Shown: positions 1 to 64,000 of the stretch, piece by piece
Position numbering within the stretch: the first letter of the stretch is position 1
Layout of the letters: every line of letters starts with the position of its first letter
From: Candidatus Obscuribacterales bacterium
GTDB lineage: Bacteria; Cyanobacteriota; Vampirovibrionia; Obscuribacterales; Obscuribacteraceae
Length of the DNA stretch: 64,000 nt
Assembly: GCA_020050685.1 (NCBI GenBank)
Contig: JAGVKG010000017.1
Span: 36,179-100,178 of the forward strand
Direction of reading: 5' to 3'
Translations under genes and position numbers: made by a program
The notes under the pieces: generated by a model
Databases searched by the model: none
What the model saw: only the letters and a program-made list of their open reading frames with translations
Told to the model about the DNA's origin: nothing

Positions 1-1
1 T

Positions 2-67
2 GGCATTGTTGATGCAAGTAGCATTAGCATCATTACCGATGTAATGATTTGGCGACCGAGTTTCTGA
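2..67 (+). CDS. possible 3' end of a gene cut by the window edge
   Basis: One plus-strand frame is open from the window edge to a TGA at 65-67 and would encode the last 21 residues of a protein, ending in WRPSF. A second frame is open for a shorter distance, so the reading is uncertain. It would be convergent with the giant minus-strand gene that stops at 109. Nothing in so short a stretch identifies a family. Confidence 0.2.
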   Translation, partial: GIVDASSISIITDVMIWRPSF

Positions 68-108
68 TATCTGTGTTTCTTTTGCATGATTCTCATTTGT
101 TATATACG

Positions 109-3100
109 TTATTGGGCATTTGGTGGCAATTGGAGATTAATGTTAAGTACAGTCGGATCACCTGCGTCTGGAGCGGGCCAAAATGATGAATTTAGAGTGT
201 AAGTAGCACTTGAGACGCTGCTGGAGATCCCATTTCTAACGGCGATTGCCTTAAGCGTCAGAGTGTAATAAACACTCACAGGTCCCGTGTATAAAGTAGA
301 ACTTGTCGTTGGTGTGGAACCGTCTGTAGTGTAGTAAATCGAGTTACCGTTTTGAGCAGAAATAGCAACTTGAATTGGCGCACTGGGAGAACTTGTTCCA
401 ACAGATATTGTTGGTGGCAATGGTGCTGCTAGACCCAGTTGATATTTCTGGAGCAAATATCCGGTCACACCGGCTTGCTCTGCTCCTGTGAGTGGGCGAT
501 TATAGACGAGTAGTTCAGCAAGACCACCTTGATAGAAGTTGGCACTTGCATTGTAGTTAGACCCGACATGATTCATGGTCCTGTTTATATTGTTCGGATT
601 GCTCAACGTGCCAGATGCCTTCTGAGTGCTGTTAACAAAAATGTTTCCTGTCGACGATCCGCTTTGAAGTGTTTCAAGCAATTGGAACTGACCAAGTGTT
701 AGCGAAGTTGTGGCATTTAGCGTGCTGCCCGTGCTGCCACGATAGACACTAAAGGTAGAGGTTGTGCCGTTATTGCTGACGGTTAAATTGTCGCTTGTAG
801 CACCATTCGCTAAATCAAGAACGTAATGAGGTCCACTCGTTGCCGGATTCAAGACAGCAAATACAGTTGCGCCGGAGGCAAAAGCATTGAAGTTAGAACC
901 AGGCGAAGAAAATGCCAAATTGTCATTGCTTCCATCAAATGTTACCGCTGGCAAACTATTGATTGCGTTTGTTGTAAGCACTGGTTGATTAGCACCGGTT
1001 GCTTGTGCAGCATTGTTGCCATTGCCAGATACATCTAGCCAATTGCTTACGTTTGAGCCACTGGTGACAACTCCTAGATCGCTCTTGAGCCAGACTTGCA
1101 ATCCGTTGAAGGTTACGGAAGTGGCATCTGCGTCAATTTGAATATATGCAGTAGCTACTGAACTTGTCTGGGTTCCTCCTCTAACGGCTATCGCTTTGAC
1201 TATCTTCGAGGTGGAAACGGTGAAAGGAGTGGTGTATTGAGTAGAGCTAGTGGTTGGAGTCGAACCGTCCAACGTATAGTACATCGTGACCCCAGGGTCA
1301 CCTGTAAGCGTAATTGTTTGTGGACCAGGATAAGCACCAGTCCCTGGGGTAATTGTCGGTTGGTTGATGGCAAACTGATAACGGCTCAACAAATATCCTT
1401 CGACATTTACTCGCTCTGTACTTGACAGCGCCCTGTTGTAAACAAGATACTCAGCAATTTGTCCGTTGAATAAATTGCCACCGCTATACCCTTTGCCAAT
1501 AAAGCATCCGGTTCTAGTTACATTGGAAATGTTGTTTAATGAGCCTGTTGCGTTGACATTGCCGTTTGTGAAAAGTGTTGCTGAACCCGCACCATTGTGG
1601 ACGACCTCAATCAATTGATATGTCCCTGAAGTTAATCCAGTTGAGGATATGAGGCTGCTTGGATTTGACACGCCATTAACATCAAATTCAAGGCCGTTAG
1701 GCGAGACCTCTTCAATCTTCAAATTATTTCCATTCAGTCCTGTTGCGTAGTCAAAGAAGCGCAGACCGGTTGTGATTGATGTTGGCTTAGTGACTAGGAA
1801 GATACTACAACCATCAGTCCACTGCGAAAATCCATTCGGGAACTGCATGTAGTCACTTGAGCCATCGAAATTCAATGCAGGCAAGCCGTTAATTTGGTTG
1901 GTTTGGAATGTTGGCTGATTTCCTGCGGTAGCTTGTGTTGCGGAATTGTTGCTTCCCGAAAGATCAAGCCAGTCGCTTACCGTTGAACCATTCAACGTTA
2001 CTCCAATATCTGATTTGAGCCAGGTTATTAGCTGATTACGACTCACATTTTGAGTGGTTGCGTCAATTTGAATAAATTGGCTTGCAACACCGCTAGTGGC
2101 AGACGGACTTGTCCGCACGGCAATTGCTTTTATTGTCTTTGTCGAGGTTACCGAAAATGGCCCGGTGTACAACGTTGAACTTGTTGTTGGTGTGCTTTCG
2201 TCATCTGTGTAGTAAATCGCTACCGCAGGATCGGCAGTTATTGTGACAGTTTGACTTGTCGCATAGACTCCGGTTGTCGGTGTGATTGTCGGAGTTGTAA
2301 TTGCAACACCGTACCGACTGTTTATATATCCTTGAACTGATATTCGCTCAGACGCGCTCAATGGGCGATTGTAGATCAGCACTTCTGCAATCTTTCCTGA
2401 GAAGAAATTCTGCGCATTGTATGCGCTTCCTAAATAGTTACCCGTTCTCACCACATTGGTTACGTTATTAATTGAACCTTGTCCAACTTGTGCTCCGGAG
2501 ATATATAAGGTGGCGGCGCCTTGTCCATCTTGAACGGCCTCGAGTAACTGATATGCACTGGTTGATACTGTGTTTGTTGACGTTACGTTGCTTGTGCCGC
2601 CAGCAGATGTATTGATGTCCAGCTCAAATCCACTAGTTGTTCTTTCCGCCAATTTCAGATTGTCGTGAGAAGCTGAAGTAGCTAAGTCAAAGAAGCTTGC
2701 ACCGGCAGTAATGCTGCTCGGCACTGTCACAACAAAGACGCTAGCGCCTTGGGTAAAGTTAGATAAACCTATCGGGAATTTCATGTACTGCGATGAGGCG
2801 GACGTAAATGAAATTGTAGGTAGGTTGTTAATCAATATATCGGAGCTGACAAAACCTGGTTGGTTTGCGCCGGTCGGCTGAACAGCAGTATTTCCTGAAC
2901 CTGAAATATCTAGCCATTGACTGACCTTGTTACTGGTTTGTGTTACTCCTTGGTCAGCCCGCAACCAAATCGCCATGTCACTCCGACTTACGTTCGCCGT
3001 CAAGGAATCGATGGTGATAATCGCCGTTGCAACTGTACTGGTTGCAGAAGGAGTTGTGCGCACCGCGATTGCTTTCACTGTCGTCGTTGCACTTATATTA

Positions 3101-6100
3101 AATGGTCCAGTGTAGAGAGTAGATCCGGTCGTTGGGGTTGAACCATCGGTTGTATAGTAAATTGAAACACCAGCATCGGCCGTAATTGTCACAGCCTGCG
3201 GAACAGAACCTTGAACACTAGTTCCTGGACTAATCGTCGGTGTGCTAATTGGAAGGCCGTATCGCGTGATTAAATAGCCTTCTACTGATGCACGCTCAGA
3301 TGTGCTCAACTTGCGATTGTACATGATGATTTCGGCAATCTCACCGGTGAGGTAATTGGTGCTAGTACCGCTGTAATCACGAGCAAGATAGTTGTTTGTC
3401 CTGGTTACATTAGGAATGTTATTCATAGTGTTCTGTGCACCCTGAATACCATTAGTCAAGAATGTACCAATGCCGGCACCATTGTGCATGGCCTCGATCA
3501 ATTGATAGCTTGTGCTAATGGCATTTGTCGAAAGCACGCTGCTTGCCGTTCCATCAGTGAGATTTACATCAAATTGCGCCCCGGTTGGCGCGCTCTCAAT
3601 AATTCTTATGTTGTCGTGGCTCGGTGATGTGGCAAATTCAAAGAAACGTTTTCCGCTAGCAATTGTCGTTGGTTTGGTTACGACAAAAATACTTGCGCCT
3701 TGTGTAAAGTTCGCAAGCCCCTGCGGCAATTGCATGAAATCGTTTGTACCGTCAAATACAATTGCCGGTAAGCCGTTAATGGAATTGTTTTGCAGTGTCG
3801 GTTGGTTAGTTCCCGTTGCTTGTGTGGCATTGTTGCCTGATCCGGAAACATCAGCCCAAGCGGTCACGCTTGTTCCACTTGTCGTCACGCTATTGTCTGA
3901 TTTGAGCCACATCATCATGCCATCACGACTAACGTTTGCAGTCAGCGCGTCAATTTGAATGTTAGATGTAGTTACGCTACTTGTTTGCGGTACTGATGCT
4001 CGGTAAGCGATTGCCTTTACGGTTGTTGTTGTCGTTATATTGAACGGGCCGGTATATAAAGTAGAGCTGATCGTCGGTGTTGAGCCGTCGGTCGTATAGT
4101 AAATTGCCACACCAGGATCAGCGGTTATGGTCACAGACACTGGTGAAGATGTTTGCACGCTGCTGCCCGGACTAATCACAGGTGGGCTAATGTAAATTGC
4201 ATAACGACTGAAGAAGTATCCTTCGACGGAAGCGCGCTCTGTATCACTTAACGTACGGTTGTAAACCATGAACTCTGCAATTTGTCCATTGAACAAATTG
4301 CCGGCACTGTAACCCTTACCGATAAAGCACCCTGTACGGGTGACGCTCGGAATATTAATAAGGGAACCTTGTCCTACCTGGGTAGAATTGGAGAATATTT
4401 GTCCGCTGGCACTTCCTGAATGTATTGCTTCTATCAGTTGGAAATTGGAAGTACCTAAACCAGTACTTGAAGTAATAGCGCTGGGGTTTGCCACTCCGTT
4501 CACATCAAATTCAAGCCCTGACGGATTTATTTCCTCAATCTTTATATTGTTGGAATTCAGTCCAGTGGCAAAGTCAAAGAAACGCAGATTAGTTGTAATA
4601 ACTGATGGCTTTGTAACCAAGAAGATGCTGCAACCATTCCAATCGGCGAAGCCATTTGGAAACTGCATGAAGTCAGTTGAACCATCAAAGCTTAACGCTG
4701 GCAGACCATTGATTACATTCGTTTGAAGAGTTGGTTGATTTGCGGAAGTAGCTTGCGTTGCATTATTTCCACTCCCTGACAAATCAGTCCACTGACTTGC
4801 AGTTGAGCCGTTCAAAACCACACCACTGTCTGACTTGAGCCAGATCTTCATATCGGTGCGGGGCACATTTTGTGTAGAGGTATCAATTTGAATATTCGCA
4901 GTTGTAACCGCACTGGCTGTGTACGATGGACCTGCCGCTATTGCCTTAACAACTGTTGAGCTTGAGATATTGAATGGTCCCGTGTACAGAGTCGAACTTG
5001 TCGTTGGTGTTGATCCGTCTGTCGTGTAATAAATAAAAGCGCCAGGAGCAGCAGATATGCTTACTGCCTGCGGGCTTGTGGAAAACACGCTATCGCCCGG
5101 GGTAATTACCGGTGCTGCCAATGTCGGTGCATTGCCAACGTTATATTTGCTCTTGAAATAGCTCTCTATAGCAGCCTTATCGCCATTTGTCAGCGCCGAA
5201 TTGTAAACAAGAATTTCGGCTATCTGTCCGTTTAGGAAAGTCGTGGTGTTGAAATCCTTGCCGATAAAATTGCCGGTTCTTGCTACATTGTTTATATTGC
5301 TGAGATTTCCCTGAGCTGTTTGTGCTCCATTGGAATACAAAGTTGCATTGCCGGCTCCGCTGTGAATCGCCTCAAGCAATTGATAGGAACCAGTACCGAG
5401 ACCAGTTGACGAAGTTACGTTGCTTGCAGTTGCCCCATTATATGAATAAAGACTGAAACCAGTTGATGCTTGTTCTCTGAAGCTAATATTGTTATTAGTC
5501 TGGCCGTTGCCGAAATCTAAAAACCGAACTCCTGTAGTAATTGACGTTGGCTTTGTTACGACAAAAATACTGGCACCTTGCGTAAAATTCGCAAAGCCAG
5601 AGGCAAGCGACAGCCACTGATTCGTACCATTAAAGCTGATAGTCCCTAATCCATTTAGGGCATTGGTAACAACAGTAGGTTGATTGCTGCCAGTTGTTTG
5701 TGACGCATTATTTCCATTCTGAGATTGATCAGTCCATTGGCTCACGTTTCCAGAACTTGATACTACTCCCGCATCTCCTCGCAGCCAGAGCAAAAGATTG
5801 CTGGCACGCTGAGGCACACTTGTCATTAAGACGACGTGATCAAAAGTTGCTGTACTTAAAGTTCCAACTACATTACTGCTTACTGCAAAGCCGGAATAAA
5901 AGATAGTGGGAAAAGTCGCTATTTCAGAGCTCCCAACAAGTGTCCACGATAATCCATCGGCACTTTCATATCCTGCAAAGCTTGTACCGCTTCGGACTAA
6001 CCTGAGCCACACTGGTGCGGCAACAGAAGGACCAAGTGTAGTAGTGGCAATGGCGCCAGTTTCTGTACGAGCTGTAAAGACAACACCGTTTTGAGGCGTA

Positions 6101-6486
6101 ACCGCAATAGTTGCTTGCGCGCTATTGGCAGCAAGCGAAGCTCGCATCATAAATCCAGAGGGCGCAAATGCGTTGGTATTCGTTTGCGATGCAACCCGAC
6201 CAACTAATTCAATGTTGCCCGTCGTCGGTGTGTTAACGAAACAAAAACTATCTGACGCATTTCCGACGCCAGAACCGGCGCCATATATAGTGTACGTTCC
6301 ACTACTATATGTATATGCCTGGGTCGCACCAGGGCTGCCAATTTCTGTCTGTGTCAAATTTGCTATTTGAGCATGTGCTGGTGCCGCCAAAGCTCCGAGG
6401 AGTAATCCAGCAAACACTGCTGAACATATAAAGCGACAATAGTTGAGGAAGCTTGAAGTACTAATAGGAAATTCTCCGGACGGCAA
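109..6486 (-). CDS. giant secreted LamG-like / chitobiase-C-like repeat protein
   Basis: Secreted protein of 2125 residues. An N-terminal signal peptide ends near AAPAHAQ (about residue 40). Residues ~41-225 look like a concanavalin-type jelly roll. Six units of ~310 residues follow, each a LamG-like domain opening with a W-L-(K/R)-x-D motif (near residues 237, 547, 860, 1176, 1490 and 1800) and closing with a chitobiase/hexosaminidase C-terminal-type beta domain carrying YYTTDGSTPTTSST or a close variant. There is no catalytic module, LPxTG, PEP-CTERM or recognisable sorting tail; the C-terminus is Pro/Asn-rich. Such architectures are typical of surface adhesins or carbohydrate-binding proteins; that role is inferred. 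The frame opens with TTG at 6486 behind a stop 12 nt upstream; the first ATG lies far inside, and no strong Shine-Dalgarno is visible. Confidence 0.85.
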   Translation of the reverse strand: MPSGEFPISTSSFLNYCRFICSAVFAGLLLGALAAPAHAQIANLTQTEIGSPGATQAYTYSSGTYTIYGAGSGVGNASDSFCFVNTPTTGNIELVGRVASQTNTNAFAPSGFMMRASLAANSAQATIAVTPQNGVVFTARTETGAIATTTLGPSVAAPVWLRLVRSGTSFAGYESADGLSWTLVGSSEIATFPTIFYSGFAVSSNVVGTLSTATFDHVVLMTSVPQRASNLLLWLRGDAGVVSSSGNVSQWTDQSQNGNNASQTTGSNQPTVVTNALNGLGTISFNGTNQWLSLASGFANFTQGASIFVVTKPTSITTGVRFLDFGNGQTNNNISFREQASTGFSLYSYNGATASNVTSSTGLGTGSYQLLEAIHSGAGNATLYSNGAQTAQGNLSNINNVARTGNFIGKDFNTTTFLNGQIAEILVYNSALTNGDKAAIESYFKSKYNVGNAPTLAAPVITPGDSVFSTSPQAVSISAAPGAFIYYTTDGSTPTTSSTLYTGPFNISSSTVVKAIAAGPSYTASAVTTANIQIDTSTQNVPRTDMKIWLKSDSGVVLNGSTASQWTDLSGSGNNATQATSANQPTLQTNVINGLPALSFDGSTDFMQFPNGFADWNGCSIFLVTKPSVITTNLRFFDFATGLNSNNIKIEEINPSGLEFDVNGVANPSAITSSTGLGTSNFQLIEAIHSGSASGQIFSNSTQVGQGSLINIPSVTRTGCFIGKGYSAGNLFNGQIAEFMVYNRTLSDTERASVEGYFFSRYAIYISPPVISPGSSVQTSSPVSVTITADPGVAIYYTTDGSTPTISSTLYTGPFNITTTTTVKAIAYRASVPQTSSVTTSNIQIDALTANVSRDGMMMWLKSDNSVTTSGTSVTAWADVSGSGNNATQATGTNQPTLQNNSINGLPAIVFDGTNDFMQLPQGLANFTQGASIFVVTKPTTIASGKRFFEFATSPSHDNIRIIESAPTGAQFDVNLTDGTASSVLSTNAISTSYQLIEAMHNGAGIGTFLTNGIQGAQNTMNNIPNVTRTNNYLARDYSGTSTNYLTGEIAEIIMYNRKLSTSERASVEGYLITRYGLPISTPTISPGTSVQGSVPQAVTITADAGVSIYYTTDGSTPTTGSTLYTGPFNISATTTVKAIAVRTTPSATSTVATAIITIDSLTANVSRSDMAIWLRADQGVTQTSNKVSQWLDISGSGNTAVQPTGANQPGFVSSDILINNLPTISFTSASSQYMKFPIGLSNFTQGASVFVVTVPSSITAGASFFDLATSASHDNLKLAERTTSGFELDINTSAGGTSNVTSTNTVSTSAYQLLEAVQDGQGAATLYISGAQVGQGSINNVTNVVRTGNYLGSAYNAQNFFSGKIAEVLIYNRPLSASERISVQGYINSRYGVAITTPTITPTTGVYATSQTVTITADPAVAIYYTDDESTPTTSSTLYTGPFSVTSTKTIKAIAVRTSPSATSGVASQFIQIDATTQNVSRNQLITWLKSDIGVTLNGSTVSDWLDLSGSNNSATQATAGNQPTFQTNQINGLPALNFDGSSDYMQFPNGFSQWTDGCSIFLVTKPTSITTGLRFFDYATGLNGNNLKIEEVSPNGLEFDVNGVSNPSSLISSTGLTSGTYQLIEVVHNGAGSATLFTNGNVNATGSLNNISNVTRTGCFIGKGYSGGNLFNGQIAEYLVYNRALSSTERVNVEGYLLSRYQFAINQPTITPGTGAYPGPQTITLTGDPGVTMYYTLDGSTPTTSSTQYTTPFTVSTSKIVKAIAVRGGTQTSSVATAYIQIDADATSVTFNGLQVWLKSDLGVVTSGSNVSNWLDVSGNGNNAAQATGANQPVLTTNAINSLPAVTFDGSNDNLAFSSPGSNFNAFASGATVFAVLNPATSGPHYVLDLANGATSDNLTVSNNGTTSTFSVYRGSTGSTLNATTSLTLGQFQLLETLQSGSSTGNIFVNSTQKASGTLSNPNNINRTMNHVGSNYNASANFYQGGLAELLVYNRPLTGAEQAGVTGYLLQKYQLGLAAPLPPTISVGTSSPSAPIQVAISAQNGNSIYYTTDGSTPTTSSTLYTGPVSVYYTLTLKAIAVRNGISSSVSSATYTLNSSFWPAPDAGDPTVLNINLQLPPNAQ

Positions 6487-6510
6487 GGTAAATTTCGTCT
6501 AAGGGTAAGG

Positions 6511-6530
6511 TTGAACAACAAAATGTTCAA
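6511..6530. repeat. inverted repeat upstream of the giant gene
   Basis: TTGAACA (6511-6517) and TGTTCAA (6524-6530) form a perfect 7-bp inverted repeat around 6 nt. A CCCC/GGGG pair follows at 6532-6544. They sit in the 273-bp divergent gap between the giant gene and the VanW gene, so they may be an operator or part of the 5' untranslated region. No function can be shown from sequence. Confidence 0.35.
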
Positions 6531-6759
6531 TCCCCTGACTGGGGTATTGTTAGCATTTGGTACGCAATTGGTTCGCTAGCTCCTCGTTTTCGGAAACGCA
6601 AACGAACGTCTTGAAAGTTCACAACTTTATCGGACGGTTGTTGCTGCGCAAAGTGATTGGCACGACAAGATTCGAGCTTGCACCCCAGGGCTTGACTTCC
6701 GGGCGCCAAGAACCAACACATTATGTGTAGAATTGATGCCAAACCGTAGATAATAACGA

Positions 6760-7464
6760 ATGAACTTAAGCACTAGCACTGATCGATCAGCAAAGCACAT
6801 TGGCAACAGACAGGCTGCCTGTTTGCTGCCGGCGCTTTTTTGCTTGTTGCTTTTGCTGGTTGTCTATCTTTGCCAACCGTTTACCGAAGAGCTAGCGGTG
6901 AGCGCATCTTCGCTCACGCAACTTTCGTGGCCACAAAAGTCCAATATTGAACTTGCCGCCAATTCTCTTGACGGCTATGTCATACGTCCTGGTGAGAAAT
7001 TCTCGTTCAACAAAGTTGTCGGCGAGCGTACCGTAGCAAGAGGTTACAAGACCGCACCATCCTATTTAAATCAAGATAGCCCCGGCACCGAAGGTGGTGG
7101 CATATGCTTGGTCTCTTCTTTGCTTTACCAGACGGCGTTGAAGTCTGGTCTCACTATTACCAAACGCACAGCCCATACAAGACCAATCAAAACAGTCAGC
7201 CCCGGTCTTGACGCCACGGTTTGGTATGGCAGAGCCGATCTTTGCTTTGAGAACAATTTACCAAACCCTGTACAGATAAAAGCCAATTGGAATCCGGACA
7301 AAGTAATTGTCAAAATCATCGGCAAGAAAGGAAACGGCGAAGCCATTGTTCTCCGCACTCAAGCTTTGCAAACTAACAAGAGTCAATTACAAGTAGACGT
7401 TTTTAGCCAAAAGGGAGAAAAACAGGTCTTAGTTTCCCGCGACATTTACCGGCTTGCCCCCTGA
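6760..7464 (+). CDS. VanW family protein
   Basis: 234 residues. The N-terminus has a short basic stretch and one membrane segment (about residues 22-40), so the rest is predicted to be outside the cytoplasm. Residues ~75-190 match the VanW family: PGEKFSFN, then GGGICLVSSLLYQTAL, then H-T-R-P and LDATVWYG with a following DLCF. VanW proteins were named from a vancomycin-resistance cluster but have no established biochemical function; no van genes are nearby. The 3' end overlaps the convergent membrane-protein gene by 36 bp. No clear ribosome binding site precedes the ATG. Confidence 0.8.
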   Translation: MNLSTSTDRSAKHIGNRQAACLLPALFCLLLLLVVYLCQPFTEELAVSASSLTQLSWPQKSNIELAANSLDGYVIRPGEKFSFNKVVGERTVARGYKTAPSYLNQDSPGTEGGGICLVSSLLYQTALKSGLTITKRTAHTRPIKTVSPGLDATVWYGRADLCFENNLPNPVQIKANWNPDKVIVKIIGKKGNGEAIVLRTQALQTNKSQLQVDVFSQKGEKQVLVSRDIYRLAP

Positions 7465-8859
7465 TTTGCGCGATATGGCCATGCCAATGATTACAGAAAG
7501 CACAAGTAAGCAAGCAACAGAGTAAGCCAGTGAAGTTATTCTGGTTGTCGTCGTCACCGTATTACCAATTGGGATCAAACCATTAGCAAGCGAGCCAAAA
7601 CCGGAAAGCATGGTTGGCAAAAGAATGATGTTGCCGTGCTTCGGTAATTCGCTTTGATAAATTACCGGTGCCAAAACCACAACTAATACGGCGGCAACGC
7701 AAGCAGCTTGAATTAAAGACGCTGTTGCTTCTTCATGCAAGAAGTAATTGCTAAATATCGGCAACAAAGATCCGGAAGCCAGAAATGCAAGAAGGTAAAG
7801 TCTGCGGCTTTGTACATCGCGGGCCGTCAGGCTCATTATCACAACGAGCAACATGCCACCATAAAGTGCTGCACCGACATAAGGATGCATCGTATTGATG
7901 CCAGTCACATTTGCTACCCAGGCAACAATATAGGTTTGCAACATGACGCGGGCAATCCAAAATAAGCCGGCATAATGGGCGAACAATTCACCTTTGCCAA
8001 TTTGACTGGTGACAGCCAGAATCAACAATCCAAAGGTTCCAAAAAATCTATATGCAACTAAAGTGGCGCCACCAATTAACAAAAGCGCATAAAGTCCTTC
8101 CACAAAAGTCTTTTCCCGCTCTTCCAGCTCTTGCAGAAGATAGGAAACAAACAGTCCGCCGCCAAACAAGATTGCCAATTGAGCAAACTGAGGATTGACT
8201 ATCAGCTTGGTAATCACGATCAAAAATCCCAAACCGCCTGTTGCCGAGAGCATCAAGCGTTTGAGATAGACTTTGTCATCCGAAAGAAACGGTGTTTCAA
8301 ATAAACGCAAAAGCATCATCACAGACAAGCCGCCAGCAAGCAGCGCTGCTTGAACCGCTTGTGCATCGCCGCCAATACCGATGCGGATCCAATAGACACC
8401 CAACAACCAAACTAGAGCCGGGACAATATCGTCGTAAACCGGTCGTGCTTCCCAAAAGAGATTCTCAATTAGCTTCCAGGCCATAGCACCGCAAGCAATT
8501 GCCACCAAATTGAGATTGTCCACTTGACCCGACAGGTTCAATGTCAAAATGAGAGAAGCAAACAAAAGTACAACTCCTGTAAGCCTTGCAGTTAAACCAA
8601 TATTGTTAAGCGCATAGAGTGCAGCAAAGCCAAGGGCAAAATAGGCTATGTAATTTACCGTGTTCAACGAGAACAAATTGCCCAGGCCGAACAAAACAGA
8701 AAATGCCACCAGAACCGCCCCGGCAATTGGCGCAGTGCTAGAAAAAGACTTGAGCGAAAGCTGCTTAAAGAGCTTGTTCTTGAGAAAGGGGAAGAAGAAG
8801 GCGGCAAGACTTGCAAATATGAACAACGAAAAAATTGGTGTTGACAGCGTTACTAACAA
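7429..8859 (-). CDS. polytopic membrane protein of unknown function
   Basis: 476 residues, almost entirely hydrophobic, with roughly 12-14 predicted transmembrane helices separated by short loops and a short polar tail ending in KSGGKPVN. No conserved transporter or enzyme motif is recognisable. The start is TTG at 8859: a good Shine-Dalgarno (GAGG, about 8 nt upstream) supports it and there is no better ATG. It is transcribed divergently from the small secreted protein at 8971 and converges with the VanW gene, overlapping its last 36 bp. Confidence 0.75.
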   Translation of the reverse strand: MLVTLSTPIFSLFIFASLAAFFFPFLKNKLFKQLSLKSFSSTAPIAGAVLVAFSVLFGLGNLFSLNTVNYIAYFALGFAALYALNNIGLTARLTGVVLLFASLILTLNLSGQVDNLNLVAIACGAMAWKLIENLFWEARPVYDDIVPALVWLLGVYWIRIGIGGDAQAVQAALLAGGLSVMMLLRLFETPFLSDDKVYLKRLMLSATGGLGFLIVITKLIVNPQFAQLAILFGGGLFVSYLLQELEEREKTFVEGLYALLLIGGATLVAYRFFGTFGLLILAVTSQIGKGELFAHYAGLFWIARVMLQTYIVAWVANVTGINTMHPYVGAALYGGMLLVVIMSLTARDVQSRRLYLLAFLASGSLLPIFSNYFLHEEATASLIQAACVAAVLVVVLAPVIYQSELPKHGNIILLPTMLSGFGSLANGLIPIGNTVTTTTRITSLAYSVACLLVLSVIIGMAISRKSGGKPVNVAGN

Positions 8860-8895
8860 AGCCCTACCTCTTTCTTAAACAGCTTACTTGTACAA

Positions 8896-8922
8896 TTGCT
8901 CAATTATATTAGCGTATATAAT
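8896..8922 (+). promoter_or_regulatory. putative promoter for the secreted protein at 8971
   Basis: TATAAT at 8917-8922 is a perfect -10 hexamer, with a weak TTGCTC at 8896-8901 (15-nt spacer). An ATG only 4 bp downstream (8926) would lie at or before the transcription start, which favours the in-frame ATG at 8971 as the real start of the next gene. Confidence 0.35.
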
Positions 8923-8970
8923 TAAATGACAGTGGCGCCCAAGGCAAATCACCGCAAAGGCAAATCGACA

Positions 8971-9405
8971 ATGAACAAAGCTTACAGAACATCGTTGAAT
9001 ATATCTCTGATCACAATTGTCTCGCTCGGGACAATTGCTAATGCCCAAGGCAATCAAGCAAGCCAAGCTCTTAACGGCACATCTGGAAATACAACTGGTG
9101 GATCGGCCGATGCTGTGCCAACTTACCAAACTGTAATTGACGGGGCGAGCCCTAAAGCATTTCTGGGCAACGACATTCCAGTTGACTTGCGCTGGGACCC
9201 CAAGAAAGACGAGAAGCGCGCTAAGAAACTGGCACAAAAGCAGGCCAAAGAACAAGCCAAGAACCAAGACGGCACTCAGCCAAGCCAAACTAAAAAATCC
9301 GGTAGTCTATTCGGTGCCGTAAAAGCAGTTGGTGCAGGTTGCGCCAAAGTAGTCGTCAAAACCGCTGACTTTGTTGGCTTTCCTGTTGGCGACGATGATG
9401 ACTAA
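8971..9405 (+). CDS. small secreted protein of unknown function
   Basis: 144 residues from the ATG at 8971; an upstream in-frame ATG at 8926 abuts the predicted -10 box and would bury the signal peptide. The N-terminus is a clear Sec signal peptide ending near ANAQG. The middle is Ser/Thr/Gly-rich, then a Lys/Ala/Gln-rich stretch (about residues 85-115) likely to be helical. The end has a small-residue segment and an acidic tail DDDD. No family is recognised. The next gene follows after 38 nt on the same strand, so the two may be co-transcribed. Confidence 0.6.
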   Translation: MNKAYRTSLNISLITIVSLGTIANAQGNQASQALNGTSGNTTGGSADAVPTYQTVIDGASPKAFLGNDIPVDLRWDPKKDEKRAKKLAQKQAKEQAKNQDGTQPSQTKKSGSLFGAVKAVGAGCAKVVVKTADFVGFPVGDDDD

Positions 9406-9443
9406 TCACAATTGATGATGGCAATCAAAGTTGGACATCTCGC

Positions 9444-10259
9444 GTGAAATTCCAAATCGTTTTATTTTCCATTTGCCTCCTCTTAGCCTTGGGCTATGGT
9501 CTGCCCTATCTTACGGAACAAGGGCCGGATGAAGATGCTACCGCCTTTTTTACCAAAATGCGGACTGGCAAAGTCAATGAAATTGTCCGCTCGTTTGGTG
9601 ATAACACCTGCAACTGTCCGCCAAAGGGTGGTTACATTTCATATATAAGGTATGAGTCCGGACAAGAACCGAACTTGGCTTTCATGGTGGGAAGAAAATT
9701 CGAGCAGGGTGCATTTAAGACCAAGGAAGTTGCTGAAGATACTGCATATATTTGGCCCTGGGATCGTCCGGAAACCGCATATGTAGATGTGCCTCTAACC
9801 TTCAATCAAGACAAAATTTATTTCCTGCCCTTGGATATGGCGTTTGGCAAAACCATGAGCCAGTCCGATTTGACTAAATTTGCCCAGCACCCGGAGTCCG
9901 ATTCATATAAGGGATTCTCGCTCAGGCTCAGGCCAACGCTTGCTCCTGGTCTAATCGGCAAACCACCGGTAGAGATTCAAAAAGAAATGCGCGATCTAGC
10001 CCTCAATTATTTGTTTCCTGCGGACGCGGCAAGCGTTACGGCAGCGTCCGGTCAGACAGTGCCCACTAAAGATGTGGAAGCCGAACTACCCAGACTGAAG
10101 CAGGCACTGCTTCGGCTAACGGTGGTCCGGCGGGGTTCACTAAAGTCCTGGAAGATTGCGAAATTTAGATTTTTACAAGCCACGGTCGAATCGCCAAAAG
10201 GCACGCAGGATGTGCCGTTGCCCCTGGTCGCCCCCGGGCAGGCCCAAAAGCCGCTTTGA
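9444..10259 (+). CDS. membrane-anchored or secreted protein of unknown function
   Basis: 271 residues starting with GTG. A hydrophobic N-terminus (about residues 4-24) is an uncleaved anchor or signal peptide. The rest is a soluble domain with a Cys pair (C-N-C near residue 53) and several Pro/aromatic stretches, ending in a Pro/Gln-rich tail. No catalytic motif is seen. The pattern of a small extracytoplasmic domain described only by charge and aromatic spacing does not allow a function to be proposed. Confidence 0.6.
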   Translation: MKFQIVLFSICLLLALGYGLPYLTEQGPDEDATAFFTKMRTGKVNEIVRSFGDNTCNCPPKGGYISYIRYESGQEPNLAFMVGRKFEQGAFKTKEVAEDTAYIWPWDRPETAYVDVPLTFNQDKIYFLPLDMAFGKTMSQSDLTKFAQHPESDSYKGFSLRLRPTLAPGLIGKPPVEIQKEMRDLALNYLFPADAASVTAASGQTVPTKDVEAELPRLKQALLRLTVVRRGSLKSWKIAKFRFLQATVESPKGTQDVPLPLVAPGQAQKPL

Positions 10260-10275
10260 TATCCGCCTTTGAACC

Positions 10276-10304
10276 TTCACTTGACAATGCCTGCATGCTA
10301 TATT
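10276..10304 (+). promoter_or_regulatory. putative promoter of the PaaA-like gene
   Basis: TTCACT (10276-10281) and TATATT (10299-10304) are separated by 17 nt, a plausible sigma-70 type promoter. A perfect TTGACA at 10281 lies too close to that -10 to pair with it. Transcription would begin about 20 nt upstream of the start codon at 10333. Confidence 0.35.
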
Positions 10305-10332
10305 GGTCTTGCATGTCGGAGGTAAAAGCACA

Positions 10333-11085
10333 ATGTCAACAGCAGTTATAGACGAAAAAGCCAAGCATGAGCAAATGATGGCGAAAATAAAGTCTGGAGA
10401 GAAATTAGAATCCCTGGATGAAATCACCGAGGACTATAAAGATAATTTGCTGAAGCTGATGATTGCGCAGGCAGATTCCGAGTTAGCCGGTGCTTATGGC
10501 TATGTGCCTTGGATTGAAAATGCACCAACCATTGCAGAGAAGTTAGCGATGGCCAATATCGTCAAAGACGAAGTGCGTCACGGCAAAGCAATGTACGAAT
10601 TATTGGAACGCTTCGGAATAGACATATACAAACTAATCGACGAAGACAAAATGAAGAACCGCATGAAAGTGTTCTTCGAGCCAATCAAAACTTGGGCTGA
10701 TTTAGTTATGTTCAACTTCTTGATGGACAGAGCTGCCGGTCACCAATTGCAAGACGCAGCGGAATGCAGCTGGGGTCCTTGGTCGCGCACGATGATCCAA
10801 ATTGAAAAAGAAGAATGGATGCACGTTAAGCACGGCGAAACTTGGGTGAAAAAACTTGCCGAAGACAAAGAAACCAAAGCAGAAGTTCAAAGAGCTTTGG
10901 AATTTTGGTTCCCGAAAGTGAACAAAGTGTTTGGCAAACCACACACTGATTCAAACCAAATCTTCCAAACTTACAAACTCAAACAAAGAGACAATCACGT
11001 AGTGCGTGAAGTTTGGTACAAGGAAACCAAAGAATTATTGGAATCCTATGGACTCAAAGTTCCAGGCATCGACGTTATCGAATAG
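10333..11085 (+). CDS. PaaA-like diiron oxygenase (phenylacetic acid catabolic family)
   Basis: 250 residues from the ATG at 10333, preceded by GGAGGT 9 nt upstream. The fold is the four-helix diiron carboxylate type of PF05138 (PaaA/PaaC). Both iron-binding E-x-x-H motifs are present (E-V-R-H in the first half, E-W-M-H in the second), with further acidic residues in DSELAG and DAAEC, so it resembles the catalytic PaaA rather than the structural PaaC. PaaA normally epoxidises phenylacetyl-CoA in a complex with PaaB, C and the reductase PaaE. None of those partners is in the window, although a CoA ligase, crotonases and PaaG follow within 7 kb. The protein is also ~60 residues shorter than E. 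coli PaaA. The exact substrate is therefore open. Confidence 0.75.
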   Translation: MSTAVIDEKAKHEQMMAKIKSGEKLESLDEITEDYKDNLLKLMIAQADSELAGAYGYVPWIENAPTIAEKLAMANIVKDEVRHGKAMYELLERFGIDIYKLIDEDKMKNRMKVFFEPIKTWADLVMFNFLMDRAAGHQLQDAAECSWGPWSRTMIQIEKEEWMHVKHGETWVKKLAEDKETKAEVQRALEFWFPKVNKVFGKPHTDSNQIFQTYKLKQRDNHVVREVWYKETKELLESYGLKVPGIDVIE

Positions 11086-11086
11086 A

Positions 11087-12310
11087 TTACCCAGAATTGG
11101 GAACGTCCCAAGCTAACTCTTCGAGCGCGTCTTCTAAACCGACACGTGTGCGTTCGCAATAGTGAATGGCAATGATTGCCTCTGGTGTTCTGATCAATCC
11201 TTCTTGGATCATCTTTTGGCATTTCAGTGCGGCTTCAAAAATTTGTTGATCAACTGAGCCTTCTGCCATCAGGGCGCGGCGCATGTCGTTATCGTAATTG
11301 CCTAAGCCTTGTTCGGCTTTGCTGATCACACTTTCCGTAATCAAACCAGCGAGCTTCAAAAATTCCACAGCTTTGCCTGTCTCTTCGCGCGTATCTCGCA
11401 CGGTATGTCCAAGCTCCATTGCCGCTTGTTCCCAGGGAATTGCTCTAGCGTTCACCGAGCGCAAAATCTCGGCTGCTTTACTTACTTCCAACGAGCCGTT
11501 TGCCACTAATTTTTGCAGTTCGAGACCAGCCTCCAGTGCATGCGGCGGTACCAATTGCTGATCGACTAGAACCTGCCCCAGATGAACTTCCTGAGCCAAA
11601 CCTAATTCCACTGCCACCATAATATCGGACTCTGCCAAAAGACCAGCCAAAGCAAACAATTCTCCCAAACGCACAGTGCTCTTCGCTGATTTGCTGCGGA
11701 AGCCCTGCTCAGCCAAAGCATCGTCTAAGCTGACACGCTGGTTTTTGATTGCCCTGAGACAGTCTTGAGCTTGCTCGGGAGTGACCTTTAGATCGCGCAT
11801 CAAAACCAACAGGCTCAATACCGCAGCTAGAAGCGACGGCGTCAATGCACCACAAAGCACAAGGATGCGACCAAGCGGCAAGCGCGTTTCCACTGCCTTT
11901 TGATGCGCCTCTTCCAATTGCTTTTCCGTAATGAGCTGCGAACCGAGAAGCAAATGTGCCATCTCGTTTTCGCTCATGTCCGCTTTAGGAGTCCAACCCA
12001 TCTCTTGCAAGGCGGCATCCAATGGCGCCATTCTGGCAAAAGCCCGATTTAGCGCCTTCACAGCAAATTCGTAAACCAAGATGCCGTCGCGAATCATCGT
12101 TTGTGCCTGCACAGCCGATGCCAAATCGCGCTCGTTCAATTGGTGGTTCATGATCAAGACACGCCCTAAGGGCAGCCCAGTCTTTTTCGAAACTTGCAAT
12201 GCCGGGCCCAGCTGATCCAGCTTTAGCACTCCGGCAGCAACCAGCAATTCACCAATTTTCTTGACCTTGGAAGCTCTATCGTCTCCTAAGCCCATTTTTG
12301 CCTCGCTCAA
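11087..12310 (-). CDS. tandem MshEN-like (GspE N-terminal) repeat protein
   Basis: 407 residues made of about four repeats resembling the MshEN / type II secretion E N-terminal domain: an (R/K)-x-G-E-L-L-x-x-A-G-x-L pattern followed ~25 residues later by L-G-x-x-L (examples KIGELLVAAGVL with LGRVL; RLGELFALAGLL with LGQVL). In MshE and relatives this motif pair binds cyclic di-GMP. Here there is no ATPase, Walker motif or membrane segment, so it may be a free-standing c-di-GMP sensor or scaffold; that is inference. It is antisense to the catabolic cluster and ends 1 nt after the PaaA-like gene. Confidence 0.6.
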   Translation of the reverse strand: MSEAKMGLGDDRASKVKKIGELLVAAGVLKLDQLGPALQVSKKTGLPLGRVLIMNHQLNERDLASAVQAQTMIRDGILVYEFAVKALNRAFARMAPLDAALQEMGWTPKADMSENEMAHLLLGSQLITEKQLEEAHQKAVETRLPLGRILVLCGALTPSLLAAVLSLLVLMRDLKVTPEQAQDCLRAIKNQRVSLDDALAEQGFRSKSAKSTVRLGELFALAGLLAESDIMVAVELGLAQEVHLGQVLVDQQLVPPHALEAGLELQKLVANGSLEVSKAAEILRSVNARAIPWEQAAMELGHTVRDTREETGKAVEFLKLAGLITESVISKAEQGLGNYDNDMRRALMAEGSVDQQIFEAALKCQKMIQEGLIRTPEAIIAIHYCERTRVGLEDALEELAWDVPNSG

Positions 12311-12500
12311 AGGGGTGGTTCAGAATGTAGCAAAACAGCAATGAATATAGGGGCTCACTCGTCAATATTGTGCCCAATAGAAACAAATTATATGCAGTGC
12401 GAGAGCGACTTATAAATCTAAGGACAAGGGGCTTTCTGAGAGGATATGATGGTTTTTTCCAATCTGGTCTGATTTGGTGCAAGTAGAGACTGAAGTTTTC

Positions 12501-13790
12501 ATGTGGGATAAGATGCCAGCCAACGGGCACAATTTTTTTTCAGATTCTCAACAAAGCTCTGAGCGCTTGCAGAAGATCTTCGATTACGTTTACGCCAATG
12601 TGCCATTTTTTCAAAAGCGCTATCAGGACGCAGGATTGGCACCAGGCTCCATCCGCTCGCTTGACGACTTAAAACAAATTCCATTTTCAAACAAGCTCGA
12701 CCTGCGTGACAACTATCCGCTTGGTCTGGTTGCCACCAAGCCAGAAAAGATTGTCCGTCTTCATGCTTCTTCCGGCACCAAAGGCAAACCAACTATCGTT
12801 GCCTATAGCCAGGCAGACATCGATCTCTTAGCCGAAGTTTGCGCTCGTTCGCTTGCCGCTTGCGGAGTGCGGGCTGGCGATATCCTGCAAAATAGTTTTG
12901 GCTACGGACTTTTTACTGGTGGGCTTGGTTTGCATTACGGCGCAGAACGGCTAGGCGCCACAGTCTTGCCGGCAAGCTCCGGGCAAAGTCAAAAGCAAGT
13001 TATGCTTTTGCGCGATCTTGGTGCACGGGCACTTGCTTGCACACCGTCGTATGCACTCAATCTTGTCTGCACGATGGACGAAATGGGTATCGAGCCGGAC
13101 ATGCTCAATTTGGAAATTGGCATTTTTGGCGCCGAGCCTTGGAGTGAAAAACTGAGAGAAGAATTGCAAGCCCGTCTGAAAGTCTCCGCCTTTGATATTT
13201 ATGGCTTGAGTGAAATTATTGGGCCCGGTGTGGCTATTGAATGTACGGCAAAAAATGGTTTGCACATTTGGGACGATCATTTTTTGCCGGAAATTATTGA
13301 TCCAAAAACACAAAAGGTTTTGCCGCCAGGTGCTGAAGGTGAATTGGTTTTGACCAGCCTGACCAAGCAAGCCTTGCCACTTATACGTTATCGTACAGGC
13401 GATATTTCTTGTTTGCTTCCGGAGCCTTGTGCTTGCGGCAGAACGCAGGTGAGAATGGCTCGAATTAATTCCCGCCTCGATGATTTGCTGATTATTCGCG
13501 GTGTCAATTTGTATCCGCAAGAAGTAGCACGCGTGCTTGAGCAGTTCAAAGAATTGTCTTCACACTACCAAGTGATTGTTGATCGTCAGAAAGCCTTGGA
13601 CACATTGGAGATTCTGGTAGAAGTGAGCGCTGAGCACACAAATGAAGAGTTGGACGCGCTATCTCACAAGGCAGGCAGTATGGTGAAGGATTTATTGGGC
13701 TTAACTGCGGAGATTACACTTGTGCCACCAAAGTCGCTACCGCGCTCTGAAGGTAAAACCATAAGAGTAATTGATAGACGAGTTAATTGA
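12501..13790 (+). CDS. paaK: phenylacetate-CoA ligase family protein (PaaK-like)
   Basis: 429 residues from the ATG at 12501; an in-frame TTG nine codons upstream is possible but has no better ribosome site. Adenylate-forming enzyme of the PaaK family: P-loop HASSGTKGKPT (about residue 92), YGLSEIIGPG, the RTGD motif, DDLLIIRGVNLYP and a C-terminal AMP-binding domain ending with the catalytic-Lys region LPRSEGKTIR. PaaK activates phenylacetate to phenylacetyl-CoA with ATP; related enzymes take other aryl or acyl acids. It starts the run of plus-strand catabolic genes that continues to PaaG. Confidence 0.85.
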   Translation: MWDKMPANGHNFFSDSQQSSERLQKIFDYVYANVPFFQKRYQDAGLAPGSIRSLDDLKQIPFSNKLDLRDNYPLGLVATKPEKIVRLHASSGTKGKPTIVAYSQADIDLLAEVCARSLAACGVRAGDILQNSFGYGLFTGGLGLHYGAERLGATVLPASSGQSQKQVMLLRDLGARALACTPSYALNLVCTMDEMGIEPDMLNLEIGIFGAEPWSEKLREELQARLKVSAFDIYGLSEIIGPGVAIECTAKNGLHIWDDHFLPEIIDPKTQKVLPPGAEGELVLTSLTKQALPLIRYRTGDISCLLPEPCACGRTQVRMARINSRLDDLLIIRGVNLYPQEVARVLEQFKELSSHYQVIVDRQKALDTLEILVEVSAEHTNEELDALSHKAGSMVKDLLGLTAEITLVPPKSLPRSEGKTIRVIDRRVN

Positions 13791-13847
13791 ACTTTGATGA
13801 ATGAAGTTATTTTGCTGAATGTTGAAATGGGAGGATATTAAAAGACG

Positions 13848-14300
13848 ATGGTTGCTCAACTAGCACTTGGACATACAGCTGAAATTGAAATTACGGTTGC
13901 TGATCGCATGCGCGCACAATTCGAAGATGGCCTTGTGCACGAAATTTATTCCACTTCCTCACTCGTGCATCACATGGAGTGGGTAGCGCGCAAAGCCATT
14001 CTGCCTTTCTTGGAAGAGCACGAGGAAGCTATGGGCTGTCACGTCGATGTCGCTCATCTCAAGCCAACTCTGATTGGCATGAAAGTTCAAATCAGAGCAA
14101 CCATATCGGAAGTACTGAAGAATAAAATCATCTGCGATGTAGAGGCATTCAACGGAATGGGCAAGATTGCCAAAGGTTACGTTACTCAAGCCGTGCTCGA
14201 TAAAGGTTGGCTTGACCTGAAGAAAAAGGAACTCTGGCTCCTGCATCAGTTAGCTCAGGAAGCTAATCCTGAAACGCGAGAAGGGGTTCCTCAGCAGTGA
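13848..14300 (+). CDS. hotdog-fold thioesterase, FlK-like
   Basis: 150 residues, preceded by a good GGGAGGAT site. It has the hotdog-fold pattern of the fluoroacetyl-CoA thioesterase (FlK) family: Y-S-T near residue 37, a conserved Glu in HHMEWVA, and the His in HVDVAHLKPT, which align with the Thr-Glu-His catalytic set of FlK. A hotdog thioesterase in a phenylacetate cluster usually plays the housekeeping role of PaaI/PaaY, clearing dead-end CoA esters; that assignment is by analogy. It lies 57 nt after paaK, and a GC-rich structured repeat begins right at its stop codon. Confidence 0.75.
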   Translation: MVAQLALGHTAEIEITVADRMRAQFEDGLVHEIYSTSSLVHHMEWVARKAILPFLEEHEEAMGCHVDVAHLKPTLIGMKVQIRATISEVLKNKIICDVEAFNGMGKIAKGYVTQAVLDKGWLDLKKKELWLLHQLAQEANPETREGVPQQ

Positions 14301-14393
14301 GCCGGAGTGCCCAAGCAAGTGAGCAAAGAGCCGCGAAGAGCGGTTCGCAGCGAGCGCCAGTAGAGCGGAGGAGCCGTAAGGCGACGGAGCGAA
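14301..14393. repeat. structured GC-rich intergenic repeat, copy 1
   Basis: Begins immediately after the thioesterase stop codon. It contains GCCGCGAAGAGCGGT, then GCGGAGG, a small hairpin (GCC-GTAA-GGC), and ends with CGACGGAGCG. The same ordered blocks occur at 17487-17550 (inverted) and 55258-55358. It is non-coding and fills most of the gap before the EthD gene. Confidence 0.6.
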
Positions 14394-14426
14394 TAAATAA
14401 CAACCACACAACACGAGGAGATAGTC

Positions 14427-14747
14427 ATGATTAAGTTAGTTGCCCTGTATAAGAAGCCAGCGGATGCGGCCGCTTTTGACAAACACTATTTTGATATTCA
14501 CGCACCTTTGGCCAATAAAATGCCAGGATTGCGCAAAGTCGAAATTTCTAAAGTAATTGGCGCACCACAAGGTGAATCAAACTTCCATTTAATTGCCGAA
14601 CTTTACTTCGACGATTTGGATGTATTGAAAGCCGCCATGTCTTCTCCAGAAGGCAAAGCCGCTGCTAAAGATTTGATGAGCTTTGCTGGCGAAGTTGTTT
14701 CCATGCACTTTGCCCAAGTGGAAAAAGTTCCCAGTCCAATCAGCTAG
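14427..14747 (+). CDS. EthD family protein
   Basis: 106 residues, dimeric alpha-beta barrel fold of the EthD family: opening IKLVALYKKP, then D-x-H-Y-F-D-I-H-A-P-L and the mid-domain aspartate-rich FDDLDVLKAAMSSPEG. EthD proteins accompany ring-oxidation and ether-degradation clusters; their biochemical role is not settled. A GAGGAG site lies 8 nt before the ATG. It is placed between the thioesterase and the first crotonase, consistent with one catabolic operon. Confidence 0.8.
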   Translation: MIKLVALYKKPADAAAFDKHYFDIHAPLANKMPGLRKVEISKVIGAPQGESNFHLIAELYFDDLDVLKAAMSSPEGKAAAKDLMSFAGEVVSMHFAQVEKVPSPIS

Positions 14748-14769
14748 TAAGTTAGATAGTAAGTAACCA

Positions 14770-14790
14770 TGGGCGGGTATCCCCCGCCCA
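14770..14790. repeat. G/C hairpin between EthD and crotonase genes
   Basis: TGGGCGGG and CCCGCCCA form a perfect 8-bp inverted repeat around 5 nt. No T-run follows, so it is not a standard terminator. A closely related hairpin occurs at 15794-15812, after the next gene. Confidence 0.55.
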
Positions 14791-14821
14791 AATTTCCTCT
14801 CCCACGAAACAAATAATCATC

Positions 14822-15778
14822 ATGCAACAAACACAAACTCGTTTTACTGGCGAACCACCGGAATCGTTCAAGTTCAAAAGAATCATCTATACAAAAAAAG
14901 ACTACGTCGCCACCATCACTCTCAATCGACCAGAAGTGCTCAATTGCTTTGATATGCAAACACTGGTTGAGCTGGGTCAAGCCTATTGGGACATTAGTGT
15001 TGATGACAATATTTCCGTAGCTGTCATAACTGGTGCAGGCGATCGCGCCTTTTGCACCGGCGCGGACTTGGCTGAACAAGAAGAGATTCTCAAGAAACCA
15101 AATAATTATTACAAATGGATGTATGCCTTTATCGAAATGCATGATCGCTTGCGCAATATTGGCAAACCAACAATTGCTCGTTTGAACGGCATGGTTGTTG
15201 GTGGCGGTAATGAATTGAACATGGCTTGCGATTTAGCCATCGCTGCTGAGCACGTAACGATTAGACAAGTGGGAGCTGCACGCGGCTCTGTCGCTGCCGG
15301 TGGTGCCACGCAATGGCTGCCCCTAATAGTCGGCGATCGGCGCGCCCGCGAAATGCTACTGCTTTGCGAAGGCATAAATGCAGAAACCGCTCTTGGTTGG
15401 GGACTAGTCAATCAAGTGGTGCCAGCCGATAGACTCGATCGGGCCGTTGCGGAAATGGCAGAAAAGCTCTACAACAAATTGCCAGAATGTACGCGATACA
15501 CCAAACAACAACTCAACTTCTGGCGTGATTTTTCTTGGGGAATGACCATCGGTCACGCTCGTGATTGGTTGACCCTGCACGCCGGTGCACACGAGACAGC
15601 AGAAGGGCTGCACGCATTTCGTGAAAAAAGAGAAATGCAGTATCCGCAAATTCATTGCAAGTTTGCTGGCCCAGCCCAAACCTTTACTGCCAGTATGCCT
15701 CTAAACAATTGCAAGAACTGCCAAGCACCGATGGCCAAGTCCTTCCAATTCTGCGGCAGCTGCGGCACCAAGTTGTAA
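14822..15778 (+). CDS. enoyl-CoA hydratase/isomerase family protein with C-terminal zinc ribbon
   Basis: 318 residues. Residues ~20-265 are a crotonase fold: NRPEVLNCFD, oxyanion-hole segments AFCTGADLAEQ and NGMVVGGGNELNMACD (with the first catalytic Glu). The second Glu position is replaced in the GSVAAGGATQW segment, a variant seen in a subset of crotonases, so hydratase activity is not assured. The last ~25 residues form a C-x2-C ... C-x2-C zinc ribbon (CKNC ... CGSC), an unusual addition for this family. The gene may begin the ring-cleavage or beta-oxidation part of the cluster; the true substrate is unknown. Confidence 0.75.
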   Translation: MQQTQTRFTGEPPESFKFKRIIYTKKDYVATITLNRPEVLNCFDMQTLVELGQAYWDISVDDNISVAVITGAGDRAFCTGADLAEQEEILKKPNNYYKWMYAFIEMHDRLRNIGKPTIARLNGMVVGGGNELNMACDLAIAAEHVTIRQVGAARGSVAAGGATQWLPLIVGDRRAREMLLLCEGINAETALGWGLVNQVVPADRLDRAVAEMAEKLYNKLPECTRYTKQQLNFWRDFSWGMTIGHARDWLTLHAGAHETAEGLHAFREKREMQYPQIHCKFAGPAQTFTASMPLNNCKNCQAPMAKSFQFCGSCGTKL

Positions 15779-15793
15779 TTCGTCATCACGTAG

Positions 15794-15812
15794 GGGCGGG
15801 GTTTCCCCGCCC
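15794..15812. repeat. G/C hairpin between crotonase genes
   Basis: GGGCGGGG and CCCCGCCC are a perfect 8-bp inverted repeat around TTT. It is the second copy of the motif at 14770-14790; both lie directly upstream of a crotonase gene. As RNA it would be a very stable hairpin inside the presumed operon transcript. Confidence 0.55.
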
Positions 15813-15873
15813 TCATCGCGACAAACGACCCCTCATAATCAGCAAAGCAAAACAGTTATACAAGGAAACGATA

Positions 15874-16656
15874 ATGATGACGATGACCTATAAAAACATT
15901 CAAACGGAAAAAGAAGAACAAATCGGTATTGTCCGCTTACATAGACCGACAGTACTGAATGCCTTAAGTCATGAACTGATGGAAGAACTGGTTGCCGCAT
16001 TGCAAGAGTTTGACAATGACGACAAAATTCGCGTGATCATTTTGACAGGCTCAGATAAAGCATTTGCTGCTGGTGCCGACATCAAGGAAATGTCAGATGA
16101 AACAACCGTTTCCATTATGCTCAAGGATCGTTTTGCCACTTGGGACAAAGTTCGCAAAACCAAAAAACCAATCATTGCTGCTGTGTCCGGTTACGCTCTC
16201 GGCGGTGGTTGCGAGCTGGCCATGACTTGCGACATCATCATCGCTTCTGAGACAGCTAAATTCGGTCAACCAGAAATAAACATCGGCGTAATTCCTGGTG
16301 CTGGTGGCACACAAAGATTGACACGGGCAATTGGCAAATACAAAGCCATGGAAATAATTTTGACCGGCCGTCCAATTACCGCTAGCGAAGCACTGGCTGC
16401 CGGACTAGTAAATAAAGTTGTACCAGCCGAATTGCTCTTAGACGAAGCAAAAGTAATGGCGAAAGAAATTGCCAAGAAATCTCCAGTTGCTGTCAAATTG
16501 GCTAAGGAAGCAATCTTGAAAGTATTTGATACTTCTATTTCCGAAGGTCTGGAATTCGAACGCAAGAACTTCTACATGCTCTTCTCGTCTGAAGATCAAA
16601 AAGAAGGAATGCGTGCCTTCCTGGAAAAACGCCCAGCCAACTTCACAGGCAAATAA
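15874..16656 (+). CDS. enoyl-CoA hydratase (PaaF-like)
   Basis: 260 residues from the ATG at 15874, which follows AAGGAAA; the open frame continues upstream but without homology. Canonical crotonase with both catalytic glutamates: ALGGGCELAMTCD and PEINIGVIPGAGGTQRL. The GADIKEM oxyanion segment is intact and the C-terminus ends RPANFTGK, as in short-chain enoyl-CoA hydratases and PaaF. It would hydrate 2,3-dehydroadipyl-CoA or a general trans-2-enoyl-CoA. It sits 95 nt after the zinc-ribbon crotonase and 32 nt before paaG. Confidence 0.85.
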   Translation: MMTMTYKNIQTEKEEQIGIVRLHRPTVLNALSHELMEELVAALQEFDNDDKIRVIILTGSDKAFAAGADIKEMSDETTVSIMLKDRFATWDKVRKTKKPIIAAVSGYALGGGCELAMTCDIIIASETAKFGQPEINIGVIPGAGGTQRLTRAIGKYKAMEIILTGRPITASEALAAGLVNKVVPAELLLDEAKVMAKEIAKKSPVAVKLAKEAILKVFDTSISEGLEFERKNFYMLFSSEDQKEGMRAFLEKRPANFTGK

Positions 16657-16688
16657 CCACAAACCACTTTTAGGAGTTATGCACAACC

Positions 16689-17486
16689 ATGTCCGAAGAA
16701 AATATTCTTCTCGTCGAAAAGAAAAACAGCGTAGCGATAATTACACTCAATCGCCCAGACAAACTCAATTCATTTAACGACGAGCTGACTTTCAAATTGC
16801 AAGATGCTCTGAAAGAAACAGAGAAAGATGCCACTGTCCGCAGTATCATCCTGACTGGCGCCGGTCGTGGATTTTCTGCCGGGCAAGACTTGCAATCACG
16901 CAGTATTTCTCACGAGTCCGGACAACGCCCATCGCTCGGTGATTCCATTCGCCGCCGCTACAATCCGGTAATCACCAAAATTCGCCGCATGGAAAAGCCA
17001 ATCGTGGCTGCTGTCAACGGCGTGGCAGCCGGTGCCGGCATGAGCTTGGCCATGGCTTGCGATTTCCGCATTGTTGCCGATTCCGCCTCGTTCATTCAAT
17101 CATTCACCAAAGTTGGTCTAGTCCCAGATTCCGGTTCGACATTCCTCTTGCCACGTTTAATTGGTGTGACCAAGGCTCTGGAGTTGATGTACAGCGCAGA
17201 AAAGCTTGATGCCCAAACTGCACTCAACTTAGGCTTGGTCAACAAAGTTGTTCCGCAAGAAGCAGTAATGAAAGAGGCAATCGAACTTGCTGAACGTCTA
17301 GCCAAAGGCCCCACCAAAGCATTCGGCTTAACCAAGCGCGCGATTAACAAAGCAATCTTTTCCGACTTGGAAGAGCTCTTAGAATACGAAGCATCCTTGC
17401 AAGAAATTGCCGGCCGTTCCGACGACTTCGCCGAAGGTGTAAAAGCCTTCATCGAAAAACGTCAACCAGTTTACTCAGGCAGATAA
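16689..17486 (+). CDS. paaG: 1,2-epoxyphenylacetyl-CoA isomerase (PaaG)
   Basis: 265 residues. Strong PaaG features: NRPDKLNSFNDE, GAGRGFSAGQDL, AVNGVAAGAGMSLAMACD and the catalytic Asp in KVGLVPDSGST, where ordinary hydratases have Glu. PaaG isomerises ring-epoxyphenylacetyl-CoA to the oxepin-CoA and also acts on the later unsaturated CoA ester. Its presence suggests the upstream PaaA-like protein acts on a ring, although PaaB, C, E and the ring-opening PaaZ are not in the window. The gene ends TAA immediately followed by a structured GC-rich repeat. Confidence 0.85.
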   Translation: MSEENILLVEKKNSVAIITLNRPDKLNSFNDELTFKLQDALKETEKDATVRSIILTGAGRGFSAGQDLQSRSISHESGQRPSLGDSIRRRYNPVITKIRRMEKPIVAAVNGVAAGAGMSLAMACDFRIVADSASFIQSFTKVGLVPDSGSTFLLPRLIGVTKALELMYSAEKLDAQTALNLGLVNKVVPQEAVMKEAIELAERLAKGPTKAFGLTKRAINKAIFSDLEELLEYEASLQEIAGRSDDFAEGVKAFIEKRQPVYSGR

Positions 17487-17550
17487 GCGCTCCGTCGCAG
17501 ATGCTTTGCATCAGCTCCTCCGCGCGTCAAGACGCTTCGCTGCACTTCGT
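17487..17550. repeat. structured GC-rich intergenic repeat, copy 2 (inverted)
   Basis: Begins directly after the paaG TAA with GCGCTCCGTCG, followed by a GATGC-AAA-GCATC hairpin, CTCCTCCGCGC and a GCGTC-TT-GACGC hairpin. Read on the minus strand it has the same GCGGAGG ... hairpin ... CGACGGAGCG order as the copies at 14301 and 55258. It separates the convergent paaG and TPR genes and could act as a bidirectional terminator. Confidence 0.6.
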
Positions 17551-17553
17551 CAA

Positions 17554-18594
17554 TTAAAACCCACTACCTTTTTCCATCAACTGCTTGGTGCGTTGTTTTT
17601 CCTGTTCGTCTTCTAATTGACTTGCACGCGTCGGTGTACCAGCCGGCAGTGGTTCATCTTCGGCTGGTCTAATTTGTTGTTCAAGCCAGGCCAATCGATC
17701 TTTGACTTGTTGAGCGTCCGCTGCTTTGGGAGCCACGCGCAAATAATTTCTGTACTCAGTGATTGCCGACGATACGTGTTGCTCCATATCGAACAGTCTT
17801 CCCAGGTTTACATGACCAAGTGCCGAATCAGGATTGAGTGCACAAGCCTTTTTCCATGAATCCATTGCCGCTTGGTGATTACCAACCTGCAACCAACAAT
17901 GTCCGGAATCGAGATAAACACGTTCCAGATCAAGCTCCTGCAAGCGTCCTTGATCTTTGATAATGTCACTGAGATTATGCAAAGCACTGCGCCAGAGTTT
18001 TTGCTTCATGTTGTTTTCAGCCAGACCAACCCAAGCATCTGTATATGTCCAGGGCTTGTCGCCTAAAGCAGTGAGATAAAGTTGCTGCGCATCGAAAAGA
18101 TATTTGTCACCACTTCTCTCTAACAACACAGCATTGATATAAGGAATTCTTGGATTCGGCTCTCGGCATTCCCGGCTAGCTTCGACTAGTTCTTTTGAGC
18201 ATTCCGCCTCGTTGTCATTGCGCATATAAAGCTCAGCCAATTCCATATGCGCATCTACCGATCGTTCAGTGGTTTCCGTTAAATGCTTCTTGAAACAATC
18301 TATAGCCTTTTCATCCTGGTGTTTGGCCTTGTAGCACAAGCCGAGAAAGAATAAGGCTTCCGGATTGTAGTTATTGCGAGCAAAATAAAGCGACTGCAGA
18401 AATGCATCAATTGCCGTGTCGTAGTCTTTCGCTTTTAAAGCCCGCTTACCGACTTCAAAGTTTTGCTTTGCCGGGTCCGTGGTGTTTTCACCTTTCGGAC
18501 CTTTCTTGCTGAAATGACCAGCCTGTGCCGACGGCGCAAAGGCAAAAGAGCAAGCAATGACGGAGCCAAGAACAATTGCGCACCACTTATTCAA
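17554..18594 (-). CDS. secreted TPR protein
   Basis: 346 residues if started at TTG 18594, which has a GAGG site 9 nt upstream and places a normal signal peptide (WCAIVLGSVIACSFAFAPSAQA) at the N-terminus; the ATG at 18660 would add 22 residues not typical of a signal. About five to six tetratricopeptide repeats follow (for example ARNNYNPEALFFLGLCYKAK), ending in a charged tail. TPRs scaffold protein contacts, here in the periplasm. The start overlaps the end of the preceding small membrane-protein gene by 8 nt, suggesting translational coupling in the operon led by the thiolase. Confidence 0.7.
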   Translation of the reverse strand: MNKWCAIVLGSVIACSFAFAPSAQAGHFSKKGPKGENTTDPAKQNFEVGKRALKAKDYDTAIDAFLQSLYFARNNYNPEALFFLGLCYKAKHQDEKAIDCFKKHLTETTERSVDAHMELAELYMRNDNEAECSKELVEASRECREPNPRIPYINAVLLERSGDKYLFDAQQLYLTALGDKPWTYTDAWVGLAENNMKQKLWRSALHNLSDIIKDQGRLQELDLERVYLDSGHCWLQVGNHQAAMDSWKKACALNPDSALGHVNLGRLFDMEQHVSSAITEYRNYLRVAPKAADAQQVKDRLAWLEQQIRPAEDEPLPAGTPTRASQLEDEQEKQRTKQLMEKGSGF

Positions 18595-18883
18595 GTTTGT
18601 TAGCCTCAAATTCAACTTGCACAACTCCAAGCAAAAACAAAGTCGTCGTAATAGCAGCATACAATAAACCAGCTTGCCACATGTTTATCGATGGCAGCCT
18701 AGAGACTGCCGGGACAAAGAAATTCCAAGTCCACTCAATAGCCGCAATCGGCAGCACCACAAACAGACCAATAAAGCCCATACATAGGGCTGTAAAAATG
18801 ATGGCAGCTGCCAGAGGATGTATCTGATAAACCTTCATATCTGCACTTCGTTTTGGGACTTGGTCAGAGGATGGTCTTTGCAC
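18587..18883 (-). CDS. small two-helix membrane protein
   Basis: 98 residues from GTG 18883 (10 nt after ligA stops), or 83 from the internal ATG at 18838; neither has a strong ribosome site. Two hydrophobic helices (IIFTALCMGFIGLFVVLPIA and a second near LLYAAITTTLFLLGVV) flank an aromatic loop. No family is recognised. Its position between ligA and the TPR gene with end overlaps implies co-expression. Confidence 0.55.
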   Translation of the reverse strand: MQRPSSDQVPKRSADMKVYQIHPLAAAIIFTALCMGFIGLFVVLPIAAIEWTWNFFVPAVSRLPSINMWQAGLLYAAITTTLFLLGVVQVEFEANKLE

Positions 18884-18893
18884 ACCGGCTTAT

Positions 18894-22143
<3,250 letters not shown>

Positions 22144-22309
22144 GACATTTCCTCACAGCGCTTTACAAACTTAACTACTGGCAAATCCCGATGCACAACA
22201 TGCAGCCGAATCTGTCTTTATAGTGCCATGCCAGAGCGCCATCTCGCTCAACAATAACTATCTTTTATTTCTTGCTTGATTTATGATAGGAAAAGAAAGG
22301 GATTAAGCC

Positions 22310-22966
22310 ATGACTGGATCTTTTGGCGGTTCTTCAGACAATCCACCTCCAGGCAATCAGCCCAATTTTGGTCAAAATTGGGGCGGCATGCCACAATGGC
22401 AACCGCCTGAGCACAAGCCGGACCAGGCTCCCGACGAGCCCGCCATTACACCCAAACGCATCGATATTCAAAAGCGCTTTGTCGCCCTGATTATTGACGT
22501 GGTCGTCAGCTATTTTGCCGGCATTATTGTTTCTTTTATTCCAGTGGTTAATGCCTTCTTGCCCGTTTATGCCACGATGATTCTTTATCTGCTTTGCCGC
22601 GATTTCTTTTTCGAAGGCAGAGGCGTTGGCAAAAACCTCATGGGTATCCAAGTTGTCGACATTGCCACCGGTACTCCTTGCAGCTTAATTCAATCCGTTC
22701 AACGTAATGTGATTTTGCTCGCTCCTTACATTGTCTTGCAGGCTGTCAGCATTGTTTTGCGTTTTATTCCTATTTCCTGGCTCAATGAAGCCGTCATGAA
22801 TTTAATCAACGTGGTAGGAATGTTCTACGTGGCAATTGTCATTCCCCTGGAAGGTTATCGGGCTTATTCAAGGCAAGATGGGCAGCGCATCGGCGATGAA
22901 ATTGCCGGCACCACTTTGGTTGAAGCACCAATGAGTTTTGCTCACGTGTTGCCAAGACAAGGTTAG
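22310..22966 (+). CDS. RDD family membrane protein
   Basis: 218 residues. Residues 1-55 are a Gly/Pro/Asn/Gln-rich disordered cytoplasmic tail. The RDD domain follows with the family residues in RFVALIIDVVVSYFAG, a central D-F-F-F-E-G-R-G-V-G-K-N-L-M-G loop and three to four transmembrane helices. RDD proteins are small membrane proteins of uncertain transport function. An AAAGAAAGGG stretch precedes the ATG. It stands alone between divergent thiolase and the next plus gene. Confidence 0.8.
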   Translation: MTGSFGGSSDNPPPGNQPNFGQNWGGMPQWQPPEHKPDQAPDEPAITPKRIDIQKRFVALIIDVVVSYFAGIIVSFIPVVNAFLPVYATMILYLLCRDFFFEGRGVGKNLMGIQVVDIATGTPCSLIQSVQRNVILLAPYIVLQAVSIVLRFIPISWLNEAVMNLINVVGMFYVAIVIPLEGYRAYSRQDGQRIGDEIAGTTLVEAPMSFAHVLPRQG

Positions 22967-23075
22967 GGCAAAGTAAACGTAACAAACTCTTGCTTTGCAA
23001 CTGATGCACAAGTGGCGTTTATGATATCTTAGTGCCGGATTATGTGTCCCGAAAAATAGTACAGTTGGCAACAAA

Positions 23076-24551
23076 ATGACTCACAAAGCAGCATATATCT
23101 GGGGACCCATTTCGAGCTTCACCGGCCCGCTAACTGCGCTTCTTTTGCGCAAGGGTTGGCATGTTTATGTTGCCTGCAAGTCGGCACTGAATTTATTTTC
23201 CTTGTCGCCACTTGATATGCCTTCGGCTGCACAAACGCAAATTGAAAAGGCACTCGGTGGACACGAAGAGTTTCGCACCTTTGCTGACCGACTCAAATTT
23301 ATTGAATCGAATGAGCAGCTCAAGGATGTTGTACTCGATGCAATTATTTTTTCCGCTCTGCCACCAAACTTTGATGAGGCTCGTGCACCGCGTGCACCAT
23401 GGGCCGCGCAAGAGCTGGGAGCAATTTGCAAAATTCAACGTGGCGTAAATGTTTTTCTGGTGTCGTCTCTCTGGGCCGGTGTTCAACCGGATGGCGTAGT
23501 GCCAGAAGAAATGGAATTTGAGCGACGCAAGCCGCTCAATCAATGGGAGCATTGCGCCCAGCAATACGAAATCAAATTGTTGATTGAGCTTGGCGGTTTA
23601 GAATCAACCTGGCATTTGATTCGCTTACCCTTAATTTCAGGCAGCACCAAGGATGGTGCCTCGCTGAATTTCTCAGGGCCTATGTCACTTCTACGCGACA
23701 TAGCCGAGCAAACTCCGCATCCGGAAGAAAGCTATTCGACCTTGCAACTGAATTACAATCCCGATGCGACGTTCTGGTTTATGCCTGTTGATCAAGCAAC
23801 CAAAATGTTCTGGCACATTTTAGAAGACGAATCACGCCCGCGCATTTGCAATTTGGTTTCCACCCAATCGACATTGAATCGTGAATATGCAGAGTATGTG
23901 GCAAAGTCCCTCGGCTACAAATCAGTCGAAACGGCCTCCAACAATTCTTACAAGCTGGCAAATGTGATGCGCCAGATGCTTAAAGACAATATCCAAGTAA
24001 AGACAAGAAACCTTTTTGAAGTTGCCGGACGCTATCAGGAGAATCCTGTGGCAATTGACGAACGTTACTTCAGTAAGCTTTTGCGCTTTGGCAGAGCTAA
24101 CCACTGGGGACGCGTCGCCTTGCCAGTCGGCAAGTCAGTTTCCAAACCAATTTTTTCTGCCTCTTTAGCCAGACAATATTTTGAAGATTTCCTTCCGATG
24201 AATTTCGACAGTGAACTTTTGCACGATATCACCAAAGGTGACATCAGCATCGGTTTCGTTATCGACGGTCCACAAAATCTCTATTGGGTCTTACGTGCTT
24301 ATGACGACAGAGCCATGGTAGAAAGATTGGATCACGGCGCCGACAAACCAAAAGTCAGCCTACATTTTTCCGGCGATACGATGATGAAGTTAATTCACAA
24401 GAAACTTTCACTCGAACTTGCCCTTGTCTCAAGAGAAGTACGCATCGAAGGCCCGATCATCGACGGACTCCGCGTCGGTTCCATATTCGGTCGCTTCCTA
24501 AAAGAACACCCCTTCACCGGCATCGAATCCAAAGCCGAAGTTTTGTCCTAG
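23076..24551 (+). CDS. two-domain protein: Rossmann-like N-terminus and SCP2-like C-terminus
   Basis: 491 residues. The first ~250 resemble an NAD(P)-binding short-chain or epimerase-type Rossmann fold (strand-turn-helix around IWGPISSFTGPLTALLL, then DAIIFSALPP and VFLVSSLWAG), but the classic GxxGxxG glycine pattern is not intact. The last ~120 residues look like a sterol-carrier-protein-2 type lipid-binding domain (ISIGFVIDG ... LHFSGDTMMKLIHKKLS ... VRIEGPI). An oxidoreductase or lipid-handling role is inferred only. The stop is 2 nt from the convergent HigA-like gene. Confidence 0.5.
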   Translation: MTHKAAYIWGPISSFTGPLTALLLRKGWHVYVACKSALNLFSLSPLDMPSAAQTQIEKALGGHEEFRTFADRLKFIESNEQLKDVVLDAIIFSALPPNFDEARAPRAPWAAQELGAICKIQRGVNVFLVSSLWAGVQPDGVVPEEMEFERRKPLNQWEHCAQQYEIKLLIELGGLESTWHLIRLPLISGSTKDGASLNFSGPMSLLRDIAEQTPHPEESYSTLQLNYNPDATFWFMPVDQATKMFWHILEDESRPRICNLVSTQSTLNREYAEYVAKSLGYKSVETASNNSYKLANVMRQMLKDNIQVKTRNLFEVAGRYQENPVAIDERYFSKLLRFGRANHWGRVALPVGKSVSKPIFSASLARQYFEDFLPMNFDSELLHDITKGDISIGFVIDGPQNLYWVLRAYDDRAMVERLDHGADKPKVSLHFSGDTMMKLIHKKLSLELALVSREVRIEGPIIDGLRVGSIFGRFLKEHPFTGIESKAEVLS

Positions 24552-24553
24552 CT

Positions 24554-24973
24554 TTATTGGGCAGTACTCGTAAGTCCAATAAATGCATCCGTCGAAAGTT
24601 TGAAGTAGTCAGCTAAACGACGCGCCTGCTCTTTGCTAATTTGCCTGCGTCCACTTAGAACTTCAGACAAGTTCGATTTGGATGAAAACAAATGTGCAAG
24701 GTCTCTTTGGCGCAAATTGTTCACTTCCATTAGATACTTCAACATTTCGAGAGGAGACACTCTTTCAATCGGAAAGTGCTCTTGTTCATATTTATAAATC
24801 AAATCAGTCAAGACATCAAAATACTCATTCTCTTCGGAGGTTAAATCCTCATATCGATCTAAAAGCCCATCCAAGACTTTTCGCGCAAGCTTAAAGTGTT
24901 GACGATTCCGCATTGGAACAAGCGGGAACTGGTTAATCAAAGTCAAATACTCTTTGCTCGGTTTCCTAGCCAT
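24554..24973 (-). CDS. HigA-like antitoxin (HTH XRE family)
   Basis: 139 residues. N-terminal half is the acidic helical region typical of longer HigA proteins (LDGLLDRYEDLTSEENEYFDVLTDLI); C-terminal half is an XRE helix-turn-helix (LRQRDLAHLFSSKSNLSEVLSGRR). HigA normally neutralises the mRNA interferase HigB and represses its own promoter. No HigB gene is found immediately upstream (only 129 bp to the next gene), so this is an orphan or has a different partner. A perfect palindrome at 25014-25030 is its likely operator. Confidence 0.75.
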   Translation of the reverse strand: MARKPSKEYLTLINQFPLVPMRNRQHFKLARKVLDGLLDRYEDLTSEENEYFDVLTDLIYKYEQEHFPIERVSPLEMLKYLMEVNNLRQRDLAHLFSSKSNLSEVLSGRRQISKEQARRLADYFKLSTDAFIGLTSTAQ

Positions 24974-25013
24974 GGCACTTATCCAAAGACTCTCGATGTC
25001 GTCACCATCTTAT

Positions 25014-25030
25014 GTTCTCATTTTGAGAAC
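25014..25030. promoter_or_regulatory. perfect palindrome, putative HigA operator
   Basis: GTTCTCA-TTT-TGAGAAC is a perfect 7-bp inverted repeat with a 3-nt centre, 41 bp upstream of the HigA-like start codon. XRE antitoxins usually bind such palindromes over their own promoter. Confidence 0.55.
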
Positions 25031-25102
25031 TTCGTGTCAAGCGCACAAATCCCTGGCTCCCAATATAAAGACGTTTGATAAAAAGTTCAAAGCCAGAACG
25101 AA

Positions 25103-25576
25103 TTATCTCGACGTTTTAATCTCTTTAGTGGAATCAGGCCATTCCTGTTTAACCTCTCGAATCGACTGATTACTTATGGCTTGCTGCACAATGTTTGCTA
25201 CTCGCAAGAATCGCCTCAGCGAAATCGAGCTGTAATAATTTTTTTCATAGGCACTGACTTGCTGTTTGCTCATACCTGTGTACCTACCAAATTCACTTTG
25301 TGACCAACCAAGCGATATTCGTGCTTGAACCAATGCTCTGGGTAAGTCCGCGCAGTCGAACAGCGCTTGTTTGAAATTGTCGCGTTCCCTGTTCTCGGAC
25401 AATGAATTTCGGAGCAACTGTTGACTGAGCTGCTCAATTTTTAAATCAACCGGAGTTATCAGATCAGCATCGTCCAAGCCAAAGTTATCAAGCAATCCAG
25501 CTAGCCTTCGCTTGAGCGCGAGAAGTCTGCTCAGCTTTCCTTTAATTTTGATCTGTTGTCTGGCGACCTTAAGCAT
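25103..25576 (-). CDS. XRE-family HTH protein, possible antitoxin
   Basis: 157 residues. A basic helical N-terminus (about 1-75) precedes a helix-turn-helix at about residues 85-140 (LGWSQSEFGRYTGMSKQQVSAYEKNY). An AGGTGAG site lies 9 nt before the ATG. A 78-codon frame ends 15 nt upstream on the same strand, so the pair has the layout of a small toxin-antitoxin operon, but the upstream protein matches no toxin known to me. Confidence 0.65.
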   Translation of the reverse strand: MLKVARQQIKIKGKLSRLLALKRRLAGLLDNFGLDDADLITPVDLKIEQLSQQLLRNSLSENRERDNFKQALFDCADLPRALVQARISLGWSQSEFGRYTGMSKQQVSAYEKNYYSSISLRRFLRVANIVQQAISNQSIREVKQEWPDSTKEIKTSR

Positions 25577-25591
25577 GTTGTTTTTCTCACC

Positions 25592-25828
25592 TCAATCGAA
25601 GTCATCATATATATAGACGTTTGAAGTGGCAAAAAGTTCAAAGTCCTGGGAAAGCCGCTCCCAGAGGCACCTTTGACAACCGACAAAAATGAGTTTGTCA
25701 TCAAATTTGATGACAAAACCTAGGCCGTAAAACAACCACCCGGCTCGCAAGTACATTCGGCGAAAATGGACATCTTTTGGGTGGGGCTTTGCCAATGAGG
25801 AATCAACAAATAGCGCGATCAAACACAA
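25592..25828 (-). CDS. small hypothetical protein upstream of an HTH gene
   Basis: 78 codons from a TTG start, rich in aromatic and hydrophobic residues and ending YIYDDFD. No ribosome site is clear. An overlapping frame beginning with ATG at 25883 (opening MDYQLIEWAP) stops inside it, so this could be a frameshifted remnant of a longer toxin-like gene. The evidence for expression is only its 15-nt spacing to the HTH gene. Confidence 0.3.
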   Translation of the reverse strand: MCLIALFVDSSLAKPHPKDVHFRRMYLRAGWLFYGLGFVIKFDDKLIFVGCQRCLWERLSQDFELFATSNVYIYDDFD

Positions 25829-25913
25829 TCACTTGGCAATACACGTCTGCTTCTGGAGCCCACTCAATTAATTGATAGTCCATACGTGTGTACGTATTGT
25901 TATGTCGAAAGAA

Positions 25914-26411
25914 CTAGCGGGCGCGGACGGCTAACTTCTCTGGTTGTTTGACTTGGCTGACTAAGTTGACCATTTCGATGGCGGCCATGGCAGCGTCGAC
26001 GCCCTTGTTACCGGCTTTGGTGCCGGCGCGCTCGATTGCTTGTTCGATATTTTCTGTGGTCACTACGCCAAAAATTGTCGGCACACCGGTTTGTAGTCCA
26101 ACGTTAGCGACGCCTTTGGCGCACTCGCCAGCGACATAATCGTAATGAGTGGTGGCACCTCTGATCACGGCACCAAGACAAATTACTGCATCGTAGTTTT
26201 TTGTTTCAGCCGCGAGTTTGGCGACGAAGGGAATTTCGTAAGCGCCAGGGCACCACATCACATCGATGTCTTGATCTTCTGCACCATGACGGCGCAATGT
26301 ATCAGCGCAGGCTTCGTAAAGCTTGCTGGTAATGAACTCGTTAAAGCGACTAACAATGATACAAAAACGATGACCAGTCACAACTAAATCTCCTGAAAAT
26401 ACATTTGGCAT
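25914..26411 (-). CDS. ribH: 6,7-dimethyl-8-ribityllumazine synthase
   Basis: 165 residues. Lumazine synthase condenses 5-amino-6-ribitylamino-uracil with 3,4-dihydroxybutanone phosphate, the penultimate step to riboflavin. Family signatures: [38 protein letters not shown] with the catalytic His, and [17 protein letters not shown]. The C-terminus has a short extension ([10 protein letters not shown]). It starts 4 nt after the ribBA stop and is the last gene of the rib operon here. Confidence 0.95.
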
Positions 26412-26415
26412 TTAC

Positions 26416-27702
26416 CTAGCTCCCCAAATCCGATAACCAGTGTCCCATTTTTTCTTTCTTGGTCAACAAATATTGCATGTTGTGACTGTTGCATGCAGGC
26501 GGCATGGCAACCCGATCAACAATTTGCAAACCATAGCCTTCCAGACCGACAATCTTACGCGGATTGTTGGTAATAATTTTGACCGTGCTCAATCCAAGGT
26601 CGTGGAGAATTTGCGCACCAACACCATAGTCACGCAAGTCCGGCTTGAACCCAAGTGATGCATTTGCTTCGACAGTGTCTTGTCCCTTGTCCTGTAATGC
26701 ATAGGCTTTGATCTTGTTGAGCAAACCAATGCCGCGACCTTCTTGGCGCAAATAAACCAGAACACCCTCGCCTTGGTTGGCGATCATCGCCATGGCTGCT
26801 TCCAATTGTGGTCCACAATCACAGCGCAAACTGGCAAAGACATCGCCGGTCAGACACTCACTGTGCATGCGAATCAAGACATTTTCTTTGCCGGAAACAT
26901 CACCTTTTACGAGAGCCAAATGTTCCCGCCCATCAATTTGATTGCGATAAGCATAGACTTGAAAATCACCATAGGCTGAAGGAAGTGTTGCTTCCGCATC
27001 GCGCACGACAAATCGTTCACGCTTCAAGCGATAAGCAATTAGTTGGGCAATGTGAATCACCTTCAACCCATGCTCGCGAGCAAAGGCAAACAGTTCAGGC
27101 ACGCGTGACATTGTGCCATCAGCATTGATAATTTCGCAAATCACACCGGATGGCGTGCAACCTGAAAGGCGTGCGAGATCCACAGCCGCTTCAGTATGTC
27201 CGGCGCGTTGCAGAACACCGCCTGGCTTTGCCACCAAAGGAGAAATGTGTCCTGGGCGACGCAGATCGGACGGTTTGCTTGCCGGATCAACAGCAATGCG
27301 GATTGTCGTGGCACGATCGTAAGCACTGATACCAGTCGTCACGCCAAACTTGGAATCACCATCGATCGTCACCGTAAAAGCAGTGCCTTGTGATTCGTTA
27401 TTCTTATCTACCATCATTGGCAGTTCAAGTTCGGTTGCGCGCTCTTGCGTCAACGCCAAGCAAACCCAACCACGGGCCTCTCTGATCATAAAGTTGATCA
27501 TTTCAGGTGTGACAAACTCGGATGCGCAAATCAAGTCGCCTTCATTTTCACGTCCTTGATCATCGGCAACAACAACAAATTTGCCAGAGCGAATGTCTTC
27601 AATTGCTTCCTCGACGGAGGCAAAGCCAAAATTCGCTTCGGGACTAAAATCCATTTGGGAATCGATAGTGGAAATATTCGCGGGGTTGCTTAGATCAAAC
27701 AT
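26416..27702 (-). CDS. ribBA: 3,4-DHBP synthase / GTP cyclohydrolase II fusion
   Basis: 428 residues, bifunctional. N-terminal RibB domain: RENEGDLICAS, GHISPLVAKPGGVLQRAGHTEA and TPSGVICEI, making 3,4-dihydroxy-2-butanone 4-phosphate from ribulose 5-phosphate. C-terminal RibA domain: zinc Cys set in CLTGDVFASLRCDCGPQ, RQEGRGIGL and LRDYGVGAQIL, opening GTP to the first pyrimidine intermediate. Its start overlaps the ribE stop region by 8 nt. The deaminase-reductase RibD is absent from the window and must be elsewhere. Confidence 0.95.
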   Translation of the reverse strand: MFDLSNPANISTIDSQMDFSPEANFGFASVEEAIEDIRSGKFVVVADDQGRENEGDLICASEFVTPEMINFMIREARGWVCLALTQERATELELPMMVDKNNESQGTAFTVTIDGDSKFGVTTGISAYDRATTIRIAVDPASKPSDLRRPGHISPLVAKPGGVLQRAGHTEAAVDLARLSGCTPSGVICEIINADGTMSRVPELFAFAREHGLKVIHIAQLIAYRLKRERFVVRDAEATLPSAYGDFQVYAYRNQIDGREHLALVKGDVSGKENVLIRMHSECLTGDVFASLRCDCGPQLEAAMAMIANQGEGVLVYLRQEGRGIGLLNKIKAYALQDKGQDTVEANASLGFKPDLRDYGVGAQILHDLGLSTVKIITNNPRKIVGLEGYGLQIVDRVAMPPACNSHNMQYLLTKKEKMGHWLSDLGS

Positions 27703-28330
27703 TTTGTACCTCCATCAGTCTGGCGACATATTTGGCCAGCACATCCACTTCGACATTGACTTTGTCATTGACGGAAAGCGTACCAAGCGTGGTTACCGCC
27801 AATGTGTGCGGAATTAAGGCAACACTGAATAAAAACGTATCTGATCCAAGATTCAATCCGGCTGAAAGTTGGATCTGATCAACACTTGCCACAGTTAGAC
27901 TGACACCATCGATGGTCACTGATCCTTTTTCAATAAAGAATGAGGCAAATTCGTTTGCCAGCCCAAACGTAATTACTTTGGAAAAACCTTCCGGTTGAAT
28001 TGCCACCACTTCTGCTAGTCCGTCCACGTGACCGGAGACCATATGCCCACCAAGCCTGTCAGAAAGCCTCAAGGCTCGTTCTAAATTGACTGAACCACCT
28101 TGCTTGAAGCTGCCCAATTTTGTACGGCGCAATGTTTCGTGCATCGCTTCGACTTCAAACGAATCAGCACTGACTTTCACCGCGGTCAGACAACAACCGT
28201 TCACGCTGACTGAATCGCCAACTTTCAAATCGGAAGTAACTAGTTTTGCACCAATGCAAAACGACGCACCTTCTGACCCATTGGTCAGGGTAATAATGCT
28301 TCCAAGTTCTTCAACGATTCCAGAGAACAA
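27695..28330 (-). CDS. ribE: riboflavin synthase, alpha subunit
   Basis: 211 residues. Dismutates two lumazine molecules to riboflavin. Two tandem lumazine-binding repeats: first opens MFSGIVEELG with SVNGCCLTA, second has GHMVSGHVDG and TIDGVSLTV. First gene of ribE-ribBA-ribH. No FMN riboswitch (RFN element) can be recognised upstream, though a hairpin lies at 28404-28445. Confidence 0.95.
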   Translation of the reverse strand: MFSGIVEELGSIITLTNGSEGASFCIGAKLVTSDLKVGDSVSVNGCCLTAVKVSADSFEVEAMHETLRRTKLGSFKQGGSVNLERALRLSDRLGGHMVSGHVDGLAEVVAIQPEGFSKVITFGLANEFASFFIEKGSVTIDGVSLTVASVDQIQLSAGLNLGSDTFLFSVALIPHTLAVTTLGTLSVNDKVNVEVDVLAKYVARLMEVQNV

Positions 28331-28354
28331 ACTGCGGGCTCCTGAGAGGTCCTT

Positions 28355-28403
28355 CCCTGAGAGATCCTTCGTCGCGCCTAGCGCTCCTCAGAATGACAAT
28401 GAC
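28355..28403. repeat. dispersed intergenic repeat (GAGAGATCCTTCG type), copy 1
   Basis: CCTGAGAGATCCTTCGTCG followed by CTCCTCAGAATGACA; a partial duplicate (CTCCTGAGAGGTCCTTC) precedes it at 28339-28355. The same unit recurs at 53510-53557. It belongs to a class of palindromic intergenic elements widely scattered in bacterial genomes. Confidence 0.6.
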
Positions 28404-28445
28404 AAGGTGAGGGGTATTTTACAACGATTTCCCCAAATTCACCTT
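28404..28445 (-). promoter_or_regulatory. inverted repeat upstream of ribE
   Basis: AAGGTGA-GGGG and CCCC-(AAAT)-TCACCTT can pair as an 11-bp stem with one bulge, about 75 nt upstream of the ribE ATG. It could be a leader structure or a terminator of an upstream transcript. It does not match the conserved core of the FMN riboswitch. Confidence 0.35.
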
Positions 28446-28498
28446 GGAAACTTCTGAGCTTTGCAAATCTTGTTGTCAACAGCAAATCAGGTATTAGA

Positions 28499-29044
28499 TC
28501 AGAGAGCCAGTCTTGCCACAATTGGCTGCTGGTTTTGGGCATTTGTACCAAGCAAGAACTGCAACTTAAAGGGCATTTCCTGCGGTCCGCCTTCTTGAGC
28601 CGAGTGCACCGCCACCAAGCCTCTTACTTCAACCGGTACTAGGGATTGCTCGTTGGGATCACCAGGCACGACCTCATCGATACGCACCGAGGCAACTTGG
28701 CGAATTTGCTTCAACCCCTGCAGTTGAGCCTGCATTTCCTCTGCCGATTTAGGCAAAAGGCCCGCCTCTTTCAGCTGCTGTTCAACCGACGGCGCCAATT
28801 CACCGGCCAAAAGCGCCCTAGTGTTCTTCTCATAAGTCGTATAACTGGAATCCAAAAGCTGGACTGCCACGTCGCGCGCAAATTGAGTCAGGTTGGTTTT
28901 CGTGCCAGTGTCCATCACCTTGCTCAAATCCGGCCGAGTCAGGATCAAAAAGAAATTCATCGGTATGGAAATAGCCAGCGCAATAAAGACGCCGTACTTG
29001 CGCAAAATATAGTTAGGTTCAAGTCGTTTGACGCGCCAATACAT
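28499..29044 (-). CDS. single-pass membrane protein with extracytoplasmic domain
   Basis: 181 residues from the ATG at 29044, whose first base is shared with the stop of the upstream gene (TAATG), a sign of coupled translation; an alternative start 30 nt upstream is less likely. One transmembrane helix (YGVFIALAISIPMNFFLIL) near residues 17-36, then a ~140-residue domain with helical first half and strand-rich end. The layout recalls VirB8/TcpC-like NTF2-fold proteins, but no other secretion genes are nearby, so this is only a suggestion. Confidence 0.6.
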   Translation of the reverse strand: MYWRVKRLEPNYILRKYGVFIALAISIPMNFFLILTRPDLSKVMDTGTKTNLTQFARDVAVQLLDSSYTTYEKNTRALLAGELAPSVEQQLKEAGLLPKSAEEMQAQLQGLKQIRQVASVRIDEVVPGDPNEQSLVPVEVRGLVAVHSAQEGGPQEMPFKLQFLLGTNAQNQQPIVARLAL

Positions 29045-29406
29045 TAGTTGAACTCTACCTTGCCTAGCACCCAATTATCATTTGAGCGGTACAACGAAAG
29101 CGTTGCTTGGCAGTCAACCGTCTCGGACTTTTTTGCGTTCGTAGCCTTATCCAACTTAGTAATCACCTGTCTGCCGTAGACCTTAACTATAGCGTCTGTT
29201 TGAGTTCTCTTCACGACATCAGCCTTTTTCATTTCGGCTTGCGACTCCCAATCGGCGCCGGACCACTGCCAAGTATAAAGCCGGCTGCCCAGGTATTTAG
29301 CTTCGTCGCAAATCCGCAGGCTGGAAATCGTCTGCAATAAAAGCCAAACAACGATTAGGACTCCACAAAAGAGAACAAACCACTTGTTCGGCAAAAATCT
29401 CTCCAT
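29044..29406 (-). CDS. small membrane-anchored protein of unknown function
   Basis: 120 residues. One N-terminal transmembrane segment (WFVLFCGVLIVVWLLLQ) then a ~85-residue domain rich in Lys and beta-prone residues, ending VLGKVEFN. Its stop codon overlaps the start of the next gene by one base. Both proteins share the same topology and probably work together. No family is recognised. Confidence 0.6.
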   Translation of the reverse strand: MERFLPNKWFVLFCGVLIVVWLLLQTISSLRICDEAKYLGSRLYTWQWSGADWESQAEMKKADVVKRTQTDAIVKVYGRQVITKLDKATNAKKSETVDCQATLSLYRSNDNWVLGKVEFN

Positions 29407-29472
29407 TGCTTTTGAACACTTGCCTTTCTAAAGTTTATCTTGACATCCAAAACAATCAAGTTAAACCTGATT

Positions 29473-30561
29473 TTAAATAGCTGCGCGACAAACATCTAGT
29501 CCCCGGGCGTCGGCCAAAGTTAAACCGTCCCGCTTTAACAAGCCGCTCAGTTCGCGGTTTATGCGAGCCGGCAAGCCTGGCCCGGAAAAAACCAGGGCTG
29601 TGTAAATTTGCACAACTTGCGCCCCGCGCCGAATAAATTGATACGCGTCTTCACCTGAGGCAATGCCGCCGCAAGCAATAATTTCTTGTGCCGGCTCTTT
29701 CAAGCGGTACACTTTGTCACACAAAGACAATGCCAGGTTTTTCAATGGAGGCCCGCTCAAACCACCTTGACCAATTTGGGCAAGCTTTGCTTGATCGGTC
29801 TTCAAACCGGCTCGCGTATTAGTTGTGTTTGTGCAGACAAAGCCACGAAGATTATTTGCTTTGGCGCACTCGACTGTCTTAGCGATAAGCTCATCGGAAC
29901 TATCAGGAGAAAGTTTGACAAATATCGGCAAACTGCGATTGTTCGCCTTTTGCACCTCGCTGACAATTGTGGCGAAAAGATTTGACTCAGCTAGCTGAGC
30001 CTCGCGCGTGTTGGGACAACTGACGTTGAGCGTGACATAAGCAAGCGGCAAGTGTTTTATTTGCGCAAATGTTTCCAAAACATCTTCGACAGCTTTGTCA
30101 CCGGAAATTGCTGGATCATTTGTCTTAGCGATATTCAGTCCGACAGGCAATGAGAATTTTGCCGACTGCAATCTTTCTGCCACAACTTCTGCACCATCAC
30201 CATTCAATCCCATTCTATTGATTAGGGCTTCGTCTTCCACTAAGCGAAACAAACGCGGTTGGGGATTTCCCTTCGAGGCACGAGCTGTGACCGAACCGAT
30301 CTCGGCAAAACCAAAGCCGATTTCTCCCACAACTTCTGTCAGCTTGCCATTCTTATCAAAACCGGCAGCCAGACCAAGGGGATTAGCCAGGGCAACGGAG
30401 GCTAAGCTTGTCTCGAGGTTTTTGTCGCTGTATTCAAAGGCAAAGCGCAAAGCCGGCCAAAGCGGAGTTGCAAAGCAGGCTGCCTTTTGCACAAAGCTAT
30501 GCGAAACCTCAGCATCCAGGCTGAAAAGAATTGGCCGCAATAGGTTTTTGTAGATTGACAT
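29473..30561 (-). CDS. pyrD: dihydroorotate dehydrogenase (quinone), class 2
   Basis: 362 residues from the ATG at 30561; upstream in-frame ATGs would extend it beyond the family length and into the divergent promoter region. Oxidises dihydroorotate to orotate at the membrane with quinone. Class 2 hallmarks: N-terminal amphipathic helices (YKNLLRPILFSLDAEVSHSF), NPLGLAAGFDKNG, NRMGLNGDG, GGLSGPPL and the FMN-phosphate loop GGIASGEDAY. Unusually the catalytic-base position reads NVSCPNT, with Cys as in class 1 enzymes where E. coli class 2 has Ser. Flanked by a divergent MFS gene. Confidence 0.9.
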   Translation of the reverse strand: MSIYKNLLRPILFSLDAEVSHSFVQKAACFATPLWPALRFAFEYSDKNLETSLASVALANPLGLAAGFDKNGKLTEVVGEIGFGFAEIGSVTARASKGNPQPRLFRLVEDEALINRMGLNGDGAEVVAERLQSAKFSLPVGLNIAKTNDPAISGDKAVEDVLETFAQIKHLPLAYVTLNVSCPNTREAQLAESNLFATIVSEVQKANNRSLPIFVKLSPDSSDELIAKTVECAKANNLRGFVCTNTTNTRAGLKTDQAKLAQIGQGGLSGPPLKNLALSLCDKVYRLKEPAQEIIACGGIASGEDAYQFIRRGAQVVQIYTALVFSGPGLPARINRELSGLLKRDGLTLADARGLDVCRAAI

Positions 30562-30668
30562 CGTTTCTGCTCGCGAGCCTAGCGCATTCAAGTAAAATAC
30601 GTCTTGTTCATATAACATATTAGCCTGTGACTTTCTCATTTGCGAGAAATTTATCTTGAGGATCAACA

Positions 30669-32009
30669 ATGCCAACTGCGGAAATTCCAGAAATGACACA
30701 TGACAGTGCACCAGGTGAAGCGGCGACAACTTTGGCACCACAGCGCGAAATAGTTGCCTGGATTTTGTATCACCTAGCATATTCCGGTGTGCCGGCAGTG
30801 GTATCAACGGCGATTTTCAATGCTTATTTTGTCGAAGTGGTTTGTGGTGGCGCGAATATTCCCCAAGGAACGTCGACTTTACTTTGGACTGTCGCCTGCA
30901 GCATTGCTAACTTTTTCGTGATGGTAAATGCCCAATTTCTTGGCACATTTGTTGATACGTCGGCATCAAAGAAGCGCTTGCTTGCCTGCGCCACTGTCGG
31001 CTGCATTATCACAACGGGCATGTTAGCCCTGGCAGGACCAGGTGCCGTGCTTTTAGCAATGATACTGACAGTAGCTTCTGGATTCACCTTCTCCACCGCT
31101 GAAGATATGATTGCCGCCTTTCTGCCAGAACTTTGTCCATCCAACGACATGGGGCGCATTTCTGCCTTTGGCGCATCGGCTGGTCACTTAGGCAGTCTAT
31201 TAGCATTAGGTGTTTGTCTTGGTTATGTGCAGTTTGCTCAAGCCCAGGGACAAACAGCACCACAATTTGTTCCCGTAACAATGCTAATTGTCTCCGTACT
31301 ATATATTGTTCTCTGCCTACCGACATTCTTGTGGCTCAAAGAACGCGCTCAACCGCAGCCACTGCCACCGGGTAAAAATACTTGGCAAACCAGTATCTCT
31401 CGCCTGCAACACACAATTAAACATGCAGCTCGATATAAAGATCTGGTGCGCTTGCTGGCAAGCATCGTTGTTTACACTTGCGGCACTTCTACCATCGTAG
31501 TCTTAGCTGCTGTCTACGCACACCAAGTCATGAAGTTCACGACCTCCGACACAATAGTGATGATTGCCATTGTCAATCTAACCGCTTCCATCGGCGCAAT
31601 AATTTTTGGTTACGTGCAAGACAAAATTGGTTCCGTAAAAACACTTGCCACCACTTTGGTGCTTTGGCTAACAGCCATTGGTTTGGTCTTCATGACAGAA
31701 GACAGAACAGTTTTTTGGATTGCCTCCAACTTAATCGGTATGGCGATTGGCTCGAGCTATTCAGTTGGACGGGCGCTCGTCGGACAGTTCTCACCGAAAG
31801 ATAGAGCCGGTGAATTTTTTGGTCTTTGGGGACTTGCCTGCAAGCTTGCGGCTGTCGTTGGTCCATTAAATTACGGCTTAATTGCTTATGCCTCGGGTGG
31901 CAACCAAAGAATCGCCATTGGCTCCACAGCCCTCTTTTTTGTGATTGGCATGGCAATTCTCTTTAGCGTCAATGAAAAGCGCGGCAAGGAAGCGGCTCTA
32001 ATAGGCTAG
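30669..32009 (+). CDS. MFS transporter
   Basis: 446 residues with 12 predicted transmembrane helices and a longer central loop (ERAQPQPLPPGKNTWQ). Layout, the D-x-x-A/K-R-L-like loop after helix 2 (DTSASKKRL) and the YVQDKIGSVKTL loop after helix 8 fit the major facilitator superfamily, close to UMF1/permease-type members with a FxPxDRAGEFFG segment (FSPKDRAGEFFGLWG). Substrate unknown. The start is preceded by TTGAGGA (about 8 nt). Confidence 0.8.
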   Translation: MPTAEIPEMTHDSAPGEAATTLAPQREIVAWILYHLAYSGVPAVVSTAIFNAYFVEVVCGGANIPQGTSTLLWTVACSIANFFVMVNAQFLGTFVDTSASKKRLLACATVGCIITTGMLALAGPGAVLLAMILTVASGFTFSTAEDMIAAFLPELCPSNDMGRISAFGASAGHLGSLLALGVCLGYVQFAQAQGQTAPQFVPVTMLIVSVLYIVLCLPTFLWLKERAQPQPLPPGKNTWQTSISRLQHTIKHAARYKDLVRLLASIVVYTCGTSTIVVLAAVYAHQVMKFTTSDTIVMIAIVNLTASIGAIIFGYVQDKIGSVKTLATTLVLWLTAIGLVFMTEDRTVFWIASNLIGMAIGSSYSVGRALVGQFSPKDRAGEFFGLWGLACKLAAVVGPLNYGLIAYASGGNQRIAIGSTALFFVIGMAILFSVNEKRGKEAALIG

Positions 32010-32050
32010 ATTCAGGCGTTTTTCGAGTTATCTTATAGCTTACCCACCTC

Positions 32051-32079
32051 TTGACAGCCTTCTGGTCCGAGGGGATAAT
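32051..32079 (+). promoter_or_regulatory. near-consensus sigma-70 promoter
   Basis: TTGACA (32051-32056), 17-nt spacer, GATAAT (32074-32079). Transcription would start near 32086, more than 250 nt before the next start codon at 32342, leaving a long leader or a separate RNA. Confidence 0.6.
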
Positions 32080-32085
32080 TATCTT

Positions 32086-32319
32086 AAGCCGATCTAATTG
32101 CGTTGGATTGTGGGCGATCAGAGTTAGGGTCGTGGAGCATTTAAAATAACGCCCAAACATTTGGGCAATTGTAAAAATCGTTTCTGAGGGGAAGCATCCG
32201 TGCGCACCCGTACTTCTTGGTGTACACATTTATAGGTGGGGTACGAAAGGCGAAAAAAAATCAGGATCCACATGGCTGATGGCGAGAGGCAAGAACTTGT
32301 AGGTACAAGTTCTTGCCTC
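32086..32319 (+). ncRNA. candidate structured leader or small RNA
   Basis: The 332-bp gap 32010-32341 has no credible coding frame. It holds a near-consensus promoter, a GCCCAAA-CA-TTTGGGC hairpin (32151-32166), an A8 tract near 32264, and a perfect 16-bp inverted repeat at 32286-32319 that could end the transcript. The layout fits a ~235-nt small RNA or a regulatory leader of the flavoprotein gene. It does not match any RNA family I can recognise (6S, tmRNA, RNase P, SRP were considered). Confidence 0.35.
32286..32319. repeat. 16-bp perfect inverted repeat with 2-nt centre
   Basis: GAGGCAAGAACTTGTA-GG-TACAAGTTCTTGCCTC, 22 bp before the flavoprotein ATG. No T-run follows directly (AATATGCTTTACTT). 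It may be a hairpin terminator for the candidate RNA upstream or a protein-binding palindrome. Confidence 0.75.
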
Positions 32320-32341
32320 AATATGCTTTACTTATGCACAT

Positions 32342-33523
32342 ATGAGCCACTACGATGTGATTATTATTGGAGCAGGCGCTGCCGGCATGTTCTGCGCCTG
32401 GCAAGCTGGACTGCGCGGACGCAAAGTTGGCTTATTTGATCATTCAAAAAAAATTGGTCGCAAGATTCTTATTTCGGGCGGCGGGCGTTGCAACTTCACG
32501 AACATTCACGCCGGACCGCAAGCTTATGTCTCTAACAATCCGCACTTTTGCAAGTCGGCTCTTTCCCGCTTTACTGCAGACGATTTCATTTCCATCGTCA
32601 AAAAACACAGAATTGCATTTCACGAAAAGAAATTGGGGCAGCTATTTTGTGACGACTCAGCAGAAGAAATTGTCGCCATGTTGGTTGGCTTATGCAAAAG
32701 CGTCGGCACGCACTTTCAATTGGATTGTTATGTAGACCAAGTGCAACAAAATCAGCCAAGTGGATTTGAAATTGAAACCAATCACGGACGCGTTACTTGC
32801 GAGTCGCTAGTTATTGCCACTGGCGGGCTTTCCATCCCGCAAATTGGTGCCACCGGATTTGGTTACAAAATTGCCGAGCAGTTTAAACTGAAAATAGTTA
32901 AGCCACGCCCAGCGCTTGATGGCTTTGTTTTTCAGAATAAAGATCTTGCACACTATGCAGATTTGTCCGGACTTTCCATCGATACAATTGTCTCTGCCGA
33001 TGGTGCGGACTTTCGCGAAAACATTTTGTTCACGCACACAGGACTAAGCGGACCTGCCAGCCTGCAAGCCTCACTTTATTGGGACAACGGCAATCCACTT
33101 TCAATCAATTTACTTCCAGAAACAAATGCCTTCGATTGGTTCTGCCAAAAACGCAAACAAGGCGCAAAAGCAGAATACAAAAATCTCTTAGCAGAGATCT
33201 TGCCCAAAAGATTTGCTGAAAAATTTTGCTCCTGGTATCAACCACAATCAATGCCAGCAGAAATTTCCGACAAGGACCTGCAAGAATTCTGTGAGAAGTT
33301 GCACAACTGGCAAGTGATACCACTTTCCACTGTCGGTTATAAAAAAGCCGAAGTAACCAGGGGCGGCGTCGACACCAACGAACTTTCCTCTAAGACAATG
33401 GAAGCCAAAAAAGTCCCCGGCTTATACTTCATCGGCGAAGTCGTCGACGTCACAGGCCAACTAGGCGGCTACAACTTCCAATGGGCCTGGTCATCTGCTT
33501 TTGCCGCCGGCGAATACGTCTAG
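32342..33523 (+). CDS. NAD(P)/FAD-dependent oxidoreductase, HI0933/YhiN family
   Basis: 393 residues. N-terminal FAD-binding DVIIIGAGAAGMFCAW, the HI0933 signature KKIGRKILISGGGRCNFTN, mid-domain ATGG-L-S-I-P-Q-I-G-A-T-G-F-G, and C-terminal VDVTGQLGGYNFQWAWSSA. The family (COG2081, including BaiN and aminoacetone-type oxidases) contains flavoproteins of mostly unknown substrate. The 3' end is 6 nt from the convergent ArsC-like gene. Confidence 0.9.
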   Translation: MSHYDVIIIGAGAAGMFCAWQAGLRGRKVGLFDHSKKIGRKILISGGGRCNFTNIHAGPQAYVSNNPHFCKSALSRFTADDFISIVKKHRIAFHEKKLGQLFCDDSAEEIVAMLVGLCKSVGTHFQLDCYVDQVQQNQPSGFEIETNHGRVTCESLVIATGGLSIPQIGATGFGYKIAEQFKLKIVKPRPALDGFVFQNKDLAHYADLSGLSIDTIVSADGADFRENILFTHTGLSGPASLQASLYWDNGNPLSINLLPETNAFDWFCQKRKQGAKAEYKNLLAEILPKRFAEKFCSWYQPQSMPAEISDKDLQEFCEKLHNWQVIPLSTVGYKKAEVTRGGVDTNELSSKTMEAKKVPGLYFIGEVVDVTGQLGGYNFQWAWSSAFAAGEYV

Positions 33524-33529
33524 ACCGTG

Positions 33530-33877
33530 TTATTTGAACACTTTTTTGTACGTGTCTTCATCGAAGCCGATTAGGAGAGTCTTGCCGCGTTTTATCGTCG
33601 GGGCTCGCAGGTTGCCGGTTGGGCCGAGCATGACGGCAAGTATTTCATCCTTGCTGGGTTTGTCTTTTTTCAGATTTAGGTGTACAGCTTTCTGGCCTTT
33701 GCTGGCGTAAATTTCATCGGCTTCTGCCGCCAACTCTAATGCTTCTTTTGCGCCCATGGATTTTGAGCGGGCATCTACTGTCGTCTTTGCTTTGAGATCA
33801 TTTCTCACAAGAAACTCTTGTGACCGGGTGCAGGTCATTCAACCCTTGCGGTGATAAATCCAATCAAATATAGCCAT
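33530..33877 (-). CDS. candidate selenoprotein: ArsC-like thioredoxin-fold protein with in-frame UGA
   Basis: The frame with an ideal ribosome site (GAGGT, 7 nt before ATG 33877) reads MAIFDWIYHRKG, then UGA (33839-33841), then MTCTRSQEFLV and 95 further residues to a stop at 33530: 115 residues if UGA is read as selenocysteine. In ArsC/Spx-like relatives the segment reads D-W-(L/I)-Y-x-R-K-(G/S)-C-x-x-C, so UGA replaces the first Cys of the redox motif, giving U-M-T-C. Downstream family features are intact: VDARSKSMG, AVHLNLKKDKPS, GPTGNLRAPTI and LLIGFDEDTY. A SECIS-like hairpin follows at 33805-33823. A thiol-disulfide or peroxide/arsenate-type reductase role is inferred. If UGA is a stop, the remaining 102-residue protein would lack its nucleophile. 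Confidence 0.75.
33805..33823 (-). promoter_or_regulatory. SECIS-like hairpin after the UGA
   Basis: On the minus-strand RNA, UCACAAGA-GUU-UCUUGUGA is a perfect 8-bp stem with a 3-nt loop starting with G. The loop begins 23 nt after the UGA. Bacterial SECIS elements sit in the coding region 16-37 nt after the UGA with a small G-containing apical loop, so position and shape fit. A weaker UGACC/GGUCA stem lies between it and the UGA. Confidence 0.6.
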
Positions 33878-33930
33878 TAGCAATACCTCATATTCAAACA
33901 CGTAGCTTGGTACTTTATCGATAGTATCAT

Positions 33931-34689
33931 ATGCCAATGCTGACAAATTGCCCATATCCCGATTGCAGATTTTCTTTTGAGATTGAAGGCCCATCCGAAA
34001 GTCGGAGCTTTAAATCCTATGGGGAATTTCGCCCACAAAACGGTACATGCCCAGACTGTAAGCGTCCCGGTACATTCCGCCATCTAAGCGTCTTGAAGCA
34101 TGTTGAAAAGTTTTGGCGCGAGTATTCTACTGCCGAAAATCAACAAGCCATAAGCAACCGCAACTACACGGAACTGCCGCTGATCGCCGCATTGGAAGAT
34201 ATTCGCAGCCTGCACAACGTTGGTTCTATCTTCCGCACAGCCGATGGCGCTGGCGTCAATCATTTGATATTGACTGGTATCACAGGTTGCCCGCCACGCA
34301 AACAAATAGCCAAAACAAGTTTAGGCGCAGAAGATAATATCACTTGGGAATATCGCGCCGGATTTCTTGATGTTTTGCCCGACTTGAAAAAAGCTGGTAT
34401 GCAAATTATTGGTCTTGAGTGCACAGATCAAAGTCGTCTACTCAACGAAGTAATTGCAGAAGAAAAAATTCAATCACCGATTTGCTTAGTAGTGGGCAAC
34501 GAAGTGACTGGCATTTCTCAAGAAGTCCTGGCCAATTGTGATCAGGTTTGCCATCTGCCAATGCGCGGTACAAAAGCGTCACTCAACGTCAGCGTAGCCT
34601 TCGGTATTGCCGCATATGCTTTAGCAGATTCTATTTGCCTTGAAAAGTCGGGCAATCGGGGTATTTGCATTCCAAGCGCCAGTCTGTGA
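33931..34689 (+). CDS. SpoU/TrmH family RNA 2'-O-methyltransferase with N-terminal Cys cluster
   Basis: 252 residues. The SPOUT knot motifs are clear: HNVGSIFRTADGAGV (motif 1), ICLVVGNEVTGIS (motif 2) and LPMRGTKASLNVSVAFGIA (motif 3). They would methylate a ribose in tRNA or rRNA using S-adenosylmethionine. The first ~50 residues hold two Cys pairs (C-P-Y-P-D-C and C-P-D-C), probably a zinc-binding RNA module, which is not standard in TrmH. The gene is divergent from the candidate selenoprotein with 53 bp between them. Confidence 0.85.
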   Translation: MPMLTNCPYPDCRFSFEIEGPSESRSFKSYGEFRPQNGTCPDCKRPGTFRHLSVLKHVEKFWREYSTAENQQAISNRNYTELPLIAALEDIRSLHNVGSIFRTADGAGVNHLILTGITGCPPRKQIAKTSLGAEDNITWEYRAGFLDVLPDLKKAGMQIIGLECTDQSRLLNEVIAEEKIQSPICLVVGNEVTGISQEVLANCDQVCHLPMRGTKASLNVSVAFGIAAYALADSICLEKSGNRGICIPSASL

Positions 34690-34765
34690 ACATTTGCAAC
34701 TAGACTTGCGTGATAAAATGGCGCGGGAACATTGAAGCGAGCTCGTCGTCTCAGGGGAAAGTTAG

Positions 34766-35578
34766 ATGCGTCAGCAGACAAATTCACAAATGAAGTGCTT
34801 CCTAGCTACTTTAATATTACTTGTCACAACTTCTGTGACAGTCTCTGTGGCAGCCGCCACTGCCAATAAGAGCGCGCTTTATTATGCCAACCAATTGCTG
34901 CACGAAGGCAAATATAAGGAAGCGTTGCCTTATTGCGAAGAGGCAGTCAAACAATTCCCTAAGTCGGCCCGCGCCTGGAAAGACCGCGGTGTTGCCTATG
35001 AGAATCTGGATGAGCACGAAAAGGCAATTGCTGATTTAAGCAAAGCAATTAGTCTCAATCCCAATTATGCCGTGGCTTATTCCTATAGAGCCTGGGCCTA
35101 CAATGAATTGCGCGATTATGCCAAGTCTGTGCAGGATTGCACGAGGGCTTTGAAAATCAATCCTTATTTGGATTCTGCTTATGCTAACCGTGCCGAAGCT
35201 TTCAATGGGTTACATAAATACACAAGTGCTCTGCATGATGCCAACATGGCAATCAAGCTTTCACCTCGTTACGCCGTTGCCTACAACAATCGTGCTTGGG
35301 CAAATTTTGGCTTAGGCAAATACGCTTTGGCTGCCAATGATGCATCCATTGCCATTCGCTTGAACTCCAAATATCGCTGGGCTTACTATCTCACCAGAGC
35401 ACAGGCCTACGAAAAGCTGGGAGAAAAACACTTAGCTCGCAAGGATCGCCAAACGGCAAAAGAAATGATGCCGGAAGCTGTCGCCAGGGAGGAAGCTCAA
35501 GAGGGCGACAAGAAAGTCGAACTTGAGCCAGAGAAGAAATCAGATTCTAAAGCAGACAACAAAAAAGCTAGTGACTAA
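34766..35578 (+). CDS. secreted TPR protein
   Basis: 270 residues. Signal peptide to about residue 30 (ending VSVAAATA), then about five TPR units with typical W-x-x-x-G / Y-x-x-A pattern (for example ARAWKDRGVAYENLDEHEKA, AYSYRAWAYNELRDYAKS) and a Lys/Glu-rich disordered tail. Probably a periplasmic scaffold. AGGGGA lies ~8 nt before the ATG. The 3' end overlaps the convergent SRPBCC gene by 4 bp. Confidence 0.8.
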   Translation: MRQQTNSQMKCFLATLILLVTTSVTVSVAAATANKSALYYANQLLHEGKYKEALPYCEEAVKQFPKSARAWKDRGVAYENLDEHEKAIADLSKAISLNPNYAVAYSYRAWAYNELRDYAKSVQDCTRALKINPYLDSAYANRAEAFNGLHKYTSALHDANMAIKLSPRYAVAYNNRAWANFGLGKYALAANDASIAIRLNSKYRWAYYLTRAQAYEKLGEKHLARKDRQTAKEMMPEAVAREEAQEGDKKVELEPEKKSDSKADNKKASD

Positions 35579-36003
35579 CCAATAAACTCTGCCAAGTTAA
35601 TCAAGAAATGGTTCCAGCCATGAGCATGTTCTTCAATTGCTTCATCTGAATATTTGCCTTGGCCAAAGCCAGACTCAGATACTTCAAACAAGCTTTGCTT
35701 GCCTTCGCTTTTAATGGCAAATTCCACTGTCGTGTTGAGCTCAGGCGCATCCGCTTCCCAACCAAGCACAAAAACAAAGCGATTGGGCGACGCATCTTCG
35801 ACTATCTTGCAAGGCACTTCAATCACGCCGAACTCAGAATCCCATTCCAAAATAAATCCATCGTCAGTTGGGTTTGCCCGTTGGCAAAGCCAATTAACCA
35901 TGCCCTCAGGCTTTGTCACAAGCGGATACAACACCTCTGGCGTGCAGTTCACCAGAACACTGCGATTGATTATCCTTGCGCTTTTTTCGCTAGCTTTGCT
36001 CAC
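35575..36003 (-). CDS. SRPBCC / AHSA1-like protein
   Basis: 142 residues with the START-like helix-grip fold of the activator-of-Hsp90-like (AHSA1) group: opening R-S-V-L-V-N-C-T-P-E-V-L-Y-P-L-V-T-K-P-E-G-M-V-N-W, central FILEWDSEFGVIEVPCKIVE, and closing EEHAHGWNHFLINLAEF. These bind small hydrophobic ligands; substrate unknown. It lies 36 bp downstream of preA on the same strand but there is no evidence of a shared function. Confidence 0.75.
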   Translation of the reverse strand: MSKASEKSARIINRSVLVNCTPEVLYPLVTKPEGMVNWLCQRANPTDDGFILEWDSEFGVIEVPCKIVEDASPNRFVFVLGWEADAPELNTTVEFAIKSEGKQSLFEVSESGFGQGKYSDEAIEEHAHGWNHFLINLAEFIG

Positions 36004-36039
36004 GCGATTTTTTGCCAGTCTTATTAGTGAGTGTGGACT

Positions 36040-37377
36040 TTAGTGAATATGGATTTTGGCGTGCTTGCGATACTCTTCCATACTATCCCATTCCAGGACT
36101 TCTGGTTTTGTTTTCACAAGTTCATTCCAGGTGATGTGTGGTCTACCTGTGTTAATTTCCACCATGGAAATACAATCATCAACTGGGCACACTGTAGAGC
36201 AAAGATCGCAACCGACGCAATCTTCTTCCCGCACCACTGGATAGGGGCGCTCATTTGGTTCGCCTTTGAATTTCAGATCTTTCATATCAATGCATTGGTG
36301 TGCTGCGTCATTGCAAGCAATAAAGCAAAGGTTGCACTGAATGCACTTAGCTGGATCGACGCGGGCTACAGTTTGGAAACCAAGATCGAAATCGCCGAAA
36401 GAAGAAATGCGATGAACGGATTTGCCAATCAATTGATCAATTGATGTGTAACCTCTCTCATCCATCCAGTTAGATAGACCATCGATCATATCTTCGACAA
36501 TGCGGAAACCATAGTGCATAACCGCTGTACAAACTTGCACAGATGTTGCACCAAGCAAAATAAATTCCAAAGCATCGCGCCAGGTTTCAACACCGCCCAT
36601 GCCGGAAATTGGCATCTTAGCCTTTTGAATTTCAGGATCGGAGGCAACTGCCGAAAGCAAGTGCAAAGCAATTGGTTTGACTGCCGGACCGGCATAACCA
36701 CCGTGTCCACCTTTGCCACCAACATTTGGTCTGATTTCAAAAGTATCCAGATCAACACCGATAATGCTGTTGATTGTATTGATTAGTGAAACAGCAGACG
36801 CCCGACCTTTAACCGCAGCGCGTGCCGGTTGGACAATGTCCGTGACATTTGGTGTCAGTTTGACAATTACTGGTTTGGTGGCAACATCCATTACCCACTC
36901 TGTCACCATGCAAGTGTATTCAGGCACTTGCCCCATGGCAGCACCCATGCCGCGTTCAGACATGCCGTGCGGACAACCAAAGTTCAACTCAAAACCATCA
37001 GCACCAGTTTCTTCTACACGCTTGACGATATCTTGCCAGGCTTGCTTGGTAGATTCGACCATGACAGAAGCAATGACTGCATGATTAGGAAAGTTGCGCT
37101 TGGTCTCGGCAATTTCCTTGAGATTGACTTCCAGAGGACGATCAGAAATCAACTCAACATTGTTCAAGCCAATAATTTTGCTGCCTTTGTAATCGATAGT
37201 GCCGTAACGATTGCAGACATTGAGAACTGGAGCACCAATGGTTTTCCAAACTGCTCCACCCCAACCTTGCTCGAATGCCTTCTGAACTTGATAGGCAGAA
37301 TTGCTTGGTGGCGCCGATGCCAGCCAAAATGGGTTCGGAGATTTGATACCACAAAAGTCAATTTCCAGATTAGCCAT
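36040..37377 (-). CDS. preA: dihydropyrimidine dehydrogenase, catalytic subunit (PreA)
   Basis: 445 residues. Flavin TIM-barrel of the dihydroorotate-dehydrogenase type (CGIKSPNPFWLASAPP, NFGCPHGMSERGMGAAMGQ with the catalytic Cys, ISGMGGVETWRDA) followed by a two-cluster ferredoxin domain (CIQCNLCFIAC and CVGCDLCSTVCPVDDC). Together with PreT it reduces uracil/thymine to the 5,6-dihydro form using NADH, or runs in reverse. It starts 11 nt after preT and ends the operon. Confidence 0.95.
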   Translation of the reverse strand: MANLEIDFCGIKSPNPFWLASAPPSNSAYQVQKAFEQGWGGAVWKTIGAPVLNVCNRYGTIDYKGSKIIGLNNVELISDRPLEVNLKEIAETKRNFPNHAVIASVMVESTKQAWQDIVKRVEETGADGFELNFGCPHGMSERGMGAAMGQVPEYTCMVTEWVMDVATKPVIVKLTPNVTDIVQPARAAVKGRASAVSLINTINSIIGVDLDTFEIRPNVGGKGGHGGYAGPAVKPIALHLLSAVASDPEIQKAKMPISGMGGVETWRDALEFILLGATSVQVCTAVMHYGFRIVEDMIDGLSNWMDERGYTSIDQLIGKSVHRISSFGDFDLGFQTVARVDPAKCIQCNLCFIACNDAAHQCIDMKDLKFKGEPNERPYPVVREEDCVGCDLCSTVCPVDDCISMVEINTGRPHITWNELVKTKPEVLEWDSMEEYRKHAKIHIH

Positions 37378-37388
37378 TTTGTTATCCT

Positions 37389-38789
37389 CTATCTAACGGA
37401 TGCAGATACTGGCTGCTTTTTAGCAGCTTCACCTACCAATTGAGCGGTAATTGCTTGGGCGGCAATTTTGCCATCTTGCACTGCCATGACAGTCGAGGCT
37501 TCTCCCTGGCTGCGTACGCAATCACCACCGGCAAATATTTTGGGATGGTCTGTACGATTGGTCTTCAGATCAATTTTGATATAACCCTTGACGCTGCCAA
37601 TGCCAAGTTTAGCCAGAGCATCCATGAAGCCCGTGTATTTCTTTTGGCCAATTGCCTTAATTACCATGTCGCAATCAATGACAAATTCCGAATTAGGAAT
37701 TGGCACTGGTGCCCTGCGTCCGGAAGCATCCGGTTCGCCCAGATCCATGCGCACACATTTCAAACCTTCAACTTGCTTATCACCGATTACAGCAATTGGT
37801 TGAGTCAGGAACATGAAGCTCACGCCTTCGCCCAATGCAAATTCGTATTCAAAGTGATAAGCCGGCATCTCTGCCTCAGAACGACGGTAAACCATCATCA
37901 CACGCTCGGCACCAAGGCGGCGAGAAATGGTGGCAGCGTCGATAGCTGTATTACCAGCACCAATTACTGCTACACGTTTGCCGAACTTGATTTGATCCAA
38001 CGGCATAGTTTTGGTTTCTTCAATAAACTCCAAGCCATCGAGGACTCCCGGAATGTTTTCGCCAGGAATTTCCATTTGCGGCACAGCGCCCAGACCAATC
38101 GAAATAAACACTGCATCATATTGATCGACGAGTTCTTCAAGCTTGATGTCTTTGCCAATTTCAACATTGGTTTTGATATTCACGCCCAGGTCTTCAATCA
38201 TTTTTACTTCGCGCAAACTGACTTCAATCGGCTCGCGGAAAACAACAATGCCGTAAGTATCCAGTCCACCAGCCAGTGGTTTCTTTTCATAACAAGTGAC
38301 ATCGAAACCTTGCTTGGCTAATTCACCAGCGCAAGAAAGTCCTGCAGGACCGGCACCAATTACAGCAACTTTTTTACCGTTTGGTTTGCCCTTCTTGAAG
38401 AACTTGAAATCACGTTGAATGGCATAGTCAGTGGCATAGCGTTGCAGGCGTCCGATGGCAATTGGCTTATGCTCATCATTAAGTACGCAGGCACCTTCAC
38501 AAAGTTCTTGCACCGGACAAACACGGGCACAAGTTGCACCCATCAAGTTTGATTCCAGAATTGTCTTGGCAGATCCTTTGACATTGCCAGTGGCAATTTT
38601 TTTGATGAAGGTTGGAATATCGATATGAGTGGGACATGCGGTCAAGCATGGTGCGTCATAGCAATAAAGACAACGGTTGGCTTCTGTAATCGCCTCGCGC
38701 TCGGAAAGCGGCGGATAGAACTCCTGGAACCGCTCTTTCAAAGTCATTTCCCAAGCTTTGTACTTAACTGGTTTGTAATGCTCAGCCAT
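37389..38789 (-). CDS. preT: dihydropyrimidine dehydrogenase, NADH-binding subunit (PreT)
   Basis: 466 residues, homologous to glutamate-synthase small subunits: N-terminal iron-sulfur Cys sets (CLYCYDAPCLTACPTHID, CARVCPVQELCEGACV), FAD site KVAVIGAGPAGLSCAGELA, NAD(P) site KRVAVIGAGNTAIDAATIS and the C-terminal IFAGGDCVRSQGEASTVMAV. It passes electrons from NADH to PreA. Preceded by the beta-ureidopropionase-like gene 49 nt upstream. Confidence 0.95.
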   Translation of the reverse strand: MAEHYKPVKYKAWEMTLKERFQEFYPPLSEREAITEANRCLYCYDAPCLTACPTHIDIPTFIKKIATGNVKGSAKTILESNLMGATCARVCPVQELCEGACVLNDEHKPIAIGRLQRYATDYAIQRDFKFFKKGKPNGKKVAVIGAGPAGLSCAGELAKQGFDVTCYEKKPLAGGLDTYGIVVFREPIEVSLREVKMIEDLGVNIKTNVEIGKDIKLEELVDQYDAVFISIGLGAVPQMEIPGENIPGVLDGLEFIEETKTMPLDQIKFGKRVAVIGAGNTAIDAATISRRLGAERVMMVYRRSEAEMPAYHFEYEFALGEGVSFMFLTQPIAVIGDKQVEGLKCVRMDLGEPDASGRRAPVPIPNSEFVIDCDMVIKAIGQKKYTGFMDALAKLGIGSVKGYIKIDLKTNRTDHPKIFAGGDCVRSQGEASTVMAVQDGKIAAQAITAQLVGEAAKKQPVSASVR

Positions 38790-38838
38790 TTATCTCATTC
38801 ACTCCGCTTAAGCTCGCTTCAACCTAGTGCCTTCCGAT

Positions 38839-39726
38839 TTAGAGAAGCACTAGTTCTTCGTAGGTTTCCGGTCTGCGATCGCGATAGAACTGCCATGTGT
38901 CACGAACTTCTTTGATTTGTTCGAAATCTAGATCAGCAACCACAAGCTCGTCTTGATCACGGCTACCTTGGGCTACGAATTGTCCGCGCGGATTGCAGAA
39001 ATAACTTTGACCATAGAATTCACCAATGTTCCATGGAGCTTCCGTACCAACTCTGTTGATTGCGCCAATGAAATAACCGTTGGCGCAAGCATGGGCTGGT
39101 TGTTCAATCTTCCAGAGATATTCGGACAAGCCGGCAACTGTTGCCGAAGGATTGAAAACAATTTCTGCTCCGTTTAAGCCAAGCACGCGGGCGCCTTCTG
39201 GGAAGTGTCTGTCATAACAAATGTAGACACCAACTTTAGCGTAACGAGTTTGGAATACTGGGTATCCCAGATTGCCTGGACGGAAGTAGAATTTTTCCCA
39301 GAAGCCTGGGTTAACTTGGGGAATATGGCTCTTGCGATATTTGCCGACGAAGCTGCCATCAGCATCAATCACGGCTGCAGTGTTGTAATAAACACCAGTT
39401 TGTTCCTTTTCGTAAATCGGAACCACAAGCACCATGCTGTATTCTTTGGCAACTTTTTGCAGTCTTTGAATTGTCGGTCCGTTTGGAATTTCCTCGGCAG
39501 CGTCATACCAAGCTGCATTTTGCTCAGCACAGAAATAAGGACCATCAAACAATTCTTGATAGCAAAGAATTTGCACACCCTTTTCCGCAGCTTGCTTGGT
39601 GAGCTTCAAATGCTTTTCCAGCATAGCTTCCTTAATCTCACCAATTAGCTTGCGATCTGCACCATTGAGTGGTGGCACAATCTCATTTTTTGCTTGGATT
39701 AGTCCACAACGCACCACATTTGCCAT
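38839..39726 (-). CDS. nitrilase-superfamily amidohydrolase, likely beta-ureidopropionase
   Basis: 295 residues with the Glu-Lys-Cys catalytic set of carbon-nitrogen hydrolases: Glu in CYQELFDGPYF, Lys in GKYRKSHIPQ and Cys in VGVYICYDRHFPEGAR. In this operon it most likely hydrolyses N-carbamoyl-beta-alanine (or the methyl analogue) to the amino acid, CO2 and ammonia, the third step of reductive pyrimidine breakdown. N-carbamoylputrescine amidase is the main alternative. The middle enzyme, dihydropyrimidinase, is not in the window. Confidence 0.8.
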   Translation of the reverse strand: MANVVRCGLIQAKNEIVPPLNGADRKLIGEIKEAMLEKHLKLTKQAAEKGVQILCYQELFDGPYFCAEQNAAWYDAAEEIPNGPTIQRLQKVAKEYSMVLVVPIYEKEQTGVYYNTAAVIDADGSFVGKYRKSHIPQVNPGFWEKFYFRPGNLGYPVFQTRYAKVGVYICYDRHFPEGARVLGLNGAEIVFNPSATVAGLSEYLWKIEQPAHACANGYFIGAINRVGTEAPWNIGEFYGQSYFCNPRGQFVAQGSRDQDELVVADLDFEQIKEVRDTWQFYRDRRPETYEELVLL

Positions 39727-39752
39727 AGCCCTACGTCCTCCGATATCTGAAT

Positions 39753-41141
39753 TTAGCGTGAAAGAACCTTTGATACTGTTTCTACACCCTGCCGCACTGC
39801 TTGCAGGCAGGTATCTACATTTTCTTTGGTGATTGATAGTGGCGGCTTAATGCGAATCACATTACCGAATAATCCACCTTTTCCTATTATCACTCCATTA
39901 TCCTTGGCGTGCTCAACTATACGAGCCGTCTCTTGTGCCAGTGGTGTCTTGTCTTCGGCAGCAATTTCCACGCCGAGCATCAGACCCTTGCCCCGCACAT
40001 CTGCCATGATTGGATAGGACTTAGCCATATCTCTCAGTCCTTCCAGCAAATAATCACCAACCACTTTGGCATTTTCCATCAACTTTTCTTCTTCGATAGT
40101 TTCAATCACGGCCAGTGCCGTTGCCGATGAAACCGGATTGCCACCAAAGGTGTTTATCGATTGCTTTTGACCAGCCTTAGCAATTTCATCAGTGGTGATC
40201 ATCGCACCAATTGGTGCACCATTACCCAGACCCTTGGCCATGGTGATCATGTCCGGCTGCACGTTCCAATTTGTAATGCCGAACATGTGCTTGCCAGTTC
40301 TACCGAATCCGGTTTGCACTTCGTCAGCAATGAACTTGACACCATACTTATCGAGAATTTTCTTCACTTGACCGAAGTATTCATCCGGCGGTGTGATTGT
40401 GCCACCAACACCCTGAATTGGTTCGGCGATCATGCAAGCAGCCGATCCGCCAGTTTGAGTTTGAATCACTCTTTCCACGTCTTGCGCACATTCGAGATTG
40501 CAAGAATCAGGAGTCTTCTTAAACGGACAACGATAGCAATAGGCATTAGCAGCGAAAACAATTCCCGCAGCTGAAGGCACTTCCGGACGCCAGTTGTGAT
40601 TGCCGGTAAGCGCATTAGCTAAATGCGAAAAACCATGATACGAATGCTGAAGCGCAATTACTTCAAAACGCTTGGACGCAACACGAGCAAGCAGAATTGC
40701 TGCTTCATTTGCTTCCGTTCCGGAATTGGTGATGTAAGACTTATTTAAATTGCCTGGTGTGATTTGCGCCAGCTTCTCTGCCAAATCAACCATCGGCTGC
40801 GTCATAAAAGAAGTCGATGTATGCTGCAACTTCTTCAGTTGTTCAATCGTGCGTTCCGTTACTTTTGGATGGCAGTGACCAACCGATACCGTCACGATGC
40901 CTGCAAACATATCTAAATATTGGCGACCCTTCTCGTCAAGAAGATATTGCCCTTTACCTTGAACTAAATGCGGCGGGTCGTTGTAAAGCTGTTTAACGCT
41001 AGGAACGACGTACTTCTCACGCTTGAGTTTGAGTTCTTCTCTGGAAAGCGGCTGATTCACAATTTTTCTCCTAACTGTAATGCCACCAGGCAGCTTGATC
41101 ACTTGACGAGCCCGGAAAGCCAGATTGTCGGAATCCTTCAA
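39753..41141 (-). CDS. class III aminotransferase, likely beta-alanine or 3-aminoisobutyrate transaminase
   Basis: 462 residues. PLP-dependent class III enzyme: YLDMFAGIVTVSVGHCHPKV, ITNSGTEANEAAI, ADEVQTGFGRTGKHMFG and the PLP Lys in TMAKGLGNGAPIGAMI. Close in pattern to AGXT2-type omega-transaminases. In this context it would take the beta-alanine made by the downstream hydrolase. A four-Cys insertion (CYRC ... C ... C, around residue 205) is a recognisable subgroup trait. First gene of the operon; 26 nt before the next. Confidence 0.85.
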   Translation of the reverse strand: MKDSDNLAFRARQVIKLPGGITVRRKIVNQPLSREELKLKREKYVVPSVKQLYNDPPHLVQGKGQYLLDEKGRQYLDMFAGIVTVSVGHCHPKVTERTIEQLKKLQHTSTSFMTQPMVDLAEKLAQITPGNLNKSYITNSGTEANEAAILLARVASKRFEVIALQHSYHGFSHLANALTGNHNWRPEVPSAAGIVFAANAYCYRCPFKKTPDSCNLECAQDVERVIQTQTGGSAACMIAEPIQGVGGTITPPDEYFGQVKKILDKYGVKFIADEVQTGFGRTGKHMFGITNWNVQPDMITMAKGLGNGAPIGAMITTDEIAKAGQKQSINTFGGNPVSSATALAVIETIEEEKLMENAKVVGDYLLEGLRDMAKSYPIMADVRGKGLMLGVEIAAEDKTPLAQETARIVEHAKDNGVIIGKGGLFGNVIRIKPPLSITKENVDTCLQAVRQGVETVSKVLSR

Positions 41142-41459
41142 CGTTTTAAGACAACGTATTGACTGAACCTTTGGAAGAAATACAACTAATTATTAAGCCG
41201 GTCAAGAGATCCCAGTTAATGCTTGTTAAACCCCGGCCCCGCATCATCCTAGCCCATTAGTTGAAAGTGGCATCCTGTCTGTAATTGATTGTTTGTATGC
41301 CATCCTCACGAGCAAATTTTGATCGCCTTTATTAGTCATCATTTATTGAGAAATTCGCATCATGAGCCACGTGCTCTTTTCCTCATGCAAAGCACTTGTA
41401 TACTTATAAGATTCTTCTGGTTAGATTCTATCGGCTAAGGCACCTGGTAAAGTTAGCAA
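41142..41459. other. intergenic region between divergent aminotransferase and MBOAT genes
   Basis: 318 bp without a convincing coding frame, AT-rich near its right end. TATAAG at 41405-41410 may be a -10 box for the MBOAT gene, but no good -35 accompanies it. The region must hold the promoters for both divergent operons. No strong inverted repeat was found. Confidence 0.4.
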
Positions 41460-42974
41460 ATGATTTTTAGCTCAATCCAATACTTTCTCTTTCTGCCAAT
41501 CGTCGTCTTCTTGTATTGGCGCACGAAAGGACTGACGCGTCTTTGTCTGGTCGTGGCGGCAAGTTACTTCTTTTACATGAGCTGGCTGCCCATTTATGGC
41601 CTCTTTCTTTTGGCAATGAGCCTAGCCAATTGGAGCCTGGGAATCTTGATTGCCTGGGCGAATAAAAAGCATGCCACCAGACCGCTTGCTAAACCACTTC
41701 TCTGGATTGGTTTGGCTTTGAATCTCGGTTCACTTTGCTATTACAAATACACCGATTTCATTTTACAAAGCCTCTCTCAAGTTTTCAATTTCATTGCCAC
41801 ACCGCTTTCGCATATGACTGGCATGATGCCAGCCGATCTGACAATTCCAGATGCACCACTGTTGAATTTAGTCTTACCGCTCGGCATATCTTTCTTTGTT
41901 TTTGAGTTTGTCCATTATTTAATCGATGTTTATCGCGGCAGTCAGCCAATTAGATCGTGGTTAGAGTTTGCTGCCTTTGCAGCGTTTTTCCCTTCGCAAA
42001 TTGCCGGCCCAATTAAACGCTTTCAAGACTTCGTCCTCAAGCTAAGAGCCCCTCTGCCTTGGTCATCAGCGTTATTTGACGAAGCGATGTCTTTGTTCAT
42101 GCAAGGTCTTTTCAAAAAAGTTGTACTTGCTGACACGCTCGGCTCGATTACATTTTTTGGTTTTGCTGCCAATCACACATTGTCCTTTGGTGATGCGGTC
42201 ATCTGTGCTGTCGGTTTTGTTGTTCAGGTTTATTGTGATTTTTCCGGTTATACGGATATGGGCAGAGGCTCTGCACTCTTAATGGGCATCAGGTTGCCGG
42301 AAAACTTTGCTTTGCCTTATCTCGCGCCAGATCTTTCAGAATTTTGGCGCCGCTGGCATATGTCTTTGTCGTACTGGCTGAGAGACTACGTTTATATTCC
42401 ACTTGGTGGATCGCGCGTCGGTCGCTTTACCAATTGGCGCAACCTGATGGCCGTCATGGTGGCATGTGGCGTTTGGCATGGTTCGGCTTGGCACTATGTC
42501 ATCTTCGGCATCTTGCAAGGCGTGGGACTAATCATCAATCGCGAATGGAAGATCTTTCTCTCTTCCTTCAAATCGCTTGAAGCAGCTGCCAATACAGTTT
42601 TTGCCAAACAAATTGGCGTGGTTGTCACCATGGCTTTCATTACAGTTTGTTTTGTGATCTTCCGTGCTCCGGATATTCCGCATGCTTTCAATATTTTGAA
42701 TGGCTTTACAAACTTTGCCGGCGAGTGCACTTTGTTTGAGCCAATTCAAAAATGTGGCGCTATTCAGTTCGTGCTTATTTACATGGCCTTTTGGATCTTT
42801 ACGGAGTTGGTCAAATCGAAACCAGCTTTATTCAATGTCATCCGCGACCAGGCACCAAATTCGGTATCAGTCTTCAAGCAACCAATTCGTTTGGCTTCTT
42901 GGACTGCTGCCTTGATTTTGATGTTTGCCGCCAAGCCAATTGTTGCTGTTCCCTTTGTTTACTTCCAGTTCTAG
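41460..42974 (+). CDS. MBOAT family O-acyltransferase (AlgI/DltB-like)
   Basis: 504 residues, polytopic. MBOAT signatures: FPSQIAGPIKRFQ, DFSGYTDMGRGSALLMG, FWRRWHMSLSYWLRDYVYIPLGG and the catalytic His region ACGVWHGSAWHYVIFG. These enzymes move acyl (usually acetyl) groups across the membrane onto exported polysaccharide. The SGNH partner follows 7 nt downstream, as in alginate- and other exopolysaccharide-acetylation pairs. The polysaccharide itself is not identifiable from this window. Confidence 0.9.
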   Translation: MIFSSIQYFLFLPIVVFLYWRTKGLTRLCLVVAASYFFYMSWLPIYGLFLLAMSLANWSLGILIAWANKKHATRPLAKPLLWIGLALNLGSLCYYKYTDFILQSLSQVFNFIATPLSHMTGMMPADLTIPDAPLLNLVLPLGISFFVFEFVHYLIDVYRGSQPIRSWLEFAAFAAFFPSQIAGPIKRFQDFVLKLRAPLPWSSALFDEAMSLFMQGLFKKVVLADTLGSITFFGFAANHTLSFGDAVICAVGFVVQVYCDFSGYTDMGRGSALLMGIRLPENFALPYLAPDLSEFWRRWHMSLSYWLRDYVYIPLGGSRVGRFTNWRNLMAVMVACGVWHGSAWHYVIFGILQGVGLIINREWKIFLSSFKSLEAAANTVFAKQIGVVVTMAFITVCFVIFRAPDIPHAFNILNGFTNFAGECTLFEPIQKCGAIQFVLIYMAFWIFTELVKSKPALFNVIRDQAPNSVSVFKQPIRLASWTAALILMFAAKPIVAVPFVYFQF

Positions 42975-42981
42975 TTTCTAA

Positions 42982-44502
42982 ATGAATACACTTACACAAC
43001 CACCTAAATCGACTACGCCACCCATCGGCAAAAACAAGAAGCCAAACAAATTGGCTTGGCTTGGTCAGGTTTTGGTCTGGCAAGTGATTGCTCTTCTGCT
43101 CGTCGAACTAATGCTTTCCTGGGCCGGTTTGGGAGAAGAAGAAATGTTTGCTTTGGACGCGGAGCTTGGCACCAAACACATGAGCAATAAGCACATAACT
43201 TGGCGCTCAGAAGGATTTGCTCGATCGTATTTTGACGCCAATGGCATGCGCGAGCCCAATCTGACAATTGCAAAACCACAAGGCACTTATCGTATTGCCA
43301 TGCTTGGTGATTCGATGGTCGAAGGTCTGCAAGTTCCTGTCGAAAAGTCTTTCGGACAAATACTGCAAGAAGACATTAACCAAAGCAACCACAACAAAGT
43401 GCAAGTGCTCAACTTTGGCACTTCCGGATATTCGACTGCCCAAGAATATTTGCAGTTGAAAAAGCAAGTCTTCAAATATCAACCAGACATAGTGATTGCC
43501 TTTTATAACAGCCGCGACATTTTTGAGAATTGGTCTTCGCCGGATGAGACAATTACCAATTTGCGTCCTAATGCTTTGCATTTGCCAGGAGCAAATCTGG
43601 TGATTGATTATTCGCCAGTGCTTGCCTGGAGCCGCAGCGCACGTGGAAAGTTCATGATCGCTACAGCCTGGCTCAGACAACATTCAAGGGTCTGGGGACT
43701 AGCGACTGCTGCGCAAACCGAGTGGAGTTATGCCAGCCCGTTTTATCGCGCCTTCTGCACTTTCCTCGGCAATCCCAAACGTGGCATAAAAGAAATGACT
43801 GAAGCACTCAAGCCAAAAGCTGAGAGCCAGCCATCTTTCAACATTCTCAAATTTGAGAATACCGATCCTACACATATGGCTACAGCCAATACAACAATTG
43901 GTGAGCATCCAAATCCTTGGGCTTCCGCTTTAATGGCCAAGAAGTCCAAGCAAGAGCAAGCTGACGATAAACAATCTTCTGACAAACAAGCAAAAGACAA
44001 ATACGACATGCTTAACAGTGCCGCACCAAATAAAGCACTGAGGAGCGACACTAAAGAAATCACGGGCGATCAAACTCTCGCGCCCGCAAAGCCGGTCTAT
44101 TCCAAAGAAGCTCAAGCTGGACGAAATAATTACATCGGACTGATCACGCGCACGCAAGCATCTTTATATGCCGAGATGTTGAAAGAATGTACAGCACACA
44201 AGGCGAAGTTGATTGTCATTGCTTTGCCATCGCGACCGACATTGTCTCCCATGCCCTGTGTGGAAACAGAATTTTTCCACATAAGCTACCCGCAAGAAAT
44301 CGAGATGATTTCCGGCATGCTCGGCAAGCTCGGCATTCCCGTGTTTGATTCCGAAAAGGCAGCAACAACTATTCCGAAAGACGAAGTAAACAAACTCTTC
44401 TACTCCATGCATTTGACACCGGCAGGACACGAATATCTCGCAAGATCCATCTCCCCCTTTGTCCACGCTCAAATGCATCAAGCCCAATCATCTAACCCCT
44501 AA
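42982..44502 (+). CDS. membrane-anchored SGNH-hydrolase-like acyltransferase partner
   Basis: 506 residues. One N-terminal transmembrane helix (VLVWQVIALLLVELMLSWAG), then an SGNH/GDSL fold: GDSMVEGLQ (nucleophile Ser), NFGTSGYST (block II Gly), and a C-terminal SMHLTPAGHEYLA that keeps the His. The Asp usually three residues before that His is not present (Tyr instead). A charged low-complexity insert (Lys/Gln/Asp, residues ~310-345) splits the domain. Paired with the MBOAT protein, it probably transfers the acyl group to the polysaccharide outside the membrane. Confidence 0.75.
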   Translation: MNTLTQPPKSTTPPIGKNKKPNKLAWLGQVLVWQVIALLLVELMLSWAGLGEEEMFALDAELGTKHMSNKHITWRSEGFARSYFDANGMREPNLTIAKPQGTYRIAMLGDSMVEGLQVPVEKSFGQILQEDINQSNHNKVQVLNFGTSGYSTAQEYLQLKKQVFKYQPDIVIAFYNSRDIFENWSSPDETITNLRPNALHLPGANLVIDYSPVLAWSRSARGKFMIATAWLRQHSRVWGLATAAQTEWSYASPFYRAFCTFLGNPKRGIKEMTEALKPKAESQPSFNILKFENTDPTHMATANTTIGEHPNPWASALMAKKSKQEQADDKQSSDKQAKDKYDMLNSAAPNKALRSDTKEITGDQTLAPAKPVYSKEAQAGRNNYIGLITRTQASLYAEMLKECTAHKAKLIVIALPSRPTLSPMPCVETEFFHISYPQEIEMISGMLGKLGIPVFDSEKAATTIPKDEVNKLFYSMHLTPAGHEYLARSISPFVHAQMHQAQSSNP

Positions 44503-44518
44503 TTTCTCAAGGTATACT

Positions 44519-44824
44519 ATGGCACTCAAGTATTTTGCCTATGTTTTTCTTTCACCAGGATATGATCCAAAGAAAAATGTTGTCACAACTGAAGCCAATG
44601 GCGTTCGCTTTAAGGCAGTCGGTGTTGATATTGCTCACAAAGAACAAGTCGTCGATGTAGCCAAAGAATTAGTTGCCGACGGCGTACAATTAATTGAACT
44701 ATGCGGCGGCTTCGGACCAACTTGGATAGCTAAAGTTTGCGAAGCGACAAATAACGCTGTGCCAATCGGAGGCGTCTCCTACGGACCGGAGTGGCGCAAA
44801 CCAATGCTCGATATTTTAGCTTAA
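44519..44824 (+). CDS. DUF6506-like small protein
   Basis: 101 residues from ATG 44519, behind AAGG at 8 nt; the frame continues upstream into the preceding gene but the homology starts here. It shows a compact alpha/beta fold with FAYVFLSPGYDP, VELCGG-like VQLIELCGGFGPTW and VPIGGVSYGPEWR, matching the small DUF6506 type. Function unknown; 16 nt after the SGNH gene. Confidence 0.65.
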   Translation: MALKYFAYVFLSPGYDPKKNVVTTEANGVRFKAVGVDIAHKEQVVDVAKELVADGVQLIELCGGFGPTWIAKVCEATNNAVPIGGVSYGPEWRKPMLDILA

Positions 44825-44850
44825 GCCAAGGACAATTCGAACCGAGTTTC

Positions 44851-44878
44851 ACCATTTTTTCCAAGTGGAAAAAATGGT
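44851..44878. terminator. 13-bp perfect inverted repeat with 2-nt centre
   Basis: ACCATTTTTTCCA-AG-TGGAAAAAATGGT lies between two convergent genes. The T6/A6 runs within the arms suggest a bidirectional transcription terminator, although the T-run is inside the stem rather than after it. Confidence 0.45.
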
Positions 44879-44995
44879 TCTTAACGACTTGTCCAACATT
44901 ATTACAAGCCGTCATAGCCTTATCAACAACCCGTCTAAATTTATCCTAGTTGCGTAATCTAGGATTGGTTGCAGATCTCTGGCAGACCAGTATAG

Positions 44996-46879
44996 TCATT
45001 GCGAATACTTCACAAAGGCGTGGTAAACGACAGCAGTATCCCCATCCACCGCGATTGTTCGTTGACCGCTTGTCGGCACGGCGTAATACATGGGATCGCG
45101 TTTGAGTTCGGCGATGTGTTTATGCGTGTCGACATCGGTTCTCTGGATATAGGGCGGATTCCATTTTCCCAAGTCGGTGATGTAATACTTATCGGGCGCG
45201 TCGTCGTCGGGATCTCGTCCGAGCGCTGGGTAGACACGATAAAGTTTGTCGCCGCTCCAGTAAATGAATGGCACTGCGGTTTCCGGTGCCCAATCTCTAC
45301 CTGACTCTTCGAATCCCGGTAGTTTAGATAGCCAGTTGCATGCAGGGTTATGTTTGCCGGAAACCGTCAGAAGCAACTTCTCGCGAAACGGCGCATAAAG
45401 TATTGTCAACGACTCCTTCGGTCGTGATTTGTATAGGTTCATCGCAATTTGCTCAGTCAGAAATTCGTCGAAAGTCTCACCGCTCCGGCGCACTGTCGCG
45501 ATTAGCTTATCAAGATTATATACATAGTTTTGACCCGTTATCCTGAACTCTATTGCCCCCTCTATTTCTGCTAATCGGTTTTGTTCCATATACATTACGT
45601 CTTTCTTGAGGAGATCGAGAGTCGGGAGCGACGAGCTGAACTTGGTACCTGGCTTTAATTGAAGGCTACTCATATGGGACTCAAGAGCAGCTCGCATTTC
45701 CTTGGTCAGGGGCAGGTCGCCGCGAACTTCGTGCCATGCCTGGTAAATCCGGTCAATTGTTTCGCGCACCGTAACTAATACCATACGCTCCGAGGCCGCA
45801 GATTTTGCGGCTAGCTTCTCGAAGCTTTTCTCGGTAACTTGATTGAATTCTCGATTTCCGCCCAGGCGCAGGCTCAGGTCGTCATTTGCCATGTAGAGGG
45901 TGGTCGGGACGAAGTCGTAGGCTGGAGAAAGCCGGGGATTTCGACCATCGGCGTACAGCAGTGACCAGTTCTTCAGATGCATATCGCCATTGCCGATCAC
46001 GACGGTGAACACAAGTCTTCTTATGTACTCGGTGAAATCCTCCTCACCGCATTCGCTTAGGATGACGTAGCCGATTCTGTCAAAGCTGGCGTTCTCGTAT
46101 TTTTCTGTAGGATAGATGCCGAAGATTTGAGCAAAATCCTCCATATGAATGCGCGTGTCGTTTTTTCCTCGGTCAAATCGTTTCACTGCCAAGCTATCTC
46201 CAAACTTTTCGTTGATATCGGACGGCAGGCCTGACACCGAAGCAGTTGAAATTAGTTTGAATTCGGGCACTGTAATGCCGGAGCGCTCGGCGAGCTTCAG
46301 CATTGAAAATTCCGCCTCGGGAACATGCCGGTGACTATTGCTAGGGAGCTTCACTATCCAACCGCCGCCAATTCCATCGGCAGGGATTGTCAGTCCACCT
46401 GTTGATTCCATGACAGCCGAAAATTTGAGTTGAACGCCTGCTAGCGAAAATCTCAACACTTTTGCTTCAGTGGCAGAACGTTGTTGTTGATCGTGCGTAC
46501 CTTCGTCCTGTAGATCGTCTGAGGACATCACGCGTACTGCGCCAGGTAGATCATTGCCCAGTGCTGCTATAAGGAAGAACTCTCGTCCGCTTTTTACATT
46601 TGCCTTTTTTGCCAGATAGTCACGTAGATGGCCTTCCGGCAAAAGATTCGAGAAGAAAGGTGGGAGCGTTGCGGAGCCACGAATTTTCTCAGTTGTTTTG
46701 AGCTCTCCCATTGGTGTCTTAAACCAAAGGGAGAGCGTTGGTCGCGCAACGTTTGCGACGTATGACTCATCAAAGGCAAACAACGTGTTATCACCGGCAA
46801 GCAAAGTGAGCGTGCCAACTTTTGTATCGTTCAACTTCACGTTGAGAATTCTCGATAGTTTGTTTTCGGTTGCGGACAT
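44996..46879 (-). CDS. HipA-like kinase toxin with a C-terminal extension
   Basis: 627 residues. Residues ~1-410 are a HipA-type serine/threonine kinase: N-terminal subdomain, LAGVQLKFSA, VKLPSNS and LAVKRFDR nucleotide-binding parts, catalytic NGDMHLKNWSLL and metal-binding LSPAYDFVPT. HipA toxins phosphorylate translation factors such as glutamyl-tRNA synthetase and cause dormancy. Residues ~415-627 are an additional domain with no recognised family, rich in Trp, Tyr and charged residues; ordinary HipA stops near 440. The paired HipB-like gene is 6 nt upstream. Codon and base usage look different from the neighbouring metabolic genes, suggesting acquisition. Confidence 0.85.
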   Translation of the reverse strand: MSATENKLSRILNVKLNDTKVGTLTLLAGDNTLFAFDESYVANVARPTLSLWFKTPMGELKTTEKIRGSATLPPFFSNLLPEGHLRDYLAKKANVKSGREFFLIAALGNDLPGAVRVMSSDDLQDEGTHDQQQRSATEAKVLRFSLAGVQLKFSAVMESTGGLTIPADGIGGGWIVKLPSNSHRHVPEAEFSMLKLAERSGITVPEFKLISTASVSGLPSDINEKFGDSLAVKRFDRGKNDTRIHMEDFAQIFGIYPTEKYENASFDRIGYVILSECGEEDFTEYIRRLVFTVVIGNGDMHLKNWSLLYADGRNPRLSPAYDFVPTTLYMANDDLSLRLGGNREFNQVTEKSFEKLAAKSAASERMVLVTVRETIDRIYQAWHEVRGDLPLTKEMRAALESHMSSLQLKPGTKFSSSLPTLDLLKKDVMYMEQNRLAEIEGAIEFRITGQNYVYNLDKLIATVRRSGETFDEFLTEQIAMNLYKSRPKESLTILYAPFREKLLLTVSGKHNPACNWLSKLPGFEESGRDWAPETAVPFIYWSGDKLYRVYPALGRDPDDDAPDKYYITDLGKWNPPYIQRTDVDTHKHIAELKRDPMYYAVPTSGQRTIAVDGDTAVVYHAFVKYSQ

Positions 46880-46885
46880 TTTGTT

Positions 46886-47191
46886 TTAGTCCTCTTCCTT
46901 CCAAGATTCGTACATTGAAGTTTCTTCTTGGTTCTGTGAGGAAGCTGCTTCGCCGGATTGCAAAAGGTATTGCACTGCCGGCAATAGGCGCCGAGGCACC
47001 AGCACCAGTTCAAGGCCAAGGGTTCTTGCTATTTCAACAAAAGTGCTAATGCGGACATCTCGTTTGCCGGCCTCTATGTCAGATATCTGGCTTTGCTTCA
47101 TTTCAAGCTTTGCAGCCAGCTCTCTTTGGGACCAGGCTCGGGCTTTTCTCGTGTCCGCGAAGGCGTTGATCAGTTTTGGGATATCAGTCAT
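46886..47191 (-). CDS. HipB-like antitoxin (XRE HTH)
   Basis: 101 residues. Helix-turn-helix at about 18-70 (WSQRELAAKLEMKQSQISDIEAGKRDVRISTFVEIARTLGLEL) then an acidic, disordered tail (EETSMYESWKEED). It would bind and inhibit the HipA-like protein and repress the operon. Immediately upstream lie palindromes overlapping its start codon. Confidence 0.85.
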   Translation of the reverse strand: MTDIPKLINAFADTRKARAWSQRELAAKLEMKQSQISDIEAGKRDVRISTFVEIARTLGLELVLVPRRLLPAVQYLLQSGEAASSQNQEETSMYESWKEED

Positions 47192-47261
47192 ATATGATAC
47201 GAGCCCTGATTTTATCAGAGATATTTGATGGACTACCGTAAGTGTATCATATATTTATGAT
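47188..47261. promoter_or_regulatory. palindromic operator boxes upstream of hipB-like gene
   Basis: TCATATATGA (47188-47197) overlaps the antitoxin start codon; ATCATA-TATT-TATGAT lies at 47246-47261; and TATATGATAC / GTATCATATA form a perfect 10-bp inverted pair 43 nt apart (47191-47200, 47244-47253). Such repeated boxes fit cooperative autoregulation by HipB. Confidence 0.6.
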
Positions 47262-47321
47262 CTTTGGCGTCCATAAATCCCGAATTAATGATCCGCAATC
47301 GAAGAGTTCGTCAATTACTGC

Positions 47322-47351
47322 TTGACACGAGCGAATATGTCAACCTATAAT
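47322..47351 (+). promoter_or_regulatory. consensus sigma-70 promoter with overlapping inverted repeat
   Basis: TTGACA (47322-47327), 18-nt spacer, TATAAT (47346-47351): both hexamers are perfect. The -35 is also half of TTGACA-10 nt-TGTCAA (47322-47343), a likely operator for the HTH protein encoded just downstream. Confidence 0.75.
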
Positions 47352-47371
47352 TGCATAACAGTGGAGGGGTG

Positions 47372-48088
47372 ATGCCAAACCGCTTGAAACAAGTTAGAGA
47401 GAAAAAAGGGCTAAGTCAGGCTGAGCTGGCTCGGCTGGTTGGAGTGACAAGGCAGGCCTTAAGTGCTGTTGAGGCCAATAAGCAAGACCCGAGTTTGCAG
47501 TTGGCTCTGCAACTTTCGCGAATTCTAACCACGGATATGGCAGAAATTTTTTTCGAGGATCTAGCAATGGAAAAATTGGCCACCAGGTTTTTGTCAAAAA
47601 CCGAGAGACTACAGCTTGTGAATCAATATAGGATTTTGCAGGCGGTGCACGCGGATGATGATTATCTATGTAAGCAATATAAGAGGTTGGAAGAAATTTT
47701 TGAGCGAGGTTACATTGATATGTACCACGAGGCTTTCAACGATTTGTGGGATGAACTTCCTTCCGAAGTAACCGAAGAAGTGCTGAACATTTTGGATTTG
47801 CATCGTGCCATGTTATGGTCGCTCGGGCAGAATGCAAACCCTAAAGATGTTGAGCGTGTCAAATTTCAAGGATTTGACGGCAATAACGAATCTCAGCAGC
47901 TTGGCTTTGCTAAATTCTTCGCGCAGGATGGCGAGAAGTACAGAGAATTGTCGATCTTCAATAGCCATCACCCCACGCTTCAACGGTACAAAAAAATGCT
48001 CACCGAATGGGAGCGCATGGGGCGGAAGCCACAGCTAACGAAAGATCAGATCGAAAGCATTCTTGACGCCGGCACATTCAAGCATTGA
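47372..48088 (+). CDS. HTH (XRE) - YfbU domain fusion regulator
   Basis: 238 residues from ATG 47372 behind GGAGGGG; an upstream frame would begin inside the promoter. N-terminal helix-turn-helix (LKQVREKKGLSQAELARLVGVTRQALSAVE) of the YdaS/plasmid type, then a YfbU-like domain: LSKTERLQLVNQYRILQAV, ERGY, VLNILDLHRAML, RVKFQGFDGNNE and the C-terminal helix. E. coli YfbU (UPF0304) has no settled biochemical function. The fusion suggests a DNA-binding regulator sensing through YfbU. Divergent from the HipAB-like operon. Confidence 0.8.
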   Translation: MPNRLKQVREKKGLSQAELARLVGVTRQALSAVEANKQDPSLQLALQLSRILTTDMAEIFFEDLAMEKLATRFLSKTERLQLVNQYRILQAVHADDDYLCKQYKRLEEIFERGYIDMYHEAFNDLWDELPSEVTEEVLNILDLHRAMLWSLGQNANPKDVERVKFQGFDGNNESQQLGFAKFFAQDGEKYRELSIFNSHHPTLQRYKKMLTEWERMGRKPQLTKDQIESILDAGTFKH

Positions 48089-48112
48089 GGACGACTTGGG
48101 TCTATTGTGGTC

Positions 48113-50950
48113 CTAAAAGATTTTCCAAACAATATCTTTTGCCGGCAGCAAATCTAAGGGACGCAAAAGAGAAAATGTTGCATTGCGAATCGCGCCTGTG
48201 CGCTTTAGTGCTTGTTTGCGCTTGGTAAAAAGGTAATCCGGATCAAATGGTGAAACCATAATTGTCACATTCAGATCCTTCAAGTGCAAAATATTGTCTG
48301 GTATCGCATCGGCAAAAGATGCGGGCCGCCAATCAGTTGCCGTAGCAATGACTGCCGGCTGCCAGACTGAGTTCCAGTGCACCGGTTTACCATTTTCCGT
48401 ACCATGAAAATCAACCGAAACATAGGCAGTCGCTGGTGCACCCAAGGCTTTCAATTCGCTTTGGAAAAGGAAGATCGTGCCCGATGGAAGATCGGTTGGT
48501 AAAGCAAGCGGAATCTCTGTCAGCAACATCGAATTTGGATCAGATCCTAGTATGCCGCGTGGCGCATCCTCTGTCACAAGTACTTTGGCTGGCACTATTT
48601 CAATTGTATCTGTGAGCAAATTACTTTCAGCTTGCTTTAGCTGATCATCTCCTGCATTTGACTTAGCCAAAGGCACGGCCAAACGAATCCTATAGGCACC
48701 GTATTGGCGCCCCCAATCATCGGACAAGTCATTCTTGTTCCAACTATTACTGGAGAGGCCGAAAGCATTTGCTTCACCGGCTAAATCAATAGGCTCGTAA
48801 ATGCGTGCATCACCGCGCTCGAAAGTGGCAAATCCTTTTGTCCACGAAAATGTATTGAGCGATGGAAGCATCGTGCGTTTTCCGCCGCTGGGATAATCAC
48901 CATAAATTCTCGGCGGAGAAAGAACATCATCCGACTCAGACGTAATTTCAATTTTGTTGGCCTCACCAAATTTGATATATTTCGCGTCAATCGGAAACGC
49001 CCACCACTGGCGGAACAGCTTGAGGTCGCGTCCCATGGCTTGTCCTTGTATCGACAAGAGCTGGAGGGCATCTGGACTAGTTGTATTGACTTGCGCCCAC
49101 GGCAAAGCCGGATATTGCACTGCTTGTCCATTTACGGACAGAGAAAAAGGCGGAAGCGCATACTTAGGATCCAAATCAACTAAGACATATACAAATTTAC
49201 CGGCAACTTTTTCTTGAGCCAATCCCTGAGCTAATTTAGGTACGACGATGTCCTGCCGAATCACTTGCCCTTGCACAATTGGTGCAGACCACTCACGCCA
49301 AGTGTTGTCGGCAAAGAAATAACAAGCCGAAATTGCAGCAAGTAATACGCACGTACAGGCGACCAAACATTTGAGCAAGCGCTGACGTTGCACTCCATTT
49401 TCAGACAAAATCAATTTGAGCGTCATTAAAGCAAGAGCCGTGCAAAGCAGACAATTGAGCACAAGTCCCATAATCCACGGAACCAAGCTTGGTGGCATGA
49501 GGCTTGCGATTAGATCCACCGAAAAGCCTTTATTATGAGCAAGCCAAATCAAAAACGAAACAAATATCAAAGCACCGATGAATCGTCTTTTCTTACCTGG
49601 CTGCCAGAAATGTACGGAAGCAAAACTAGCCAACAAAATAATTGCCGGCATGGCTGTCATCGTGTAGCGACTGATTGGTTCAAACGCACAATAAACAAAG
49701 TGCAACAAAATAATTGGCACCAGGCAGATTCCAGCCGTAAAGGCTTGCGAATCTTTTTTTCTTCCTGCAACTATCAAACAGATTCCCAAAAATCCCAGGA
49801 ACAAAAGCATTTGATGGATAAAGTCTTGGATATTTATATTGATACCCAAAGGTGCAAACTGATCTTCGTTCCATACACCACCCCAGAGTCGAGCAATTTT
49901 ACGTATCTCCAGGGCAAGAAATGCCAGCGGCTGCTTTAATGCACTTTGTTTGACCGTAGCAATTGCCGCGTCCGTGGTGCCAGGAATATTAGCTGCAGGC
50001 CAAACCCGCCAGCCATCAGTTTCAACCTGATTGCCTGCATAAATATTGTAGGAAGGTGCGCGGCTGACAAACATGGTGGCTTTACCTGTAATTGCTTGCG
50101 TCAGAGCGAGCCAAGGTATGAAGATAAGCGCAATTCCAGCCAAGCCTGTGGCAAGAGAGATAATCATCCGTTTGGAAAGCTTGTAGTTAAGTTTGCCTTG
50201 CCCGATGCCGACTCGCCCGATATATAAAAGTACCGCCACCACCGGTGGTATCAAAGCAAAGATTGGCTTGACAAGCATAACCAGTGCCGCTGCTAGTCCC
50301 ATCAAAAACCAAACAAGAGATTGTCCAAAGCCTTTTTTCTTGTTTGCCTGAAATGAAAGATAAAAGACAAAGGTCAGCCACAAGTACAAAAGAAAGTTAG
50401 CCAATGGCTCTGTATAAAAATGCTGCGTGTTGATAATTGCCGGTGGATAAAGCGCATAGAGAAGACCAGCCAGAAACGCCACTCTTCGGTTGAAGGCAAA
50501 TAAGCCGGCAAAATAAATCACTAAGCATGTAAACGCATCGAGAACCGAACTAAATATAGAAAGTTGAAAGCAATGCGTACCAAAGGCAGGATCATTGACA
50601 TTGATGCCAGACAAAAATTCGACAAGCGCCAGATAAGCCGGAAAAATTGGCCCATCCATAAGCAATCTGTCAGTCAGTGCGGTTGAAAGAACCGACTGCA
50701 TCAAACTGGGAGAAGGCGTATATTGAGCCGCAAGCGTGGCAATTGCTTCTGAAAGACTATGTGATTGGCTAACCAGCTTGAGCAAGCCAAGCCCAGCACT
50801 TAGGTAGTAGTAAGCATCGCCAAAATGACAGATGCGCTTATCCAGGGAAAAGGCATTGTAGGCAAGCCGAAGCAAAAGACCTGTGAAAAAAATTACCAAA
50901 ATCTGCCAATATGGAACTATTAGTTTCTGGTAAAGCTTCTGCAAAATCAT
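48113..50950 (-). CDS. GT-C fold membrane glycosyltransferase (GT39/ArnT-like)
   Basis: 945 residues. N-terminal ~560 residues hold about 12-13 transmembrane helices in the pattern of PMT/ArnT-type glycosyltransferases, with the first extracytoplasmic loop containing the acidic motif FGDAYYYLSAG that takes the place of the catalytic Asp. The remaining ~385 residues are a soluble, beta-rich extracytoplasmic domain with no recognised family. Likely transfers a sugar from a polyprenyl-phosphate donor to protein or lipid. It converges with the YfbU-fusion gene, 24 bp apart. Confidence 0.7.
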   Translation of the reverse strand: MILQKLYQKLIVPYWQILVIFFTGLLLRLAYNAFSLDKRICHFGDAYYYLSAGLGLLKLVSQSHSLSEAIATLAAQYTPSPSLMQSVLSTALTDRLLMDGPIFPAYLALVEFLSGINVNDPAFGTHCFQLSIFSSVLDAFTCLVIYFAGLFAFNRRVAFLAGLLYALYPPAIINTQHFYTEPLANFLLYLWLTFVFYLSFQANKKKGFGQSLVWFLMGLAAALVMLVKPIFALIPPVVAVLLYIGRVGIGQGKLNYKLSKRMIISLATGLAGIALIFIPWLALTQAITGKATMFVSRAPSYNIYAGNQVETDGWRVWPAANIPGTTDAAIATVKQSALKQPLAFLALEIRKIARLWGGVWNEDQFAPLGININIQDFIHQMLLFLGFLGICLIVAGRKKDSQAFTAGICLVPIILLHFVYCAFEPISRYTMTAMPAIILLASFASVHFWQPGKKRRFIGALIFVSFLIWLAHNKGFSVDLIASLMPPSLVPWIMGLVLNCLLCTALALMTLKLILSENGVQRQRLLKCLVACTCVLLAAISACYFFADNTWREWSAPIVQGQVIRQDIVVPKLAQGLAQEKVAGKFVYVLVDLDPKYALPPFSLSVNGQAVQYPALPWAQVNTTSPDALQLLSIQGQAMGRDLKLFRQWWAFPIDAKYIKFGEANKIEITSESDDVLSPPRIYGDYPSGGKRTMLPSLNTFSWTKGFATFERGDARIYEPIDLAGEANAFGLSSNSWNKNDLSDDWGRQYGAYRIRLAVPLAKSNAGDDQLKQAESNLLTDTIEIVPAKVLVTEDAPRGILGSDPNSMLLTEIPLALPTDLPSGTIFLFQSELKALGAPATAYVSVDFHGTENGKPVHWNSVWQPAVIATATDWRPASFADAIPDNILHLKDLNVTIMVSPFDPDYLFTKRKQALKRTGAIRNATFSLLRPLDLLPAKDIVWKIF

Positions 50951-51027
50951 AATTATGCCAAAATCATTTTTGTGCCCTAGATATTAGTATGGCCAGAAAA
51001 CTATGATAAAATTGCTTCTTGCCATTT

Positions 51028-51099
51028 GCGCCCGTAGCTCAGTGGTAGAGCACTCGGCTTTTAACCGATTGGTCGTGCGTTCGACCCGCACCGGGCGCA
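51028..51099 (+). tRNA. tRNA-Lys (UUU anticodon)
   Basis: 72 nt that fold as a cloverleaf: acceptor GCGCCCG/CGGGCGC, D-arm GCTC/GAGC, anticodon stem with loop CTTTTAA (anticodon TTT at 51060-51062), five-base variable loop and T-arm GTGCG-TTCGACC-CGCAC. One mismatch (C-T) lies at the top of the anticodon stem. The discriminator is A and CCA is not encoded. T-rich sequence follows. It sits between the divergent GT-C gene and the convergent gene at 51107. Confidence 0.95.
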
Positions 51100-51106
51100 A
51101 TTTTTA

Positions 51107-51571
51107 TTACCAGGGAAAGTTGATCCTAAAGTAAAGCGGCACCGATTTTGCCGTCATGCCTTCTGGGAAATCGACCACACCTACTTGAACACCCCGCTCC
51201 TCGAGCGAGCCGGGATACAAATAAAGGCTGGCAGAGAATTTTTCCACCGAACCGCGAGTGCTTGCACCCGGTCCGAGAGAAAAGACCGTTTCCACGCCAC
51301 GCGGCGATTTCAATGGGCTTTCAAGTTCAAAATATTTTTCCTGCACCAGATCATCAAAATAAGGTGGCGGCTCATCCGTGTCGATGGGGTTGGCATGGCT
51401 GGTCCATTGCCAAAGCACTTGATCGGAACCAGCTTTTTTCAAGGTCACGTTCAAGCGCGGAAACCAATCATCTTGGCTTGAGCTTTGACGGAATACCGTC
51501 AATCTTCCTTTTGTCAGTGCCGGGCGATCTATCAAAAGCTGCCGCCCTTGCGCATCAATTTCTTCCATCAA
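51107..51571 (-). CDS. hypothetical protein
   Basis: 154 residues, no signal peptide or membrane helix, beta-rich with several Pro/Gly stretches (LESPLKSPRGVETVFSLGPG) and a hydrophobic C-terminus FRINFPW. No family is recognised. It converges with the tRNA gene; its 5' end is 57 bp from the divergent secreted protein. Confidence 0.6.
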   Translation of the reverse strand: MMEEIDAQGRQLLIDRPALTKGRLTVFRQSSSQDDWFPRLNVTLKKAGSDQVLWQWTSHANPIDTDEPPPYFDDLVQEKYFELESPLKSPRGVETVFSLGPGASTRGSVEKFSASLYLYPGSLEERGVQVGVVDFPEGMTAKSVPLYFRINFPW

Positions 51572-51628
51572 AAGTACCTTTCAAATCTGACATGTAAAGC
51601 ATAGCATTGGCCGAGGTACAATCATCAC

Positions 51629-52297
51629 ATGGCAAATTACCGCAAACTAATCACAATTTTTGCCACAGCTTGCGTCATGTTTTGCGCTTGGCTAGTGCCA
51701 AATTCGTCATACGCTGCCACGCCCGCTAACACGAGCAAAACTACCAGCAAGAAGCGTCTAACCAGCAAGAAAACCTCAACAAAATCTCAGACTGCAAAAT
51801 CACAAGCCAAGGCTCATGCAGATAAAGTAATCGCCAGCGAGCATAGTGATAAGCACGAAATAGTCAAAGATCTGGATGCGCTTGGATACATCACCTGGTG
51901 GTCTCACGATTCAAATGGTTATCGCCCAACCATTCTTGTCAAGGTTCAAAACACAAGCAATGAGGATTTGACTGGCGAGTTAATCCAATTTCAAGCTCGC
52001 TTTCTGGATCTAAGATATGGTTCAGTTACGGTAGGCAGAACAGAAGTTCGGCAGGACTTTGAAAAGCAGAAGGTCCTCTATGTACTCTTAAAAGGACGCG
52101 ATGCAACTGAGCTTTCAGGCGATGCTAACGAATGGCCTCGACTTGAATGTAAGGTCATGTGCCGAGTCGGTGAGGTGGAGGATGAGGGCACGCAAACCTT
52201 ATTAATCACCAAGGTAGACGCAATTACCATGACAGATGACGACGCCTTTTATAAGATTAACCGTATGAATGATGCCCGTCGCACACCCAATAAGTAA
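51629..52297 (+). CDS. secreted protein with Lys/Thr/Ser-rich linker, unknown function
   Basis: 222 residues. Signal peptide (LITIFATACVMFCAWLV to about residue 30), a low-complexity Lys/Thr/Ser linker (about 33-62), then a globular domain of mixed alpha/beta type (ITWWSHDSNGYRPTILVKVQN ... ITKVDAITMTD). Looks like an extracytoplasmic accessory domain. No family recognised. The proline dehydrogenase gene begins 10 nt after its stop. Confidence 0.65.
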   Translation: MANYRKLITIFATACVMFCAWLVPNSSYAATPANTSKTTSKKRLTSKKTSTKSQTAKSQAKAHADKVIASEHSDKHEIVKDLDALGYITWWSHDSNGYRPTILVKVQNTSNEDLTGELIQFQARFLDLRYGSVTVGRTEVRQDFEKQKVLYVLLKGRDATELSGDANEWPRLECKVMCRVGEVEDEGTQTLLITKVDAITMTDDDAFYKINRMNDARRTPNK

Positions 52298-52307
52298 GGT
52301 GACCGAA

Positions 52308-53438
52308 TTGACTAAAGTCTCCACGCAGGCCAGGCCAAAAACTCAAGGAATTTTCAAAACAGAAAACCATATGGAATCCAGCGCTCATGGCTCACCACCT
52401 GCAAAATTCTCTCTTTTGGATCTTATTCCCGAACAAATGGTATTGATGCTCGCTTCGCCTTACCTGGCCGGCAAGACAGACCAAGAAGCAATTGCTTGTG
52501 CGCATCGCGTTTACCGAGAAGATCGTTTTGCTTCCACCATCGATATTCTTGGTGAAGATTCAGAAGATCCGGACGAGTGCGATCGAGCAGTGGCAATGTA
52601 TCGTCAATTAATTGACGGCATTAGCAAAAATCCAATTACCAGTGCCGGCCCACATGAGCAGCGTCAGCAGGCGACAATTTCCATCAAGCCATCCATGTTT
52701 TCCGAGTGTGCACCACAAGCACCAGGAAGACAAAGCCGCGAAACAACGATCAAACTTGATAAGGCTTTCGAGCGTATTCTCAATGTTGTTGATTATGCGC
52801 TGGAAAAGAAACTGAATATCACCTTGGAAGCAGAAGATCATCGCTGGACAGACTTTCATCTCAACGCTTATTTTTCCTTGATCAAAGCCGGCTACACAAA
52901 TTGCGGCACAGTATTGCAAACGCGCTTATTCCGCACCAAGGACGACATCAAAAAGTTTGATGAGAGAATGCGTGTGCGCCTGGTTATCGGCATTTACAAT
53001 GAGCCAAGAGAAATTGCCCTGACAGAAAAGCCTCAAATGAAAGATCTGCTGGTGACTTACGCCCAAGAGCTCTTAAAGAAGGGCACGTATGTGGAATTGG
53101 CCACGCATGATACAGCTTGCATAGACAAGTTCGTCAAAAATGTTGTTGTCCCTTATGGCATACCAGCAACCGAATTTGAAACCCAGTTTTTGCTTGGCGT
53201 ACCAAGAAAGAAATTGCAAGAAGATTTGGTATCAGGCGCTTATTACGCCAACTTGCTTGGTCAGTGCCAAGCACGCGAAAAACAATCACTCGAGTCCTTA
53301 GCCGAGCGAGGCACCGTCGTGCGAATGTATTTGCCCTTTGGCGTGGCCCATTTGTCCGCTGCTTATTGCCGCCGCCGCTTAAAAGCCAATCCCAACTTGG
53401 CGATATACGGCATCAAGAACTTACTGCACATGCAGTAA
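52308..53438 (+). CDS. proline dehydrogenase family protein
   Basis: 376 residues if started at TTG 52308, which has AAGGTGA 5 nt upstream and lies 10 nt after the previous stop; an ATG at 52269 would overlap the previous gene and an ATG at 52371 lacks a ribosome site. The PRODH barrel is clear: SIKPSMF, NITLEAEDH, TVLQTRLFRTKDD, RLVIGIYNEP, YVELATHD, FETQFLLGV and MYLPFG with the substrate-binding Arg pair CRRRLKANP. It oxidises L-proline to pyrroline-5-carboxylate with FAD. No PutA dehydrogenase domain is fused. Confidence 0.85.
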   Translation: MTKVSTQARPKTQGIFKTENHMESSAHGSPPAKFSLLDLIPEQMVLMLASPYLAGKTDQEAIACAHRVYREDRFASTIDILGEDSEDPDECDRAVAMYRQLIDGISKNPITSAGPHEQRQQATISIKPSMFSECAPQAPGRQSRETTIKLDKAFERILNVVDYALEKKLNITLEAEDHRWTDFHLNAYFSLIKAGYTNCGTVLQTRLFRTKDDIKKFDERMRVRLVIGIYNEPREIALTEKPQMKDLLVTYAQELLKKGTYVELATHDTACIDKFVKNVVVPYGIPATEFETQFLLGVPRKKLQEDLVSGAYYANLLGQCQAREKQSLESLAERGTVVRMYLPFGVAHLSAAYCRRRLKANPNLAIYGIKNLLHMQ

Positions 53439-53449
53439 ACTCCACCAAA

Positions 53450-53557
53450 TTGTCATCCTGAGGCACAGAGTGCCGAAGGACCTCTCATGTTTCGACTAAA
53501 CTACAAGTTGAAACCTGAGAGATCCTTCGTCGTGCTGCGCACTCCTCAGGATGACAC
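53450..53557. repeat. paired intergenic repeat forming a long stem, copy 2
   Basis: TGTCATCCTGAGG...GAAGGACCTCTCA at the left and TGAGAGATCCTTCG...CCTCAGGATGACA at the right are inverted copies of the unit also found at 28355-28403, able to form a ~35-bp imperfect stem. A third partial copy (CCTCAGGATGACA) at 53571-53583 encodes the stop of the next gene. It lies between convergent genes and may terminate both. Confidence 0.65.
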
Positions 53558-53573
53558 AATGTGTAACTATTCC

Positions 53574-55151
53574 TCAGGATGACAACGACCGGCTTAGGTT
53601 CTTGCGGGCAGCGCGGCGCACCCAGACGTCGGAGTCGGAGGCAAGGCGGCGGAGCGTTTTTGCCACTGTGTATTTTGCTTTGGCACAAGCAAGGCGAACA
53701 TAAGGGTCGTGATCGAAGGCCAAATGCGCAAGCGCCACTTGCGGCGCAAATGGGTTTCTGGCCGCCGAAAGCCTAACGGCTGATTCCGGATCAGAAGTGA
53801 GAATGTGCAGAACGTGTGCCGGACATCTGGGATTGGCCGCCACTCGCCTGCGTACATCTTCATGTTCATCACAGGAAAGTCTTTCCAAGACTATTGAACT
53901 GACATGTTCATTGCCGGCCACAATTGCCCGCATTGCCGGATCAAGGTCCTTCACCATGGCATTCATCACGCTTGGTTCAAGCGGCACGTTTGATACTTTG
54001 TTGTTGCGAATGAAAAGCCCGGGGTCACGAGTGAGAATCTCAAAAACCTTACCCGATACTGTCTGATTGTCTGCTACCGCCTGCCGAACACAAATCTCTT
54101 TGTCCTCTGCCAGCTCGAAAAGAATATCCGCTGGACAAGACTCGTTGCGCGCTAGCCAGACGCGGACAAATACATCATTGTGCTTAGCCAACTCGGCCAT
54201 AATTTCTTTGGACAAATTCTCATTGCGCGCCACCGCCCGGCAAATATCCACTTCTGCATCAAGGGCGAGAGTTTGCAAAAGCTCATGCGGCAAATTCTCC
54301 CTGTGGGCAATAGCAATACGCACTTGCAAATCGTTATCCTGAGACAACTGATTCAAGGCAGTAATTTCTGCTTGTTCATTATGCGCTACAAAGCGGCGGA
54401 CAAAAATATCCTCCTCATTTGCCAGTGCCACCAAATACGGTTTTGGCGTTTGCATATTGCTTGCTACCTTTTGCCGCACTGAAACTTCGCTATCGCTCGC
54501 CAATCGCGTCATTGTCTTGGCGTCAGTTACCGGATTTAGCGCCACCGCTTGCCGAATCAACAATATCGGGTCAAATGAAAGTTGATTGAGCGCCTCAGAG
54601 GCTGTGTTCAGATTGCAAGCAACGTGGTAACGCACATAGGTATCCGCATCAGATGCCAGGACTCCCAAAACTTTCGACGGCGTGGTTATATTACATGCCA
54701 CTTCCAGCCTCAATTGCGGATCCGGATCTTTGGCCAGTTGTGCCAGACTTGCAGAAGGACAATTTGGATTTGCCGCACAGGCTCTCCGCACGGAAAGTGC
54801 ATTATCCTTAGCCAACTTTTCCAAGGCAGCCGGTGCTGTGTTGGCATTGCCGGCAACAAATAAGCGCACGGTGGCATTATTGTCTGCGGCAAGAAAATCC
54901 AAGCAATCTGCCGGTGAGGCCGGATGTGAAGCCACAAACTGGCGCACACTATCTTGTTTGTCTAACGCTAAAAACCAGAGTCCGCCCGAAATGCTTCGTT
55001 CATCTTGATCAATAAGATTGGCAGCGGGGGACGCGTCGATGCGATCATTAGGCTTTTGTATATCAGCAGGCTTTTGAATATCGGCGCCAGAAAACAACCC
55101 TTGATCTAAACTTGTAAAATTGCCATTTGTTGTTTTTCCTGACATTGCCAT
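53574..55151 (-). CDS. leucine-rich repeat variant (LRV/HEAT-like) protein
   Basis: 525 residues. After a ~60-residue polar N-terminus there are about 18 repeats of ~24 residues with the LRV pattern L-x-x-L-(A/S)-x-D-x-(D/E)-x-x-V-R-x-x-V-A-x-N (for example LASDSEVSVRQKVASN, LAKHNDVFVRVWLARN). These stack into a helical scaffold for protein binding; no catalytic residues or iron-sulfur Cys set are present. No signal peptide, so probably cytoplasmic. The last residues (RSLSS) and stop are supplied by the intergenic repeat element. Confidence 0.85.
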   Translation of the reverse strand: MAMSGKTTNGNFTSLDQGLFSGADIQKPADIQKPNDRIDASPAANLIDQDERSISGGLWFLALDKQDSVRQFVASHPASPADCLDFLAADNNATVRLFVAGNANTAPAALEKLAKDNALSVRRACAANPNCPSASLAQLAKDPDPQLRLEVACNITTPSKVLGVLASDADTYVRYHVACNLNTASEALNQLSFDPILLIRQAVALNPVTDAKTMTRLASDSEVSVRQKVASNMQTPKPYLVALANEEDIFVRRFVAHNEQAEITALNQLSQDNDLQVRIAIAHRENLPHELLQTLALDAEVDICRAVARNENLSKEIMAELAKHNDVFVRVWLARNESCPADILFELAEDKEICVRQAVADNQTVSGKVFEILTRDPGLFIRNNKVSNVPLEPSVMNAMVKDLDPAMRAIVAGNEHVSSIVLERLSCDEHEDVRRRVAANPRCPAHVLHILTSDPESAVRLSAARNPFAPQVALAHLAFDHDPYVRLACAKAKYTVAKTLRRLASDSDVWVRRAARKNLSRSLSS

Positions 55152-55257
55152 TCAGCCATAACGCAGTAATGTCAAGAGAATTGTCGGTCAATCCCACCCT
55201 GAAGTCCATGTAGAAATTACTAATGTAGGCGGTACAGACAATGAAAATCCTCAACAA

Positions 55258-55358
55258 ATCCCAGCCGAACGCAGCGCCGCGAGGAGCGGTGCGGAGTGTC
55301 TCAACGCGCGGAGGGTGAGGCAACCCAGTGAGTTGCCGAACGAACTTCGACGGAGCGC
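55258..55358. repeat. structured GC-rich intergenic repeat, copy 3
   Basis: Contains GCCGCGAGGAGCGGT, GCGCGGAGGG, a GGCAAC-(7)-GTTGCC hairpin and ends CGACGGAGCGC directly against the lipA stop codon. Read from lipA, the junction TAAGCGCTCCGTCG is identical to that after paaG at 17484-17497. Confidence 0.6.
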
Positions 55359-56246
55359 TTAGAAATTATAAATCTCTTCAGCGTGATAGCTTGAGCGGAC
55401 AAGTGGTCCGGAAAAGACGTTCTTAAAGCCCATGGCCATGCCTTCTTCCTGAAGCTGAGCAAAGATTTCCGGTCTCACCCACTCATGAACCGGAAGATGC
55501 TTTTCGGTTGGCTGCATGTACTGACCAAGGGTGACCAAGTCGCAATTAACCTTTTTAAGTTCCCTCATTACTTGGCGCACTTCGTCCAAAGTTTCGCCCA
55601 GCCCCAGCATTAAGCCGGACTTAGTTGTCAGACCGGCAGCTTTGCAGCGAGCCAAAAGTTCTAGACTGCGCGAAAACTTACCTTGGGGACGGACCGGCAA
55701 ATATAGGCGCGGCACGGTTTCAACATTGTGGTTCAAAACATCTGGTCGCGCGTCAATCACCGTTTGCAATGCGTCCCAGTTAGAACAAAAATCAGGAATC
55801 AAGACTTCCACCCGAGTCTGAGGCGATGTCTGACGTATTTGATTAATCGTCTCAGCCCAAACTCCGGCACCACCATCGGCAAGCTCATCGCGATTCACGG
55901 ATGTAATGACTGCGTATTTTAAATTCAGGCGTGCGACCGCATCGGCAACGCGGCGTGGTTCATCCAAATCAAGTTCCGTCGGTTTGCCAGTAATCACATT
56001 GCAAAATCCGCAACTGCGCGTGCAAATATTTCCAAGGATCATGAATGTGGCAGTCGAGCGAGACCAGCATTCGCCGCGGTTGGGACAAGCTGCCGATTCG
56101 CAAACCGTATTCAATTCCAATCCGGAAAGCAACTCTTTCATGCGAGCGTATGGCTTACCGGTTGGCAAGGTCACTTTCAGCCAATCCGGTTTCTTGCGGA
56201 TGCTTTCTTCCGCCGTATCGTTCATTGAGATGTCAATTGTAGCCAT
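55359..56246 (-). CDS. lipA: lipoyl synthase
   Basis: 295 residues. Radical SAM enzyme that inserts two sulfurs into protein-bound octanoate. Auxiliary cluster Cys set CESAACPNRGECW, radical SAM C-T-R-S-C-G-F-C, VITSVNRDELADGGAGVW, and the C-terminal RSSYHAEEI serine that ligates the auxiliary cluster. It is divergent from the pyruvate dehydrogenase operon, whose E2 lipoyl domain is an expected substrate. LipB/LplA is not in the window. Confidence 0.95.
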   Translation of the reverse strand: MATIDISMNDTAEESIRKKPDWLKVTLPTGKPYARMKELLSGLELNTVCESAACPNRGECWSRSTATFMILGNICTRSCGFCNVITGKPTELDLDEPRRVADAVARLNLKYAVITSVNRDELADGGAGVWAETINQIRQTSPQTRVEVLIPDFCSNWDALQTVIDARPDVLNHNVETVPRLYLPVRPQGKFSRSLELLARCKAAGLTTKSGLMLGLGETLDEVRQVMRELKKVNCDLVTLGQYMQPTEKHLPVHEWVRPEIFAQLQEEGMAMGFKNVFSGPLVRSSYHAEEIYNF

Positions 56247-56427
56247 CAGGTTTTTAGCATAAAACTTTTGGCGTCCTTCTTACAAGGCTCGTCGTATAAC
56301 AATTAAAAGTAGGATTGAAATTTCCTAATTGCTGCTTAATAAGTCCTGAGAGCTTGTATGACATACTGTTTCTTATCTTTAAGTTCGCGTTTTAGAAGTT
56401 AGTAACTAAGCCAGGTGATTCTGAAAA

Positions 56428-57567
56428 ATGCCAAGAACTATTCTCGAAGTCAAGCAAAAAATTGAGTACCTCTCCATCTTGAACGACAAGGCGGAAGTGG
56501 ATAAGGCGTTGGAGCCGAAGCTCACAAACGAGCAGCTCAAGCACATGTACACCTACATGCTCATGGCGCGTCGCGCTGACGAGCGCTTTCTCAACTTGCA
56601 ACGTCAAGGACGCATTGGTACGTTCCCGCAAACAACCGGGCACGAAGCCATTTCCATGGGCGCAAGTATGGCATTGAAAAAATCCGATTGGCATGTGCCA
56701 GCCTATCGTGAACTTGCCGGTATGTTGCATCGCGGCTGGACTTTAGTCGATCAACTTTTGCTTTGGGCCGGATATGAGCAAGGCCAAAGCCCACCAAATG
56801 GTGTCAACGATTTACCGATTTGCGTTCCGATTGCCAGCCAACTTTTGCACGCTGCCGGAATTGGCATGGCGATGAACATCAAAGGCGACAAGCATGCGGT
56901 CGTCACTTATCTTGGTGATGGTGCTACGTCGGAAGGCGATTGCCACGAAGCATTCAACTTCGCTGCCGTTTTCAAAGCACCGGTGGTTTTTGTTTGCAAC
57001 AACAATCAGTGGGCAATTTCCGTTCCGCTTTCGCGCCAAATGGGTTGCGAAACAGTTGCCCAAAAGGCAATTGCTTACGGCATGCCTGGTATCAGAGTTG
57101 ATGGCAATGATGTGTTGGCCGTTTATGCCGCCGTCCATGAAGCAGTCGAGCGGGCACGCGCAGGCGGTGGACCGACATTGGTTGAATGTCTCACTTTCCG
57201 CATTGTTGCTCACACAACAGCAGACGATCCGAAAAAATATCAGAAAGAAGAAACTCGTAAAGAATGGGCAGCCAAAGAACCACTCATTCGCTTCGCTAAA
57301 TATTTGCGCGACAAAGGTATTCTCAACGACGAAGTGCAAAAGCAAATCGACGCAGAAATTGAAACAACTATCCGCGATGCGATTGCAAAAATGGATGAAA
57401 AAATCAAAACAGACGAGTTGGCCAATCCGCTTTACACCTTTGATTATCTTTACGCCGAAATACCGCCATTCTTGCAAAAGCAAAGAGATGAGCTTGCCCA
57501 TTATCTCGGCAAAGACAAAGAGTCTTCCAGCAAGCAACCGAATCACGCACACGCAGGTTCACATTAG
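56428..57567 (+). CDS. pdhA: pyruvate dehydrogenase E1 component, alpha subunit
   Basis: 379 residues. Thiamine-diphosphate enzyme subunit: MARRADERFLNLQRQGRIGTF-type opening, GHEAISMGASMAL, the ThDP/Mg motif GDGATSEGDCHEAFNFAAVF...NNNQWAIS and the phosphorylation-loop-like RIVAHTTADDP. C-terminal ~35 residues are Lys/Ser/His-rich. Acts with PdhB to decarboxylate a 2-oxoacid. It leads the four-gene operon; branched-chain oxoacid use is possible because this alpha/beta E1 type covers both. Confidence 0.85.
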   Translation: MPRTILEVKQKIEYLSILNDKAEVDKALEPKLTNEQLKHMYTYMLMARRADERFLNLQRQGRIGTFPQTTGHEAISMGASMALKKSDWHVPAYRELAGMLHRGWTLVDQLLLWAGYEQGQSPPNGVNDLPICVPIASQLLHAAGIGMAMNIKGDKHAVVTYLGDGATSEGDCHEAFNFAAVFKAPVVFVCNNNQWAISVPLSRQMGCETVAQKAIAYGMPGIRVDGNDVLAVYAAVHEAVERARAGGGPTLVECLTFRIVAHTTADDPKKYQKEETRKEWAAKEPLIRFAKYLRDKGILNDEVQKQIDAEIETTIRDAIAKMDEKIKTDELANPLYTFDYLYAEIPPFLQKQRDELAHYLGKDKESSSKQPNHAHAGSH

Positions 57568-57607
57568 ATATTGCCAGGCTGAAACATTTTAAAAGGAGAT
57601 AGTTCAA

Positions 57608-58588
57608 ATGGCTGAAATGAATATGGCCAAAGCAATTAACAAGGCACTCTACGAAGCAATGGAGCGCGATAGTCGCGTTGTCGTTCTTGGTGAAGACGTT
57701 GGTCAAGACGAAGGTGTGTTCCGGGTTACCGAAGGCTTGTGGGCCAAGTTTGGTGACAAGCGCGTCATGGATACACCACTGGCTGAAGCCGGCATTGTCG
57801 GAACTTCTATCGGCATGGCAATTTACGGACTGCGTCCAGTTTGCGAAATTCAGTTTGCCGGTTTCGATTATTTTGCTTATCACCAATTGGAATCGCATGC
57901 AGCGCGTTTCCGCAACCGCACACGCGGCAGACTTTCCGTTCCCATGGTCATGCGTGCACCATCCGGTGGTGGCATTCGCGCACTCGAGCACCACTCGGAA
58001 TCTCGCGAAGGCACTTATGCCCATACGCCCGGACTGAAGGTAGTCATTCCATCCGGCCCGCGTAATGCCAGAGCTTTATTGCATGCCGCCATTCAAGATC
58101 CCGATCCGGTAATTTATTACGAGCCCAAAGCACTTTATCGCTTGTTCAAAGAAGAAGTTCCGGATGAGATTGAAGTCATGCCATTGGGCCAAGCGAAAGT
58201 CGTTCAAGAGGGCAAGGGTATTACCTTGATCTCTTATGGCGCTTGCATGCGGGCAACCTTGGAAGCAGCCGAAATGCTCGAGGAAGAAGATGGTGTTAAG
58301 CCAGAAATTATTGACTTGCTTTCCATCGTACCGTTGGACATGGATACTGTTTGCAAGTCAGTCCAAAAAACCGGACGCGCCGTCGTGATTAGCGAAGAGC
58401 CACGTTACTGCTCAGTAGCATCGGAAGTCTCATCGCAATTGAACGACACTGTGTTTTTATATTTGGAAGCACCGGTACGTCGCGTCACCGGATTCGATAC
58501 GCCGATTCCATTTTTCTCCAAGGAAAAATACTACATTCCGGATGCTGAACGTGTGCTTATGGCTTGCCGCGAAACATTGAGTTTCTAG
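57608..58588 (+). CDS. pdhB: pyruvate dehydrogenase E1 component, beta subunit
   Basis: 326 residues. Transketolase-fold beta subunit: LGEDVGQDEGVFRVTEGL, MDTPLAEAGIVGTSIGMA, EIQFAGFDYFAYHQLESHAAR and APSGGGIRALEHHSESRE; the C-terminal domain has VVISEEPRYCSVASE. An AAGGAGA site precedes the ATG by 8 nt. 40 nt after pdhA. Confidence 0.9.
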   Translation: MAEMNMAKAINKALYEAMERDSRVVVLGEDVGQDEGVFRVTEGLWAKFGDKRVMDTPLAEAGIVGTSIGMAIYGLRPVCEIQFAGFDYFAYHQLESHAARFRNRTRGRLSVPMVMRAPSGGGIRALEHHSESREGTYAHTPGLKVVIPSGPRNARALLHAAIQDPDPVIYYEPKALYRLFKEEVPDEIEVMPLGQAKVVQEGKGITLISYGACMRATLEAAEMLEEEDGVKPEIIDLLSIVPLDMDTVCKSVQKTGRAVVISEEPRYCSVASEVSSQLNDTVFLYLEAPVRRVTGFDTPIPFFSKEKYYIPDAERVLMACRETLSF

Positions 58589-58640
58589 AACACACGAAAA
58601 CCAAAACGAAAGTCACAATCACGAAGGGAAAACAACATTC

Positions 58641-60014
58641 ATGTCCACCGAATTTATTTTGCCAGACTTGGGTGAAGGTATTCACGAAGCGGAAATCATT
58701 TCCATTCTTGTCAAAGAAGGGGAAACGATCAAAGAAGATCAACCGCTGATGGAAGTAGAAACCGACAAAGCCATGGTGGAAATTCCATCCCCCGTGAGTG
58801 GAAAGGTGGAAAAGGTCCACGTCAAAGTTGGGCAAGTAGCTAAAGTTGGCATGGTGATGTTTACCTTTAGCGGTGCAGGTGGTGCTAGCGCAAGTGGTGC
58901 CTCGGCAGAAAAGGTAAAGGCCAAAGGCGAAGAAAAGGCGCAACCGGAAACTTCGGCTCGCACAGCTCAAGCAGCACCGGCCAAGACAGCCTCAATATCG
59001 CAACCAAGCGGCAATGGTAAGCATCCACAAAAACCATCAGACACTCCAGTGCCAGCCACACCGGCTACCCGACGTTTAGCCCGTGAGCATGGCATCGACA
59101 TCAAGCTAGTAAATGGCTCCGGCCCTGCCGGCCGCATCTTGAAAGAAGACATCGAGTCGTTTGTCAAAGGCGGTGGACGTTCGCCGATCAAATCTCCATT
59201 TGGTGCTCCGCAAAAACCATTTGGTGGCGGCAAGGATTCAGGTCCGGCTGAGCCATTTGAAATGCAAACATTTGGTGGACAGCCAGTCGACTTGCCAGAC
59301 TTCAGCAAGTACGGTGAAGTCGAGCGTATTCCCTTGCGTTCAATTCGCCGCAAGATTGCTCAGAACATGATGCAATCTTGGTCACACATTCCTCACGTCA
59401 CGCATTTCGACGAAGCTGATGTGACGCAATTAAATGAGTCAATCAAAAAATACGAAAAGCAAGTAAAAGAAGCGGGCGGTCGTTTGACGCTGACGGTAAT
59501 GATCCTGAAAGCCATTGTTTCTGGCTTGCGCCGCTACCCACAATTCAATTCTTCGCTGGATGAAAAGACTGGCGAAATTGTTCTCAAACACTATTACAAC
59601 GTAGGCATTGCCGTGGCTACCGATCGCGGACTAATCGTCCCGGTAATTCGCAATGTCGAACAAAAGAGCATCATTGAATTGGCAGTTGAACTTGGTGACA
59701 TCGCCAAGAAAACCCGCGAAGGCAAAATCGAATTGGATCGTTTGCAAGGCGGTACGTTCACCATCACTAATATTGGTGCAATTGGTGGCGTCGGCATGGT
59801 GCCAATGGTCAACTTCCCGGAAGCAGCAATTTTGGGAATGGCCAAAGCCACACCAAAACCGGTTGTGCGTGATGGCGTAATTCAAATCCGTACGATAATG
59901 CCGGTAGCACTATCATTCGATCACCGCATTGCCGACGGGGCTGAAGCTGCATACTTCGTGCGCCACGTAGCAGATTGTCTAGAATATCCAATGCAATTAC
60001 TCCTGGAGGGTTAA
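58641..60014 (+). CDS. pdhC: dihydrolipoamide acyltransferase E2 component
   Basis: 457 residues. One lipoyl domain (lipoyl Lys in VETDKAMVEI, about residue 43), an Ala/Pro/Lys-rich linker, a peripheral-subunit-binding domain (ATPATRRLAREHGIDIKLVNG), a second Gly/Pro-rich linker and the catalytic core with active His in LSFDHRIADGAEA. Transfers the acyl group to CoA. The single lipoyl domain is typical of many bacterial oxoacid complexes. Confidence 0.9.
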   Translation: MSTEFILPDLGEGIHEAEIISILVKEGETIKEDQPLMEVETDKAMVEIPSPVSGKVEKVHVKVGQVAKVGMVMFTFSGAGGASASGASAEKVKAKGEEKAQPETSARTAQAAPAKTASISQPSGNGKHPQKPSDTPVPATPATRRLAREHGIDIKLVNGSGPAGRILKEDIESFVKGGGRSPIKSPFGAPQKPFGGGKDSGPAEPFEMQTFGGQPVDLPDFSKYGEVERIPLRSIRRKIAQNMMQSWSHIPHVTHFDEADVTQLNESIKKYEKQVKEAGGRLTLTVMILKAIVSGLRRYPQFNSSLDEKTGEIVLKHYYNVGIAVATDRGLIVPVIRNVEQKSIIELAVELGDIAKKTREGKIELDRLQGGTFTITNIGAIGGVGMVPMVNFPEAAILGMAKATPKPVVRDGVIQIRTIMPVALSFDHRIADGAEAAYFVRHVADCLEYPMQLLLEG

Positions 60015-60018
60015 GCCA

Positions 60019-61461
60019 ATGGTCATGGGAGAAATGACACAAGATGTGGATCTAGTTGTAATTGGTGCCGGACCAGGCGGTTACACAGCCGCATTGCGTG
60101 CCCAAGAATTAGGCATAAAAACTGCGCTCGTCGAGTCAATGCCAAAGCCAGGTGGTGTCTGTTTGCATTGTGGTTGCATTCCATCTAAAGCACTTTTGCA
60201 CGCAGCCGAAGTAATTGAATCAGCTAAGCATGCATCGAGTTTTGGTATTGAGTTTGCCAAACCAAAAATCAACGTTGATCAATTGCGCACTTGGAAGCAA
60301 CAAGTAACTGACAAACTGGCTCAAGGCATTGCCGGCATGTGCAAAGCGGCTGGCGTTGAAATGATCCAAGGCATTGCCCATTTTGAAGACTCACGCAATA
60401 TTCGCGTCAAAAATCCTGAAACAGAACAATCAATCAGAATCAAATTCAAGCATGCAATTCTGGCCACCGGATCACGGCCAATTAAATTGAGAGGACTTGA
60501 TCTGGATTCTCCACGCATTCTTGATTCAACTTCTGCTCTTAACATTCAAGACATTCCCAAAACACTTTTGGTCATTGGTGGCGGTTACATCGGTCTGGAA
60601 ATGGGCACAGTTTATGCTGCGCTAGGCAGCACTGTTACCTGCGTGGAAATGACTGACGGACTTTTGCCCGGCGTTGATCGCGACTTGGTTAAACCTTTGC
60701 ATCAACACTTGCAAGCAGTGCTTTCTGCCATTTACCTCAATGCCAAAGTCACAGGATTAAAAGAAGAAAAAGACGGAATTGCCGTCACTTTTGAAGGGAA
60801 AGATGCACCTCAATCGGCAAAATTTGAAAAGGTTTTGATCGCTGTAGGCAGAAGACCAAACTCAGATAATCTTGGTTTGGAAAACACCCAAGTAGAAATT
60901 GACAAGCAAGGCTTTGTTGTGATTGACGACAAATGTCAAACAGCCGACAAGCGCATTCTAGCTATCGGAGATGTTTCCGGCCAACCAATGCTAGCTCACC
61001 GCGCCATGCGTCAAGGTCATGTTGCTGCTGAAGTTCTCGCCGGTAGACCATCTTGCTTTGACAATCGCGCCATTCCAGCGATTGTCTTTACCGAGCCGGA
61101 AGTTGCCTGGTGTGGTATCACGGAAAATGAAGCGAAGGACAAGGGCATTGAAGTTGGCGTGGCCAAATTCCCTTGGTCAGCATCCGGCCGCGCCCAAACA
61201 CTGGCTGAACCAACTGGTCAAACCAAAATTATTTTTGATCCCAAAAGCCAATTGGTTTTAGGGGTCGGCATGGTTGGTCCAAGAGCCGGTGAATTAATTA
61301 CGGAAGCAGTGCTGGCTATTGAAATGGGAGCGGTGTTGGAAGACTTAGTCGTGGCCATCCATCCACATCCAACGCTGTCCGAAACAATAAACGAAGCTGC
61401 CATGGTTGCCGTCAAGCGCATTGAGCGTCAATCTAAAAAAGAAACTGCACCAGTCAAGTAA
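60019..61461 (+). CDS. lpd: dihydrolipoyl dehydrogenase (E3)
   Basis: 480 residues. Class I flavin disulfide reductase: FAD motif VVIGAGPGGYTAALRAQELG, redox disulfide CLHCGCIPSK, NAD motif VIGGGYIGLEMGTVYAALG, central AIGDVSGQPMLAHRAMRQG and the C-terminal catalytic HPHPTLSE. An additional Cys lies inside the redox motif (CLHCGC where CLNVGC is common). Re-oxidises the lipoyl groups of E2. Starts 4 nt after pdhC; its stop is 10 bp from the convergent tolC gene. Confidence 0.95.
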   Translation: MVMGEMTQDVDLVVIGAGPGGYTAALRAQELGIKTALVESMPKPGGVCLHCGCIPSKALLHAAEVIESAKHASSFGIEFAKPKINVDQLRTWKQQVTDKLAQGIAGMCKAAGVEMIQGIAHFEDSRNIRVKNPETEQSIRIKFKHAILATGSRPIKLRGLDLDSPRILDSTSALNIQDIPKTLLVIGGGYIGLEMGTVYAALGSTVTCVEMTDGLLPGVDRDLVKPLHQHLQAVLSAIYLNAKVTGLKEEKDGIAVTFEGKDAPQSAKFEKVLIAVGRRPNSDNLGLENTQVEIDKQGFVVIDDKCQTADKRILAIGDVSGQPMLAHRAMRQGHVAAEVLAGRPSCFDNRAIPAIVFTEPEVAWCGITENEAKDKGIEVGVAKFPWSASGRAQTLAEPTGQTKIIFDPKSQLVLGVGMVGPRAGELITEAVLAIEMGAVLEDLVVAIHPHPTLSETINEAAMVAVKRIERQSKKETAPVK

Positions 61462-61471
61462 TTGCTGGCTT

Positions 61472-62926
61472 TTAGAAATCCAATTTCTTACCGATAGCTG
61501 TTTCTAAATCAGCCCAAGCATTTTGATAGGTAACTACTGAATCAAAATAATTGGAAAACGTCTGTTGAAATTGTTGTTGAGCCACAAGCGCATTGCCCAA
61601 ATCGGACTTGCCTCTTTCATAACTATCTTGAGCCTTGCGCACAACACTGAGCGCCAGCGGAATCAAGTTTTGTTTGTAGCGCGCCAAATTAACCCTGGCT
61701 GCCGCTAGTACTGAATAAGCAGCCCGAACATCGGCCTCAACCCGCGTTGCCATGGCTTGTGCCTGCAACTGAGCTTGATTGCGACTGGCCTTTGCCGCAG
61801 CAATTTCACCTTGATGACGATAAAAGATTGGTATATCCATGTTGACGTTTAAATAAGCGCCTTCTTGTTGCGGCAGTCCCGTCGATTTATTGTAAGTACT
61901 GAACACCCAGCCAGAGCCAATGAGAATGTCCGGAATGGCTTGCACCTTGGCTAACTTCACGGCATTTTGAGCGGTGACCACGCTTTGTTTTGCTGCCTTC
62001 AAATCGGGGCGCTGCTCAAACGCTTGTGCCAAGAGTTCCTCCAAGGATGGAAGCGGTTCATGTGGTGGTGGTACAAGTTCGGTTCGCTGCAAAGAAAGTT
62101 TGAACAAGCCATTGTCTTCCACGTCCAGATCTTGCTCCGGCTTAAAACCAAGCAAATAATCAAGTTCGATGGAGGCCTGCCTTAGCCGCGAAAAGGCAGA
62201 ATTGCGCAAAGTGTCAAACTGATCAACGGCAAGCCTGGCCTGCAACTTTTCTAGTTCCTCAACGTGCCCTTCCTGAAAACGTTTTTCGGCAATGCGAGCC
62301 AAACGTTCAACTAAGGTACGTTGGTTTTCGACAAGCTCAATATTTGCTTCTGCTGCAGCTAATTCCGCATACCCCTTACGTACAGCAGAACGTACATCGT
62401 ATCTCAAATCGGCAAGTTGATATTCAGCCAATGTGTAATTAGAGCGAGCGTAGCGCAAACGAGCCCGGCGCTTGCCGCCCGTTTCAAATAGTTGGTTACC
62501 GCCAATTTGTTGAGTATTGCCTGATACTGCACCAACAAACGGTGGGCCAAAACCATACTGCATGGCAAATTGCGGATTGGGTCTCGCACCAGCGGTTTTA
62601 ATTTGCGCTTGGGCTAAATCAATATTTTTCAAAGCCGCCACAACGCTGGGGTTTTTGTTGAATGAAACATCAAATGCCTGCGAGAGGCTAATCGGGAAGC
62701 GATTGACTGGATGATTTGGGCGATCGGATGTTCCTGGCGTCAATTCATTGAGCGACCAGTCCAGCATGTCATTGGTAATTGGTTCTTCTGCCAATGCACT
62801 TTGCGTCAAGAAGCAAGCGCAGGTAAGCGAAAGTATCAGACTAGCTTTCCGAAATCCAAATTGCACCAAATGCGATACCACTATGTCCTTACTTCTCGCA
62901 GGTTGCGTTTTGTTTTGCTCTGACAT
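61472..62926 (-). CDS. TolC-family outer-membrane efflux channel
   Basis: 484 residues. After a basic N-terminus and signal peptide (ASLILSLTCACFLTQSALA), two outer-membrane efflux protein repeats with long coiled-coil helices (RPNPQFAMQYGFGPPFV opening the first, QRPDLKAAKQSVVTAQNAVKLAK opening the second, PIFYRHQGEIAAAKASRNQAQ). Forms the outer channel of a tripartite pump or type I exporter. No inner-membrane partner is adjacent. Presence of this protein indicates a diderm envelope. Confidence 0.9.
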   Translation of the reverse strand: MSEQNKTQPARSKDIVVSHLVQFGFRKASLILSLTCACFLTQSALAEEPITNDMLDWSLNELTPGTSDRPNHPVNRFPISLSQAFDVSFNKNPSVVAALKNIDLAQAQIKTAGARPNPQFAMQYGFGPPFVGAVSGNTQQIGGNQLFETGGKRRARLRYARSNYTLAEYQLADLRYDVRSAVRKGYAELAAAEANIELVENQRTLVERLARIAEKRFQEGHVEELEKLQARLAVDQFDTLRNSAFSRLRQASIELDYLLGFKPEQDLDVEDNGLFKLSLQRTELVPPPHEPLPSLEELLAQAFEQRPDLKAAKQSVVTAQNAVKLAKVQAIPDILIGSGWVFSTYNKSTGLPQQEGAYLNVNMDIPIFYRHQGEIAAAKASRNQAQLQAQAMATRVEADVRAAYSVLAAARVNLARYKQNLIPLALSVVRKAQDSYERGKSDLGNALVAQQQFQQTFSNYFDSVVTYQNAWADLETAIGKKLDF

Positions 62927-63216
62927 TTTTTTGTGGTAACTTGGGCGCTGGTAGTCGTAAGCATACTCCAGACAACTTTAATTGTCGATCGCGGGCTATA
63001 TATAGTAGTACCGGATATATATCTACCTCTTTCGAGTGACCTTCGCTATGAACCAATCAAGCGAACGGGAAATAGAGCTTCTGGTCATTTCCCTGGCCAC
63101 TTAGGACACAAGCCCTAGCAGGCTCAGACACGGCGCCAATAACCCAAACGGGTGGGTTTGACTTAATCTTGTCGTGGGCATAGAAATCTTGTGCGTCTCT
63201 CTCTGAGGGAGTCCAG
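62927..63216. other. intergenic region with several small hairpins
   Basis: 290 bp between the divergent TolC-type gene and the gene at 63217. No convincing coding frame. It holds two similar TATATATA-type tracts (62998-63003 and 63015-63021), a GGAAAT/ATTTCC hairpin near 63069-63095 and an AACCC/GGGTT hairpin near 63138-63158. These may be promoters and leader structures; none matches an RNA family I recognise. Confidence 0.35.
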
Positions 63217-63888
63217 ATGAGCCAGTTGCCCGACAACTTACCACCCTCGTCGCTGGCTAGCTTTGTCAACGAGGAACCGGGAATTGAAAAAAACTATGAT
63301 GCAAGCGAAATCTATCTTTATCACGGCACAACCTGCCTTAACCGTTTTGAAATCCATTTGGACGGCCAGATTAAACCTGGTCGCTCGGGTCTCATCTTTC
63401 TTTGCACCAGGGCAAAAGACGCCCATGCGTATGCACATGTCGCCAGTTTACGTGACAAAAAACCGCCCATACAAAACTCGCTCGTCCAAGAACCAGTAAT
63501 CATTAAAATTAAGGTTGATCGGGCTTTGTGGCAAACAGTTGATTATATCCAGAAGATTAATCAAGTTAGCCCGGGCTTCACGCCGGCATATACCGTTGCC
63601 TTTGCTGAACCGATAAAAATAGAGTCGATATTCGACATTCTTTATTGCAACCATGCCTGCCAATTAATTGCCGCAGAGCAGGGAGTGCGCAGTTTTGACG
63701 ACGGCAAATTGCTCGCCGGCATTCGCCGCTTGCGCGCAGATGACATGCAACAAAGCAATACCGTACAAGCTATGCGCAAAGTAATTTCTGCCAAGCAAGC
63801 TGTGTACGAAAAAATATCCGGCGTACAATCTATCGAACTCACGCACGACGACGAGCTACGCCGGCTGCGTTCACAACAATGGCATTAG
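63217..63888 (+). CDS. hypothetical protein, possible ADP-ribosyltransferase fold
   Basis: 223 residues. Residues ~30-130 carry an LYHGTT motif followed ~30 residues later by IFLCTRAKDAHAYAHVA and strands PVIIKIKVDRALW, an order reminiscent of the ART/RNA-phosphotransferase fold (H-G-T, then a Tyr/Ser-bearing strand-helix). The C-terminal ~70 residues are helical. Similarity is weak and the catalytic Glu cannot be placed, so toxin or modification activity is a guess. GAGGGAG lies near 7 nt before the ATG. Confidence 0.5.
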   Translation: MSQLPDNLPPSSLASFVNEEPGIEKNYDASEIYLYHGTTCLNRFEIHLDGQIKPGRSGLIFLCTRAKDAHAYAHVASLRDKKPPIQNSLVQEPVIIKIKVDRALWQTVDYIQKINQVSPGFTPAYTVAFAEPIKIESIFDILYCNHACQLIAAEQGVRSFDDGKLLAGIRRLRADDMQQSNTVQAMRKVISAKQAVYEKISGVQSIELTHDDELRRLRSQQWH

Positions 63889-63921
63889 AACCAGTATTAG
63901 TCTAATAAGCCAGATGCTAAA

Positions 63922-64000
63922 TCAATGGTGCAGCTTTTGCTCGCAGACTTCGATTTGTTTTTTTGCATGCTCAGAAAGTGCATTCAGCCCATAGTCCATC
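63922..64000 (-). CDS. 3' end of a gene cut by the window edge
   Basis: A minus-strand frame is open from the window edge to a TGA ending at 63922 and would encode a polar helical C-terminus (DYGLNALSEHAKKQIEVC then EQKLHH). The other two minus frames are closed. It could begin at the ATG at 63999 or beyond the edge. Family unknown. Confidence 0.35.
   Translation of the reverse strand, partial: MDYGLNALSEHAKKQIEVCEQKLHH

Follow-up and report, generated by a model that had tools for sequence, protein, structure and literature searches.

A predicted selenocysteine codon in the ArsC-like gene of a Candidatus Obscuribacterales bacterium

Introduction

Selenocysteine (Sec) has been described before in small proteins related to ArsC. 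ArsC-like selenoproteins have been in print since 2006 (Zhang et al. 2006, PMC1794560), and an ocean metagenome study of 2008 (PMC2398784) recorded both UxxS and UxxC forms, the UxxC form as 'Arsenate reductase 2' (cd03032), at least in the portions of these papers cited here. Compared by their descriptions in those portions, the proteins share with the one reported below an ArsC-like domain and a Sec residue in the redox motif, which is UxxC in the 2008 form; they differ in their hosts, which were Desulfotalea, Desulfuromonas and ocean metagenomes. The closest system is a curated protein family, NF041106 (ArsC_rel_Se_1, 'ArsC family (seleno)protein'), whose members have either UGA or Cys at one codon of a UxxC/CxxC motif.

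Sec use has been reported sparsely around the cyanobacteria. In the relevant portions of the sources, the 2006 survey did not find the Sec trait in Cyanobacteria (PMC1794560), a 2022 review lists the phylum without Sec use (PMC9312934), and another paper names cyanobacteria only for orphan SelD (PMC5029168). NCBI places Obscuribacteraceae in Candidatus Melainabacteria, and one Sec-containing protein, PWT95605.1, appears in a Melainabacteria proteome in the cited part of PMC9529120; on the strength of that excerpt, Sec in the host group is not wholly unreported. Literature searches on Obscuribacter selenoproteins and on Vampirovibrionia with selenocysteine returned nothing. Those on Melainabacteria and selenoproteins returned diet or health papers by title, those on cyanobacteria, selenocysteine and SelB did not name Obscuribacterales among the matches listed, and those on the NCBIfam ArsC (seleno)protein family gave no title on NF041106.

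Here we analyse a gene of this kind in a 64,000-nucleotide stretch of the genome of an uncultured Candidatus Obscuribacterales bacterium (the window), together with its homologues and the Sec machinery of its own genome and of 39 relatives.

Results

An interrupted frame with an ArsC-like redox motif

The gene lies on the minus strand. An initial annotation, made from the sequence alone, had described a frame preceded by a GAGGT site at 7 nt spacing, with a single in-frame UGA at codon 13 and otherwise open to 33530; our frame reading confirms this, with the ATG at 33877-33875, the stop ending at 33530 and the codon-13 UGA as sole in-frame interruption. The motif D-W-I-Y-H-R-K-G-UGA-M-T-C is also present as first given. 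The features are as follows:

33530..33877, minus strand: coding frame of an ArsC-like (seleno)protein, 115 residues long, in which residue 13 is predicted to be Sec (NF041106, 140.2 bits; PF03960, 32.5 bits)
33839..33841, minus strand: in-frame UGA, predicted Sec codon, codon 13, first position of UxxC (frame reading; UGA/Cys exchange among loci)
33830..33832, minus strand: codon for C16, the second Cys of UxxC (invariant in a 22-row alignment; C in 101/101 motif matches)
33805..33823, minus strand: predicted bacterial SECIS hairpin with an 8-pair stem and the apical loop GUU at 33815-33813 (-7.8 kcal/mol; comparative pairing)
33885..33889, minus strand: GAGGT ribosome-binding-type site, 7 nt 5' of the ATG (sequence reading)
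33530..33838, minus strand: shortened 102-aa frame starting at the ATG directly 3' of the UGA, the form given in the database (protein P0002)

Frames made up of a Met codon, a single UGA and then at least 90 open codons number 19 in the 64-kb window, and 6 of these 19 have Cys or Ser near the UGA under a loose pattern. A family with UGA/Cys exchange at the UGA codon was shown for the 33877-33530 frame, the one of the 19 for which homologues were searched.

Family membership and predicted fold

With UGA read as Cys, the protein matches NF041106 over positions 2-107 of 107 at 140.2 bits (cut-off 85), and the shortened 102-aa frame reaches 113.9 bits against the same cut-off. Since the score exceeds a curated cut-off, the family is one already known. 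The window gene is a member: it has UGA at the first redox-motif position, where the family has Sec or Cys, and we found no difference from the family description. The read-through protein also matches Pfam PF03960 (ArsC) at 32.5 bits (cut-off 24), and scores 33.6 bits, below the cut-off of 75.05, with the Spx/MgsR model TIGR01617.

Among solved structures, the best sequence matches are to Spx from Bacillus (PDB 1z3e, 3gfk, 3ihq). The predicted structure suggests a thioredoxin-type fold near Spx and ArsC-related structures, with Sec13 placed just before the first helix. The structure search returned thioredoxin-type folds only (Spx, ArsC-related, glutaredoxin, NrdH), at query-normalised Foldseek TM-scores of only 0.52-0.58 for the ten chains closest to the predicted structure. 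Together, motif and predicted fold suggest a putative selenol redoxin that would act on disulfide-type or other oxidised substrates.

The residue before a conserved Pro bears on substrate choice: in ArsC, an Arg at this place binds arsenate. Although the window protein belongs to the same domain family as the ArsC arsenate reductases (PF03960), it differs from them by its UxxC/CxxC motif and, it seems, by an Ala before the Pro. This Ala (A92) occurs in all 22 alignment rows, where both Spx and the ArsC-related structure 2m46 have an aligned Arg; from Spx the window protein is further set apart by its predicted Sec. Because of this invariant Ala, the sequence comparison makes arsenate reduction by the window protein doubtful, and the name ArsC is no ground for calling it an arsenate reductase. 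That the protein is all the same a true arsenate reductase, with Sec replacing the catalytic Cys, appears improbable: the better matches to Spx among solved structures, together with the finding that none of five scanned window genes nearby has an arsenic-related Pfam match, count for more than the PF03960 match, the names that depositors gave to some structural neighbours, and the Arsenate reductase-like UxxC family entered in the excerpted table of the 2022 review (PMC9312934). A conserved neighbourhood was also considered as a functional clue and dropped, the largest neighbour cluster covering 12 of 101 loci, duplicates included.

UGA and Cys at codon 13

We compared 102 loci: 22 genes from the 40-genome set and the best 80 of 581 loci in titled genome records. 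The latter were found by the motif GP[TS]GNLRAP, and this selection means that the loci are no random sample. Codon 13 is UGA in 81 loci and Cys in 21 of the 102 (best 80 of 581 included), in keeping with the earlier expectation that homologues would show Cys or UGA there, and no locus has another residue. When nine duplicate loci are removed, the counts become 77 UGA and 16 Cys among 93, with the same selection. For one locus (L036) the codon was taken from the 40-genome comparison and not from motif matching. Besides the window gene, 76 loci from several phyla thus carry the UGA, again with the best 80 of 581 included, and the remainder of the frame is conserved in the 22-row alignment. A quick tree, 54 of whose 90 inner branches are unresolved, requires a minimum of five Sec/Cys changes. 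With the UGA shared by 77 of 93 distinct loci, neither chance nor a sequencing error nor a nonsense mutation confined to this genome is a tenable explanation.

Some record titles do not fit the kin of the gene. L048, from a record titled Actinobacteria, is identical to L024, and L081 (Proteobacteria) is identical to L035, both of these being from the window's family; L058, titled Klebsiella pneumoniae, groups with L091, from a Proteobacteria bin. Some of the bins behind L058, L048 and L081 are likely misnamed.

Gene calls that begin after the UGA

Automatic annotation had been expected to start downstream of the UGA, and it does: the database protein P0002 (102 aa), identical to the window frame, begins MTC. 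Among the matches listed, the WxYxRxxCxxC redox motif is absent from 110 of 120 homologous proteins (P0002-P0121), and 40 of the 120 (proteins only) start with MTC or MSC, which is what calls made from just after the UGA would give. P0035 from Drouetiella sp., whose NCBI record is named ArsC family (seleno)protein, is also in shortened form.

A hairpin downstream of the UGA

The hairpin of the window gene, UCACAAGA-GUU-UCUUGUGA, lies 15-33 nt 3' of the UGA. Evidence for it comes from our own scan and from pair counts. In the 77 distinct UGA segments, 85.9% of stem cells are paired and 42 show compensatory change; 500 column shuffles, which ignore the relatedness of the sequences, reached at most 80.4% and 19 compensatory cells, and slid partners gave 25.2-62.0%, with at most 21. 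The 15 distinct Cys segments are paired in 51.7% of cells with 9 compensatory cells, within the range of their shuffles (at most 55.0% and 12) and lower than what the best slid partner gives (57.5%). A GUU loop is present in 75 of the 77 UGA segments and in 1 of the 15 Cys segments.

Folding energies were compared with those of synonymous-codon shuffles. The best hairpin averages -7.58 versus -3.36 kcal/mol in the shuffles for 81 UGA segments, and -2.65 versus -1.39 kcal/mol for 20 Cys segments; taken one by one, only 40 of the 81 UGA segments and 3 of the 20 Cys segments score better than 95% of their shuffles. By itself, the fold of the window hairpin is not significant (z -1.19, -1.36), its best fold favours a shifted stem, and only 28 of the 77 UGA segments form the outermost pair of the stem. 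The case for a SECIS is a comparative one: the alignments suggest that UGA genes preserve the hairpin through compensatory changes, and that it has decayed where Cys stands at codon 13. A covarying candidate with a G in its apical loop was found just after the UGA, where, as the initial annotation pointed out, bacterial SECIS hairpins lie.

This covariation also bears on the reading of the gene as a pseudogene, in which a nonsense mutation or an assembly error would have struck a Cys-type gene and any product would be the 102-aa fragment after the UGA. Exactly this fragment is what the automatic caller yields (P0002), and a peroxiredoxin frame in the same assembly has a TGA of such an artefact kind; set against a covarying hairpin, a conserved remainder of the frame and a UGA shared across several phyla, the pseudogene reading is very improbable.

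Sec machinery in the genome and its relatives

The source assembly (4.2 Mb; completeness 98.69%, contamination 3.03%) was checked for sel genes, as initially proposed, and all four components were found above their cut-offs: tRNA-Sec with a UCA anticodon on contig C34 (69.7 bits, gathering 47), SelA on C29 (513.6 bits, cut-off 267.9), SelB on the window's own contig at C20:3713-5581 (335.2 bits, cut-off 242.25) and SelD on C34 (368.9 bits, cut-off 125). The SelA, SelB and SelD frames contain no internal stop. Although UGA-as-Trp codes exist in other bacteria, decoding of this UGA by Trp insertion or by general stop reassignment is hardly credible against these uninterrupted frames, the UCA anticodon of the tRNA-Sec and the Cys of all 21 non-UGA loci (best 80 of 581 included).

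In the 40 genomes, 22 have a gene over the NF041106 cut-off, 11 of UGA form and 11 of Cys form. At thresholds of E 1e-60 for proteins and 1e-7 for tRNA, 10 of the 11 UGA genomes have SelB (E<=1e-60), 10 have SelA and 10 have tRNA-Sec, the 65% complete G019 being without the last two. G023, the UGA genome remaining for SelB, has a 780-aa frame with three partial SelB matches (172, 57 and 33 bits), none over the cut-off. In the UGA gene of that genome (L039) the loop reads CUU in place of GUU and the stem is weakened; SelB and SECIS may have diverged together here.

Cys genomes have SelA and tRNA-Sec in 7 of 11 cases and SelB in 6; in G002, G006, G008 and G013, all of Cys form, SelA, SelB and tRNA-Sec were not detected at the thresholds used. 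The seven that keep SelA and tRNA-Sec beside a Cys form (L024/G003, L023/G004, L027/G009, L022/G012, L028/G014, L033/G024 and L032/G025) likely make other selenoproteins, and given these seven the machinery alone is no predictor of UGA here. Sec and Cys forms thus occur side by side in a single bacterial family, and sel genes were detected beside some of the Cys forms but not beside others.

Other candidates in the same genome

A possible second Sec candidate is a peroxidase-related AhpD/CMD gene (L129, G000:C27:28700-29900; TIGR01926, 104.5 bits over 81.8), with UGA at 599-601 in the motif C-F-Y-UGA and a hairpin 3' of it (z -2.04). Among the matches listed, 120 homologues have Trp (63), Cys (55) or Leu (1) at this site, with one unmatched; with both Trp and Cys so frequent, the UGA may represent either Sec or a Trp-to-stop change. 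Two further genes were rejected. The peroxiredoxin frame (L126, G000:C53:61281-61619) has one TGA, which is not in the FVCP active site but at a point where the frame slips; it was rejected as Sec and put down to misassembly or a broken gene. The best formate dehydrogenase match in the genome is below its cut-off and has no internal stop.

Discussion

Judged by the computational tests run here, the gene qualifies as that of a bacterial selenoprotein. We take the minus-strand gene 33877-33530 to encode a small ArsC/Spx-like protein of the NF041106 family, whose codon-13 UGA is very likely read as Sec by the genome's own SelA, SelB, SelC and SelD with a predicted SECIS; we put the probability of this reading at about 0.96. 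The proposal of the initial annotation that the organism reads this UGA as Sec is thus supported, at the level of genome comparison, by the sel genes, the UGA/Cys exchange and the covarying hairpin.

In the proposed mechanism, the predicted SECIS 15-33 nt 3' of the UGA would direct the SelA/SelB/SelC/SelD machinery to insert Sec at codon 13. Sec13 would then serve as the attacking selenolate and may form a selenenylsulfide with Cys16 during catalysis, which a thiol reductant would reset. A more far-reaching idea is that of a selenium redox switch, an Spx-like protein that would sense stress through a selenol and be linked to transcription, in the sister lineage of cyanobacteria that lacks photosynthesis, its Sec being exchanged for Cys upon sel loss; we regard it as a long shot.

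Since the family already has a name, the finding is less novel than first implied: an ArsC-like selenoprotein is not new in kind, and its host, likely a member of the Obscuribacteraceae, is mildly new. The finding matters in more than one respect. Starting the gene call after the UGA seems to be a widespread annotation fault, through which a need for selenium goes unseen in ordinary gene lists. And a well-supported selenoprotein gene is found here in a lineage adjoining the cyanobacteria, for which the literature searched says little of Sec use.
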